Assembly (NCBI GenBank): GCA_903859415.1
Contig: CAIOMN010000107.1
Location: 1 to 39,660 of the forward strand
DNA length: 39,660 nt
Direction of reading: 5' to 3'
Origin: an uncultured Methylococcaceae bacterium
GTDB taxonomy: Bacteria; Pseudomonadota; Gammaproteobacteria; Methylococcales; Methylomonadaceae
Within the stretch, counting starts at the first letter, position 1. Each line of letters begins with the position of its first letter. Made by a program: the position numbers and the translations under genes. The notes under the pieces are model-generated. The model had not been told where the DNA came from. It did no database searches and saw only the letters and a list, made by a program, of their open reading frames with translations. Positions 1-39,660 of this stretch are shown here, piece after piece.

Positions 1-38
1 AGTGCCTTTTTTTCGCATTGGCTTACAAAAGTGACCAT
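1..38 (-). CDS. cas3: Cas2-Cas3 fusion helicase-nuclease, N-terminal 12 codons only (type I-F)
   Basis: Only the first 12 codons are in the window; the gene runs off the left edge. They read MVTFVSQCEKKA, which matches the opening of type I-F Cas2-Cas3 fusions, whose Cas2-like N-terminus begins M-x-x-x-(L/F)-V-S-Q-C-E-K. The ATG shares one base with the TGA stop of cas1 (TGATG), so the two genes are almost certainly translationally coupled. In this subtype the fused protein supplies both the Cas2 part of the adaptation complex and the Cas3 helicase-nuclease that degrades target DNA. The identification rests on a very short stretch plus its position directly after a type I-F-like cas1. Confidence 0.75.
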   Translation of the reverse strand, partial: MVTFVSQCEKKA

Positions 39-985
39 CATAATAGGTCATCTCTTAAGGCTTGTTGCTTGACTTGGTCAAACATAAAATCGAGGGCTTT
101 ATGTTCGGTAAATTTTTGTAATACTTGTTGCCTAAACTCTTGCTCGGTCATTTTTTCTTTGGCGCAGACAAATGCCCACGGTAAAACAATGGCATCTTTA
201 ATTAAATCAGCCACATCAAATACTAATGCGCCGCGCCGCGTTTTACCATGCATCACCGCAAAGCCATGCGGAATGCCTAACACCCATAGGGTTGTGGCGG
301 CTAAGCCATAGGCTAAATAATTACCGTGATTTAAAAAGCCATTAGCTAAATCGGTGTTCTCACGCTCTCTAACAAAACCGTCTAGCTTAGTGGCTTTGGC
401 GGCGTACCGATAAAGTTGTTTAGTTAACAAGGCTTCTTTTTGTAAGAGGTCACCGACTTTTTGGGCGTTTTCAAACTGTTCAGCATAACCATTTAAAGCC
501 GTGCTGATGTCAGGATCATCCACAAAAATCCCTTCTGCTTTTAAATCTCGATCTTTGGCCCAAACATTTTTAAGATATTCTATCCGTGACCCTTGAAAGG
601 CTTTGGCAACGATGAGTCGCTTGCTATCGTCAAACCAAAATGTTAACCAGCCTTGCACATAGTCTGTAGGACGATATTCACTTTGAGGCGTTAACCATTC
701 AATTTCACTACCTGTAAACAGGGGAGTGCCGCCACCGCCACAAAATCCGACTAATACCCCTGCACTGGCTAACATTCGCATAGCGGCTTGCGTGATAGAC
801 GTACCGGTTCCTAATAAGATGACGGTGGTATTGGCAATGGGGATGTTCCAGTAATAGTTCTGGTCTTTGGCTTCTGTTAAATACAGTACGCGCCCATCCT
901 TTTGCATAACGCGACATTTTTCCAGGTAGTAGATATTAGCGCGTTTTGAATGCAGAATGGCTTTTAAATCTGTTAATTGTTCCAT
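38..985 (-). CDS. cas1: CRISPR-associated endonuclease Cas1, type I-F
   Basis: This 315-aa protein is the integrase of CRISPR adaptation, which inserts new spacers at the leader end of the array together with Cas2 (here fused to Cas3). The length fits the I-F subfamily, which is about 320 aa. The N-terminus (LKAILHSKRANIYYLEKCRV) and the glycine-rich loop FCGGGGTP near residues 81-88 are typical of I-F Cas1. Likely metal-binding residues are E184 (in QKEALLTK), H246 (in VMHGKTRRG) and D257 or D260 (in VFDVADLIKD). The stop overlaps the start of cas2-3 by one base. The csy genes and the CRISPR array, if present, must lie beyond the left edge. The start is the ATG at 985, and the 187 bp upstream separate it from an opposite-strand membrane-protein gene. 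Confidence 0.93.
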   Translation of the reverse strand: MEQLTDLKAILHSKRANIYYLEKCRVMQKDGRVLYLTEAKDQNYYWNIPIANTTVILLGTGTSITQAAMRMLASAGVLVGFCGGGGTPLFTGSEIEWLTPQSEYRPTDYVQGWLTFWFDDSKRLIVAKAFQGSRIEYLKNVWAKDRDLKAEGIFVDDPDISTALNGYAEQFENAQKVGDLLQKEALLTKQLYRYAAKATKLDGFVRERENTDLANGFLNHGNYLAYGLAATTLWVLGIPHGFAVMHGKTRRGALVFDVADLIKDAIVLPWAFVCAKEKMTEQEFRQQVLQKFTEHKALDFMFDQVKQQALRDDLL

Positions 986-1172
986 ACTTCCTTTTCCCTT
1001 TAGGGTTTAAGTCTATCAATGTAAAATGGAGAGGCTATTTTTTACCCTAAATAAAACACACACAAATCCAATTTGTCATTTTTTAGGATATACTTTCAAC
1101 CACTACTCATCAGCTCAAACATTGTCATTATGTGGTTTTTTTATTATAGTATTCTAATTTTAGGTAAAGACT

Positions 1173-1895
1173 ATGTGTTTTAGTGCAAACATGTCGCTGG
1201 GACTGGGTGTTATCGGATTCGCAGCTTCGACTATAACTTTTCGGGATCAAACAGAAACTTTTTGGGTACGATTTGCCAGGGCTTATGCTATTTTCCATTT
1301 CTCATTAATGGAGTTGATACAGTATTTTGCTTATCCTGTTGCTGATCAATGTGGTTATGGACTGAATTTTTATTTAAGTGAATTATCAACATACCACATC
1401 GCATTGCAAGCCTTAGCCATTATGCCCGCATTGGCTACCTATTCCACTGATAAATCCGCACTTAAAAATGCGACCATTACAGGCGCAAGCTTAAGCTCAC
1501 TTTTTTTGATCAGCTCTTTTCTCCCCAGAGAATGGCAATTATTTGGTTTAAACCCTAACTTTATTGGCAACATGGTGTCTTGCTTATTTATGGGAACCTA
1601 CCACATTGGCTATCACATATCGAGTGCCTTCGGAACCTTTGTAACGCATGGCTCTCTGTTTGCGCTCGCCTTCAGTGGCTTCTTATGGCAAAACAACAAA
1701 CGAATTGCTAGCTATCATTGTTTCATGGCATTAATGACTTTATTCATGCCGCAATGGCTATTGGGTGTATCAACGGGTGAAGCGGCAGCTATTTACTGCT
1801 TCTATTCAATACCGACCACCATCAGCTTTATGCCCTGCTTTAAAAAGTATTTTATTGCGGGCAATCGAATAGATAACGAACCTATTTCTGTCTAG
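1173..1895 (+). CDS. small multi-pass membrane protein, DUF5765-like (MCFSANMS N-terminus)
   Basis: A 240-aa protein with about six or seven hydrophobic segments and no signal peptide. It starts MCFSANMSLGLG, and the conserved M-C-(W/F)-S-x-x-x-S start is the signature I associate with the DUF5765 family of unknown function. A second member sits at 30480-31235 (MCWSGEASGVLA). The two share the start motif, an FxLMEL(I/L)Q block near residues 43-52 (FSLMELIQYF here, FALMELLQAF there) and a similar hydrophobic layout, but are otherwise divergent. TAGGTAAAG lies just upstream of the ATG as a plausible ribosome-binding site. The gene diverges from cas1; nothing in it points to CRISPR function, so the adjacency may be chance. 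Family name moderately sure; function unknown. Confidence 0.6.
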   Translation: MCFSANMSLGLGVIGFAASTITFRDQTETFWVRFARAYAIFHFSLMELIQYFAYPVADQCGYGLNFYLSELSTYHIALQALAIMPALATYSTDKSALKNATITGASLSSLFLISSFLPREWQLFGLNPNFIGNMVSCLFMGTYHIGYHISSAFGTFVTHGSLFALAFSGFLWQNNKRIASYHCFMALMTLFMPQWLLGVSTGEAAAIYCFYSIPTTISFMPCFKKYFIAGNRIDNEPISV

Positions 1896-1925
1896 AATTT
1901 AAACCAATGGCGGCATTGTCTTCGA

Positions 1926-3017
1926 CTAGTCAAGATGTCTTAATTGTCGAGTCAATGCCCATTGCACGTGCTCTCTAACCAAATCAGAGGCGTGCTTAAG
2001 TTTATCTGTTAACGCATCAATAACCTGAGGTGAAGGCGGTGCGTTACCCAAAGCTACCGCGATATTTCTTAACCAGCGCTCATGTCCAATACGACGTATT
2101 GCCGAGCCTTCGGTCTTAATTAAAAAGGTATCTTCATCCCAGGCAAACACCGTTAAGAGTTGTTGAGTATTAAGTTGTTGCCTAGGATTAAAATCCGCTT
2201 CGGCTGTCATTTTGGCAAACCGGTTCCAGGGGCAAATAATCTGGCAATCATCACAACCATAAATACGATTACCGATTAACGGTCTGAGGTGCTCTGGAAT
2301 TGAACCTTGCAACTCAATCGTCAAATACGAAACACAGCGGCGGGCATCAACCTGATAAGGTGCAACGATGGCCTGCGTGGGACAAATGGACAAACACGCT
2401 GTACAGTCACCGCAATGAGCCGTTGTTTGCTCATCAACGGGCAACGGTAAATTGATATAGATCTCGCCTAAGAAAAACCACGAGCCGGCTTTACGGTTAA
2501 TTAAATTAGAATGCTTTCCTATCCAGCCTAAACCGGCTTTTTCTGCCAAGGCTTTTTCCAGCACCGGTGCGCTGTCTACAAACCCTCTCATGCTGACTTT
2601 GATATCAGTGCACAACAAGGTTTCGGAAACTTCAGACTGGATTTTATCCGCCAGCTTTTGCAAGCGGTTACGCATCATTTTGTGATAATCGCGACCTAAG
2701 GCATAGCGGGATATATAGGCAGCGGTCGGATCATCCAATATCCGATTCATTTGGTCGGAAGATTCTGATTGATAATCCATGCGCACCGAAATGACCCTTA
2801 CTGTCCCTTCATGCAATAATTCAGGGTGACTCCGTTTAAGTCCATGACGTTGCATATAGTCCATCTCACCGTAAAACCCTTTGGCTATCCAGTTATCCAG
2901 ATGAGTTTCTGCGGTGATTAAATCGGTATCTGTAATCCCGACTTGCTGAAAACCCAGCTCATTCCCCCACTGTTTAATCAGTAGGCTTAGCTGGGTAAGA
3001 TCTTTAGAGCTAATCAA
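1926..3017 (-). CDS. queG: epoxyqueuosine reductase QueG
   Basis: QueG catalyses the last step of tRNA queuosine synthesis, the cobalamin-dependent reduction of epoxyqueuosine to queuosine in the wobble position of GUN anticodons. Two ferredoxin-type [4Fe-4S] motifs are clear: HCGDCTACLSICPTQAI, then YGCDDCQIICPWNRF. The C-terminus carries HEAT-like sequence (VREHVQWALTRQL). The open frame reaches back to 3191, but that part lies inside rhlE in another frame and does not resemble QueG. I place the start at a TTG at 3017, four bases after the rhlE stop, giving 363 aa against about 379 in E. coli. The gene is downstream of and probably co-transcribed with rhlE. The start codon is the uncertain part; the family assignment is firm. 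Confidence 0.93.
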   Translation of the reverse strand: MISSKDLTQLSLLIKQWGNELGFQQVGITDTDLITAETHLDNWIAKGFYGEMDYMQRHGLKRSHPELLHEGTVRVISVRMDYQSESSDQMNRILDDPTAAYISRYALGRDYHKMMRNRLQKLADKIQSEVSETLLCTDIKVSMRGFVDSAPVLEKALAEKAGLGWIGKHSNLINRKAGSWFFLGEIYINLPLPVDEQTTAHCGDCTACLSICPTQAIVAPYQVDARRCVSYLTIELQGSIPEHLRPLIGNRIYGCDDCQIICPWNRFAKMTAEADFNPRQQLNTQQLLTVFAWDEDTFLIKTEGSAIRRIGHERWLRNIAVALGNAPPSPQVIDALTDKLKHASDLVREHVQWALTRQLRHLD

Positions 3018-3021
3018 AACC

Positions 3022-4281
3022 TTAAGCGTTTCCTCTTGCCCTGGATTGATTCTTAGGGCTGCTGGCTGGCCTTCTGGCCTGATTAGAGGGTCTTGAGGGT
3101 CTGGGAGCGCGAGGGGGTTCTGGCGGCATGGGCGGTGCAACGTCTGAGGCCTCAAAGCCAACCACCTGTTCACGTCTAATAGCGGAGCCAATCAATTTCT
3201 CAACCTGGCGTAATGCTGACACTTCATCATGTGAAACTAAGGATATCGCTTGGCCTTCTTCGCCTGCTCTACCCGTACGCCCAATTCTATGCACATAATC
3301 TGCCGGCGAACGAGGTAACTCATAGTTAACGACATGTGGAAGCAAAGCAATATCAATACCTCTCGCTGCCACGTCCGTGGCGACTAAGACTCTAATTTCG
3401 CCCGCTTTAAAGCCAGACAGCGCACTCGTTCTAGCGCCCTGACTTTTATTACCATGAATGGCCGCCGCTTTTATACTTATCTTATTAAGCTTATCGGTTA
3501 AGCGATTAGCACCATGTTTTGTGCTGGTAAAAACCAGGACCTGCCGCCAGTTATTGGTTTTTATTAAGTGACAAAGCAGCTCTGCTTTATTAGCTTTATT
3601 GCATAGATAGGCAATTTGCTCTACTGTTTCTGCAGCTGTGTTGCGAGGGGCTACTTCAATTTTTATAGGATTAATCAACAAACCCGTCGTGAGCTTACGT
3701 ATCTCTTCTGAGAAGGTGGCTGAAAACAGTAAGTTTTGACGTTTTTTAGGTAGTAAAGCAATAAGCTTACGAATATCACGGATAAAACCCATGTCTAACA
3801 TGCGATCAGCTTCATCTAAGACTAAGGTTTCAACTTTATCTAATTTGACTGCATTCTGATTAACCAAATCCAGTAATCGCCCAGGCGTTGCAACCAAAAC
3901 ATCCACACCGCCCCTTAAGCGCATCATTTGAGGATTAATCTTGACACCACCAAAGACCACTTCGGTTTTTAATCTGGGGTGTAAATGGGCGCCATATTTA
4001 CTGACTGACTCGCCCACTTGCGCTGCCAGCTCACGTGTTGGGGTTAATATCAATACTCTAACCGGACGGTTTGCACCGTAGTTATGTTGTGATAGACGAT
4101 GCAAAATGGGCAGGGCAAAGCCTGCTGTTTTACCGGTTCCCGTTTGAGCGGCCGCCAACAGATCATGGCCATTTAAAACGGCGGGTATGGCTTGTAATTG
4201 TATCGGTGATGGAGAGGTATAACCGGCTTCAGCAATGGCTCTTAAGAGTGGGTCTGATAAACCGAGTTTAGAAAATGGCAT
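3022..4281 (-). CDS. rhlE: DEAD-box ATP-dependent RNA helicase, RhlE type
   Basis: A 419-aa cytoplasmic RNA helicase that remodels RNA duplexes and ribonucleoproteins during ribosome assembly or RNA decay. The motif series is complete and in order: F-x-x-LGLS with the Q motif ([11 protein letters not shown], residues 24-33), Walker [10 protein letters not shown] (44-52), PTRELA, GG, TPGRLLD, DEAD in [17 protein letters not shown] in LLFSATF, then the C-terminal helicase motifs [14 protein letters not shown] and [10 protein letters not shown]. The motif V plus HRIGRTGR layout and the short proline- and arginine-rich tail ([19 protein letters not shown]) fit RhlE. queG begins four bases after its stop. 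Confidence 0.93.
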
Positions 4282-4492
4282 GGTTTGGGTCTCAATTGAT
4301 GGCTGCTCTGATGAGTTGCAGCGTAATATAAAATAAATTTCTAACTAAGAATACAGCTCAACAATGATCATCAAGCTTAACTTGTCATCGTTTATAATCA
4401 ACTGTGAATATTTAGGGGTCGTAATGGGAGGGGTCAACAAAGCGCTTGTTCAATCTTGGATAGATCTTAATTATACCACGAAGACATCTGGG

Positions 4493-5284
4493 TCAGTACC
4501 AAATTAATTTTGCAGCCATAACAAATAGCAGTAGGGCAAAATAACGCTTTAGTTTGAGCGCTGGCAGTTTGTATGCCAATTTAGCACCTATCGGTGCGGT
4601 TAGAATACTGCTTAAACCGGTCCCTACAAATACCGGTAAATAAACATAGCCCAAGCTGTATTCAGGCAAATTTAAAGCCTGCCAACCGAGCAATGTGTAA
4701 CTGATGGTACTGGCTACCGCAATAGGAAATCCACAGGCACTTGATACGGCAACTGCATTTCTCATTAACATTTGCCCACGTACCAGATACGGTACAGTCA
4801 GAGTGCCACCTCCGATACCCACTATAGAAGAAACGATACCAATAATAATAGCCACAAAAAAATCTAATATCTTGGGAAATCTTACCGAACTCGGCTTTGG
4901 CTTAACCTGCAAAAGCATTTGAAATCCAACATAGACTAAAAAACACACCAGAATGAGTCGCAATGAATCTGCGCTTATCTGTTTTGCAATGATTGCACCT
5001 ACTCCTGCACCTAGTATGATACCTGGACTTAAGGTAAAAACCTTATGCCAGACAACGGTACCCAAACGATGATGCGCAGAAATAGAGGATATTGCCGTCA
5101 AAATAATGATAGCTAATGAGGTCGCAACTGACATCAGCATAATTAACTCACTTGCGAAGCCATGCGCCTTAAACAACATCGCCAAAACGGGCACAATCAC
5201 TAAACCTCCACCTATCCCAAATAACCCAGCCAAGACACCAGAGACTATCCCTAATAAAACACTCACCCAAAGAATTTCTATCAC
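4493..5284 (-). CDS. TSUP (TauE/SafE, DUF81) family membrane permease
   Basis: A 263-aa integral membrane protein with about eight hydrophobic segments arranged as two similar halves. Each half has the glycine-rich signature of the family: LAGLFGIGGGLVIVPVL near residues 19-35 and SSIVGIGGGTLTVPYLV in the second half. TSUP proteins export or import sulfite, sulfonates or related organosulfur anions; the substrate cannot be told from the sequence. The start codon is GTG (VIEILWVSVLLG). It stands alone between rhlE and the divergent cca gene, and no neighbour suggests a substrate. Confidence 0.87.
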   Translation of the reverse strand: MIEILWVSVLLGIVSGVLAGLFGIGGGLVIVPVLAMLFKAHGFASELIMLMSVATSLAIIILTAISSISAHHRLGTVVWHKVFTLSPGIILGAGVGAIIAKQISADSLRLILVCFLVYVGFQMLLQVKPKPSSVRFPKILDFFVAIIIGIVSSIVGIGGGTLTVPYLVRGQMLMRNAVAVSSACGFPIAVASTISYTLLGWQALNLPEYSLGYVYLPVFVGTGLSSILTAPIGAKLAYKLPALKLKRYFALLLFVMAAKLIWY

Positions 5285-5416
5285 ACGTAACCTTAATATT
5301 ATCGTCCAGCAATCAATCTAACCTCAGGATAACCACCCTTAGGACCCACTTATACTCATGTTTTCTTTATATTTAATATTGTGTTATTCTAACTTCAACT
5401 GAATGATAATATAACT

Positions 5417-6655
5417 ATGCCCATGGAAAAATATCTTGTTGGTGGTGCAGTTCGAGATCATTTGCTTGGACTCCCTATAATAGAGAAGGATTGGGTGGTG
5501 ATAGGTGAAACACCTGAATCTATGGTTAAACAAGGTTTTCACCTTGTTGGCAAAGACTTTCCCGTCTTTCTTCATCCAAAAAGCCATGATGAATATGCGC
5601 TTGCCAGAACAGAAAGAAAAACTGCGCTTGGCTATAAAGGGTTTGCCGTACATGCATCCCCTGATATCACCCTTGAAGAGGATTTAATTCGTCGCGACCT
5701 AACGATTAATGCTATGGCCATGACGTCACTAGGAGACATAATTGATCCTTTCGGTGGCCAAAAGGATTTACAGAATAAAGTGTTCCGCCATATTTCACCG
5801 GCTTTTTCGGAAGATCCTGTACGGATCTTGCGTATCGCCCGTTTTGCTGCTCGCTTCGGACATCTTGGCTTTACTATCGCAGAAGAAACCCTGTCATTAA
5901 TGAAATCAATGGTCAATAGTGGTGAAATCGATGCTCTTATTCCAGAACGCGTATGGGCAGAATTATTTAAAGCCCTAAAAGAGCAATCACCTACACACTT
6001 CTTCTATACTTTAAAGAAATGTTCAGCACTCAAAAAAATCATTCCTGAGATCGATCGTTTATTTGGTGTTCCACAACCAGAAAAATATCACCCAGAAATA
6101 GATACAGGAATACATGCCCTGCTGAGTCTTGAGCAGGCGAGTAAATTAACAGAGAGCCCTGAAGTTAGATTTGCAGCGTTAACTCATGACCTGGGTAAGG
6201 GGTTTAGTCCCAAAGAACATTGGCCTAGCCACCATGGTCACGAAAACAATGGCTTGCCTGTTCTTGAAGGCTTATGTGCCCGTTTACGAATACCTCACAC
6301 CTTTAAATCGCTGGCAATGCAAGTTATGCAATACCATACCCATTGTCATAAAGCCTTTGAATTAAAGGCCTCTACATTAACGGATATGCTAACCGCGTTA
6401 AACGCATTTAAACCCAATAGCAGCTTGGAAGCATTTATATTAGCCTGCATAGCCGATGCTAGAGGCCGAACAGGCTTTGAAGAAGTTGCATACCCACAAG
6501 CCGATTTACTCACGCTCGCTGCAAAAGCCGGATCCAGCATAAACAAATCCAAGGCTCTAAATGGTAAGTTACAAGGAGCAGATATTGGCAGAGCGTTACG
6601 CGATTTACGTATTAAAGCCGTTGCCGAGGTTATCAATCAGTATAAACCCATGTAA
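5417..6655 (+). CDS. cca: multifunctional CCA-adding tRNA nucleotidyltransferase
   Basis: A 412-aa enzyme that builds or repairs the 3'-terminal CCA of tRNAs from CTP and ATP without a template. The N-terminal nucleotidyltransferase core is evident in YLVGGAVRDHLLGLP and the acidic segment EKDWVVIG (residues 5-30), followed by RRDLTINAMA and the FGGQKDL turn. A C-terminal HD domain (FAALTHDLGKG near residue 255, then HHGHE) is characteristic of the gammaproteobacterial form, and the length equals E. coli Cca. Two in-frame ATGs (5417 and 5423) are possible starts; the second gives MEKYLVGGAVRD, closer to the E. coli start, and neither has a good ribosome-binding site. yajQ follows 32 bases downstream on the same strand. 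Confidence 0.95.
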   Translation: MPMEKYLVGGAVRDHLLGLPIIEKDWVVIGETPESMVKQGFHLVGKDFPVFLHPKSHDEYALARTERKTALGYKGFAVHASPDITLEEDLIRRDLTINAMAMTSLGDIIDPFGGQKDLQNKVFRHISPAFSEDPVRILRIARFAARFGHLGFTIAEETLSLMKSMVNSGEIDALIPERVWAELFKALKEQSPTHFFYTLKKCSALKKIIPEIDRLFGVPQPEKYHPEIDTGIHALLSLEQASKLTESPEVRFAALTHDLGKGFSPKEHWPSHHGHENNGLPVLEGLCARLRIPHTFKSLAMQVMQYHTHCHKAFELKASTLTDMLTALNAFKPNSSLEAFILACIADARGRTGFEEVAYPQADLLTLAAKAGSSINKSKALNGKLQGADIGRALRDLRIKAVAEVINQYKPM

Positions 6656-6687
6656 AATGGTCTAATTTAATTAAACCCACTAAGCCC

Positions 6688-7170
6688 ATGCCTTCATTTG
6701 ACATTATTTCTGAATTTGACACCCACGAAGTTAAAAATGCTGTTGATCAAGCGACTAAAGAAGTCACGACCCGCTTTGATTTTAAAGGCTCCAACTCTAG
6801 TTTCGAGCTTACTGATGACAAATTAGTGATGATTTCAGAGTCTACATTTCAATTACAGCAAATGTTCAGTGTAGTTTGCTCAAAACTAAGCCGACGCGGC
6901 GTTGATGTAGGCTGTATGGAGGTGGGTGAAGCCAAAGGCAGTGGCAAAATGATGCGTCAGGAAATCACTCTAAAACAAGGCCTGGATTCTTTACTGGCTA
7001 AAAAAATCGTTAAGCTGATTAAAGACAAGAAACTTAAAGTACAAGCGGCCATTCAGGGTGACAAAGTCCGTGTTACCGGAAAAAAGCGCGATGACCTCCA
7101 AGAAGTTATCCAAATGTTAAGAGATGAAAAACTTGAAATGCCTTTACAGTATGATAACTTTAGAGATTAA
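6688..7170 (+). CDS. yajQ: YajQ family nucleotide-binding protein
   Basis: A 160-aa cytoplasmic protein. It opens MPSFDIISEFDTHEVKNAVDQ and contains TRFDFKGS, VGEAKGSGKMMRQEI and VRVTGKKRDDLQEVIQMLR, the conserved blocks of the YajQ (UPF0234) family, at the usual length of 160-163 aa. Members bind nucleotides and RNA, and in Xanthomonas a homologue is a cyclic-di-GMP receptor; which applies here is unknown. The gene lies downstream of cca in the same direction and its stop overlaps the convergent CPBP gene by four bases, so no separate terminator fits between them. Confidence 0.93.
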   Translation: MPSFDIISEFDTHEVKNAVDQATKEVTTRFDFKGSNSSFELTDDKLVMISESTFQLQQMFSVVCSKLSRRGVDVGCMEVGEAKGSGKMMRQEITLKQGLDSLLAKKIVKLIKDKKLKVQAAIQGDKVRVTGKKRDDLQEVIQMLRDEKLEMPLQYDNFRD

Positions 7171-8042
7171 GCTTTTTTAGTCTGCTGATAAATAAAATAG
7201 CCAATCAGAGTTGCGCTCAGCCAAACAGCTACAAGTGGACCCACAACCCCATCGTAGTGGCTTACCAAATACTGATAGGGTGAATTAAAATCAGTGTTAA
7301 ACAGTTTTTTGCTCATTTTAATTTGCCAAACCCAACTGGTATGACAACCGATACATAAGCCCAAGCTAACATTAACCTGTGTTCTTAGAACGCCTAAAAA
7401 TACGCCGACCATCAGTAAGGCGACTACTGCACTCAAGTGCTCGGGATCTACCACATTTCTAAATGCTTCACCCAATAAACTAAAACCACTTAATAAAGTA
7501 ACATCATTGATTAAAGGGTCCGCTTTAGCACTTAAGAAATGCAAACCGGCAAAATAAAGCGAAGTGATTAAAATAGCGATTGCAACCGGGAACTTCCTTT
7601 TTAAGCCCACTAACACAATCCCTCTAAATAAAGATTCTTCAACCAGGCCAATTAATAAAGCAATCCCTAAATTAAGCAGCATATATCGACCCAGTAAGAA
7701 AGGCGTCCAGTGCTGGGTTTCATCAATTACATTAATGTTGAGCAGATACAGGACAATAAAGATCGGTATTAATACCATGATACCCAATCCAAAACCTTGT
7801 CCAAGCTGCTTGAAAAAAACACCCCGTGACGCATAACCTAATTCAGCTTTATCAATCTTTAAATAAGCCGTAAAAGGAATGATGCTCAGCAAAAGTAATA
7901 ATTGAGTGACCCGGGTAATGACTTGTCGATAAACACTTGAATCATCCAGACCGATAACAACAAAGTAAGCCAGGATAGCCGATAAAGATAACGCCACGAG
8001 TAACACAAACAAGGGCACTAAAGCATAATAGATATAGCGCAT
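7167..8042 (-). CDS. CPBP family intramembrane metalloprotease
   Basis: A 291-aa multi-pass membrane protein of the CPBP (CAAX protease and bacteriocin-processing, Abi) family. The signature is present: GLVEESLFRGIVL (the EExxxR motif) and, about 35 residues later, SLYFAGLHFLS (FxxxH). A later histidine in LCIGCHTSWVW may complete the metal site. In other bacteria such proteins cleave membrane peptides or prenylated proteins; the substrate here is unknown. I start at the ATG at 8042 (MRYIYYALVPLF), which overlaps the rsmE stop by one base (TAATG). The longer frame reaching 8099 would lie inside rsmE. It is the last gene of bioA-rsmE-CPBP. Confidence 0.87.
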   Translation of the reverse strand: MRYIYYALVPLFVLLVALSLSAILAYFVVIGLDDSSVYRQVITRVTQLLLLLSIIPFTAYLKIDKAELGYASRGVFFKQLGQGFGLGIMVLIPIFIVLYLLNINVIDETQHWTPFLLGRYMLLNLGIALLIGLVEESLFRGIVLVGLKRKFPVAIAILITSLYFAGLHFLSAKADPLINDVTLLSGFSLLGEAFRNVVDPEHLSAVVALLMVGVFLGVLRTQVNVSLGLCIGCHTSWVWQIKMSKKLFNTDFNSPYQYLVSHYDGVVGPLVAVWLSATLIGYFIYQQTKKA

Positions 8043-8809
8043 TAGCTGGACTCCTGTGCAGCATCTCTTTTTAAAGCAGGTGTTCCAAAATCTCCCCATA
8101 ACATTTGCACAGCTGCCAAAGCCGCTAAAGAAGCGGTTTCTGTTCTCAGAATACGACTACCCATACGCACCGCAATAAATCCAGCCGCTTTAGCTAAAAT
8201 ACGATCTGCGTCAGAGAACCCACCTTCTGGCCCCGTTAATAACGTCACTTTATTATCTATGGGCGCAAGATCAGCTAAGGTGCTTTCTGCATAAGGATCT
8301 AGAAAAACTTTTAAGCCTTTTTGCTGATTAACCCATTGCTGTAAATGCGTAATTTCTGACAATTCAGGCAAACTTGTTCTACCACTTTGTTCAGCAGCGT
8401 GTTGCACGATCTTTTCCCAATGGATTAAACGTTGCGATTTCTTCTCGCCTTTAAATTGTACCTGGCAACGCTCAGTAATTAATGGCGTCATAAAGTTGAC
8501 GCCAAGTTCAACCGCTTTCTGTACAGAAAAATCCATTCTGTCGCCTCTTGCAATTCCTAACCCTAATGTCACTAATAGCGGTGATTCTACACTGCGTTCT
8601 ATCCATTGACTCAGGCTAATCAATACGGTTTTTCGACTGACTTCAACAAGCGTACCTAAGTATTCACCACCTGTTCCATTAAATAAAATAATCTCGGCAT
8701 CCTTTTTTAGTCGCAAAACGGTTCTTACATAATGACCGTTTTCTTCATCTAACTCTATGATCTTACCAACCGTTAAGGGAATAGCAGTATATAATCTGGA
8801 AATTCGCAT
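8042..8809 (-). CDS. rsmE: 16S rRNA (uracil-1498-N3)-methyltransferase RsmE
   Basis: A 255-aa SPOUT-class methyltransferase that makes m3U1498 in 16S rRNA of the 30S subunit using SAM. The N-terminal PUA-like part begins MRISRLYTAIPL and contains HYVRTVLRLKKD. The C-terminal trefoil-knot region shows RGDRMDFSVQKAVELGV, ITERCQVQFKG, LLTGPEGGFSD (SAM-binding loop) and MGSRILRTETASLAAL, the hallmark end of the family. The start is one base beyond the bioA stop and its own stop overlaps the next gene, so it sits in a tight three-gene unit. Confidence 0.95.
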   Translation of the reverse strand: MRISRLYTAIPLTVGKIIELDEENGHYVRTVLRLKKDAEIILFNGTGGEYLGTLVEVSRKTVLISLSQWIERSVESPLLVTLGLGIARGDRMDFSVQKAVELGVNFMTPLITERCQVQFKGEKKSQRLIHWEKIVQHAAEQSGRTSLPELSEITHLQQWVNQQKGLKVFLDPYAESTLADLAPIDNKVTLLTGPEGGFSDADRILAKAAGFIAVRMGSRILRTETASLAALAAVQMLWGDFGTPALKRDAAQESS

Positions 8810-8810
8810 A

Positions 8811-10166
8811 TTAATCTTTGACAGCTAGTTGTATGCCATCCCAAGCAACCTCTACCAACATCAGCAATTGCTCTTCAGTGATAATATAAGGGGGCATAAA
8901 ATAAATAACATTACCTAATGGGCGGAGTAAGACACCTTTAGATAATGCGTATTGATAAACCCTTTGACCTCGCCGCTCTTGCCAGGGATAAGGCTCTTGA
9001 GTGTGTTTGTTTTTAACCATTTCGATAGCGACTATCATTCCTGTTTGCCTGACTTCAGACACATGCGGATGCTCATTAAATCGAGCGGCTATTTTAGCCA
9101 TAAAGGCTGCTAGCTGACTATTATTCTCTAAAATGGGTTGTTGCTGAAAAATCTCTAGCGTTGCTAGACCTGCTCTACAAGACAAGGCATTACCGGTGTA
9201 GCTGTGTGAATGTAAAAAGGCAGTTAAGTTTTGATAATCATCATAGAAGGCTTGATAAACTTGCTCCGTTGTTAATACAGTGGATAAAGGTAAATACCCG
9301 CCTGTTAAACCTTTTGATAGGCACATAAAATCAGGGCTGATCGCAGCTTGTTCACAAGCAAATAAAGTCCCGGTGCGTCCAAAGCCCACTGCAATCTCAT
9401 CTGCAATTAAATGTATATTGTATTTGTCGCAAGCTGCCCGCAGTAGTGTTAGATAAATGGGATGATACATGCGCATACTGCCTGCACACTGAACTAATGG
9501 TTCAATAATGACGGCACAAGCGGTTTCAGCATGGCGTTGTAATACCTGCTCCATTAATGCAAACCGGCGAATAGAATAATCTGCCCATGACTCACCGGGC
9601 TCACGGTAATAACAATCAGGCCCCGGCACGGTAATAACATTCATTAATAGAGGCGCGTAGGTTTCTTTATACAAAGCGACGTTTCCAACCGCTAAGGCGC
9701 CTAATGTCTCACCGTGATAACTATTTTCGAGGGTGATAAATTTAGTTTTCTGAGTTTGGCCTTTATTACGCCAATAATGAAAACTCATTTTGAGTGCCAC
9801 CTCAACAGCCGCCGAACCATTGTCTGCATAAAAACAACGAGTGAGTCCTTCTGGACTCAGAGTAACCAGTGTTTCAGCTAATTGAATGGCGGGTTCATGA
9901 GTAAAACCAGCGAAAATAACCTGCTCCAAAGTATCTAATTGATCCTTTAAAGCGGCATTGATGTGAGGATTGGCGTGACCAAACAGATTAACCCACCAAG
10001 AGCTAATCGCATCCAGATAGCGATTACCCTCAAAATCTTCCAGCCAAACGCCCTGACCTTTCTTTATTGGGATAATCGGTGAATTTTCATGATCCTTCAT
10101 TTGTGTACAAGGATGCCACAACACAGAAAGATCGCGCTCAGCAAGAGCTTGGTTAGTGGACAACAT
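8811..10166 (-). CDS. bioA: adenosylmethionine-8-amino-7-oxononanoate aminotransferase
   Basis: BioA (451 aa) is a PLP enzyme of biotin synthesis that transfers the amino group of SAM to 7-keto-8-aminopelargonate, giving 7,8-diaminopelargonate. Family blocks are LWHPCTQMKDHE at the N-terminus, DAISSWWVNLFGH, FITLENSYHGETLGAL, LIADEIAVGFGRTG (PLP-binding aspartate) and CLSKGLTGGYLPLS with the Schiff-base lysine. The substrate-specific tryptophans in SSWWVN support BioA over related class III aminotransferases. No other bio genes are in the window. rsmE follows after one base. Its use of SAM as amino donor links it loosely with the SAM-cycle genes upstream. Confidence 0.95.
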   Translation of the reverse strand: MLSTNQALAERDLSVLWHPCTQMKDHENSPIIPIKKGQGVWLEDFEGNRYLDAISSWWVNLFGHANPHINAALKDQLDTLEQVIFAGFTHEPAIQLAETLVTLSPEGLTRCFYADNGSAAVEVALKMSFHYWRNKGQTQKTKFITLENSYHGETLGALAVGNVALYKETYAPLLMNVITVPGPDCYYREPGESWADYSIRRFALMEQVLQRHAETACAVIIEPLVQCAGSMRMYHPIYLTLLRAACDKYNIHLIADEIAVGFGRTGTLFACEQAAISPDFMCLSKGLTGGYLPLSTVLTTEQVYQAFYDDYQNLTAFLHSHSYTGNALSCRAGLATLEIFQQQPILENNSQLAAFMAKIAARFNEHPHVSEVRQTGMIVAIEMVKNKHTQEPYPWQERRGQRVYQYALSKGVLLRPLGNVIYFMPPYIITEEQLLMLVEVAWDGIQLAVKD

Positions 10167-10228
10167 TAATCAATGATATTAAATCACAGAGCCGACTAAC
10201 TTAAGGCTATCGTAATACTTTATCAGCG

Positions 10229-11080
10229 TCACGCCTTAATATTTAATCTTTCCAAAATAGCAAGAGTAGGTGCGGACTGGTTCATCGTATAAAAATGTAA
10301 ACCTGGAGCGCCGTTATCTAATAAACGCTGACAAAGAGTACTCACCAAATCCAGTCCAAAAGAGTGTACTGATGCGCTGTCATCTCCAAAACCTTCCAAC
10401 CGTTTTCTCATCCATCGAGGAATATCTGCCCCACACATTTCTGAAAAGCGGAATAACTGTGTATATTGTGTAATAGGCATAATACCGGGGACTATAGGAA
10501 TCGTGATGCCATTTTTTTCACAGTTATCCATAAAATAAAAATAGGCATCAGCGTTATAAAAATACTGTGTAATCGCGGCATTTGCGCCTGCATCTACTTT
10601 ACGTTTAAAGTTCTTAAAATCTTCTGCTGCACTGGTTGCTTGAGGATGAACTTCAGGATAAGCCGCCACATGAATCTGGAAATGATCGCCCGTTTCTTGA
10701 CGAATAAACCCTACCAATTCATTGGCATAACGGAATTCACCCGCAGATAGCGTTCCAGAAGGTAAGTCACCTCTTAAAGCGACTATCCTGGCAATACCTT
10801 TATCCTGATAATTTTTAAGAATAGCACGAATATTATCTTTAGTAGAAGCTACACAGGACAAATGCGGCGCAGCAGCAACACCCTGAGATTGTATATCAAT
10901 GACTGTATCAAGTGTCTTATCACGAGTAGACCCACCTGCACCGAAAGTAACAGAAAAGAAATCTGGATTAAGCTTTGCTAATTGGGCGTGTACTGCATGT
11001 AAGTTGACCGCACCATCTTCAGTTTTAGGGGGGTAAAATTCAAAACTAAACAGTTTAGGATGTTTTTCTTGTGATTGCAT
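10229..11080 (-). CDS. metF: methylenetetrahydrofolate reductase
   Basis: MetF (283 aa) is a flavoprotein that reduces 5,10-methylene-THF to 5-methyl-THF, the methyl donor for methionine synthesis. Recognised blocks are FSFEFYPPKTEDG near the start with the conserved glutamate, FFSVTFGAGGSTRDKT, RIVALRGDLP, IHVAAYPEVHPQA, NAAITQYFYNADAYF and IPIVPGIMPI. Length fits the roughly 290-aa bacterial form without a regulatory domain. It is downstream of metK and ahcY on the same strand, but a hairpin between 11142 and 11176 suggests separate transcription. A six-base inverted repeat lies just upstream of the start. Confidence 0.95.
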   Translation of the reverse strand: MQSQEKHPKLFSFEFYPPKTEDGAVNLHAVHAQLAKLNPDFFSVTFGAGGSTRDKTLDTVIDIQSQGVAAAPHLSCVASTKDNIRAILKNYQDKGIARIVALRGDLPSGTLSAGEFRYANELVGFIRQETGDHFQIHVAAYPEVHPQATSAAEDFKNFKRKVDAGANAAITQYFYNADAYFYFMDNCEKNGITIPIVPGIMPITQYTQLFRFSEMCGADIPRWMRKRLEGFGDDSASVHSFGLDLVSTLCQRLLDNGAPGLHFYTMNQSAPTLAILERLNIKA

Positions 11081-11107
11081 TTTGATCTCGCTAACGGGGG
11101 GGATAAC

Positions 11108-11126
11108 AGTTCACTCCCTATGAACT
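11108..11126. promoter_or_regulatory. short inverted repeat upstream of metF, candidate operator
   Basis: AGTTCA and TGAACT face each other across seven bases, 28-46 bp before the metF start. The half-sites contain TTCA and TGAA, but their order and spacing differ from the TGAA-N5-TTCA site known for MetR, so no regulator is named. No promoter was confidently matched. The repeat is short enough to occur by chance. Confidence 0.3.
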
Positions 11127-11141
11127 AGATTAAAACAAAGC

Positions 11142-11176
11142 AGCCATAAAGACACAGTTACAGCATCTTTATGGCT
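11142..11176 (-). terminator. hairpin after ahcY, probable terminator or attenuator
   Basis: Eleven-base arms (AGCCATAAAGA and TCTTTATGGCT) flank a 13-base loop. On the minus strand the hairpin sits 40 bases beyond the ahcY stop and is followed by GCTTTGTTTT, a weak T-rich tract. It probably ends or attenuates the metK-ahcY transcript before metF. The imperfect T run leaves open that it is only an RNA-stabilising stem. Confidence 0.5.
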
Positions 11177-11215
11177 CATAAGTTACAAGCTTAAACGTTA
11201 AAACTCTACGACAAA

Positions 11216-12508
11216 TTAATAACGGTAATGATCTGCTTTATAAGGGCCTTCAACCGGTACATTGATGTACTTGGCTTGCGCTTCTGTTAAAGTCGTTAAC
11301 TTAACACCGATTTGATCTAAGTGTGCTCTGGCTACTTTCTCATCTAAAATCTTAGGCAAGATATAGACTTTATTTTCATAGCTTGCCGCATTTTTCCATA
11401 ACTCTATTTGAGCTAATACCTGGTTACAAAAAGAGTTAGACATAACGAAACTTGGATGACCGGTCGCACAACCTAAATTGACTAAACGCCCTTCGGCTAA
11501 AATAATTAGGCGTTTACCATCTGGGAAAATAACATGATCGACTTGTGGTTTAATGTTTTCCCATTCGTACTGACGTAAAGACGCAATTTCAATTTCAGCA
11601 TCAAAATGACCAATATTACAAACAATGGCTTGATCTCTCATAGCCAACATGTGTTCATGAGTGATAATGCTAAAATTACCCGTTGCTGTGACAAAAATAT
11701 TGGCTATAGGTGCCGCTTCTTCCATCGTCACAACGCGATAACCTTCCATGGCCGCTTGCAGCGCACAAATAGGATCAATTTCAGTAATCCAAACCGTTGC
11801 ACCCAGACCCCGTAATGACTGGGCACAGCCTTTACCGACATCACCATAACCACTAACCACGGCTATTTTACCTGCGATCATAACGTCAGTGGCACGTTTA
11901 ATACCATCCACTAACGATTCACGGCAGCCATACAAATTGTCGAATTTTGATTTAGTGACTGAATCATTGACATTAAACGCAGGTACTTTTAAAGTGCCTT
12001 TGGCCACCATTTCATACAGACGTAACACACCGGTTGTGGTTTCTTCTGACAAACCTTTAACATCGGCCATTAATTCTGGATATTTATCATGCATCATGGT
12101 AGTTAAATCGCCACCATCATCCAGAATCATATTGGGACGCCAACCATCAGGACCTTCTATTGTCTGAGCAATGCACCACTCAGCTTCTTCTTCAGTTTCG
12201 CCTTTCCAGGCAAAAACAGGAATGCCCGCCGCTGCTATAGCTGCAGCTGCATGATCTTGAGTAGAAAAAATATTACACGATGACCAACGAACTTCAGCAC
12301 CCAAAGCCGTCAATGTTTCAATTAAAACAGCTGTTTGAATCGTCATATGCAAACAACCAGCTATACGAGCATCTTTTAAAGGTTGCTCTTGACCGTATTC
12401 TTCACGTAACGCCATCAAGCCCGGCATTTCTGTTTCAGCAATATTAATTTCTTTACGGCCCCATTCAGCCAAAGCGATGTCTGCAATTTTGTAATCTGGT
12501 TGGCTCAT
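11216..12508 (-). CDS. ahcY: adenosylhomocysteinase (SAH hydrolase)
   Basis: A 430-aa NAD-dependent enzyme that splits S-adenosylhomocysteine into adenosine and homocysteine, removing the product inhibitor of methyltransferases. Family landmarks are [41 protein letters not shown] with the catalytic lysine region, [16 protein letters not shown] (NAD-binding Rossmann loop) and the C-terminal PYKADHYRY that reaches into the neighbouring subunit. I start at the ATG at 12508 ([17 protein letters not shown]), seven bases after an AGGA; the frame is open ten codons further. It follows metK with a 26-base gap, so both were probably transcribed together. No SAH riboswitch fits in that gap. Confidence 0.96.
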
Positions 12509-12534
12509 TCTATATTCCTGGTTAATTAGATTTT

Positions 12535-13695
12535 TCAAAGTCCTGCGGCATCTTTCAATGCATCCACTTTATCGGTTCTTTCCCAAGTAAAGGAGGCTTC
12601 AGTGCGACCAAAATGACCATAAGAAGCGGTCGGTTGGTAAATAGGTTTCAACAAGTCCAGCATATTGATTAATCCTTTAGGCCTTAAATCAAAGTTATCT
12701 CTAACAATCTGCACTAAACGATCTTCGCTTAATTTACTGGTACCAAAAGTTTCCACGGTAATAGAAGTTGGTTCTGCAACACCAATCGCATAAGACACCT
12801 GAATCTCACAACGTTCTGCTAAGCCAGCTGCCACGATATTCTTTGCCACATATCTAGCCATATAAGCCGCTGAACGATCCACCTTTGAAGGGTCTTTTCC
12901 AGAGAAAGCACCGCCACCGTGTCTTGCCATGCCACCATAAGAATCTACAATAATTTTACGACCTGTCAAGCCGCAATCACCCACTGGCCCACCAATAATG
13001 AATTGACCGGTTGGGTTGATAAAATATTTAGTGTCTTTATGTAACCATTCTTTAGGCAAAACGGGCAGGATAATTTCATCCATAACCGCTTCATGCAGCG
13101 CTTTGTTGCTTATATCGGGAGAATGTTGAGTTGACAACACAACTGCGTCAATGCCTACGGGTTTATTATTCTCATATCTAAACGTAATTTGACTCTTGGC
13201 ATCTGGACGCAACCAAGGCAGGGTTTTATTCTTACGTACTTCTGCCTGGCGCTTAACCAGTAAATGCGAATAGGTAATCGGTGCTGGCATCAATACATCT
13301 GTTTCGTTACTCGCATAACCAAACATTAAGCCTTGATCGCCTGCACCTTGCTCATGATCCTCGGCCTCATCAACACCCATTGCAATATCAGCTGATTGTT
13401 TACCAATCGCATTTAATACCGCGCAACTGTTACCGTCAAAACCGATGTCGCCATTATCATAACCAATATCACAGACTACTTTTCTAACCAAAGCTTCCAA
13501 ATCAACCCAGGCATTGGTGGTTACTTCACCGGCAAGAACAACCATGCCGGTTTTAACCAATGTTTCACAGGCCACTCGCGATCTTGGGTCTTGTGCCAAT
13601 AAAGCATCAAGTACTGCGTCGGAAATTTGATCCGCAACCTTATCTGGATGCCCTTCTGAAACTGACTCAGATGTAAAGCTAAAATTATTGCTCAC
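12535..13695 (-). CDS. metK: S-adenosylmethionine synthetase
   Basis: MetK (386 aa) makes SAM from methionine and ATP. Conserved blocks are [21 protein letters not shown] split near the start, the [12 protein letters not shown] loop, [24 protein letters not shown] and [19 protein letters not shown]. The start codon is GTG (GTG AGC AAT AAT), preceded by AGGGG at seven bases. An intrinsic terminator ends only about 40 bases upstream, so its promoter must be very compact, overlap the terminator, or come from read-through of the rpoD-tRNA transcript. With ahcY and metF it covers most of the activated-methyl cycle; a methionine synthase is not in the window. Confidence 0.97.
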
Positions 13696-13734
13696 GTCAC
13701 CACCCCTTAATAATTAATGATAAAAACTTAATAC

Positions 13735-13755
13735 AAAAAAAGCTGCAAAAGCAGC
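13735..13755 (-). terminator. intrinsic terminator after tRNA-Ile2
   Basis: On the minus strand the stem GCTGC-TTTT-GCAGC is followed at once by seven T residues. It lies 14 bases after the CCA end of the tRNA and closes the rpsU-yqeY-dnaG-rpoD-tRNA unit. The stem is short but the U-tract is good. Confidence 0.75.
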
Positions 13756-13768
13756 CTCTTCATTTGAA

Positions 13769-13845
13769 TGGTGGGCCCTGTAGGACTTGAACCTACGACC
13801 TGCCGATTATGAGTCGGATGCTCTAACCAACTGAGCTAAGGGCCC
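13769..13845 (-). tRNA. ileX: tRNA-Ile2 with CAT anticodon
   Basis: A 77-nt cloverleaf with encoded CCA. The acceptor stem is GGGCCCT/AGGGCCC, the D region TAGCTCAGTTGGTTAGAGC, the anticodon loop CTCATAA and the T-arm CGTAGGTTCAAGTCCTACA. The CAT anticodon occurs in initiator Met, elongator Met and the lysidine-modified Ile2 tRNAs. The GGGCCC acceptor stem resembles E. coli ileX (GGCCCCT) and differs from elongator Met (GGCTACG), so I favour Ile2, which reads AUA after TilS modifies C34. The gene begins 10 bases after the rpoD stop and so is probably co-transcribed with rpoD. Misassignment as tRNA-Met is the main alternative. Confidence 0.85.
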
Positions 13846-13855
13846 TTATTACTAT

Positions 13856-15667
13856 TTATTCTCCATCCAGAAAGCATCTTAATTGCTCAGATCTGGATGG
13901 ATGTCTTAATTTTCTTAAGGCTTTGGCTTCAATTTGACGTATACGTTCCCGTGTCACATCAAATTGCTTGCCTACTTCTTCTAAGGTATGATCAGTATTC
14001 ATGTTGATACCAAAACGCATACGTAAAACTTTTGCTTCTCTAGCGGTCAATCCTGCTAACACATTTTGTGTCGATTCACGCAAACCAGCGATAGTCGCTG
14101 CTTCAACAGGTGACAATACTTTAGCATCTTCTATGAAATCCCCCAAATGAGAATCTTCATCATCACCTATCGGTGTTTCCATTGAAATAGGTTCTTTAGC
14201 AATTTTCAATACCTTACGAACTTTATCTTCTGGCATTTCCATACGCTCAGCGAGTTCTTCAGGTGTTGCTTCACGCCCCATTTCTTGCAAAATCTGCCTT
14301 GAAATTCGATTCAGTTTATTGATCGTTTCGATCATATGCACTGGAATACGAATAGTTCTAGCCTGATCAGCAATTGAGCGAGTAATGGCCTGTCTAATCC
14401 ACCAGGTAGCATAAGTAGAAAACTTATAGCCACGTCGATATTCGAATTTATCAACGGCTTTCATCAAGCCGATATTGCCTTCCTGAATTAAATCAAGAAA
14501 CTGCAATCCGCGATTCGTATATTTTTTAGCAATAGAAATGACCAGCCTCAAATTCGCCTCAATCATTTCTTTCTTAGCACGCCTTGCTTTAGCTTCGCTG
14601 ATTGACATACGGCGATTAATGTCCTTTAACCCATTAATAGTTAAGCCGTATTCGGCTTCAATTTCAGCTAAAACTTTTTGCGCCCTTCTTAAGTCTTTTT
14701 CCCGTAGCCTCAATGCCTCGGAATAACTATGCCCACCGTTTAAATGACTATCCAACCATTCAGTATTGGACTCATTTTCAGTAAATGAAGCAATAAAATC
14801 TTTACGCGACATAGCCGCATCTTTAACAAATATCTCAAGAATTAACTTCTCTTGTTCTCGTACAGCGGCTACGCCATTAGGTATAATATTTGTTAGTTTT
14901 TTTAAGTACTGCGGAGTCCATTTAAATTCCATGAACAATTCAGCTAATACTTCAAAGGCACTCTCCGTTTTTTCACTGGTATATCCATATTTTTTGATAG
15001 CAGATGAAGCCACTTTCAATTGTTTTCTTAACGCTTCAACCTTCTCTTGGACTTCTTCGTGATTAATACCTTTAAGCTCATCGTCAACGGCAGCTACTTC
15101 TTCAATATTGTCATTAAGCGGTAATGCAGCAACCAAGTCATCTGCATCACTTAAATCAACAAAACCAGATATTAAATCAACAAGCCTAATTTCACCTTCT
15201 TCATTCGATATATTATCAAATGAATTCAAAAAATCTTCAACAACAAAACAAGACCTGGAAATAGACTTTACCAGTTGCTGCTGCCCTTCTTCAATACGTT
15301 TGGCAATTTTTAATTCATCTGCCCTTGTCAACAGCTCAACTGAACCCATTTCACGCATATACATACGTACAGGGTCTGTGGTTCTTCCAAATTCACTATC
15401 AACAGACGCAAGTGCAGCCACTTCTTCTGCGTCTTCATCATCTGTAGTGACCGCTGCTGAATCAGTTATGAGTGAGTCTTCATCAGGTGCTGTTTCATAA
15501 ACCTGAATGCCCATCTCATTTATCATGCTAATGATATCTTCAATTTGCTCAGGGTCAACAATATCACTAGGCAAGTGATCGTTAACTTCGGCATAAGTCA
15601 GGTACCCCTGCATTTTGCCTTTAGCTATCAATTGTTTAAGTTGAGACTGTTGTTGTTCTTGATTCAT
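13856..15667 (-). CDS. rpoD: RNA polymerase sigma-70 factor RpoD
   Basis: The 603-aa primary sigma factor. Region 1.1 starts the protein ([20 protein letters not shown]), region 1.2 contains [20 protein letters not shown], then comes the non-conserved insert. Region 2 reads [35 protein letters not shown] and [18 protein letters not shown], region 3 [14 protein letters not shown], and region 4 [20 protein letters not shown], the -35 recognition helix. An acidic stretch around residues 60-80 precedes region 1.2. It ends the macromolecular-synthesis operon after dnaG; a TATAAT at 15716-15721 (minus) with a poor -35 could be an internal rpoD promoter. The gene is slightly shorter than E. coli RpoD (613 aa). 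Confidence 0.97.
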
Positions 15668-15731
15668 TATTTACTCACTAAATAATCTGCTTCGCATGAC
15701 TATATTCAACGGGTGATTATACTATATATTT

Positions 15732-15756
15732 TATCAAATAATTAAATTATTTGATA
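15732..15756. repeat. perfect palindrome spanning the dnaG stop
   Basis: Eleven-base arms TATCAAATAAT and ATTATTTGATA flank a three-base loop, and the dnaG stop codon (15747-15749) is inside. It sits in the 79-bp dnaG-rpoD gap. In E. coli this gap holds a processing or termination signal, so an RNA hairpin controlling rpoD expression is plausible here. No clean T run follows on either strand, and the AT-rich stem would be weak. Confidence 0.55.
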
Positions 15757-17471
15757 GTCAACATACTAACCAATGCTGATTGCTCTTGCGCATCCAAGCC
15801 CTGAAGTTGTGCCTTAGCTTGCAATCGAGCAATACTCGCATCACGCGCCTGCTTAAGCAATCCATTTAAAGCGTCAGAAAAAACCAACTCTATTTTATCT
15901 TCTGCGATATGGACATCCAATAAGGCCAAAGATTTTACCAACTTCTCTTCAGGCGTATCCCGGTAGTGCTCTATTAAAACAGCAGTATTTACAGATTGCT
16001 TATCTAAAATAACGCCAAGAACACTCTTAAATAATTCAATACCCCGAAACTCCAAGCCAGTCCAATCAACGTTCTTTTGCTCGACATTCTCCGCCAAAGC
16101 TGGATGCTGCAATAACAAAGCAATTGCAACACGTGCCGACGAAAGCCGACTAAACTCTTGTTGACGTGGCTTATATGAGCTTACTGGTGGCGACGCAAAT
16201 TTATTTTCAGCACTGTTCAAAGAGGCCATACCCGATAAATCCTGAAGACGAGAAAACATCATCTCCCTATAGGTACCTTCAGGCAACCGCTCCAAATATG
16301 GCTTCGCCTTACTGATCAACTGAGACCTTCCTTCTACCTCTGAAAGATTTAAGCCGCTAGCAACATAGTCAAAAAAATAATCTGACAACGCTTGAGCAGA
16401 CTGCATTCGATGTACAAACCCATCTACACCCTCCTCACGCACTAACGAATCAGGATCATGCTGCGAAGGCAAAATCATGATGCGACAAGAGCGCCCTTCT
16501 TTTAGGCTCGAAAAAGCCGACTCCATAACCCGCCAAGCCGCTTCTCGTCCAGCCCTGTCCCCATCAAAGCAAAACACCAACTCAGATGAAAAACGAAACA
16601 ATAAATCAAGATGCGCTTGAGACGTTGCAGTCCCTAAAGCGGCAACCGCGTAATGAATTCCATACTGAGCTAGAGCGATAACATCCATATACCCCTCTAC
16701 AATCAATATCCGCTGTGGCTTTGAGTTTTTAGCCAAGAGCTCATATAAACCATAAACTTCCTTGCCTTTATGAAACACGGGAGTCTCAGGGGAATTCAAA
16801 TATTTTGGCAACGAATCATCCAGGACTCGCCCACCAAAACCGACAATCCGTGAACGCTTATCCCGAATGGGGAACACAACTCTGGATCGAAATCGATCAT
16901 AAACTTGCCCATCATCCTTAACAACCAGCAACCCCGCATCAATCAACAACTTCTGATCAAAACGCTCCGACAAACAGCTCCATTTATCCGGCGCATAACC
17001 CAGCAGGAAGTCTCTGGCAATCGCCCCTTTAACCTGGCGGGATTTAAGATACTCAATAGCCTTAGGTGTTACTCGCAGTTGCTCAACATAAAAAGCAGCC
17101 ACTTGCTCCAGTACCTGATAAAGACTATTTAAATCTTCTTTCTTTGACGCATCTGCAACATAAGCAGCCTGCTCTCGCCGTACACTAACACCGGCAAAAG
17201 CGGCCAGATCTTCAACTGCCTCAACAAAGTCAAGATGACTAAAATCCATCAAGAAACTAATTGCATTCCCACTGGCACCACAACCAAAGCAATGAAAAAA
17301 CTGCTTATTGCGATTAACAGAGAAACTAGGCGATTTTTCTACGTGGAAAGGGCAACGGGCCACATAATTTGCACCCGTTTTCTTTAGAGGAACATGCGAA
17401 TCGATTAAATCGACTATATCAACTCGCACCAAAAGCTCATCAATAAACTCTTTAGAAATTCTACCGGACAC
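15747..17471 (-). CDS. dnaG: DNA primase DnaG
   Basis: A 574-aa primase that makes RNA primers at the replication fork. The N-terminal zinc-binding domain has CPFH and CFGC (in FFHCFGCGASGNAISFLMDF). The catalytic TOPRIM region shows RIVGFGGRVLDD, KYLNSPETPVFHKG, LIVEGYMDVIALAQYG and LVFCFDGDRAGREAAWR. The last part is the weakly conserved DnaB-interacting domain. Two starts are possible: a TTG at 17486 and a GTG at 17471. I choose the GTG because it gives MSGRISKEFIDELL, aligning with the E. coli start MAGRIPRVFINDLL. It lies between yqeY and rpoD. Confidence 0.95.
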   Translation of the reverse strand: MSGRISKEFIDELLVRVDIVDLIDSHVPLKKTGANYVARCPFHVEKSPSFSVNRNKQFFHCFGCGASGNAISFLMDFSHLDFVEAVEDLAAFAGVSVRREQAAYVADASKKEDLNSLYQVLEQVAAFYVEQLRVTPKAIEYLKSRQVKGAIARDFLLGYAPDKWSCLSERFDQKLLIDAGLLVVKDDGQVYDRFRSRVVFPIRDKRSRIVGFGGRVLDDSLPKYLNSPETPVFHKGKEVYGLYELLAKNSKPQRILIVEGYMDVIALAQYGIHYAVAALGTATSQAHLDLLFRFSSELVFCFDGDRAGREAAWRVMESAFSSLKEGRSCRIMILPSQHDPDSLVREEGVDGFVHRMQSAQALSDYFFDYVASGLNLSEVEGRSQLISKAKPYLERLPEGTYREMMFSRLQDLSGMASLNSAENKFASPPVSSYKPRQQEFSRLSSARVAIALLLQHPALAENVEQKNVDWTGLEFRGIELFKSVLGVILDKQSVNTAVLIEHYRDTPEEKLVKSLALLDVHIAEDKIELVFSDALNGLLKQARDASIARLQAKAQLQGLDAQEQSALVSMLTIK

Positions 17472-17490
17472 CTTACCCGGACCCAAAAAG

Positions 17491-17940
17491 TTACCCAGCT
17501 AGCGCTGCCTTAATCTTGACACTGACCACAGACATGTCGGCTCGACCTTGCATTTTTGCTTTTAACAAAGCCATGACCTTACCCATATCTTTAATCGACT
17601 CAGCACCCGACTCAGTCACTGCCTCGCTGACCATCGCATCTATTTCCTGCTCAGTTAGCGCTTGAGGCAAAAAATCCTGAATGACAAGAATTTCAGCTTC
17701 TTCAATGGCAACCAGGTCATCCCTGCCTGCTTCTGCAAATAGCCTTATGGATTCACGACGCTGCTTCAGCATCTTATCAAGCGTCAATATTGTCCGCTCA
17801 TTATCAAGCTGAATACGCTCATCAACTTCAATCTGTTTTATCGCAGACAAAATCAAACGAATCACACCTAATCTTGCTTTATCGCCCCCCTTCATAGAGG
17901 CTTTCATATCTTCCTTGATACGATCCGTTAACAAATCCAT
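17491..17940 (-). CDS. yqeY: GatB/YqeY domain protein
   Basis: A 149-aa protein with the YqeY domain that resembles the tRNA-interacting tail of the amidotransferase subunit GatB. Typical blocks are LTDRIKEDMKASMKGGDKARLGVIRLIL at the N-terminus, LDKMLKQRRESIRLFAEAGRDDL and EAEILVIQDFLPQALTEQEI. Its cellular role is not established. It commonly sits between rpsU and dnaG in gammaproteobacteria, as here. Frame is open to a GTG at 17943, but the ATG at 17940 has AGG eight bases upstream and is preferred. The stop is four bases from the earliest possible dnaG start. Confidence 0.93.
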   Translation of the reverse strand: MDLLTDRIKEDMKASMKGGDKARLGVIRLILSAIKQIEVDERIQLDNERTILTLDKMLKQRRESIRLFAEAGRDDLVAIEEAEILVIQDFLPQALTEQEIDAMVSEAVTESGAESIKDMGKVMALLKAKMQGRADMSVVSVKIKAALAG

Positions 17941-17955
17941 CACATTAACCTAATG

Positions 17956-18189
17956 TTAAAGTACTGGACGTCCACGACGTAAGTTTTTCAATGCATAACG
18001 TTCACGAGCTAATTTCTTCAAGTGACGTTTAACTGCTGCTGCACCTTTACGTTTACGTTCTGCAGTTGGCTTTTCATAAAACTCGCGGCGACGCACTTCT
18101 GCTAGGACACCTGCTTTTTCACAAGCACGTTTAAAACGACGGATTGCAATATCAAATGGTTCGTTTTCTTTAATTTTTACTGACGGCAT
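17956..18189 (-). CDS. rpsU: 30S ribosomal protein S21
   Basis: A 77-aa, highly basic protein of the small subunit. The start [20 protein letters not shown] and the block [15 protein letters not shown] are diagnostic, and the last third is rich in arginine and lysine. Slightly longer than E. coli S21 (71 aa). First gene of the rpsU-yqeY-dnaG-rpoD operon, with a clear sigma-70 promoter upstream. Confidence 0.97.
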
Positions 18190-18261
18190 TATATGATTCC
18201 AATTATGTTAATATTGTGTGTATAAGGACATTTACTATCCACTGAACAAACAGAACCCTTA

Positions 18262-18289
18262 ATTATACATTCACTTTCCAATTTTTCAA
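18262..18289 (-). promoter_or_regulatory. sigma-70 promoter of the rpsU-dnaG-rpoD operon
   Basis: On the minus strand, TTGAAA (18284-18289) and a perfect TATAAT (18262-18267) are separated by 16 bases. It is 73 bases upstream of rpsU and ends only seven bases before the tsaD start codon on the other strand, so the operon promoter and the tsaD translation start abut. Confidence 0.75.
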
Positions 18290-18295
18290 AAATCA

Positions 18296-19300
18296 ATGTA
18301 CGTTTTAGGCATAGAAACTTCCTGCGATGAAACAGGTGTCGCCATTTATCATGCAAATAAAGGTTTAATTGCACATAATTTATACAGTCAGGTCGACATG
18401 CACAGCGAATATGGCGGCGTAGTACCAGAACTCGCTTCCCGCGACCATATTCGTAAATTGGTTCCGCTCATCAAACAAACGTTACTCGATAGTCAGCTTA
18501 ATAGCTCGGATATTAATGGCATTGCTTATACGGCAGGCCCTGGGCTTATGGGCGCTCTATTAGTCGGGGCAGCCACCGCCAGAAGTCTGGCATGGGCCTG
18601 GCAGATTCCTGCTATTGCAGTACACCACATGGAAGGCCATTTACTTGCCCCCATGCTTGAAGAAAATCCACCTACATTCCCTTTTATTGCCTTATTAATT
18701 TCGGGCGGCCACACGCAACTCGTCAGGGTTGAAAATATCGGTCACTATGAATTATTAGGTCAGTCACTGGATGATGCGGCGGGTGAGGCTTTTGATAAAA
18801 CCGCCAAAATGCTTGATCTAGGTTATCCAGGAGGCCCTAAATTATCTACACTTGCCGAACAAGGCACTCCGCTAATCAAGTTTCCGCGCCCGATGACCGA
18901 CAGACCTGGTTTGGATTTTAGCTTTAGCGGTTTAAAAACATTCGCGCTTAACACCATTACTGCTTCAGAGAAAACAATACAAGACAAGGCCAATATTGCC
19001 GCCTCCTTTCAAGAAGCCGTTGCTGACACATTGAGCATTAAATGTAAACGGGCATTACAGCAAACAGGATTAAAAAGACTCGTCGTTGCTGGAGGTGTTA
19101 GCGCTAATAAACAGATTCGAACCACTTTAACCGAAATGGCAAACAAGGAACACGTGCAAATTTACTTCCCTCGCCTGGAGTTTTGTACGGATAACGGCGC
19201 AATGATTGCCTATGCTGGATGCCAGCGATTACTGGCCGGAAATCAGCAAAACCTGGAAATCTTTGCTCGTCCACGCTGGCCCATGAATGAGTTAGTTTAA
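18296..19300 (+). CDS. tsaD: tRNA N6-adenosine threonylcarbamoyltransferase TsaD
   Basis: A 334-aa Kae1/YgjD protein that transfers the threonylcarbamoyl group to A37 of tRNAs reading ANN codons. The ASKHA ATPase fold is evident in [18 protein letters not shown] at the N-terminus. The iron-binding motif is [10 protein letters not shown], with ISGGHTQL and [19 protein letters not shown] following, then [14 protein letters not shown] and [12 protein letters not shown] near the C-terminus. It is divergent from rpsU, the arrangement seen in E. coli. Its last five bases, including the stop codon, are also the first bases of a 28-bp repeat bounding the following accessory segment. Confidence 0.97.
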
Positions 19301-19323
19301 GTTTACACCGACCTCGGTTATTT
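19296..19323 (+). repeat. 28-bp repeat, copy 1 (left arm of the inverted pair)
   Basis: TTTAAGTTTACACCGACC followed by TCGGTTATTT. The reverse complement at 20957-20984 matches in 26 of 28 positions, and a more diverged direct copy is at 20398-20424. The first bases overlap the end of tsaD. The arms bracket about 1.6 kb of accessory DNA and could be terminal inverted repeats or REP-like elements. Confidence 0.65.
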
Positions 19324-20397
19324 AAGGCATGCTTATGATTTAGGGATATATAATAAGCCTTGTGTATCTACGACAGCATGAGAATCAGCGCCGGATTATG
19401 CTCAGGTTGTGTGCTTTTATATTCGGAAGATATGCAACACAATCAAAAAATCAACGCTCAATTGCTGATCAGCAACCCTTTTCTGTGAACTCCTTTGAAG
19501 TTATCAATTTAAAACGTGATGCAGACCTTAATGAGCAGTCTGCAATGATTTTTTAGCATCCTGCTACTATTAATATGCATCTAGCAGAAACGATGGATAA
19601 CTGGCACACTCTATAACTCAGCTTGAGCAAGCTTATTTAGCACTAGACAGTCATGGCATGCTGTAAATAATGACTTTTGATCGGTGTAAAAATGGGTTGA
19701 AGTGCTAGCACTTTATGCTGACGCACTGCAAAAGCCCACTGGATGCGTGCAAAAGGATTGCCGAGCGCTAAGAACATACATTGGAGCGCTGGCCCAACCT
19801 GCTAGAGTGCTGGAAAACTATTTTTAAGTGCCAGGTCGTTATAGAAACATATAGCCAGTGATTATCTAGCACTTTGCTAACCTGCTTGAGCGCTTTAAAA
19901 GGTTAGCAAAGCGCTGAAAAAGGAAGGTTACTGGGGTGTTGGGGTTATTGAGGAGCTATAAAGCATCGGCTCAGCGCTCGACAAGGTTGCGCCAGCACTT
20001 GGCTAGCTAATCCTAGCACTGAGATAGGGTGGTTTAAACTTATTTATGATGGCTGATCACTAGCCAGGAGTTGGGGAGCGCTGCTTAACAGTAAAAAATC
20101 AGTTGATTAATTGAATTCAGTGACAACTCAAGTGGCTTATGAATAACTATAGACCTAATTATTCAGACTGCAAGGTAAATAATGAATTTATTCAAAAGCA
20201 CTGTCGTCTAGTGAGCATTTCTTTAATCTTGGCGGTGTTTAAAAAAGACTTATATTCAAGATTAGAGGGGTTATAACACAATCCTGACCTTGTAGATTGG
20301 AAGCTGTAAAACTGGCTCGTATAAAAAATTTGCTAACAAACAATGAATACATTAAGATTTCTAGCAATTGGGGCGTAGGCTTCAAAATAAATTTATA
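19324..20397. other. gene-free accessory interval
   Basis: No convincing gene lies between tsaD and 20468. The longest open frame (19362-19556, 64 codons) has no family resemblance, no good ribosome-binding site and unusual composition, so I do not call it. The middle of the interval is the 21-bp periodic array described separately. The remainder (20083-20397) is AT-rich, with a small imperfect stem (TAATCTTG near 20224 and CAAGATTA near 20256), and shows nothing else. Confidence 0.6.
19639..20082. repeat. phased array of 21-bp units with an AGCGCT/AGCACT/AGTGCT core
   Basis: Thirteen exact hexamers (AGCGCT, AGCACT or its complement AGTGCT) start at 19639, 19701, 19707, 19764, 19785, 19806, 19868, 19889, 19910, 19973, 19994, 20015 and 20077. 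Apart from the extra 19707 copy, spacings are 20-21 bp or multiples of it (62-63). One-mismatch cores fill several gaps (CGCACT at 19722, AGTGCC at 19827, ATCACT at 20056). The region is thus a chain of about 22 units of 21 bp, two turns of B-DNA. The 15 bases after each core are mostly unlike one another. Strong cores come in threes repeated every 104-105 bp. Stops occur in all frames, so it is not coding now. About 0.3 such hexamers would be expected by chance in this length. Confidence 0.85.
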
Positions 20398-20424
20398 TTT
20401 AAGTTTACTCTGACCCGGTTATTG
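20398..20424 (+). repeat. 28-bp repeat, copy 2 (diverged, direct orientation)
   Basis: TTTAAGTTTACTCTGACC followed by CGGTTATTG, related to copy 1 with a few substitutions and one deleted base. It sits directly against GCGTTATATGG, the candidate attC-like half-site upstream of the small membrane-protein gene. Confidence 0.5.
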
Positions 20425-20427
20425 TGC

Positions 20428-20436
20428 GTTATATGG
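20428..20436 (+). other. candidate attC-like 3' half-site (R' arm)
   Basis: GTTATATGG, preceded by CCGGTTATTGTGC, resembles the L'-R' end of an integron attC site (CGG-n-GCGTTRRRY). It is the exact reverse complement of CCATATAAC at 20862-20870, as the R' and R'' arms of one cassette should be when circular. The arm is short, so the call rests on both halves together and on their place around one gene. Confidence 0.4.
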
Positions 20437-20467
20437 TATGTAAACGCCAAATGTTAAGGGGGGAAAA

Positions 20468-20869
20468 ATGAAATTAGTATTTCGTCTGCTGGCGCTTCTA
20501 GTATCTGCAACTTACTACTTCGTATTTTGGCTGCCATTATCATTTGTTCCATTCCTTCAACAAAATATCGGAGGTAGCATCCTCTCTTTACTATGTGCCG
20601 TTGGTGTTGGGTGGTACACTTGGAAAAGTCTCAACAGCATCCCGGATGGTCTCGTTTCAAGCATATTTCTTGGTGCTATAATACTTGGTGCTATCGGCTT
20701 TTGTGCAGGGTTCTTCGGCCCGATTATCTTTACCCCAAGGGCAAATCAAGGGCCATTGCTTGGTATTTTTATAACTGGGCCTCTAGGTTTTGTCTTTGGA
20801 GGAGTGGGCGGCTTTGTTTATTGGCTTTTTAAAGGAAAGAAAATATCACGAAATGAAAAAACCATATAA
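20468..20869 (+). CDS. small four-helix membrane protein, unknown function, possible integron-type cassette gene
   Basis: A 133-aa hydrophobic protein with four predicted membrane segments: residues about 5-28, 36-52, 62-88 and 98-122, ending in a basic tail (KGKKISRNEKTI). Glycines are frequent in the last two segments (ITGPLGFVFGGVGGFVYW). I do not recognise a family. AAGGGGGGAAAA directly before the ATG is a strong ribosome-binding site. The gene is alone, on the plus strand, and is closely framed by the attC-like arms GTTATATGG (32 bases before the start) and CCATATAAC, which includes its stop codon. That layout is what a promoterless gene cassette would have. Confidence 0.65.
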   Translation: MKLVFRLLALLVSATYYFVFWLPLSFVPFLQQNIGGSILSLLCAVGVGWYTWKSLNSIPDGLVSSIFLGAIILGAIGFCAGFFGPIIFTPRANQGPLLGIFITGPLGFVFGGVGGFVYWLFKGKKISRNEKTI

Positions 20870-20888
20870 CAAGCTAATACAGCCGATC
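20862..20888 (+). other. candidate attC-like 5' half-site (R''-L'' arms), interrupted
   Basis: CCATATAAC-AAGCTAAT-ACAGCCGA resembles the start of an attC site, as in the aadA-type GTCTAAC-AATTCGT-TCAAGCCGA. The site is not completed downstream: after about 25 bases the sequence becomes the 3' end of a group II intron on the opposite strand. The missing second half may have been displaced by that insertion or lost. Confidence 0.4.
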
Positions 20889-20953
20889 GGGTCAGAGGAG
20901 GCCGAAGCCTCCGTCTGCCCACAGAACCGTGCGTACGGGTCCGTACACGGCTC
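20886..20953 (-). mobile_element. group II intron remnant, domains V and VI
   Basis: Read on the minus strand, 20953-20924 folds as a group II domain V: GAGCCGTG pairs with CACGGTTC, an upper stem TACG/CGTA carries a GACC loop, and a two-base CG bulge sits on the 3' side. It keeps the AGC catalytic triad in GAGCCG. The following stem (GGGCAGA, GGAGGC-TTCG-GCCTCC, TCTG-A-CCC) looks like domain VI with a bulged adenosine for branch formation, and CCCGAT would be the intron 3' end at about 20886. Domain V is 30 nt, shorter than the usual 34, as in class C introns. No reverse transcriptase gene or 5' part of the intron is present, so this is a fragment. Opposite orientation to the cassette-like gene matches attC-inserted class C introns. 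Confidence 0.65.
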
Positions 20954-20956
20954 CTC

Positions 20957-20984
20957 AAATAACTGGGGTCGGTGTAAACTTAAA
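20957..20984 (-). repeat. 28-bp repeat, copy 3 (right arm of the inverted pair)
   Basis: On the minus strand it reads TTTAAGTTTACACCGACC then CCAGTTATTT, differing from copy 1 at two positions. It starts three bases beyond the domain V remnant. Together with copy 1 it forms an inverted pair 1.6 kb apart. Both ends have TTAA next to GTTTACACC, which could be a target-site duplication or simply part of the arm. Confidence 0.65.
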
Positions 20985-21094
20985 TACAAAATCAGAGCCT
21001 AAAATATTTAATATTTAAAAATCGGATCAGTGCGGCTAGCACAGGCGTTCATGTTATACTCAAAGCTGAGTTTACCTGCAAATAAAAGGCGCAG

Positions 21095-21559
21095 ATGATG
21101 TTTGATGATAAGTTTTTTGATAATTGGTTAGATACTCAAGCACAAAAAGTAATGGAACAAGTGGCGAGTGGCCAAAGCATTTCATCTGATCAAATGATGA
21201 TTTTGATGCTTAAGGCTCAAACTAATCATTTTGCGCATTTAGATATTGATTTGCGTAGTGAGATGCATGCGCTCCGTGAAGACATGGACAAGCGTTTTGA
21301 ACAAATGCAAGTTGAAACGGTTAAACGTTTTGAGCAAGTAGACAAACGCTTTGAACAAATGCAAATTGAAACGGTTAAGCGTTTTGAACAAGTAGACAAG
21401 CGCTTTGAACAAATGCAAGTTGAAGCGGTTAAACGTTTTGAGCAAGTAGATAAACGCTTTGATCAACTGACCTCACGTATGGATCATTTTATGATTTGGT
21501 CATTCGCGACTACACTAACCGTTGGTGGCATCGTCATCGCCGCTATTAAGTTTCTGTAA
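21095..21559 (+). CDS. membrane-anchored coiled-coil protein with 18-residue repeats (Bdr/DUF1640-like)
   Basis: A 154-aa protein of three parts: an N-terminal region (residues 1-64), a charged coiled coil made of an 18-residue repeat (DKRFEQMQVETVKRFEQV), and a C-terminal membrane helix (MIWSFATTLTVGGIVIAAIKFL, split 131-152). Three full repeats start at residues 65, 83 and 101, then a partial one at 119. The layout resembles Borrelia Bdr and the bacterial DUF1640 coiled-coil proteins, whose function is not defined. Start ATG at 21095; a second ATG at 21098 follows. No close partner: it lies just outside the inverted-repeat segment and ends 115 bp from the convergent plsY. Confidence 0.75.
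   Translation: MMFDDKFFDNWLDTQAQKVMEQVASGQSISSDQMMILMLKAQTNHFAHLDIDLRSEMHALREDMDKRFEQMQVETVKRFEQVDKRFEQMQIETVKRFEQVDKRFEQMQVEAVKRFEQVDKRFDQLTSRMDHFMIWSFATTLTVGGIVIAAIKFL
21287..21448 (+). repeat. three tandem 54-bp repeats inside the coiled-coil gene
   Basis: Units begin at 21287, 21341 and 21395, with a partial fourth at 21449. They differ only at scattered bases, so repeat number could vary by slippage while preserving the reading frame (54 = 18 codons). Confidence 0.9.
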
Positions 21560-21673
21560 GGACTTAACAATTGCTGGGGGCAGAACAAAGTTATATTCAA
21601 ATGTAGTACCTCTGCCCAAATTAAACACCCAGCCATTGAAAAATATAAACAGCATTCCATGACACCAAAGCGC

Positions 21674-22243
21674 CTATTCTTCGCCCTTAATCAAACGCTG
21701 AATATTGCTTTTATGGCGCCACAGCAATAACACCATCATAAAGACAGAAGCACCCACTATCCAAATATCGCCCAAAATAAACCAGGCGTAAATGGGCGAC
21801 AGCACTGACGCACACAAAGCAGAAAGTGACGAAATCTTGCCTAACTTATAGATCAATAACCAGGTGCCCACAAAGGCCCCACCCAACGCCCAAGAGAATC
21901 CGAGCAAGACCCCAATAGAAGTAGCAACCCCTTTACCGCCTTCAAACTTAAAGAATATGGGGTATAAATGCCCCATAAATGCCGCTATTCCGGTAAGCAC
22001 TAACAACTCGACAGGCACGCCCACAACTTTTGCCACATAAACCGGCAATAAACCTTTCAGCAAATCTCCAAATAAAGTAATAGCTGCTGCTTTTTTGCCG
22101 CCAATTCGCATCACATTCGTTGCCCCAGGATTACCTGAACCCTGCTCCCTGGGATCAGGCAAACCCATTAACCGGCAAATAATAATTGCACTAGAAATTG
22201 ATCCTATCAGATAGGCAGCGGGAACAAACAACCATTCAATCAT
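21674..22243 (-). CDS. plsY: acyl-phosphate:glycerol-3-phosphate acyltransferase PlsY
   Basis: A 189-aa inner-membrane enzyme that acylates glycerol-3-phosphate from acyl-phosphate, the first step of phospholipid synthesis. Conserved loops are YLIGSISSAIIICR, GSGNPGATNVMR and FKFEGGKGVATSIGVLLG, the three PlsY motifs, between five or so membrane segments. It is divergent from folB with 92 bp between, the same neighbourhood as in many gammaproteobacteria. Confidence 0.95.
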   Translation of the reverse strand: MIEWLFVPAAYLIGSISSAIIICRLMGLPDPREQGSGNPGATNVMRIGGKKAAAITLFGDLLKGLLPVYVAKVVGVPVELLVLTGIAAFMGHLYPIFFKFEGGKGVATSIGVLLGFSWALGGAFVGTWLLIYKLGKISSLSALCASVLSPIYAWFILGDIWIVGASVFMMVLLLWRHKSNIQRLIKGEE

Positions 22244-22335
22244 ATAACTCTTTCCTCATTCAGAACTTGTAAGCCGGGCGGATTTCCCTGATACTTACTA
22301 CTTTTTAAAAACGCACATCATAACCGGAAATAACT

Positions 22336-22689
22336 ATGGACATCATCTTTTTAGGCGGACTTGAAATTGAGACTATTATCGGCATCTATGACTGGGAAAG
22401 GGAAATCAAACAAACTGTGGTACTTGATATTGAGATGGCCTTTGATATTCAAAAAGCGGCTGAAACCGATGACATTCAATATACCCTTGATTACAAAACG
22501 GTTTCCAAGCGAATTATTTCGTTTGTTGAAACCAGCCAGTTTCTGCTAGTTGAAAAACTGATTTCCGAGATAGCCGACATTATTCGCAATGAATTTAATG
22601 TACCCTGGGTAAAAATAACGCTGAACAAAAAAGGCGCTATACGCGGAGCAAGTGATGTCGGTATTATTATTGAACGCGGAGTAAAATAA
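22336..22689 (+). CDS. folB: dihydroneopterin aldolase
   Basis: A 117-aa enzyme of folate synthesis that converts dihydroneopterin to 6-hydroxymethyl-dihydropterin and glycolaldehyde. Family features are MDIIFLGGLEIETIIGIYDWER at the start (split; conserved G-I-x-x-W-E-R), ETDDIQYTLDYKTVS, EKLISEIADII and a C-terminal VKITLNKKGAIRGASDVGI. The start has GGAAATAACT upstream. folK begins three bases after its stop, so the consecutive pathway enzymes are co-expressed. Confidence 0.95.
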   Translation: MDIIFLGGLEIETIIGIYDWEREIKQTVVLDIEMAFDIQKAAETDDIQYTLDYKTVSKRIISFVETSQFLLVEKLISEIADIIRNEFNVPWVKITLNKKGAIRGASDVGIIIERGVK

Positions 22690-22692
22690 GCC

Positions 22693-23181
22693 ATGCATAA
22701 TGGTTATATCAGCATCGGTAGTAATATAGATAAAGATAAACATATACCGGCCAGTCTAACAGCACTTGAAAATTACTTTGGGTCTCTTACGCTTTCAAGT
22801 ATATATGAATCAGAGTCTGTTGGCTTCGTAGGCGATACCTTTTACAATCTGATTGCGGGTTTCAGCACCGAATTAACCGTAAAGGAAGTCGCGAAGATAT
22901 TGCGGCAAATTGAATTAGAGAATGGGCGAACCCGAGAAAGCCAAAAGTTCTCATCTCGCACTCTCGATCTGGACTTGATATTATTCGACGATTTAATACT
23001 GAATGATGGGCGCCTACAAATACCCCGAAATGAAATTGAACACTATGCGTTTGTACTGGAACCCTTAGCCGAAATAGCACCTGATTTAACTCACCCCATC
23101 AGCCACTTGAGCTATGCAGAGTTGTGGGAGAAGTTTGATAAGACGAACCTCAAGCAACATACCGTAACACCGATAGGGTAA
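22693..23181 (+). CDS. folK: 2-amino-4-hydroxy-6-hydroxymethyldihydropteridine pyrophosphokinase
   Basis: HPPK, 162 aa, transfers pyrophosphate from ATP to the product of FolB, preparing it for coupling to p-aminobenzoate. Diagnostic parts are YISIGSNIDKD at the N-terminus, SIYESESVGF, FYNLIAGF, the LRQIELENGR block and RTLDLDLILFDDLIL with the magnesium-binding aspartates, then IPRNEIEHYAFVLEPLAEI. Overlaps nothing; ends 160 bp before the convergent pteridine reductase, with a REP-like hairpin between. Confidence 0.96.
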   Translation: MHNGYISIGSNIDKDKHIPASLTALENYFGSLTLSSIYESESVGFVGDTFYNLIAGFSTELTVKEVAKILRQIELENGRTRESQKFSSRTLDLDLILFDDLILNDGRLQIPRNEIEHYAFVLEPLAEIAPDLTHPISHLSYAELWEKFDKTNLKQHTVTPIG

Positions 23182-23231
23182 CAATCAGCTAATGAATACA
23201 CTTAAAATGAGGGTTGGCTTTTTGTAGCATT

Positions 23232-23278
23232 GTGGGAGTGGCTTTAGCGACGATTATCGCGGCTAAAGCCACTCCCAC
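23232..23278. repeat. REP-like hairpin between folK and the pteridine reductase gene
   Basis: GTGGGAGTGGCTTTAGC faces GCTAAAGCCACTCCCAC across 13 bases, with further partial pairing inside (CGACGATTATCGCG). The form recalls Pseudomonas-type REP sequences (GTGGGAG...). It lies between two convergent genes and may also act as a two-way terminator. Confidence 0.8.
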
Positions 23279-23340
23279 TGCATACTAAATTCCCTTAGCT
23301 TAATAACATTGCCTCCTGCCGCTTCAGTAAAATCGCCCCG

Positions 23341-24072
23341 TCAGTAAAATAAAGTTCGCCCACCATCCACTGTTAATATTTGCCCCGTTATATAATCTGC
23401 ATCCTGAATTAAAAAGCGCACTGCTTTAGCAATATCTTCAGGCTGACCCTGACGCTTTAAAACAACCCTTTGCAGAATTTCTTGTTGCTGCTGTTCCGAT
23501 TCCAAAGTCTCAGGCCAAATAATCGCTCCTGGTGCAATCGCATTCACTCTAATATCTGGCCCCAATTCTTTAGCTAACACTTTGGTCATGGCTACTAAAC
23601 CGGCTTTTGCAATACTATAAACTGGATAGCCCTTCAATCCTCGTTCAGCATGGATATCAACAAGATTGACAATACACCCCTGATTTTTAACCAAAGTATC
23701 GACTAATAATTTCGCCAAGAAAAAAGGTGCCTTTAAGTTGCTCCCTATTAGATCATCCCACTGCTGATCATTCACTTCACTCATAGCCGTTGGATAGAAT
23801 GATGAGGCATTATTTACTAACACATCAATACCTCCCCAAGCCAGGCAAGCCTCATTTGCAAGCGCTTCTAACTGGCTGCTATCTAACAAATCTGCCTGCA
23901 TTATTCTGGCAGAATTAATTCGTATGCCATTTAATTCCTGGCAAAGTAAAAAGGCCGCTTCTTTAGACGACTTGTAGTGCAAAAATACGTTATAACCTTC
24001 ATTATGAAGTAAACGGGCACAAGCGGCTCCAATACGTTTAGCGGCCCCAGTAATCAATATATTCTTCTGCAT
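23341..24072 (-). CDS. pteridine reductase (SDR family)
   Basis: A 243-aa short-chain dehydrogenase. The N-terminal cofactor motif is TGAAKRIG, the TGxxxRxG form typical of pteridine reductases rather than the common TGxxxGxG. NNAS follows, then the catalytic YSIAK tetrad region (YPVYSIAKAGL), RVNAIAPGAI and the C-terminal ITGQILTVDGGRTLFY. Members reduce dihydrobiopterin or dihydromonapterin with NADPH (PTR1, FolM). Convergence with folB-folK supports a folate or pterin role. Start chosen at the ATG at 24072 (MQKNILITGAAKR) with GGA five bases upstream; the frame is open three codons further to a TTG. Confidence 0.88.
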   Translation of the reverse strand: MQKNILITGAAKRIGAACARLLHNEGYNVFLHYKSSKEAAFLLCQELNGIRINSARIMQADLLDSSQLEALANEACLAWGGIDVLVNNASSFYPTAMSEVNDQQWDDLIGSNLKAPFFLAKLLVDTLVKNQGCIVNLVDIHAERGLKGYPVYSIAKAGLVAMTKVLAKELGPDIRVNAIAPGAIIWPETLESEQQQQEILQRVVLKRQGQPEDIAKAVRFLIQDADYITGQILTVDGGRTLFY

Positions 24073-24377
24073 ACTATCCAACTTTAAATTATGAGTGCGG
24101 GACTATTTAATCTTTAAAAAATCAATCTATTACAATGCATTATTCTACTGAATAATAAAACAAATATAGACATATGACTGAATCTAGCCTAAATTAATTT
24201 CCGCTATAAACTTTAACCTAATAACTATAAAAACTCAGCGCTCAGCCTAAACTAAATACGGTCAATTAATCTTTCTGCACGTAACTATCAATTAGCACCA
24301 AAGATTAATAAACATTTTAGTTAGTATCGGCATAACGACTGACTGACTGAAAAACAAACTTTACTACGGAGAAGAAA
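24073..24377. promoter_or_regulatory. divergent intergenic region
   Basis: About 305 bp of AT-rich sequence between the divergent pteridine reductase and DUF502 genes. It must hold both promoters, but I could not match a convincing -35/-10 pair. A short GACTGACTGACTGA run lies at about 24340-24350. Nothing else is evident. Confidence 0.4.
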
Positions 24378-24968
24378 ATGAACGAACTAAATAAAAAGCT
24401 TTTAAATTATTTCCTGATAGGCATCTTTTCAGTTATACCTATCGTTATTGTGTTGCAAATCATACTTTTTGTTAAGGAACTCGTTTCTGATTTGTTTCGC
24501 GTTGTTTACGCATTTTCTGATAACTATTTATACACCGGTATAGTTTTCGCAGTCAGCTTTGTTTTGCTGGTTTATATTGGCAGAACCATCGTTCAAAAGG
24601 GTCGTTCATTAGTTATTAGTGTCTTTGATGCCATTATAGGCAGAATCCCATTCCTAAATACTATTTATCGCGTACTTAAAAAAGTGATCAATATGCTGTC
24701 TGCACATGAACAAACAATGGCGAAGGAAGTTGTTTATGTGGAATACCCCAAAGAAGGCATATGGGTACCCGCTTATGTGACTAACCGTTACGAAAATAAA
24801 TACATCCTATTTATCCCTACCTCACCTAACCCAACCTCTGGCTTTACTGTGATTGTAGACAAATCCAAACTCATTAAATCAGCTATGGATATTGAAGAAG
24901 CAACCAGCTTTATCGTCAGTGTCGGCGTTGATTTCAACAAAGCATCTGAAGCCATCAATTTACCTTAA
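24378..24968 (+). CDS. DUF502 family membrane protein
   Basis: A 196-aa protein with two N-terminal membrane helices (residues about 10-32 and 50-68) and a soluble C-terminal part. DUF502 features are the helix with SVIPIVIVLQI, IIGRIPFLNTIYRVLKKV just after the second helix, VVYVEYPKEGIW, and FIPTSPNPTSGFTVIVDKS. Function is unknown in bacteria; the plant relatives (LCV/COV) affect vascular patterning. The ribosome-binding site GGAGAAGAAA is strong. Convergent with fbp. Confidence 0.87.
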   Translation: MNELNKKLLNYFLIGIFSVIPIVIVLQIILFVKELVSDLFRVVYAFSDNYLYTGIVFAVSFVLLVYIGRTIVQKGRSLVISVFDAIIGRIPFLNTIYRVLKKVINMLSAHEQTMAKEVVYVEYPKEGIWVPAYVTNRYENKYILFIPTSPNPTSGFTVIVDKSKLIKSAMDIEEATSFIVSVGVDFNKASEAINLP

Positions 24969-25006
24969 GACATCACAACATCCACACTGAATAATAGAGC
25001 ATAAAA

Positions 25007-25041
25007 GTTGCTTTAGCTTATCAAATGCCGGCTAAAGCAAC
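25007..25041. repeat. hairpin related to the REP-like element
   Basis: GTTGCTTTAGC faces GCTAAAGCAAC across 13 bases. The GCTTTAGC core and the 13-base spacing are shared with the hairpin at 23232-23278. It lies between the convergent DUF502 and fbp genes and may serve as their terminator. Confidence 0.7.
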
Positions 25042-25068
25042 ACCTATAAATTTGTATTGCCCTCTATT

Positions 25069-26073
25069 TCACATATCCAGGTGATACTTAACAATTCGCT
25101 CTACTTCTTTTTTTGAACCTAAAACTAAAGGAACACGTTGATGGATTTCAGTGGGTTTAATATCCAATATACGCTCACGTCCAGTAGAACAGGCACCGCC
25201 CGCTTGCTCAATAATAAAGGCCATTGGATTGGCCTCATACAGTAACCGTAATCGCCCCGCCTTAGAAGGATCTTTAAAATCGTACGGGTACATAAAGATG
25301 CCACCGCGCGTTAAAATCCTATATACCTCGGCGACTAATGAAGCCAACCAACGCATATTAAAATCCTTACCACGTGGACCTTCAACGCCTTGCAAACATT
25401 CCTCAACATAACGTTGTACAGGCTTTTCCCAGAACCGTTGATTAGACATATTAATGGCAAACTCACTGGCTTCTTCAGGAATTCGAATAGTAGGGTGCGT
25501 CAAAATAAACTCGCCTATATCCTGATCCAACGTAAAACCATTAACACCATGCCCGGTGGTTAACACCATCATCGTTGATGGGCCATACAACACAAAACCG
25601 GCACACACCTGCTCAGTCCCGGGCCGTAAAAAATCTTCAACAGTGGGTTCTCCTCCTTCAGCATAACGCAAGATAGAAAAAATAGTCCCTACTGTTAAAT
25701 TAAGATCAATATTAGAAGAGCCATCCAAAGGATCAAATAAAACCAGATATTTACCTTTAGGGTACGCCTCAGGAATAGCAATGATATTATCCACCTCTTC
25801 AGAAGCCATACCCGCTAACTGTCCCGTCCAATTAAGCGCATTAACCATAATATCATGGGTAATAATATCTAATTTTTTCTGAACTTCACCTTGAACATTC
25901 TCAGACTCTGCACTACCCAGTATCCCCACCAGGTCACCTTGATTAACTAGATGAGATATTTGTTTACACGCGGTCACAATATTATTAAGCAATAAACTAA
26001 ACGTACCCGATGCCTCTGGCAACTCGCGCTGCTGCTCGATAATAAATTGCGTTAAAGATACCCTATTTGTCAT
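25069..26073 (-). CDS. fbp: class I fructose-1,6-bisphosphatase
   Basis: A 334-aa enzyme that dephosphorylates fructose-1,6-bisphosphate, serving gluconeogenesis and the regeneration of hexose phosphates. The metal-binding signature [11 protein letters not shown] is present, then [22 protein letters not shown], and the C-terminal [20 protein letters not shown] with [15 protein letters not shown]. The length equals E. coli Fbp. Start at the ATG at 26073 ([11 protein letters not shown]), preceded by GAAGGAAATA; the frame continues upstream 18 codons without similarity. Confidence 0.96.
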
Positions 26074-26265
26074 TATTTCCTTCTCCGATCCTATCCAACA
26101 AAGCAATAGATCTTTAAAAATTGCCACCGTTTTCGCTTCATTAAAACTATAGTTTTACAGAAATTAAACGCCTATGAAATGAAGATTTCGTTGCCATTAA
26201 GTTAAACATACCATTGGGATGATATCTGGTAGCATCGAAATTATTTATCTGAAAAACTATAACAA

Positions 26266-26538
26266 CTAATTTTTCTTTGCCAACACATTGTAAATTTTAT
26301 AAATCAATATGATGCCCGCTAATATAAAGGTAATCGCATTAGCGGCAATAATCGCCTTATCTGAAATATAAAGACCATAAATTAACCAACATAAAACACC
26401 CAAAGTAAAAATACTGTACATGCTCAATGATAGACTCGACGTATCCCTCGTTCTTATAGTTAAAATGGCTTGAGGTAAAAAAGAGACCGTTGTTAAAGTT
26501 GCAGCTGTATAGCCAATCACTTCTGTCACGCTCATCAT
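26266..26538 (-). CDS. SemiSWEET/PQ-loop family small transporter
   Basis: A 90-aa membrane protein with three helices, the size of a bacterial SemiSWEET, which dimerises to form a sugar channel. It has IGYTAATLTTVSFLPQAI with the PQ motif in the first helix, TRDTSSLSLSMYSIFTLGVLCW and a final helix IIAANAITFILAGIILIYKI. Substrates of uncharacterised members are uncertain. The start ATG is one base from the nadE stop and has GAGGGG upstream, so it is read from the nadE transcript. Confidence 0.87.
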   Translation of the reverse strand: MMSVTEVIGYTAATLTTVSFLPQAILTIRTRDTSSLSLSMYSIFTLGVLCWLIYGLYISDKAIIAANAITFILAGIILIYKIYNVLAKKN

Positions 26539-26539
26539 A

Positions 26540-28150
26540 TTAGACCCCTCGATAACCTGACGTTATCGGATAACGTCGATCGCGCCCAAAGGCTCTACTG
26601 GTAATTTTAATGCCGGGAGGGGATTGTCTACGTTTATATTCATTTCTATCGACCAGAGTAATGGCTCTAATAACATCTCCACTTTTAAAACCAGCCGCTA
26701 TAATTTCATCTGCCGATTGATCCAGCTCAACGTAACGCTCTAAAATAGGATCTAAATTCTCATAAACAGGTAATGAATCGGCATCAATTTGATCCGGCGC
26801 TAACTCAGCTGATGGAGGGCGGGTAATAACTCGCTCCGGAATAACTACCGACAGGCTATTACGATAACGCGCCAGCTCATAAACCAACAATTTAGGTACA
26901 TCCTTAATCGGTGCGAATCCTCCTGCCATATCACCATACAAGGTTGCATAGCCCACGCTCATTTCACTTTTATTACCGGTGGTTAGCAACAACTTGCCTT
27001 TTTTATTAGACATTGCCATCAAAATCACACCACGACAACGCGCTTGAATATTTTCTTCTGTGGTATCTTTAGCCATCCCCTCAAATACTTCAGCCAACAT
27101 TTCCGTAAACGCATTCACAGCCGGTGCAATAGGTATGACATGATACTTAACCCCTAAGGCATCGGCCTCTAACACTGCATCCTCGTTACTCATATCCTGA
27201 GTATATTGTGAGGGCATTAATACGACCTCAACTTCTTCAGCACCAAGCGCATCAACGGCTAACGCTAAGACTAAAGCAGAATCAATTCCACCTGACAAGC
27301 CTAATAATGCCCCTTGAAAGCCATTCTTACGCACATAATCTTTAATGCCCAACACCAGCGCCTGATATTCGCTGGAGATTTGGCTATAAAGTGGTGCGCA
27401 AGTGCTGACTACAGGATTAACCCCATCAAACTCAATAACACTAATTTGTTCTTTAAATTCTTCTGCGCGAAAAACAGTCTGCCCCAGAGAATCAACAACA
27501 AACGAAGCACCATCAAAAATCAATTCATCTTGCCCGCCGACTTGATTGACATAGACCAACGGCAACGCAGAATCCTTAACTTGCTGACAAATAACCGCTT
27601 CACGTTGATGAATTTTTCCTGAATTAAACGGTGACGCATTGAGCGTCAGTAACAACTCCGCCCCCATATTTTTATTAGCTTCAATAATGCCGCTTTTCCA
27701 GACATCTTCACAGATTGTCAAACCAATAAAGGTACCATTAAACTCAAAAACACACGGTTTATCACCCGCAGTAAAATACCGTTGCTCATCAAACACCCCA
27801 TAATTAGGCAATGCCTGTTTACGATAACAGGCTAATGTAACGCCTTGATGCAAAACGACAGCACTGTTATAAAGTACACCCTCACCTTGTTCAGGAAAGC
27901 CTACAACTAAAGCTATGTCAATAACCTGTTCTGCAAGTTGATAAATAGCATTATTAGCGGCTGTTATAAAATCAGCGCGTAATAATAGATCTTCTGCCGG
28001 ATAACCGGTAATTGTAAGTTCAGGAAAGACTACAATATCTGCCTTTAACTGATCACGTGCATAAACAGCTGCTTTTATTATGTTATCAACATTAGCAGCT
28101 ATATTTCCCACCACAAAGTTAATTTGTGCAAGTGCGATTTTTAATGACAT
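26540..28150 (-). CDS. nadE: glutamine-hydrolysing NAD+ synthetase
   Basis: A 536-aa enzyme for the last step of NAD synthesis. The N-terminal half is a nitrilase-like amidase domain: VFPELTITGYPAEDLL (catalytic Glu), KQALPNYGVFDE (Lys) and IGLTICEDVW (Cys). It supplies ammonia to the C-terminal synthetase domain, marked by LLGLSGGIDSALVLALA (PP-loop), LLTTGNKSEMSVGYATLYGD and APIKDVPK. Start chosen at the ATG at 28150 (MSLKIALAQINFVVG); the frame opens four codons earlier at a TTG. It is followed by a coupled SemiSWEET gene and diverges from the MerR/B12 regulator. Confidence 0.95.
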   Translation of the reverse strand: MSLKIALAQINFVVGNIAANVDNIIKAAVYARDQLKADIVVFPELTITGYPAEDLLLRADFITAANNAIYQLAEQVIDIALVVGFPEQGEGVLYNSAVVLHQGVTLACYRKQALPNYGVFDEQRYFTAGDKPCVFEFNGTFIGLTICEDVWKSGIIEANKNMGAELLLTLNASPFNSGKIHQREAVICQQVKDSALPLVYVNQVGGQDELIFDGASFVVDSLGQTVFRAEEFKEQISVIEFDGVNPVVSTCAPLYSQISSEYQALVLGIKDYVRKNGFQGALLGLSGGIDSALVLALAVDALGAEEVEVVLMPSQYTQDMSNEDAVLEADALGVKYHVIPIAPAVNAFTEMLAEVFEGMAKDTTEENIQARCRGVILMAMSNKKGKLLLTTGNKSEMSVGYATLYGDMAGGFAPIKDVPKLLVYELARYRNSLSVVIPERVITRPPSAELAPDQIDADSLPVYENLDPILERYVELDQSADEIIAAGFKSGDVIRAITLVDRNEYKRRQSPPGIKITSRAFGRDRRYPITSGYRGV

Positions 28151-28286
28151 AGAACAACTCAAAGCTCAGGGAATAAATAATTAATAGATAATACTTAAGA
28201 CATTATACTTATTTTTGTAAATGAATTGAGCATGACATTTAAAAGCAAAATAAACTCTATTAATCCATAAACAGAGTAAGTACATT

Positions 28287-28319
28287 TTTTGTCAATGTTT
28301 TGTAAAGGTTTGTGATAGT
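28287..28319 (+). promoter_or_regulatory. 11-bp direct repeats, candidate CarH/LitR operator
   Basis: TTTTGTCAATG, TTTTGTAAAGG and a weaker TTTGTGATAGT follow head to tail. On the minus strand the first two read CATTGACAAAA and CCTTTACAAAA, sharing TT(G/T)ACAAAA. They lie 34-66 bp before the MerR/B12 regulator. CarH from Thermus binds tandem 11-bp direct repeats across its own promoter, so autoregulation is a reasonable inference. AT-rich sequence makes chance repeats likelier, hence modest confidence. Confidence 0.45.
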
Positions 28320-28352
28320 ATAGAGTTTTTAACTTGATGCAAAGAAGCAACT

Positions 28353-29339
28353 ATGACTGTAACTAATGATGAATCAGCGCAATATTTAATTAGAACAGTT
28401 TCAAAAAGATCTGGCGTTAAATCGGATCTGGTAAGAGCATGGGAACGCCGCTATCAGGCTGTAACACCCACTCGAACCTCAGGTGGGCACAGGGTTTATA
28501 CAGACCAGGACATTGCTCGCTTAAAACTTCTCAATCAAGCAACCAGCAACGGCCACAGCATCAGTCAAATTGCTCAGTTTTCACTCGATGACCTTAAACA
28601 TTTATTAAAGGATGAAACTTTATCAACATCTCAATCACCCAATGACCTTCTTCCCAGCACTATAAATAAGGTCCACCTAGCAGAAGATTACTCTGATAAG
28701 TGCTACGCAGCTGTTTTAGCTTTTGATGCCCAGAAGTTAGAGTCCCACTTTGAGAACGCCATTGTAGAGCTTGGCGCAGAATCATTCATTGAGCACTTAT
28801 TAAGCCCATTGCTCAATAAAATTGGCGAACGATGGAAAACAGGAGAACTAAGACCCGTTCATGAGCATATGACCTCATCAGTGATTCGCTCTTTAACCTA
28901 TATTCTACGTAATAATAATCCATGCCCAGAGAACGCGCCTCGAATGATTGTTAGCACTCCTATTGGACAGCTACATGAATTGGGTGCACTACTTGCTGCC
29001 ATTATGGCTGAACTTTGCGGTTGGCAAGTGACTTACCTAGGAGCCAACTTACCCGCCGAAGAAATTGCCGCTGCTGTTAAATACACCAACGCCTGTGCCC
29101 TCACACTGAGCATTAGCTTCGCTACTGACGATCACATCGTAGCAAAAGAACTACGACGATTAAAAAAACTAATTGGCAATAATGTGTCACTAATTGTGGG
29201 AGGACGAGCAGCTGGACACTTTCAGCCAGTATTAAATGAGGTTGGAGTCATGAAGATACAAAGCTATACACATTTTAAGCAATTACTTAATCAACTAGCT
29301 ACAGAATATTATGCCTCAGACAACAAAAATCAGCCATGA
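28353..29339 (+). CDS. MerR-type regulator with cobalamin-binding domain, CarH/LitR-like photoreceptor
   Basis: A 328-aa protein in three parts. Residues 10-80 are a MerR winged-helix DNA-binding domain (VSKRSGVKSDLVRAWERRY, then TSGGHRVYTDQDIARLKLL). Residues about 115-185 are a four-helix bundle, and residues about 195-315 a Rossmann-like B12-binding domain. The Wx9EH signature of light-sensing CarH/LitR proteins is intact (W161, E171, H172). The lower cobalt ligand is probably H208 in QLHELG, where the usual D-x-H-x-x-G aspartate is replaced by Gln. Such proteins repress as AdoCbl-bound tetramers in the dark and release DNA in light. ycgN overlaps it by four bases (ATGA). Its targets are not obvious here; no carotenoid, photolyase or cryptochrome gene is nearby. 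Confidence 0.85.
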   Translation: MTVTNDESAQYLIRTVSKRSGVKSDLVRAWERRYQAVTPTRTSGGHRVYTDQDIARLKLLNQATSNGHSISQIAQFSLDDLKHLLKDETLSTSQSPNDLLPSTINKVHLAEDYSDKCYAAVLAFDAQKLESHFENAIVELGAESFIEHLLSPLLNKIGERWKTGELRPVHEHMTSSVIRSLTYILRNNNPCPENAPRMIVSTPIGQLHELGALLAAIMAELCGWQVTYLGANLPAEEIAAAVKYTNACALTLSISFATDDHIVAKELRRLKKLIGNNVSLIVGGRAAGHFQPVLNEVGVMKIQSYTHFKQLLNQLATEYYASDNKNQP

Positions 29340-29764
29340 ACTTTTGGGAAACTAAAAAACTGACGGAAATGTCAACAGAAGAGTGGGAGTCACTCTGTGA
29401 TAACTGTGCAAAATGTTGTCTGCACAAATTGGAAGACGAACTAACAGGGAAAATAGTATTCACTAATGTTGCTTGCAAACTTCTCAAACTAAAAACTTGT
29501 CGATGCTCAAACTATAATAAACGTACCCAATTAGTTCCAGAATGTCTAGACTTAAAGCAATTGGATTTTACAAAATATGACTGGTTACCGTCAACCTGTG
29601 CATACCGCTTATTAAATAATAACCAATCGCTACCAAAATGGCATCCATTAATATCTGGGAGCGCCGCTAGTGTTAAACGAGCGGGCATTTCAATTAGCAG
29701 TTATGCGATCGAAGAAGAGCTTGCAACAAATCTTGAAGATCATATTATCAAATGGCTAGATTAA
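29336..29764 (+). CDS. ycgN: YcgN family cysteine-cluster protein (UPF0260)
   Basis: A 142-aa protein of the zinc/iron-chelating CxxCxxCC family. The cysteines are C27-DN-C30-AK-CC in LCDNCAKCCLHKLED, then KTCRCSNYNKR and VPECL. The family block YDWLPSTCAYRLL and the end LPKWHPLISG are clear. Function is unknown; metal coordination is likely. Its start overlaps the end of the B12-binding regulator by four bases, so both are co-translated, which is an unusual partner for ycgN. Confidence 0.92.
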   Translation: MNFWETKKLTEMSTEEWESLCDNCAKCCLHKLEDELTGKIVFTNVACKLLKLKTCRCSNYNKRTQLVPECLDLKQLDFTKYDWLPSTCAYRLLNNNQSLPKWHPLISGSAASVKRAGISISSYAIEEELATNLEDHIIKWLD

Positions 29765-29793
29765 CGAAAAACCATTTGATATCACTACACTGT

Positions 29794-30291
29794 CTAATCA
29801 GGCTTAACATTAATACTGATGCCGGCACCATCAACAGTCTTTTTCCTTTCTACTTCCGGCTCAGGAGACATCAAGAAATTACCGTCTAATTCCAAAGACC
29901 TTCGTCGCTTTTTTGGCTTAGGATCAAAAAACTCATTTGATTGATCATCTTCATTCTTTTTTTTACCCGCTTTCATATCATCGGGTTCCAGACTAATAAC
30001 AGGAATAGAAAGATCTAAAGGTTTTACAAACTCATCAAACTGATTTGTATTGCGAATTTCAACGACCCTATTCCTTCGTTTTTTTAAAACTCTTTTTTTC
30101 TCATTTACGTTAAGAGTATTAACATTTGTTTTTGAATCTGCAGGGATCGTTGCTACGGCATCCTTCTCAACAATTACTTTCTGTGATTTATCAGATGTAG
30201 ATGTATCAACAACAACCGAATCATAAAAGCCACTTAACAACAACCATGAAATGCTTAGAAAACTAAATAAAAATATACGATAAATTATCAT
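29794..30291 (-). CDS. hypothetical membrane-anchored protein, charged and low complexity
   Basis: A 165-aa protein with one N-terminal hydrophobic segment (residues 3-22), which would act as signal anchor or signal peptide; no lipobox cysteine is present. The rest is hydrophilic with basic clusters (KKRVLKKRRNR, KPKKRRRS) and acidic patches, and is probably disordered. I recognise no family. It may be periplasmic. It converges with ycgN 29 bases away and lies downstream of the second small membrane-protein paralogue with a 188-bp gap. Confidence 0.55.
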   Translation of the reverse strand: MIIYRIFLFSFLSISWLLLSGFYDSVVVDTSTSDKSQKVIVEKDAVATIPADSKTNVNTLNVNEKKRVLKKRRNRVVEIRNTNQFDEFVKPLDLSIPVISLEPDDMKAGKKKNEDDQSNEFFDPKPKKRRRSLELDGNFLMSPEPEVERKKTVDGAGISINVKPD

Positions 30292-30479
30292 CTTAATTTT
30301 CTACTCTAGTGATATTAAAGCAACCAAAACTCTTTTTAAGAAATAAGCTAGCTGTTGAACATACAAATTAATTTTCATTAGTTAATCAAAAAACTCCTTG
30401 CTTACAAGAACAGCGCATATTCCAGGCCTTATAAACAAAGAGCATCTTTAAGAGAAAAACGAAACAACCCTAATAAAAG

Positions 30480-31235
30480 CTACAGTAGATCACCCACTTC
30501 CGTTTTATAAAAAGGCCATTTTTTAACATGTAAATATTTTCTAATTGGAGATTTAATGACAGACACACATAACGCAATAGAAAACAAACACCACACAGCG
30601 GCATATTCATTAGGATCAGTTGTTGTTATATCTGAAATTAACGGACCAATCAGATAATGAAATCCAACAAAACGCCAAGAACCATAAACAACAGGCATAT
30701 AAAACGCCACAACAATATAAGTAAATGCGTGTAAACCCCAGTTAAAACCAAACAACCATTTAACAGGATCAGACATTAAGCCATTTAATGGCATTTGCCA
30801 AGCTATATGCCAAGATCCGGACGTTGAGCAAACGCTAGGCCCACAAAAACCTTCTACACCAATGTTACATGTTCCCGCCCAAGCAAAAGGATACATCTTA
30901 ATTAACATGGTGATAGAGCCAATAGCGCAAATAGTATAAACAGTAGTCCGAATTTTTAATTTAACACTGTTTGGAATAAAATACATAGCCACCATATTGA
31001 CAAAGAACGGCTGAAAAGCAACATGTAGATATCCCAAAAGCGTCAATATCTGATTGCTCGGATTATCGCACAAATCAATATAAACGTAAGTAAATGCCTG
31101 CAACAACTCCATTAATGCGAAATAGGTTAATGGAATCCAAAGCTCTTTAGACTCACCTTGTTTAAGTGCAACATACGCTGCAGTACTTAGACCTACGACG
31201 GCTAAAACGCCTGACGCCTCACCACTCCAACACAT
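30480..31235 (-). CDS. small multi-pass membrane protein, DUF5765-like (MCWSGEAS N-terminus)
   Basis: A 251-aa protein with about seven membrane segments, related to the protein at 1173-1895. It begins MCWSGEASGVLAVVGL, and the start motif plus LMELLQAFTYVYIDLC line up with the other paralogue. Several cysteines (CDNPSNQ, GTCNIGVEGFCGPSVCS) lie in loops and could form disulfides or bind metal. Start set at the ATG at 31235, with GGAGGGGGAGG just upstream; the frame opens six codons earlier at a TTG inside that ribosome-binding site. Function unknown. Confidence 0.65.
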   Translation of the reverse strand: MCWSGEASGVLAVVGLSTAAYVALKQGESKELWIPLTYFALMELLQAFTYVYIDLCDNPSNQILTLLGYLHVAFQPFFVNMVAMYFIPNSVKLKIRTTVYTICAIGSITMLIKMYPFAWAGTCNIGVEGFCGPSVCSTSGSWHIAWQMPLNGLMSDPVKWLFGFNWGLHAFTYIVVAFYMPVVYGSWRFVGFHYLIGPLISDITTTDPNEYAAVWCLFSIALCVSVIKSPIRKYLHVKKWPFYKTEVGDLL

Positions 31236-31297
31236 AAACCTCCCCCTCCTCAATTATAATTATTAAATACCACCTACTATTAGCAAGCTGGTTCATT

Positions 31298-31347
31298 AAC
31301 TCATCAAAATCAACTGACAGTTACTTTTGTTAGGACTTTGATGAGTT
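31298..31347. repeat. inverted repeat upstream of the DUF5765-like gene
   Basis: AACTCATCAAA faces TTTGATGAGTT across 28 bases, 63-112 bp before the membrane-protein start. It could be an operator or an RNA stem; it lies in a 235-bp gap with no gene. No promoter was confidently identified. Confidence 0.45.
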
Positions 31348-31470
31348 TAACTGGCTATTGTATTACAAGAGAGATAGTTTGAGAAAAGCTTATCAAGAAA
31401 CGGCTTTAATACTATAAAATACAAAATGTCAATTATAAATACCTAAACCGTTTTTGTTAGCCCAGTAAAT

Positions 31471-32541
31471 CTAGCTTAGTGGTACAGTTGCAAAGGCATC
31501 TAAATCCGCGACAGCAGCAGTTGTTCTTCGAATAAGCTCAAGATTACAGTCAATATCCATCATGCCTCCGATAGACAATGTAACTAACATTGCTTCGAAA
31601 GGATAAATTAAGTGAGCACGATAACGTTCAAAAAGATTATCAAAATCTACATATTCAATATCATAATCTTTAAGGCACTGGGTATATAGCTTGATAAGCT
31701 CAACCTCATGTAAACGACGTGTTTCAGGATTTAGTGAGGTCGCCAGAAAATAGGCAATATCACCAATACCCTCTCCAAAACGAACTAACTGCCAATCAAG
31801 CAAACCAGGTTTAGACTCATCCCAAAACAAATTTCCGGGATGACAATCATGATGAACAAGAGTTTGTGGTGCATCCTGAAGAAACCGCATAACCTTTTTA
31901 CGTTGTCGCGCATAATTCATAGCTTGGACATGAAGCTCAATTGGCACATGCTCTGCTGCCTTGTGCAGGCCTCGCTTCAGTAACGGTACAGCAAACAAAG
32001 TGCCCAAAAAATCTTCGAGACGCCTGACAGGGCCAGCTAACCACTGATAACGCTGTGCAAAATGCGGTTTATTCCAAAAATGCGCATGAAAACTAGCCAA
32101 TTGTTTCACTACTCTAGCTGCCTGAGTAAATGTCAAGGCATCGCTTGGATTACCTGGAACAAAACCAATATCAGACAAGTCGGAAAGAACCAGCACAGCG
32201 CCTTTACCAAACTCACTTTGCCCTGCTAAAAAATGAGGCAATCTAAGTGTTTCAGGCCGAGCAACCTCATTATAAAAACGTACCTCAGTATGCAACAACC
32301 TTGGAAGAGCTGTAATTAGCTTAGCTTGCCAAGCCAATGACGGTAACTTTACAAACCATTTCTCTGGAAATATCTTGGGTCTGTTATGCTCAACCTTGAT
32401 ACGGATTCTCGTCGTTGTTCCAATATCAACTGAAAGAATCACAACATTAACAACGACGATGTCAGAATGATGTTTATTAATCACTCGTTGAGCCCAATCG
32501 ATACTTAAATCGCTAGGCTGACAAACAAGAATACTCTGCAT
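31471..32541 (-). CDS. APH/ecdysteroid-kinase-like phosphotransferase
   Basis: A 356-aa protein with the bilobal APH kinase fold. The C-lobe has the catalytic loop VHHDCHPGNLFWDE and the metal-binding motif LLDWQLVRFGEGIGDIAYF. The N-lobe contains FVKLPSL (probable ATP-anchoring lysine) and VLVLSDLSDIGF. Such kinases phosphorylate small hydroxylated molecules such as aminoglycosides, choline or steroids; the substrate here is unknown. I start at the ATG at 32541 (MQSILVCQPSDLS), seven bases beyond the pgl stop; the longer frame lies within pgl. It is the last gene of the gnd-zwf-pgl cluster, so a sugar or sugar-derived substrate is possible but unproven. Confidence 0.8.
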   Translation of the reverse strand: MQSILVCQPSDLSIDWAQRVINKHHSDIVVVNVVILSVDIGTTTRIRIKVEHNRPKIFPEKWFVKLPSLAWQAKLITALPRLLHTEVRFYNEVARPETLRLPHFLAGQSEFGKGAVLVLSDLSDIGFVPGNPSDALTFTQAARVVKQLASFHAHFWNKPHFAQRYQWLAGPVRRLEDFLGTLFAVPLLKRGLHKAAEHVPIELHVQAMNYARQRKKVMRFLQDAPQTLVHHDCHPGNLFWDESKPGLLDWQLVRFGEGIGDIAYFLATSLNPETRRLHEVELIKLYTQCLKDYDIEYVDFDNLFERYRAHLIYPFEAMLVTLSIGGMMDIDCNLELIRRTTAAVADLDAFATVPLS

Positions 32542-32548
32542 TAATTTA

Positions 32549-33235
32549 TTACTGTGTATTAAAAGCGGCTTGATCAATATAAACATCAATCGGGTTAACA
32601 GGCACTATCGTTGCGACAGGCAGATCATCACCCGCACGCCAGCCTTTAACCGCGTCCTGTTTATTTGCACCCGTAACCAGAAAAATAAGCTGATTTGTAT
32701 CGCTTAAAGCTTTAGCACTGATTGAAACTCTTTCTGGTGGTGGCTTAGGTGAATTATAAACAGCGTGTGCCAACTCCTCGGGTTGATTCTTGTGTCCGGG
32801 GAATAAACTAGCCGTATGACCATCCTCTCCCATACCCAACAACACCATATCAAAAGGCAGTGCTGCGGCCACAACTTCTTGATATTCTTTAGCCCCCAAA
32901 TCGGGGCCTAGTTCAGCAGGAATAGTAAATATCTGCGCTTCAGGGATAGCAACATGCTTTAAAAAACTTTCAAAAGCCATCAGACTATTTCTATCGGCAT
33001 GATCAACCGGCAAACAACGCTCATCGCCATAGTAAATAAACCATTTAGACCAGTCAGCATTTGCCTCAGCTAACAAACGATATACCTTTTCCGGCGTACC
33101 CCCCCCCGCCAGTACTAACTTAAAAGTACCCTGATCAGAAATAGCTTGTTCGGCAGCTTTAAGAATTTCATGAAAGACGGATAAAGCAACCTGATCAGCA
33201 GTTTCTAAAGTATGCCAACGACTGTTTTGCTGCAT
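32549..33235 (-). CDS. pgl: 6-phosphogluconolactonase
   Basis: A 228-aa DevB-type lactonase that hydrolyses 6-phosphogluconolactone, between Zwf and Gnd. Characteristic blocks are LVLAGGGTPEKVYRLL near residue 42, WFIYYGDERCLPVDHADRNS, and VLLGMGEDGHTASLFPG. The start ATG is one base from the zwf stop, so translation is coupled. The downstream kinase-like gene follows after seven bases. Confidence 0.95.
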   Translation of the reverse strand: MQQNSRWHTLETADQVALSVFHEILKAAEQAISDQGTFKLVLAGGGTPEKVYRLLAEANADWSKWFIYYGDERCLPVDHADRNSLMAFESFLKHVAIPEAQIFTIPAELGPDLGAKEYQEVVAAALPFDMVLLGMGEDGHTASLFPGHKNQPEELAHAVYNSPKPPPERVSISAKALSDTNQLIFLVTGANKQDAVKGWRAGDDLPVATIVPVNPIDVYIDQAAFNTQ

Positions 33236-33236
33236 T

Positions 33237-34721
33237 TTATTTACACTCCGGTGTTAAAGAACTACGCCATGATTGAGAACTCTTTTCAAATAACCGACTA
33301 TCTTCCGGCCCCCATGAACCCGCCGGATAAGTAGCAATATAGTCACGTTCAATCGCCCATGTCTGCAAAATAGGATCAACAATACGCCAGGCATACTCGA
33401 CTTCATCAAACCTTAAAAACAATGATCTATCGCCTTTTAATACGTCTAACAAGAGATCCTCATAAGCATCAATGGCTTTTTCATCCTGATTTCTAAAGCT
33501 GGCATCCAGACTACTGGTACGAGTCTTCATTTCTAATCCGGGTTCTTTAACAGTCATTTCAATACGAATACATTCTTCAGGCTGGATACCTAATAGCACC
33601 CAATTTTGGCTCATACATTGCACATTCGTATCACGAAAGAACTGTAAAGGCGGATGACGAAAACAGATTGAAATAGTCGATTGCGCTTTAGCCATACGCT
33701 TACCCGTCCGTAAATACATGGGCACTCCACGCCAGCGCCAATTATCAATATACAACTTCATAGAAGCGTAAGTTTCGGTCACGCTATTTGCAGGAATATT
33801 ATCCTCCTGTAAATAACCATTGACCTTATCACCTTTAACATGGCCGGGTGAATATTGCCCTCTAAACGCATGACCATGGACCGCCTCTTTAGGAATAGGC
33901 CGAATGGACTTTAATACCTTAACTTTTTCATCACGCAGAGATTCAGCTTCCATTGAAGCAGGCGGTTCCATTGTTACCAAAGTCAGTAACTGCAATAAAT
34001 GACTTTGCAACATATCCCGCAACGCCCCAGCACTATTATAATAATCACCTCGACCCTCTATGCCCAATTCTTCGGAATGAGTAATCTGGATATGGTCGAT
34101 ATAATTACGATTCCATAACGGCTCCAGCATGACATTGGCAAAACGGAAGACCAACACGTTTTGCACCATCCCTTTACCTAAGTAATGGTCGATACGGTAA
34201 ATTTGTTCTTCGGTTAAATAATGACTGATTCGCTTTTGCAATGCCCTTGCACTGTCTAAATCATAGCCAAACGGTTTTTCAATGATAACGCGTCGCCAAC
34301 CTTCCTCTTCATCAAACAAATGATTGTCACTCAATCGCTCCATGACAATGCCGAAATCAGCAGGACTAATAGAAAGATAAAAAGCAATATTTCTTGGAAA
34401 GCTGTTTTTAACATTCAGCACTTCAGCTAAACTCTGATAAGACTCAGGCTGACCTATATCACCTTGATGGTAATACAAGCGCTCAGCAAAACGCTTAAAA
34501 ACAGCGTCATCAAAATCATCTTTTGATTTTGCGATAATCATATCTCTGACTTCACTAAGCCATTTATTCTGATCCCAAGGTCTGCGCCCTATCGCTAAAA
34601 TACGTGTCCCCTTAGGCAAGTGATTAGCGGCATCAAGGTGGTAAAGCGCAGGCATTAATTTAATTCGGGAAAGGTTTCCCGTCGCACCAAAAATTACGTA
34701 CGTACAAGCTTCCGCATTCAT
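33237..34721 (-). CDS. zwf: glucose-6-phosphate 1-dehydrogenase
   Basis: A 494-aa enzyme that oxidises glucose-6-phosphate to 6-phosphogluconolactone and generates NAD(P)H. It has the cofactor loop [12 protein letters not shown] near the N-terminus, [14 protein letters not shown] and the active-site [13 protein letters not shown], then [11 protein letters not shown]. Full length for the family. It lies 39 bases after gnd and just before pgl, in the order gnd-zwf-pgl. Confidence 0.97.
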
Positions 34722-34760
34722 AATAGGGACCTAGTCAATAATTAAAAAAACAGACGCTAC

Positions 34761-36206
34761 TTAAACCGTGTAAGTAGAAGACGCCGTCTTACCACCGTGC
34801 CCAGTCCAATCGGTATGAAAAAACTCACCACGTGGCTTATCAGTACGTTCATACGTATGAGCGCCAAAATAATCACGTTGTGCCTGCAGTAAATTAGCGG
34901 GCAATCTTTCAGTACGATAACCATCGTAATAGGCCAACGCTGAAGAAAATGCGGGCGTTGGAATACCTAACTCAACCCCTAAAATCACCGCCTTACGCCA
35001 ACCGGCATCCGCTTTCTTCATAGCCTCTACAAAGAAATCAGCGAGTAATAAGTTTTCTAAGTCTGGATTAGCATCATAAGCTTTCTTAATGTCATTTAAG
35101 AACTGGCTACGGATAATACAACCGCCCCGCCACATTAAAGCAATTTCCCCATAGTTAAGGGACAAATTATATTCTTTAGACGCTTCACGCATTAAACGGA
35201 AACCTTGCGCATAAGAAATAATCTTGGCGGCATATAAGGCATCCCGAATCGCCGTAATCATGGCTAGCTTATCACCTGAGAAGGCTTGGGTATGTTTTGG
35301 TAGAACTTGTGCAGCAGTTACACGCTCTGCTTTTTGTGCAGACAAACAACGCGCAAACACAGACTCACCAATCAAGGTCAAGGGGATACCTAAATCCAGA
35401 GCATTAATCCCTGTCCATTTGCCAGTGCCTTTTTGGCCTGCGGTGTCTAATATTTTATCGACTAAAGGCAGTCCATCTTCATCTTTATAAGCCAGGATAT
35501 TAGCCGTAATCTCAATCAAATAAGAACTTAATTCCCCTTGATTCCATTCTGTAAAAATGGCGTGCATCTCATCAGCACTTAAACCTAAGCCTTCTGACAG
35601 CAATTGATACGCTTCACAAATTAACTGCATATCACCGTATTCAATACCGTTATGTACCATCTTAACGTAATGACCGGCGCCGTTATCACCGACCCATTCA
35701 CAACAAGGATCACCATCAACATGCGCACTGATTGCCTGGAATATTGGCTTAACAGTTGCCCATGCGGCTTGATTACCACCGGGCATAATTGAAGGTCCGT
35801 GACGAGCGCCCTCTTCACCACCGGATACACCGGTTCCGATGTAATTAATATTTTTTTCTTTAAGAGCAGCTGTTCGACGATTAGTATCCGTAAATAAGGA
35901 GTTCCCTCCATCAACAATAATATCGCCTGCAGACAAGAGTGGGACTAATTTATCGATATATTGATCCACGACCTCACCTGCCTTAACCATCAACATAACA
36001 ATACGTGGACTGGCTAAACCATCAACTAATTCTTCAAGAGAATGCGTACCGACTACCAGCGTGTCTTTTGCTGGACCCTCTAAAAACTCATCGACTGTAC
36101 TGGTTGTACGGTTATAAACAGCGACTTTAAAACCGTGATCGTTCATATTTAGAACCAGATTCTGCCCCATTACTGCCAAACCGATTAAACCGATATTTGC
36201 TTTCAT
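34761..36206 (-). CDS. gnd: 6-phosphogluconate dehydrogenase, decarboxylating
   Basis: A 481-aa enzyme converting 6-phosphogluconate to ribulose-5-phosphate and CO2 with NADP. The N-terminal cofactor loop is NIGLIGLAVMGQNLVLNM with VYNRTTSTVDEF, then the family signature VSGGEEGARHGPSIMPGG, and the catalytic-domain part GAGHYVKMVHNGIEYGDMQ and the block AGQKGTGKWTGINALDLG. The length is that of the long bacterial form (468-482 aa). First of four genes on the minus strand; its promoter lies within 36207-36440, which is AT-rich but without a clear box. In RuMP methylotrophs this cluster oxidises formaldehyde-derived hexose cyclically; that role here is inferred. Confidence 0.97.
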   Translation of the reverse strand: MKANIGLIGLAVMGQNLVLNMNDHGFKVAVYNRTTSTVDEFLEGPAKDTLVVGTHSLEELVDGLASPRIVMLMVKAGEVVDQYIDKLVPLLSAGDIIVDGGNSLFTDTNRRTAALKEKNINYIGTGVSGGEEGARHGPSIMPGGNQAAWATVKPIFQAISAHVDGDPCCEWVGDNGAGHYVKMVHNGIEYGDMQLICEAYQLLSEGLGLSADEMHAIFTEWNQGELSSYLIEITANILAYKDEDGLPLVDKILDTAGQKGTGKWTGINALDLGIPLTLIGESVFARCLSAQKAERVTAAQVLPKHTQAFSGDKLAMITAIRDALYAAKIISYAQGFRLMREASKEYNLSLNYGEIALMWRGGCIIRSQFLNDIKKAYDANPDLENLLLADFFVEAMKKADAGWRKAVILGVELGIPTPAFSSALAYYDGYRTERLPANLLQAQRDYFGAHTYERTDKPRGEFFHTDWTGHGGKTASSTYTV

Positions 36207-36448
36207 GTATACCCTCTATACCATTAATGTAAGAGGAAATATTATCATACTTTGGAGCCAGCCCCCGATAGCTTCTTACCCATTTACGAACTAAATTGAC
36301 AAACAATCTAGCTTTTATATTAGATCAATATCCTAATTTATATATATAGCACCCTAATAATCATGATCTACCCCATTCAACAAACACTCAGTTACCTAAC
36401 TTCTTATTGAATACTCGGCGTCATTTAATAAAATATTTACAATTTCTA

Positions 36449-36477
36449 TTGACTAGAGCCGCATAATCGAGTCTAAT
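36449..36477 (+). promoter_or_regulatory. promoter of tRNA-Phe
   Basis: TTGACT (36449-36454) and TCTAAT (36472-36477) are separated by 17 bases. The following GGCCG is GC-rich, as in stringently controlled stable-RNA promoters. The likely start is near 36485, about a dozen bases before the tRNA. Confidence 0.75.
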
Positions 36478-36496
36478 GGCCGTCTTTTGTAGCAGC

Positions 36497-36572
<76 letters not shown>

Positions 36573-36583
36573 TGAATTCTAAA

Positions 36584-36610
36584 GGCTCCGATCTGATCGG
36601 GGCCTTTTTT
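36584..36610 (+). terminator. intrinsic terminator of tRNA-Phe
   Basis: GGCTCCGAT and ATCGGGGCC form a nine-pair stem (one T-G pair) with a three-base loop, followed by six T residues, 11 bases after the tRNA. A strong factor-independent terminator. Confidence 0.88.
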
Positions 36611-36698
36611 ATGCCCATTACTTTGATCCAATGGGTTAAACGCTTTTTTCGGTTGCCTGATACCTTGTATAGGGAATATTGACTACCAGCAAACCAGT

Positions 36699-37361
36699 TC
36701 ACTTGTGTGTAAACCACCCCGTTAGACTATATCGATCTGGTTGAGTTACCTTAACTTCATGAGGAAAATCAGCACTAAAGAAAATGACAGTCACACCATA
36801 ATGCGGTTTTATTTCAATAATTAATCGCCCATCATCAGGACTGTAAAGCACTAATTCTCCACCATCACCTTCATGCCAGTCTTCATTAAAATAAGTGATC
36901 ACACTAAACACCCTGTTATTTTTATTGCGGGCATTATCCATATGTTTTTTGTAAAAGGTGCCTGCAGGATAGTGGCTGTAATGTCCTTCAAAATTATTCA
37001 AAAGAATTGGAAAGTAACTTTCAAAGGTGTTTTTTAATGAGCGCATTTCGTGTGAAATACTTTGCTGTGCTGAGTTTGTCTCTGAATTGGACTCAGATAG
37101 CCAATAAGTGTGGTCACCCCGTATTGCTGTGTCGATTAATTTAGAATGTGAAGCTCCGATTGCCGCCTTACTAAATTGTTCAGTTGCAGATAACTTTCTA
37201 GCATCCGTATTCAATTGCTTGAGTAAACTGGGTGGAAGGAGGTTTCCCATCCACCAGCTTTCATTACGCAAACCTTCGCCAATTGATATATTAATTTCAT
37301 TCAGTTTCAACTTGTTACCACACAAACTTGAAAAGCTTGTAGTGGGCCGTACTCCAAACAA
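36699..37361 (-). CDS. 2OG-Fe(II) dioxygenase, prolyl-4-hydroxylase-like
   Basis: A protein of up to 220 aa with the double-stranded beta-helix iron-binding residues: H and D in YKKHMDNARNK, the distal H in FFSADFPHEV, and the 2-oxoglutarate-binding R in QPDRYSLTGWF. The middle FSVITYFNEDWHEGDGGEL is typical of the SM-20/P4H branch, and AAIGASHSKLIDTAIRGDHTYWL recalls family members that hydroxylate protein or small-molecule substrates. The frame opens at a TTG (37361) without a good ribosome-binding site, so the true start may be further in, for example a TTG at MKLNEINISIGEG. It lies between the tRNA-Phe terminator and an HNH-like gene on the same strand. Substrate unknown. Confidence 0.8.
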   Translation of the reverse strand: MFGVRPTTSFSSLCGNKLKLNEINISIGEGLRNESWWMGNLLPPSLLKQLNTDARKLSATEQFSKAAIGASHSKLIDTAIRGDHTYWLSESNSETNSAQQSISHEMRSLKNTFESYFPILLNNFEGHYSHYPAGTFYKKHMDNARNKNNRVFSVITYFNEDWHEGDGGELVLYSPDDGRLIIEIKPHYGVTVIFFSADFPHEVKVTQPDRYSLTGWFTHK

Positions 37362-37445
37362 CGGAGGCTTTCAATAGTGGATAGGTTGATATGGGTGCTC
37401 CCTTGAGCTAAAGGTGGTCAGTGTCTTGGATTATAACTTGAATTG

Positions 37446-38315
37446 TTAGGTGCCATTATTTTTGTCAAGCACATAAGGGGGTAATTGAAAAAAACATTCA
37501 GTTAATATTTCATCAAATTCGAGATAATGCCCACATACTGCGACTATAAATTCAAAGACGGCATCACATAACTTTGGGCTGTTCAATACTAAAAAAAGAC
37601 CTTTACTAGAGCCCGCTTTAGTTCTCTTTAAAATCAGTTTGATGACTTTTCTGATAGCTTCTTTGGTGGTGTATTGGGCGAGTATCTTTAAAAACACTTT
37701 GGCATGCTTGGTCTCGGGAAAATATAATTGCATACAAATGACTTTAAAAAAAACGTCAGGTGATGAATATAATATAGCGGTCATCATTAAGGGTTCAGTC
37801 AGTGTTAATCTGTGATAATAAAATCGCCCCATTAAAAACCACTGTTTCTGGGTGAGCATACTCTGGGGATTAAACTTACTGACGGCCTGCTCAATAATGC
37901 TGGCCAAGTCTAAATCGCCTTTGGCTTTGTTAGCTTTTACGGACACAATCTCAATATTATCAGGATTATAACCGCGATCATTATCGACCCTATCAACCGA
38001 CCAATCTGTCATCTCCTGATGTGCAAATGTAAAAGGCTCCTCCGTTATCGGACAAACGCCTTTAGTGAGCGCTAGTTTCTCTATTAAATCATTAGAGGTA
38101 ATCGTGACCTCAAGCCCTTTTCTCAAGCACCGATCCCGGATGCTCAGTATTTTTTTCTCAAACTTATTAGAGTGCTGTTTAGAGACATTTTGAATCTTAC
38201 CCGCCTCAAATCCATACTGAACTTGTTGTCGGTGCTCATCCTCAAAACGACTTAAGTCTAAAGGTAAATCAAAACGATAATGATCAAAGCCGATCTCAAA
38301 TGCTAAATTATTCAT
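37446..38315 (-). CDS. HNH-like nuclease domain protein, unknown function
   Basis: A 289-aa protein. Residues 85-133 look like an HNH/ββα-metal module: GVCPITEEPF, WSVDRVDNDRGYNPDNIEIV and VKANKAKGD, which follow the common S-x-DR(I/V)D-x-x-x-GY-x-x-x-N-(V/I)-x-x-V-x-x-x-x-N-x-x-K pattern of phage-like HNH endonucleases. Only one cysteine of the usual pair is seen, and the catalytic histidine is replaced by the aspartate of VDR, as in many of these proteins. The flanking N-terminal (1-80) and C-terminal (140-289, helical) parts match nothing I know. It is 85 bp upstream of the dioxygenase gene on the same strand. Nuclease activity is an inference. Confidence 0.6.
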   Translation of the reverse strand: MNNLAFEIGFDHYRFDLPLDLSRFEDEHRQQVQYGFEAGKIQNVSKQHSNKFEKKILSIRDRCLRKGLEVTITSNDLIEKLALTKGVCPITEEPFTFAHQEMTDWSVDRVDNDRGYNPDNIEIVSVKANKAKGDLDLASIIEQAVSKFNPQSMLTQKQWFLMGRFYYHRLTLTEPLMMTAILYSSPDVFFKVICMQLYFPETKHAKVFLKILAQYTTKEAIRKVIKLILKRTKAGSSKGLFLVLNSPKLCDAVFEFIVAVCGHYLEFDEILTECFFQLPPYVLDKNNGT

Positions 38316-38571
38316 AACAACCCCAACGTAGTAGTGACCCTTAAACGCTAAAGGCTTTCTGTTGCTATCATCTTAACATGCTGTTACTTTGAACTACTAT
38401 GTGAAAACTCGTATATATCTTCAGTCAGTGTACCCGGCCTGCACCTGCAATTTTAAACACGATACCGCTAAAGATCTGGATAAAGCGGAGAAATAATCCA
38501 AATCTGTAAAGCTATCAACTTGATTTAACAAGTTAGCCAGACTAGACTAAGGCTTTTTATAGGATATCACC

Positions 38572-38823
38572 ATGCAAACGACCGTTAATATGTTACAAGC
38601 TAAATCTTCATTGTCACGTCTAGTCGAAAGTATTGAACAAGGTAAAGAGCGTGAAATTGTTATCGCTAGAAATGGTCGCCCTGTGGCAAAACTAGTTCCT
38701 ATTAATGTTACGTCCGCTAACAATCGAATAGGTATTGCAAAAGGACTCCTTGAAGTACCTGATGACATCGATACCTATAATGATGAAGTCGCTAAATTAT
38801 TTGTAGGCGAGGCCCAGTCTTGA
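38572..38823 (+). CDS. Phd/YefM family antitoxin
   Basis: An 83-aa protein that starts MQTTVNMLQAKSSLSRLVE and has EIVIARNGRPVAKLVPI, the conserved core of Phd/YefM antitoxins, which bind the operator and neutralise the partner toxin through the C-terminal tail. AGGATATCACC precedes the ATG. The stop overlaps the toxin start (TTGA), the classic toxin-antitoxin layout. No clear operator was found in the 256 bp upstream. Confidence 0.92.
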   Translation: MQTTVNMLQAKSSLSRLVESIEQGKEREIVIARNGRPVAKLVPINVTSANNRIGIAKGLLEVPDDIDTYNDEVAKLFVGEAQS

Positions 38824-39206
38824 ATCTGTTACTGGATACACACGTGGCACTTTGGGCTATTACAGATAATCCCAAGTTATCACAAAAAGCACGTGAACTT
38901 ATACTTTCACCAAGAAGCAATGTATGGATCAGTGCTGCAAATATATGGGAAATTGCTATAAAACATGCTCTTGGTAAAGGAGATATGCCTATTTCTGGCC
39001 AAGATGCGATGCGTTATTTTAACGAAGCAGGCTATCGCTTCCTTGCTATTGAGGCAGAACACGCTATTGCCGTTGAAGATTTACCACTCCATCATCATGA
39101 TCCATTTGATCGAATATTAGTGGCACAAGCTCTGGTAGAACCCATGCGCTTAATGACTCACGATTCATTAGTTGCAGTTTATAGCGACACCATTATCAAA
39201 ATTTAA
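38820..39206 (+). CDS. PIN-domain toxin (VapC-like)
   Basis: A 128-aa PIN ribonuclease. Candidate metal-binding acids are D6 (LLLDTHVALWAI), E44 (SAANIWEIAIKHALGKG), D94 and D97 (HHHDPFDRILVAQA) and D115 (LMTHDSLV). The DTHVALW start and HHHDPFDR block identify the subfamily usually paired with a Phd-type antitoxin. The start codon TTG overlaps the antitoxin stop by three bases. Toxins of this kind cleave tRNA or rRNA; the target cannot be read from sequence. Confidence 0.92.
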   Translation: MNLLLDTHVALWAITDNPKLSQKARELILSPRSNVWISAANIWEIAIKHALGKGDMPISGQDAMRYFNEAGYRFLAIEAEHAIAVEDLPLHHHDPFDRILVAQALVEPMRLMTHDSLVAVYSDTIIKI

Positions 39207-39242
39207 AGATTGCCCTGCTTGATTGTAATTCAGTGAAGCGCT

Positions 39243-39488
39243 TTATAAACGCAAGCTTAGCGGAATAGGTAACTCTTCAATTCCGACCAAGTAAACCCAG
39301 GGTTCGACGGAGTTTGGCATCAAATCCCGTTTCTCTGTAGCCAACGCTATCAAATCAGCGCGTTTAATAGCCGGATGACCACAATCACCCAGCTTAAAGG
39401 CTGTCGCGATAATATTGCTCACGTGTGCTTCGATGACACTGTATTCTGGCAATAAGGCTTTCAAAGGTTTTACGACTATGTGTGTATT
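39243..39488 (-). pseudogene. C-terminal remnant of an HD-type phosphohydrolase
   Basis: The last 80 or so codons read KPLKALLPEYSVIEAHV, then IKRADLIALATEKRDLMP and WVYLVGIEELPIPLSL, which match the C-terminal part of bacterial HD-superfamily hydrolases of about 200 aa. The upstream portion that should carry the HD motif (LLHDAxEAY-like) is missing. The frame continues into repetitive sequence that encodes hydrophobic heptads (TLLIVIV, TFLIAYV) and is an accidental translation of the 21-bp array. I therefore call it truncated and probably non-functional. Confidence 0.65.
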
Positions 39489-39540
39489 GATCAACCAACT
39501 GAAACTTTGACGCGCTAAAATCTTATTTGAAAAACTACTA

Positions 39541-39660
39541 ACTGTAACAATCACTATTGATAACGTAACGTATGCAATTAGAAACGTAACGATCACTATT
39601 AATAACGTAACGAAAGCAGTTAGAAACGTAACGATCACTATTAATAACGTAACGAAAGCA
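39541..39660. repeat. 21-bp array with AACGTAACG core, alternating in 42-bp pairs, runs off the right edge
   Basis: The nine-base core AACGTAACG starts at 39562, 39583, 39604, 39625 and 39646, exactly 21 bp apart, with a degenerate copy near 39541. The 12-base partners alternate between ATCACTATTAAT and AAAGCAGTTAGA (first pair slightly diverged), making a 42-bp super-unit. Read on the plus strand it encodes heptads NVTITIN and NVTKAVR with no stop, from 39511 to the window end; on the minus strand hydrophobic heptads. Whether it is coding cannot be decided from the visible part. Confidence 0.88.

What the first reader, a model, noticed from the sequence alone, without database searches (positions are those of the whole stretch)
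19639..20082. A helically phased array of 21-bp units with a near-palindromic AGCGCT/AGCACT core
Thirteen exact core hexamers fall at intervals of about 21 bp, or multiples, over 440 bp, while the 15 bases between them vary freely. Strong cores come in triplets (19764/19785/19806, 19868/19889/19910, 19973/19994/20015) that repeat every 104-105 bp, i.e. every five units. A conserved core plus unrelated filler at exactly two helical turns is not the pattern of simple tandem duplication decay. It suggests a protein that recognises the core on one face of the DNA (a nucleoid, partition or silencing platform), or a fast-evolving minisatellite. Stops occur in every frame, and AGCGCT itself is a palindrome that a methyltransferase could also recognise.
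Basis: partly seen in the sequence, partly recalled or inferred. Interest (0 to 1): 0.86.

Follow-up and report, generated by a model that had tools for sequence, protein, structure and literature searches.

The report
Phased 21-bp palindrome array, gene lost
The stretch is a gene-less, drifting copy of a repeat element in which a loosely kept palindrome recurs every 21 (sometimes 20) letters, in step with the DNA helix; in related bacteria such arrays lie directly in front of a family of unstudied genes, and each gene type tends to have its own palindrome, as if a dedicated protein binds the DNA there.

Summary
In detail: 13 AGYRCT cores in 500 bp, 49 of 56 core pairs in 21-bp phase, reached by none of 20,000 random placements. 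It belongs to a wider system. Homologous arrays recur in this genome and relatives. In full copies the array fills about -60 to -650 before a stand-alone ~230-aa gene. That protein has no Pfam, NCBIfam or PADLOC match, an FN3 C-terminal domain and a helical N-terminal domain without convincing PDB match. Lag 21 is among the top three of 62 lags in 56 of 64 upstream regions, against 8-14 of 54-64 in controls. Averaged spacing shows 20-bp but no 22-bp steps. Units are dyad-symmetric in 50 of 68 arrays. Each protein subfamily has its own palindrome, which identifies it in 56 of 62 scorable arrays (22 unscorable) without alignable training arrays. Coding and RNA-hairpin readings find little support. 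AGCGCT is the junction of subfamily-A units. The window copy lacks the gene; its cores are not conserved above filler. Best reading: binding lattice for a subfamily-specific factor, probably the neighbouring gene's product. No binding is shown.

The parts
19498..20105 (.). subfamily-A array of 21-bp (sometimes 20-bp) dyad-symmetric units as delimited by the family model; the unit is a palindrome, so no strand is given; by homology the lost gene would have been read leftwards (minus strand)
   Evidence: homology to gene-bearing copies
19639..20082 (.). 13 AG[CT][AG]CT cores, each at the junction AGC|GCT of successive palindromic units; intervals one base short of a multiple of 21 at 19639-19701, 19827-19868 and 20015-20077
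19520..19554 (+). hairpin TGCAGAC(11)GTCTGCA followed within a few bases by a run of six T, terminator-like in the + direction; in gene-bearing copies related sequence lies between the gene start and the strong cores
   Evidence: read directly; copies; not tested as a terminator
19491..19575 (.). leader remnant: homology to gene-bearing copy C58 begins at about 19491, which corresponds to a point 12 bp upstream of the start codon in C58
20106..20275 (.). conserved gene-distal flank (mean pairwise identity 0.80 in 20098-20259 over eight copies, against 0.78 core and 0.74 filler); homology of gene-less copies ends at 20268-20275
19294..21674 (.). stretch between tsaD and the next conserved segment that is absent or replaced in sister genomes: in 17 of 19 tsaD loci compared the segment from about 21675 follows tsaD, in 15 of these within 121 bp (461 and 528 bp in the other two)

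Best explanation
The window array is a gene-less, drifting copy of a two-part element: a ~230-aa gene plus an upstream lattice of about 25-28 dyad-symmetric DNA sites set two helical turns apart. Shown by computation: the period, the excess of 20-bp over 22-bp steps in the average, the dyad, the place in front of the gene, and the match of palindrome type and protein subfamily. Inferred: a dimeric DNA-binding factor specific for each subfamily, most economically the product of the adjacent gene, binds unit after unit on one face of the DNA and forms a cooperative nucleoprotein segment, most likely to control its own gene (autoregulation) and possibly to mark or organise dispersed copies. Tandem duplication supplies new units, and selection keeps phase and palindrome while the gene is present; once the gene is lost, as here, the array drifts.
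For: Lag 21 in the top three of 62 lags in 56 of 64 upstream regions (35 of 64 first), from Methylococcales, Gallionella, Zoogloea, Thiodictyon, Verrucomicrobia and Deminuibacter; controls 10/54 downstream, 8/54 far upstream, 14/64 inside the gene. Mean autocorrelation over 84 upstream regions (near-duplicates removed) peaks at 21, 42, 63, 84, 105 with shoulders at one base less (62, 83, 104, 125, 146) and none at one base more; by my arithmetic about 5-7% 20-bp units, mean 20.94 bp, 10.47 bp per turn. Period 21 beats 17, 18, 19, 20, 22, 23 and 25 on up to 16 arrays each of subfamilies A, B and C (865, 606, 429 nats against at most 241, 88, 110). Signal lies at about -60..-650 of the start codon (40 loci). 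Dyad symmetry P < 0.05 in 50 of 68 arrays. Subfamily palindromes as printed: A GCTcaTCAA.c.TtGC.aAGC, B ggttatCaTa.CAtGAtAAGC, C ..TACTaA.AGT.TtAGt.... Leave-one-out assignment right in 62 of 67 scorable (17 of 84 unscorable), and in 56 of 62 after removing every alignable array from training (22 unscorable); in one genome (G016) A, B and C arrays each follow their own gene's subfamily (L146, L108 and L111, L112). Core protected in gene-bearing C58/G017:C258 but not in gene-less pairs. No other neighbour gene recurs in more than 9 of 80 loci, against 71 for the family itself.
Against: No binding was tested. The protein is acidic (pI 5.2-6.3 in 17 of 17; the N-terminal 130 residues alone are basic in 3 of 17) and neither domain matched a known DNA-binding fold in the searches made. 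A-type arrays also occur where no gene of the family is detectable. The core test rests on few, overlapping pairs: C58/G017:C256 P = 0.04, G017:C258/G017:C256 P = 0.29. Free per-array models let insertions and deletions occur about equally (477 against 541 expected), so the 20-not-22 rule rests on the averaged autocorrelation, and single arrays were segmented with some 22-base units. 8 of 64 upstream regions do not have lag 21 in the top three, 18 of 68 arrays show no significant dyad, 17-22 of 84 cannot be classified, and the model for other phyla did not converge (336-421 nats in six runs). A trans-acting third factor per subfamily is not excluded.
Confidence: 0.45

Rival explanations
1. The array is bound by a different, trans-acting subfamily-specific regulator or nucleoid protein, and the 230-aa protein is only the regulated cargo.
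For: Acidic protein without a recognised DNA-binding fold; dispersed gene-less arrays; the averaged dyad CAA-N3-TTG recalls the Y-R steps of Fis sites (passages of PMC4784862).
Against: Different palindromes coexist in one genome and follow the neighbouring gene's subfamily, which would need several co-inherited regulators; no second gene recurs beside the arrays; the conserved G at +/-7 of Fis sites is depleted, z -3.1 at -7.
Confidence: 0.25
2. A mobile repeat: the array is the transmissible part of a transposon-like element and the gene is a passenger or helper; gene-less copies are its non-autonomous form.
For: Four gene-less copies elsewhere share 85-88% identity with the window copy over 690-910 bp and similar right ends: one at the same tsaD locus in G017, a pair (C187, G017:C143) that share a 1.9-kb block at 95% with different genes to its left, and G017:C145. 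The tsaD-adjacent stretch is absent in sister genomes. Gene-less A-type arrays stand at many intergenic places, 7 of 16 beside toxin-antitoxin-like genes by my reading.
Against: No transposase-like protein in the family, no clear target duplication or terminal repeat seen; no relative of the protein on plasmids, phages or viral contigs; I know of no transposon ends with 25 phased sites.
Confidence: 0.15
3. The array is transcribed and works as RNA, for example as a repeat RNA partner of the downstream protein in the manner of a type III toxin-antitoxin pair.
For: Layout of short repeats in front of one gene; the window array folds better than 100 shuffles (z -2.8) and C58 better than 20 (z -4.7); a small excess of Watson-Crick pairs within units, ratio 1.05, z 5.1, and A-C mismatches slightly rarer than G-U (0.95 against 0.98).
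Against: The excess is small (48.8 against 47.3% paired), G-U pairs are not in excess, palindromes lower folding energy by themselves, the spacing fits B-DNA pitch, no toxin family match, no Rfam match in the arrays of three loci.
Confidence: 0.1
4. A minisatellite that grows by tandem duplication, with palindromic unit and period inherited by chance.
For: Some arrays contain nearly identical successive units or super-repeats (G019 copies L070 and L094).
Against: Same period in arrays of different phyla, averaged slips to 20 but not 22, subfamily palindromes recovered from non-alignable arrays.
Confidence: 0.05

Closest known systems
plasmid iteron arrays with their Rep genes (recalled, no call)
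   Same: Repeats of about two helical turns in phase on one face, next to the gene of a dedicated binding protein
   Different: Iterons are few and direct, not palindromic; no Rep family match here, no relative on plasmids; chromosomal and multi-copy
parC/ParR partition centromeres, e.g. pSK41 with 20-bp repeats (recalled, no call)
   Same: Array of about 20-bp units upstream of the gene of the array-binding protein, building a nucleoprotein superstructure
   Different: No RHH family match, no motor gene among recurrent neighbours
type III toxin-antitoxin loci (toxIN; layout recalled, listing)
   Same: Tandem nucleotide repeats upstream of one protein gene, repeat type specific to the protein family
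   Different: Symmetric DNA palindromes, weak RNA signature, no toxin family match
REP/RAYT elements (recalled, no call)
   Same: Palindromes specific to a subfamily of a neighbouring gene, dispersed also without it
   Different: No transposase match; long phased arrays instead of single or paired REPs
Fis-bound sites
   Same: CAA-N3-TTG dyad with Y-R steps; Fis contacts extend over 21 bp (PMC4784862, passages)
   Different: Conserved G at +/-7 absent; other subfamilies use other palindromes

Membership tests
protein-coding heptad repeat | an open frame through the repeats | tested here: not met
   stops about as frequent as expected in all six frames over 55 arrays; median longest stop-free run 82 of 180 aa (shuffled 72.5), 5 of 84 arrays reach 150; 20-bp units shift the frame
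CRISPR array | near-identical repeats separated by unique spacers, cas genes nearby | tested here: not met
   most units carry only a few bits of consensus and the filler shares it; no recurrent second gene within 3 kb
type III toxin-antitoxin | downstream toxin of the ToxN/CptN/TenpN families | tested here: not met
   no family at E <= 1 for three divergent members in NCBIfam and PADLOC, nor for three subfamily-A members in Pfam
type III toxin-antitoxin | repeat acts as structured RNA | tested here: inconclusive
   small pairing excess, no G-U excess
ParR/parC partition | RHH binding protein plus ParM-type motor gene | tested here: not met
   no Pfam or NCBIfam match; no recurrent partner gene in 80 loci; the fold comparison alone is inconclusive
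iteron/Rep replicon | Rep initiator domain and plasmid location | tested here: not met
   no Pfam or NCBIfam match; no relative in 72,556 plasmid records
REP/RAYT | Y1 transposase gene | tested here: not met
   no transposase match in Pfam or NCBIfam
Fis sites | G at -7 and C at +7 of the dyad | tested here: not met
   G depleted at -7 (z -3.1), C depleted at +7 (z -2.3) over 55 arrays
phased operator lattice (works like) | protein bound to each unit | not testable with these tools
   needs gel shift, footprint or DAP-seq

The most novel reading that the evidence does not exclude
An undescribed class of bacterial self-recognising DNA lattice: one small protein family with an unclassified helical domain and an FN3 domain, whose paralogs within one genome each coat their own ~550-bp lattice of palindromes spaced at the pitch of B-DNA, and in some cases further gene-less lattices elsewhere on the chromosome, so that specificity and site have co-diversified several times.
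Probability: 0.35. Interest if true: 0.92.

Novelty: categorically new. Interest (0 to 1): 0.78.

Why it matters
A gene family without any recognised family model is tied to cis-acting lattices whose letter code differs by subfamily while pitch and symmetry stay fixed. This is a ready-made comparative data set for how a protein-DNA code evolves, and it predicts a nucleoprotein segment of about 25 sites, far more than ordinary operators. It also turns a class of unexplained intergenic DNA in methanotrophs into something testable with one gel-shift experiment per subfamily.

Tried and rejected
Coding heptad repeat: rejected. Several AGCRCT/21-bp pattern hits (G023, G029, G040, G047; G000:C174) read as KRFEQVD-type coding repeats, unrelated to the arrays; this is my reading of the matched letters. 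RNA hairpins: weak support only. Rfam: no match in the array stretches of the three loci searched (the group II intron hit lies about 800 bp away). Methylation of AGCGCT as the purpose: not the common denominator, because other subfamilies lack the hexamer. Promoter between array and gene: no convincing sigma-70 signal. Conserved second gene: none (simple ORF caller, 3-kb flanks). Mobile-element vehicles: no relatives of the protein on plasmids, phages or viral contigs. A 23-base right-end repeat thought to be a recombination site occurs only three times in the genome. N-terminal domain: best PDB match by VIA Z 4.5 (rmsd 4.5, 81 aligned), Foldseek nothing at E <= 0.001 in PDB or BFVD; that absence does not prove a new fold. 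Broad search: in 398 genomes of the phylum only the window's own had the family at E <= 1e-6. Literature: eight searches listed nothing whose title or abstract start describes these arrays or this gene family; only passages of PMC4784862 were read, the others were seen as search listings; subscription papers and preprints are not held.

Limits: subfamily labels A-D were set by hand from protein identity and best query; D is a taxonomic rest group, not a protein clade. Of the 80 loci, 16 were left out (12 with too little upstream sequence, 4 partial matches whose start could not be placed), and the 64 were not thinned for relatedness. The column-permutation null with choice of the best axis may favour symmetry somewhat; the joint models (symmetry share 0.93, 0.84, 0.83, 0.61 against 0.23-0.32 for shuffles) support it separately. 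16 weak arrays were dropped and 29. The expected insertions and deletions (477 and 541) do not show the 20-over-22 excess. In one search some contigs (L024, L033, L034) end close to the array, so a gene may lie beyond the edge.

Full report
What is there. Window 19639-20082 holds 13 AG[CT][AG]CT cores at 21-bp phase. In 19600-20100, 2,000 dinucleotide shuffles gave on average 1.2 cores and never more than 6; 49 of 56 core pairs are in phase against an expected tenth, and none of 20,000 random placements reached that. Three intervals are one base short of a multiple of 21. The place is the only one in the window where the later models exceed 12 nats, and the A model delimits it to 19498-20105.

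It is a copy of a family. The genome (G000, 280 contigs, window = contig 107) has homologous arrays at C187 (86% identity), C58 (72%) and C154 (71%, part), and a further array at C10 seen by pattern and model. Seven of 61 genomes (own included) matched the C58 copy by blast, G017 with nine matches. The kin named by the genome scan are Methylococcaceae/Methylobacter-type methanotrophs; the window's own name is not given.

The gene. In C58, C154 and several G017, G012 and G033 copies the array lies directly upstream of a ~230-aa gene. The family was found in 31 of 61 genomes, own included, with up to 16 matches in one. It has no match at E <= 1 in Pfam (three subfamily-A members), NCBIfam or PADLOC (three divergent members each), only a worthless one in PHROGs (E 0.37) and none of meaning among PDB sequences. 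AlphaFold gives helices within 10-124 and a beta-sandwich from about 134 to 228 (mean pLDDT 86.8); the latter is an FN3 fold (VIA Z 10.9, rmsd 2.5, 90 aligned). The N-terminal domain folded alone is confident (pLDDT 91.5, pTM 0.81) and finds no convincing match. All 17 proteins examined are acidic as a whole; in 3 of 17 the N-terminal 130 residues are basic.

The array is a general property of the gene. With the one genome-contig scan, 80 loci were kept, mostly Methylococcales but also Gallionella, Nitrosomonadales, Zoogloea, Thiodictyon, Verrucomicrobia and Deminuibacter. Sixteen were left out, 12 for too little upstream sequence (the Nitrosomonadales loci among the 16) and 4 in all as partial matches. 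Of the remaining 64, lag 21 is among the three strongest of 62 lags in 56; controls 10 of 54, 8 of 54 and 14 of 64 (the controls exceed chance, probably because 21 is a multiple of three and many lie in genes). Over 40 loci the signal fills about -60 to -650 and then falls to the level of the far upstream sequence. Over 84 upstream regions, near-duplicates removed, the averaged autocorrelation has sharp peaks at multiples of 21 with shoulders one base shorter and none one base longer. From the 83/84 and 104/105 ratios I estimate 5-7% of 20-bp units, a mean unit of about 20.94 bp, 10.47 bp per turn, the pitch of B-DNA. Against this stands that free per-array models placed insertions and deletions about equally (477 and 541) and that single arrays were cut into some 22-base units; these models also slip in degenerate stretches, so I trust the average more, but the rule is statistical. 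A model of period 21 beats the seven other periods tried for subfamilies A, B and C.

The unit is a palindrome, and its type follows the protein. Fifty of 68 arrays have a dyad-symmetric unit at P < 0.05. Trained jointly and without any symmetry assumption, the arrays of each protein subfamily give one palindrome: A (36 arrays) GCTcaTCAA.c.TtGC.aAGC, B (18) ggttatCaTa.CAtGAtAAGC, C (17) ..TACTaA.AGT.TtAGt..., other phyla (13) .cctcGCAACg.TTgcGcaA.; log-likelihood gains 1723, 620, 472 and 421 nats against 45-52 for shuffled arrays. Runs from different starts agreed for A (6 of 6), B (5 of 6) and C (469-472), but not for the rest group (336-421). Left-out arrays are assigned to their own group in 62 of 67 scorable cases, 17 of 84 unscorable; with every blastn-alignable array removed from training, 56 of 62, 22 unscorable. 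So the match is not merely a by-product of alignable copies. In one genome, G016, arrays of A (L146), B (L108, L111) and C (L112) type each follow their own gene.

DNA rather than RNA or protein. Stops are about as frequent as expected in each frame. Complementarity within single units hardly exceeds what the consensus predicts (48.8 against 47.3%, z 4.9) and G-U pairs are not in excess (0.98; A-C 0.95), as expected for half-sites read independently on DNA. Folding energies are lower than shuffles (z -2.8 window, -4.7 C58), which palindromes cause by themselves.

The window copy. No remnant of the gene is detectable near it at E <= 0.01. It sits in a stretch absent or replaced in sister genomes: in 17 of 19 tsaD loci compared, the segment beyond 21675 follows tsaD, in 15 within 121 bp. 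G017 has the array at the same place, also without gene. Between these two orthologs the core is not protected (112/132 against 277/308 for filler); the same holds for the gene-less pair C187/G017:C143 (121/132, 280/308) and for C107/C187 (115/132, 271/308). Gene-bearing C58 and G017:C258 do show protection (110/132 against 209/308, P = 0.0007). Two more gene-bearing comparisons, which share the same sequences, point the same way more weakly (89/120 against 177/280, P = 0.04; 88/120 against 190/280, P = 0.29). The sample is small and I treat this as suggestive.

Dispersal. A-type arrays without a detectable gene were found at other intergenic places of the genus (18 loci searched, one place counted twice, none with the gene), next to housekeeping genes such as clpX and, in 7 of 16 loci by my reading of the ORFs, next to toxin-antitoxin-like genes. 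Whether arrays move or are duplicated is open; no transposase and no clear ends were found.

Mechanism. Period at B-DNA pitch, dyads, place before the gene and subfamily-specific letters together call for a dimeric DNA-binding factor of matching specificity that occupies successive sites on one face. The adjacent product is the only recurrent candidate, though its charge and fold do not recommend it. Autoregulation by a nucleoprotein segment is my first choice (0.45), a separate regulator second, mobile repeat third, RNA partner fourth.

Novelty. Neither part has a family model, and eight literature searches listed nothing on it (open-licence papers only). It works like an operator, iteron or centromere lattice but fails those defining features of these families that could be tested.

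Noticed in passing
window 20886-20955 (minus strand): Group II intron domain V (Rfam RF00029, 47.1 bits, above its gathering score of 40), about 800 bp right of the array; whether an intron surrounds it was not examined.
   Followed up: no
window 21095-21559: ORF with a 54-bp tandem repeat (21287-21466) encoding a KRFEQVD-like coiled-coil repeat; similar coding repeats give false AGCGCT/21-bp hits in several relatives.
   Followed up: partly
window 39539-39660: A 42-bp tandem repeat with a 21-bp sub-period at the very end of the window, cut by the contig edge; not above threshold with the family models, otherwise not examined.
   Followed up: no
L018 3305-3951, L005 3714-4333, L105 9161-9903, L035 2088-2626, L024 606-1241, L120 3608-3877, L046 908-1382: Toxin-antitoxin-like genes (by my reading of the ORFs: VapBC-like, nucleotidyltransferase/HEPN-like, RelE-like, RHH antitoxin-like, BrnTA-like) repeatedly stand next to A-type arrays.
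   Followed up: partly
window 19379-19489: 37-codon open frame left of the array, in the place of the lost gene; related sequence in G017:C222; probably chance.
   Followed up: no
L070 upstream region (G019): A copy in a one-contig genome with a tandem 104-bp super-repeat, four 21-bp units and one 20-bp unit, the same higher order as in the window.
   Followed up: partly
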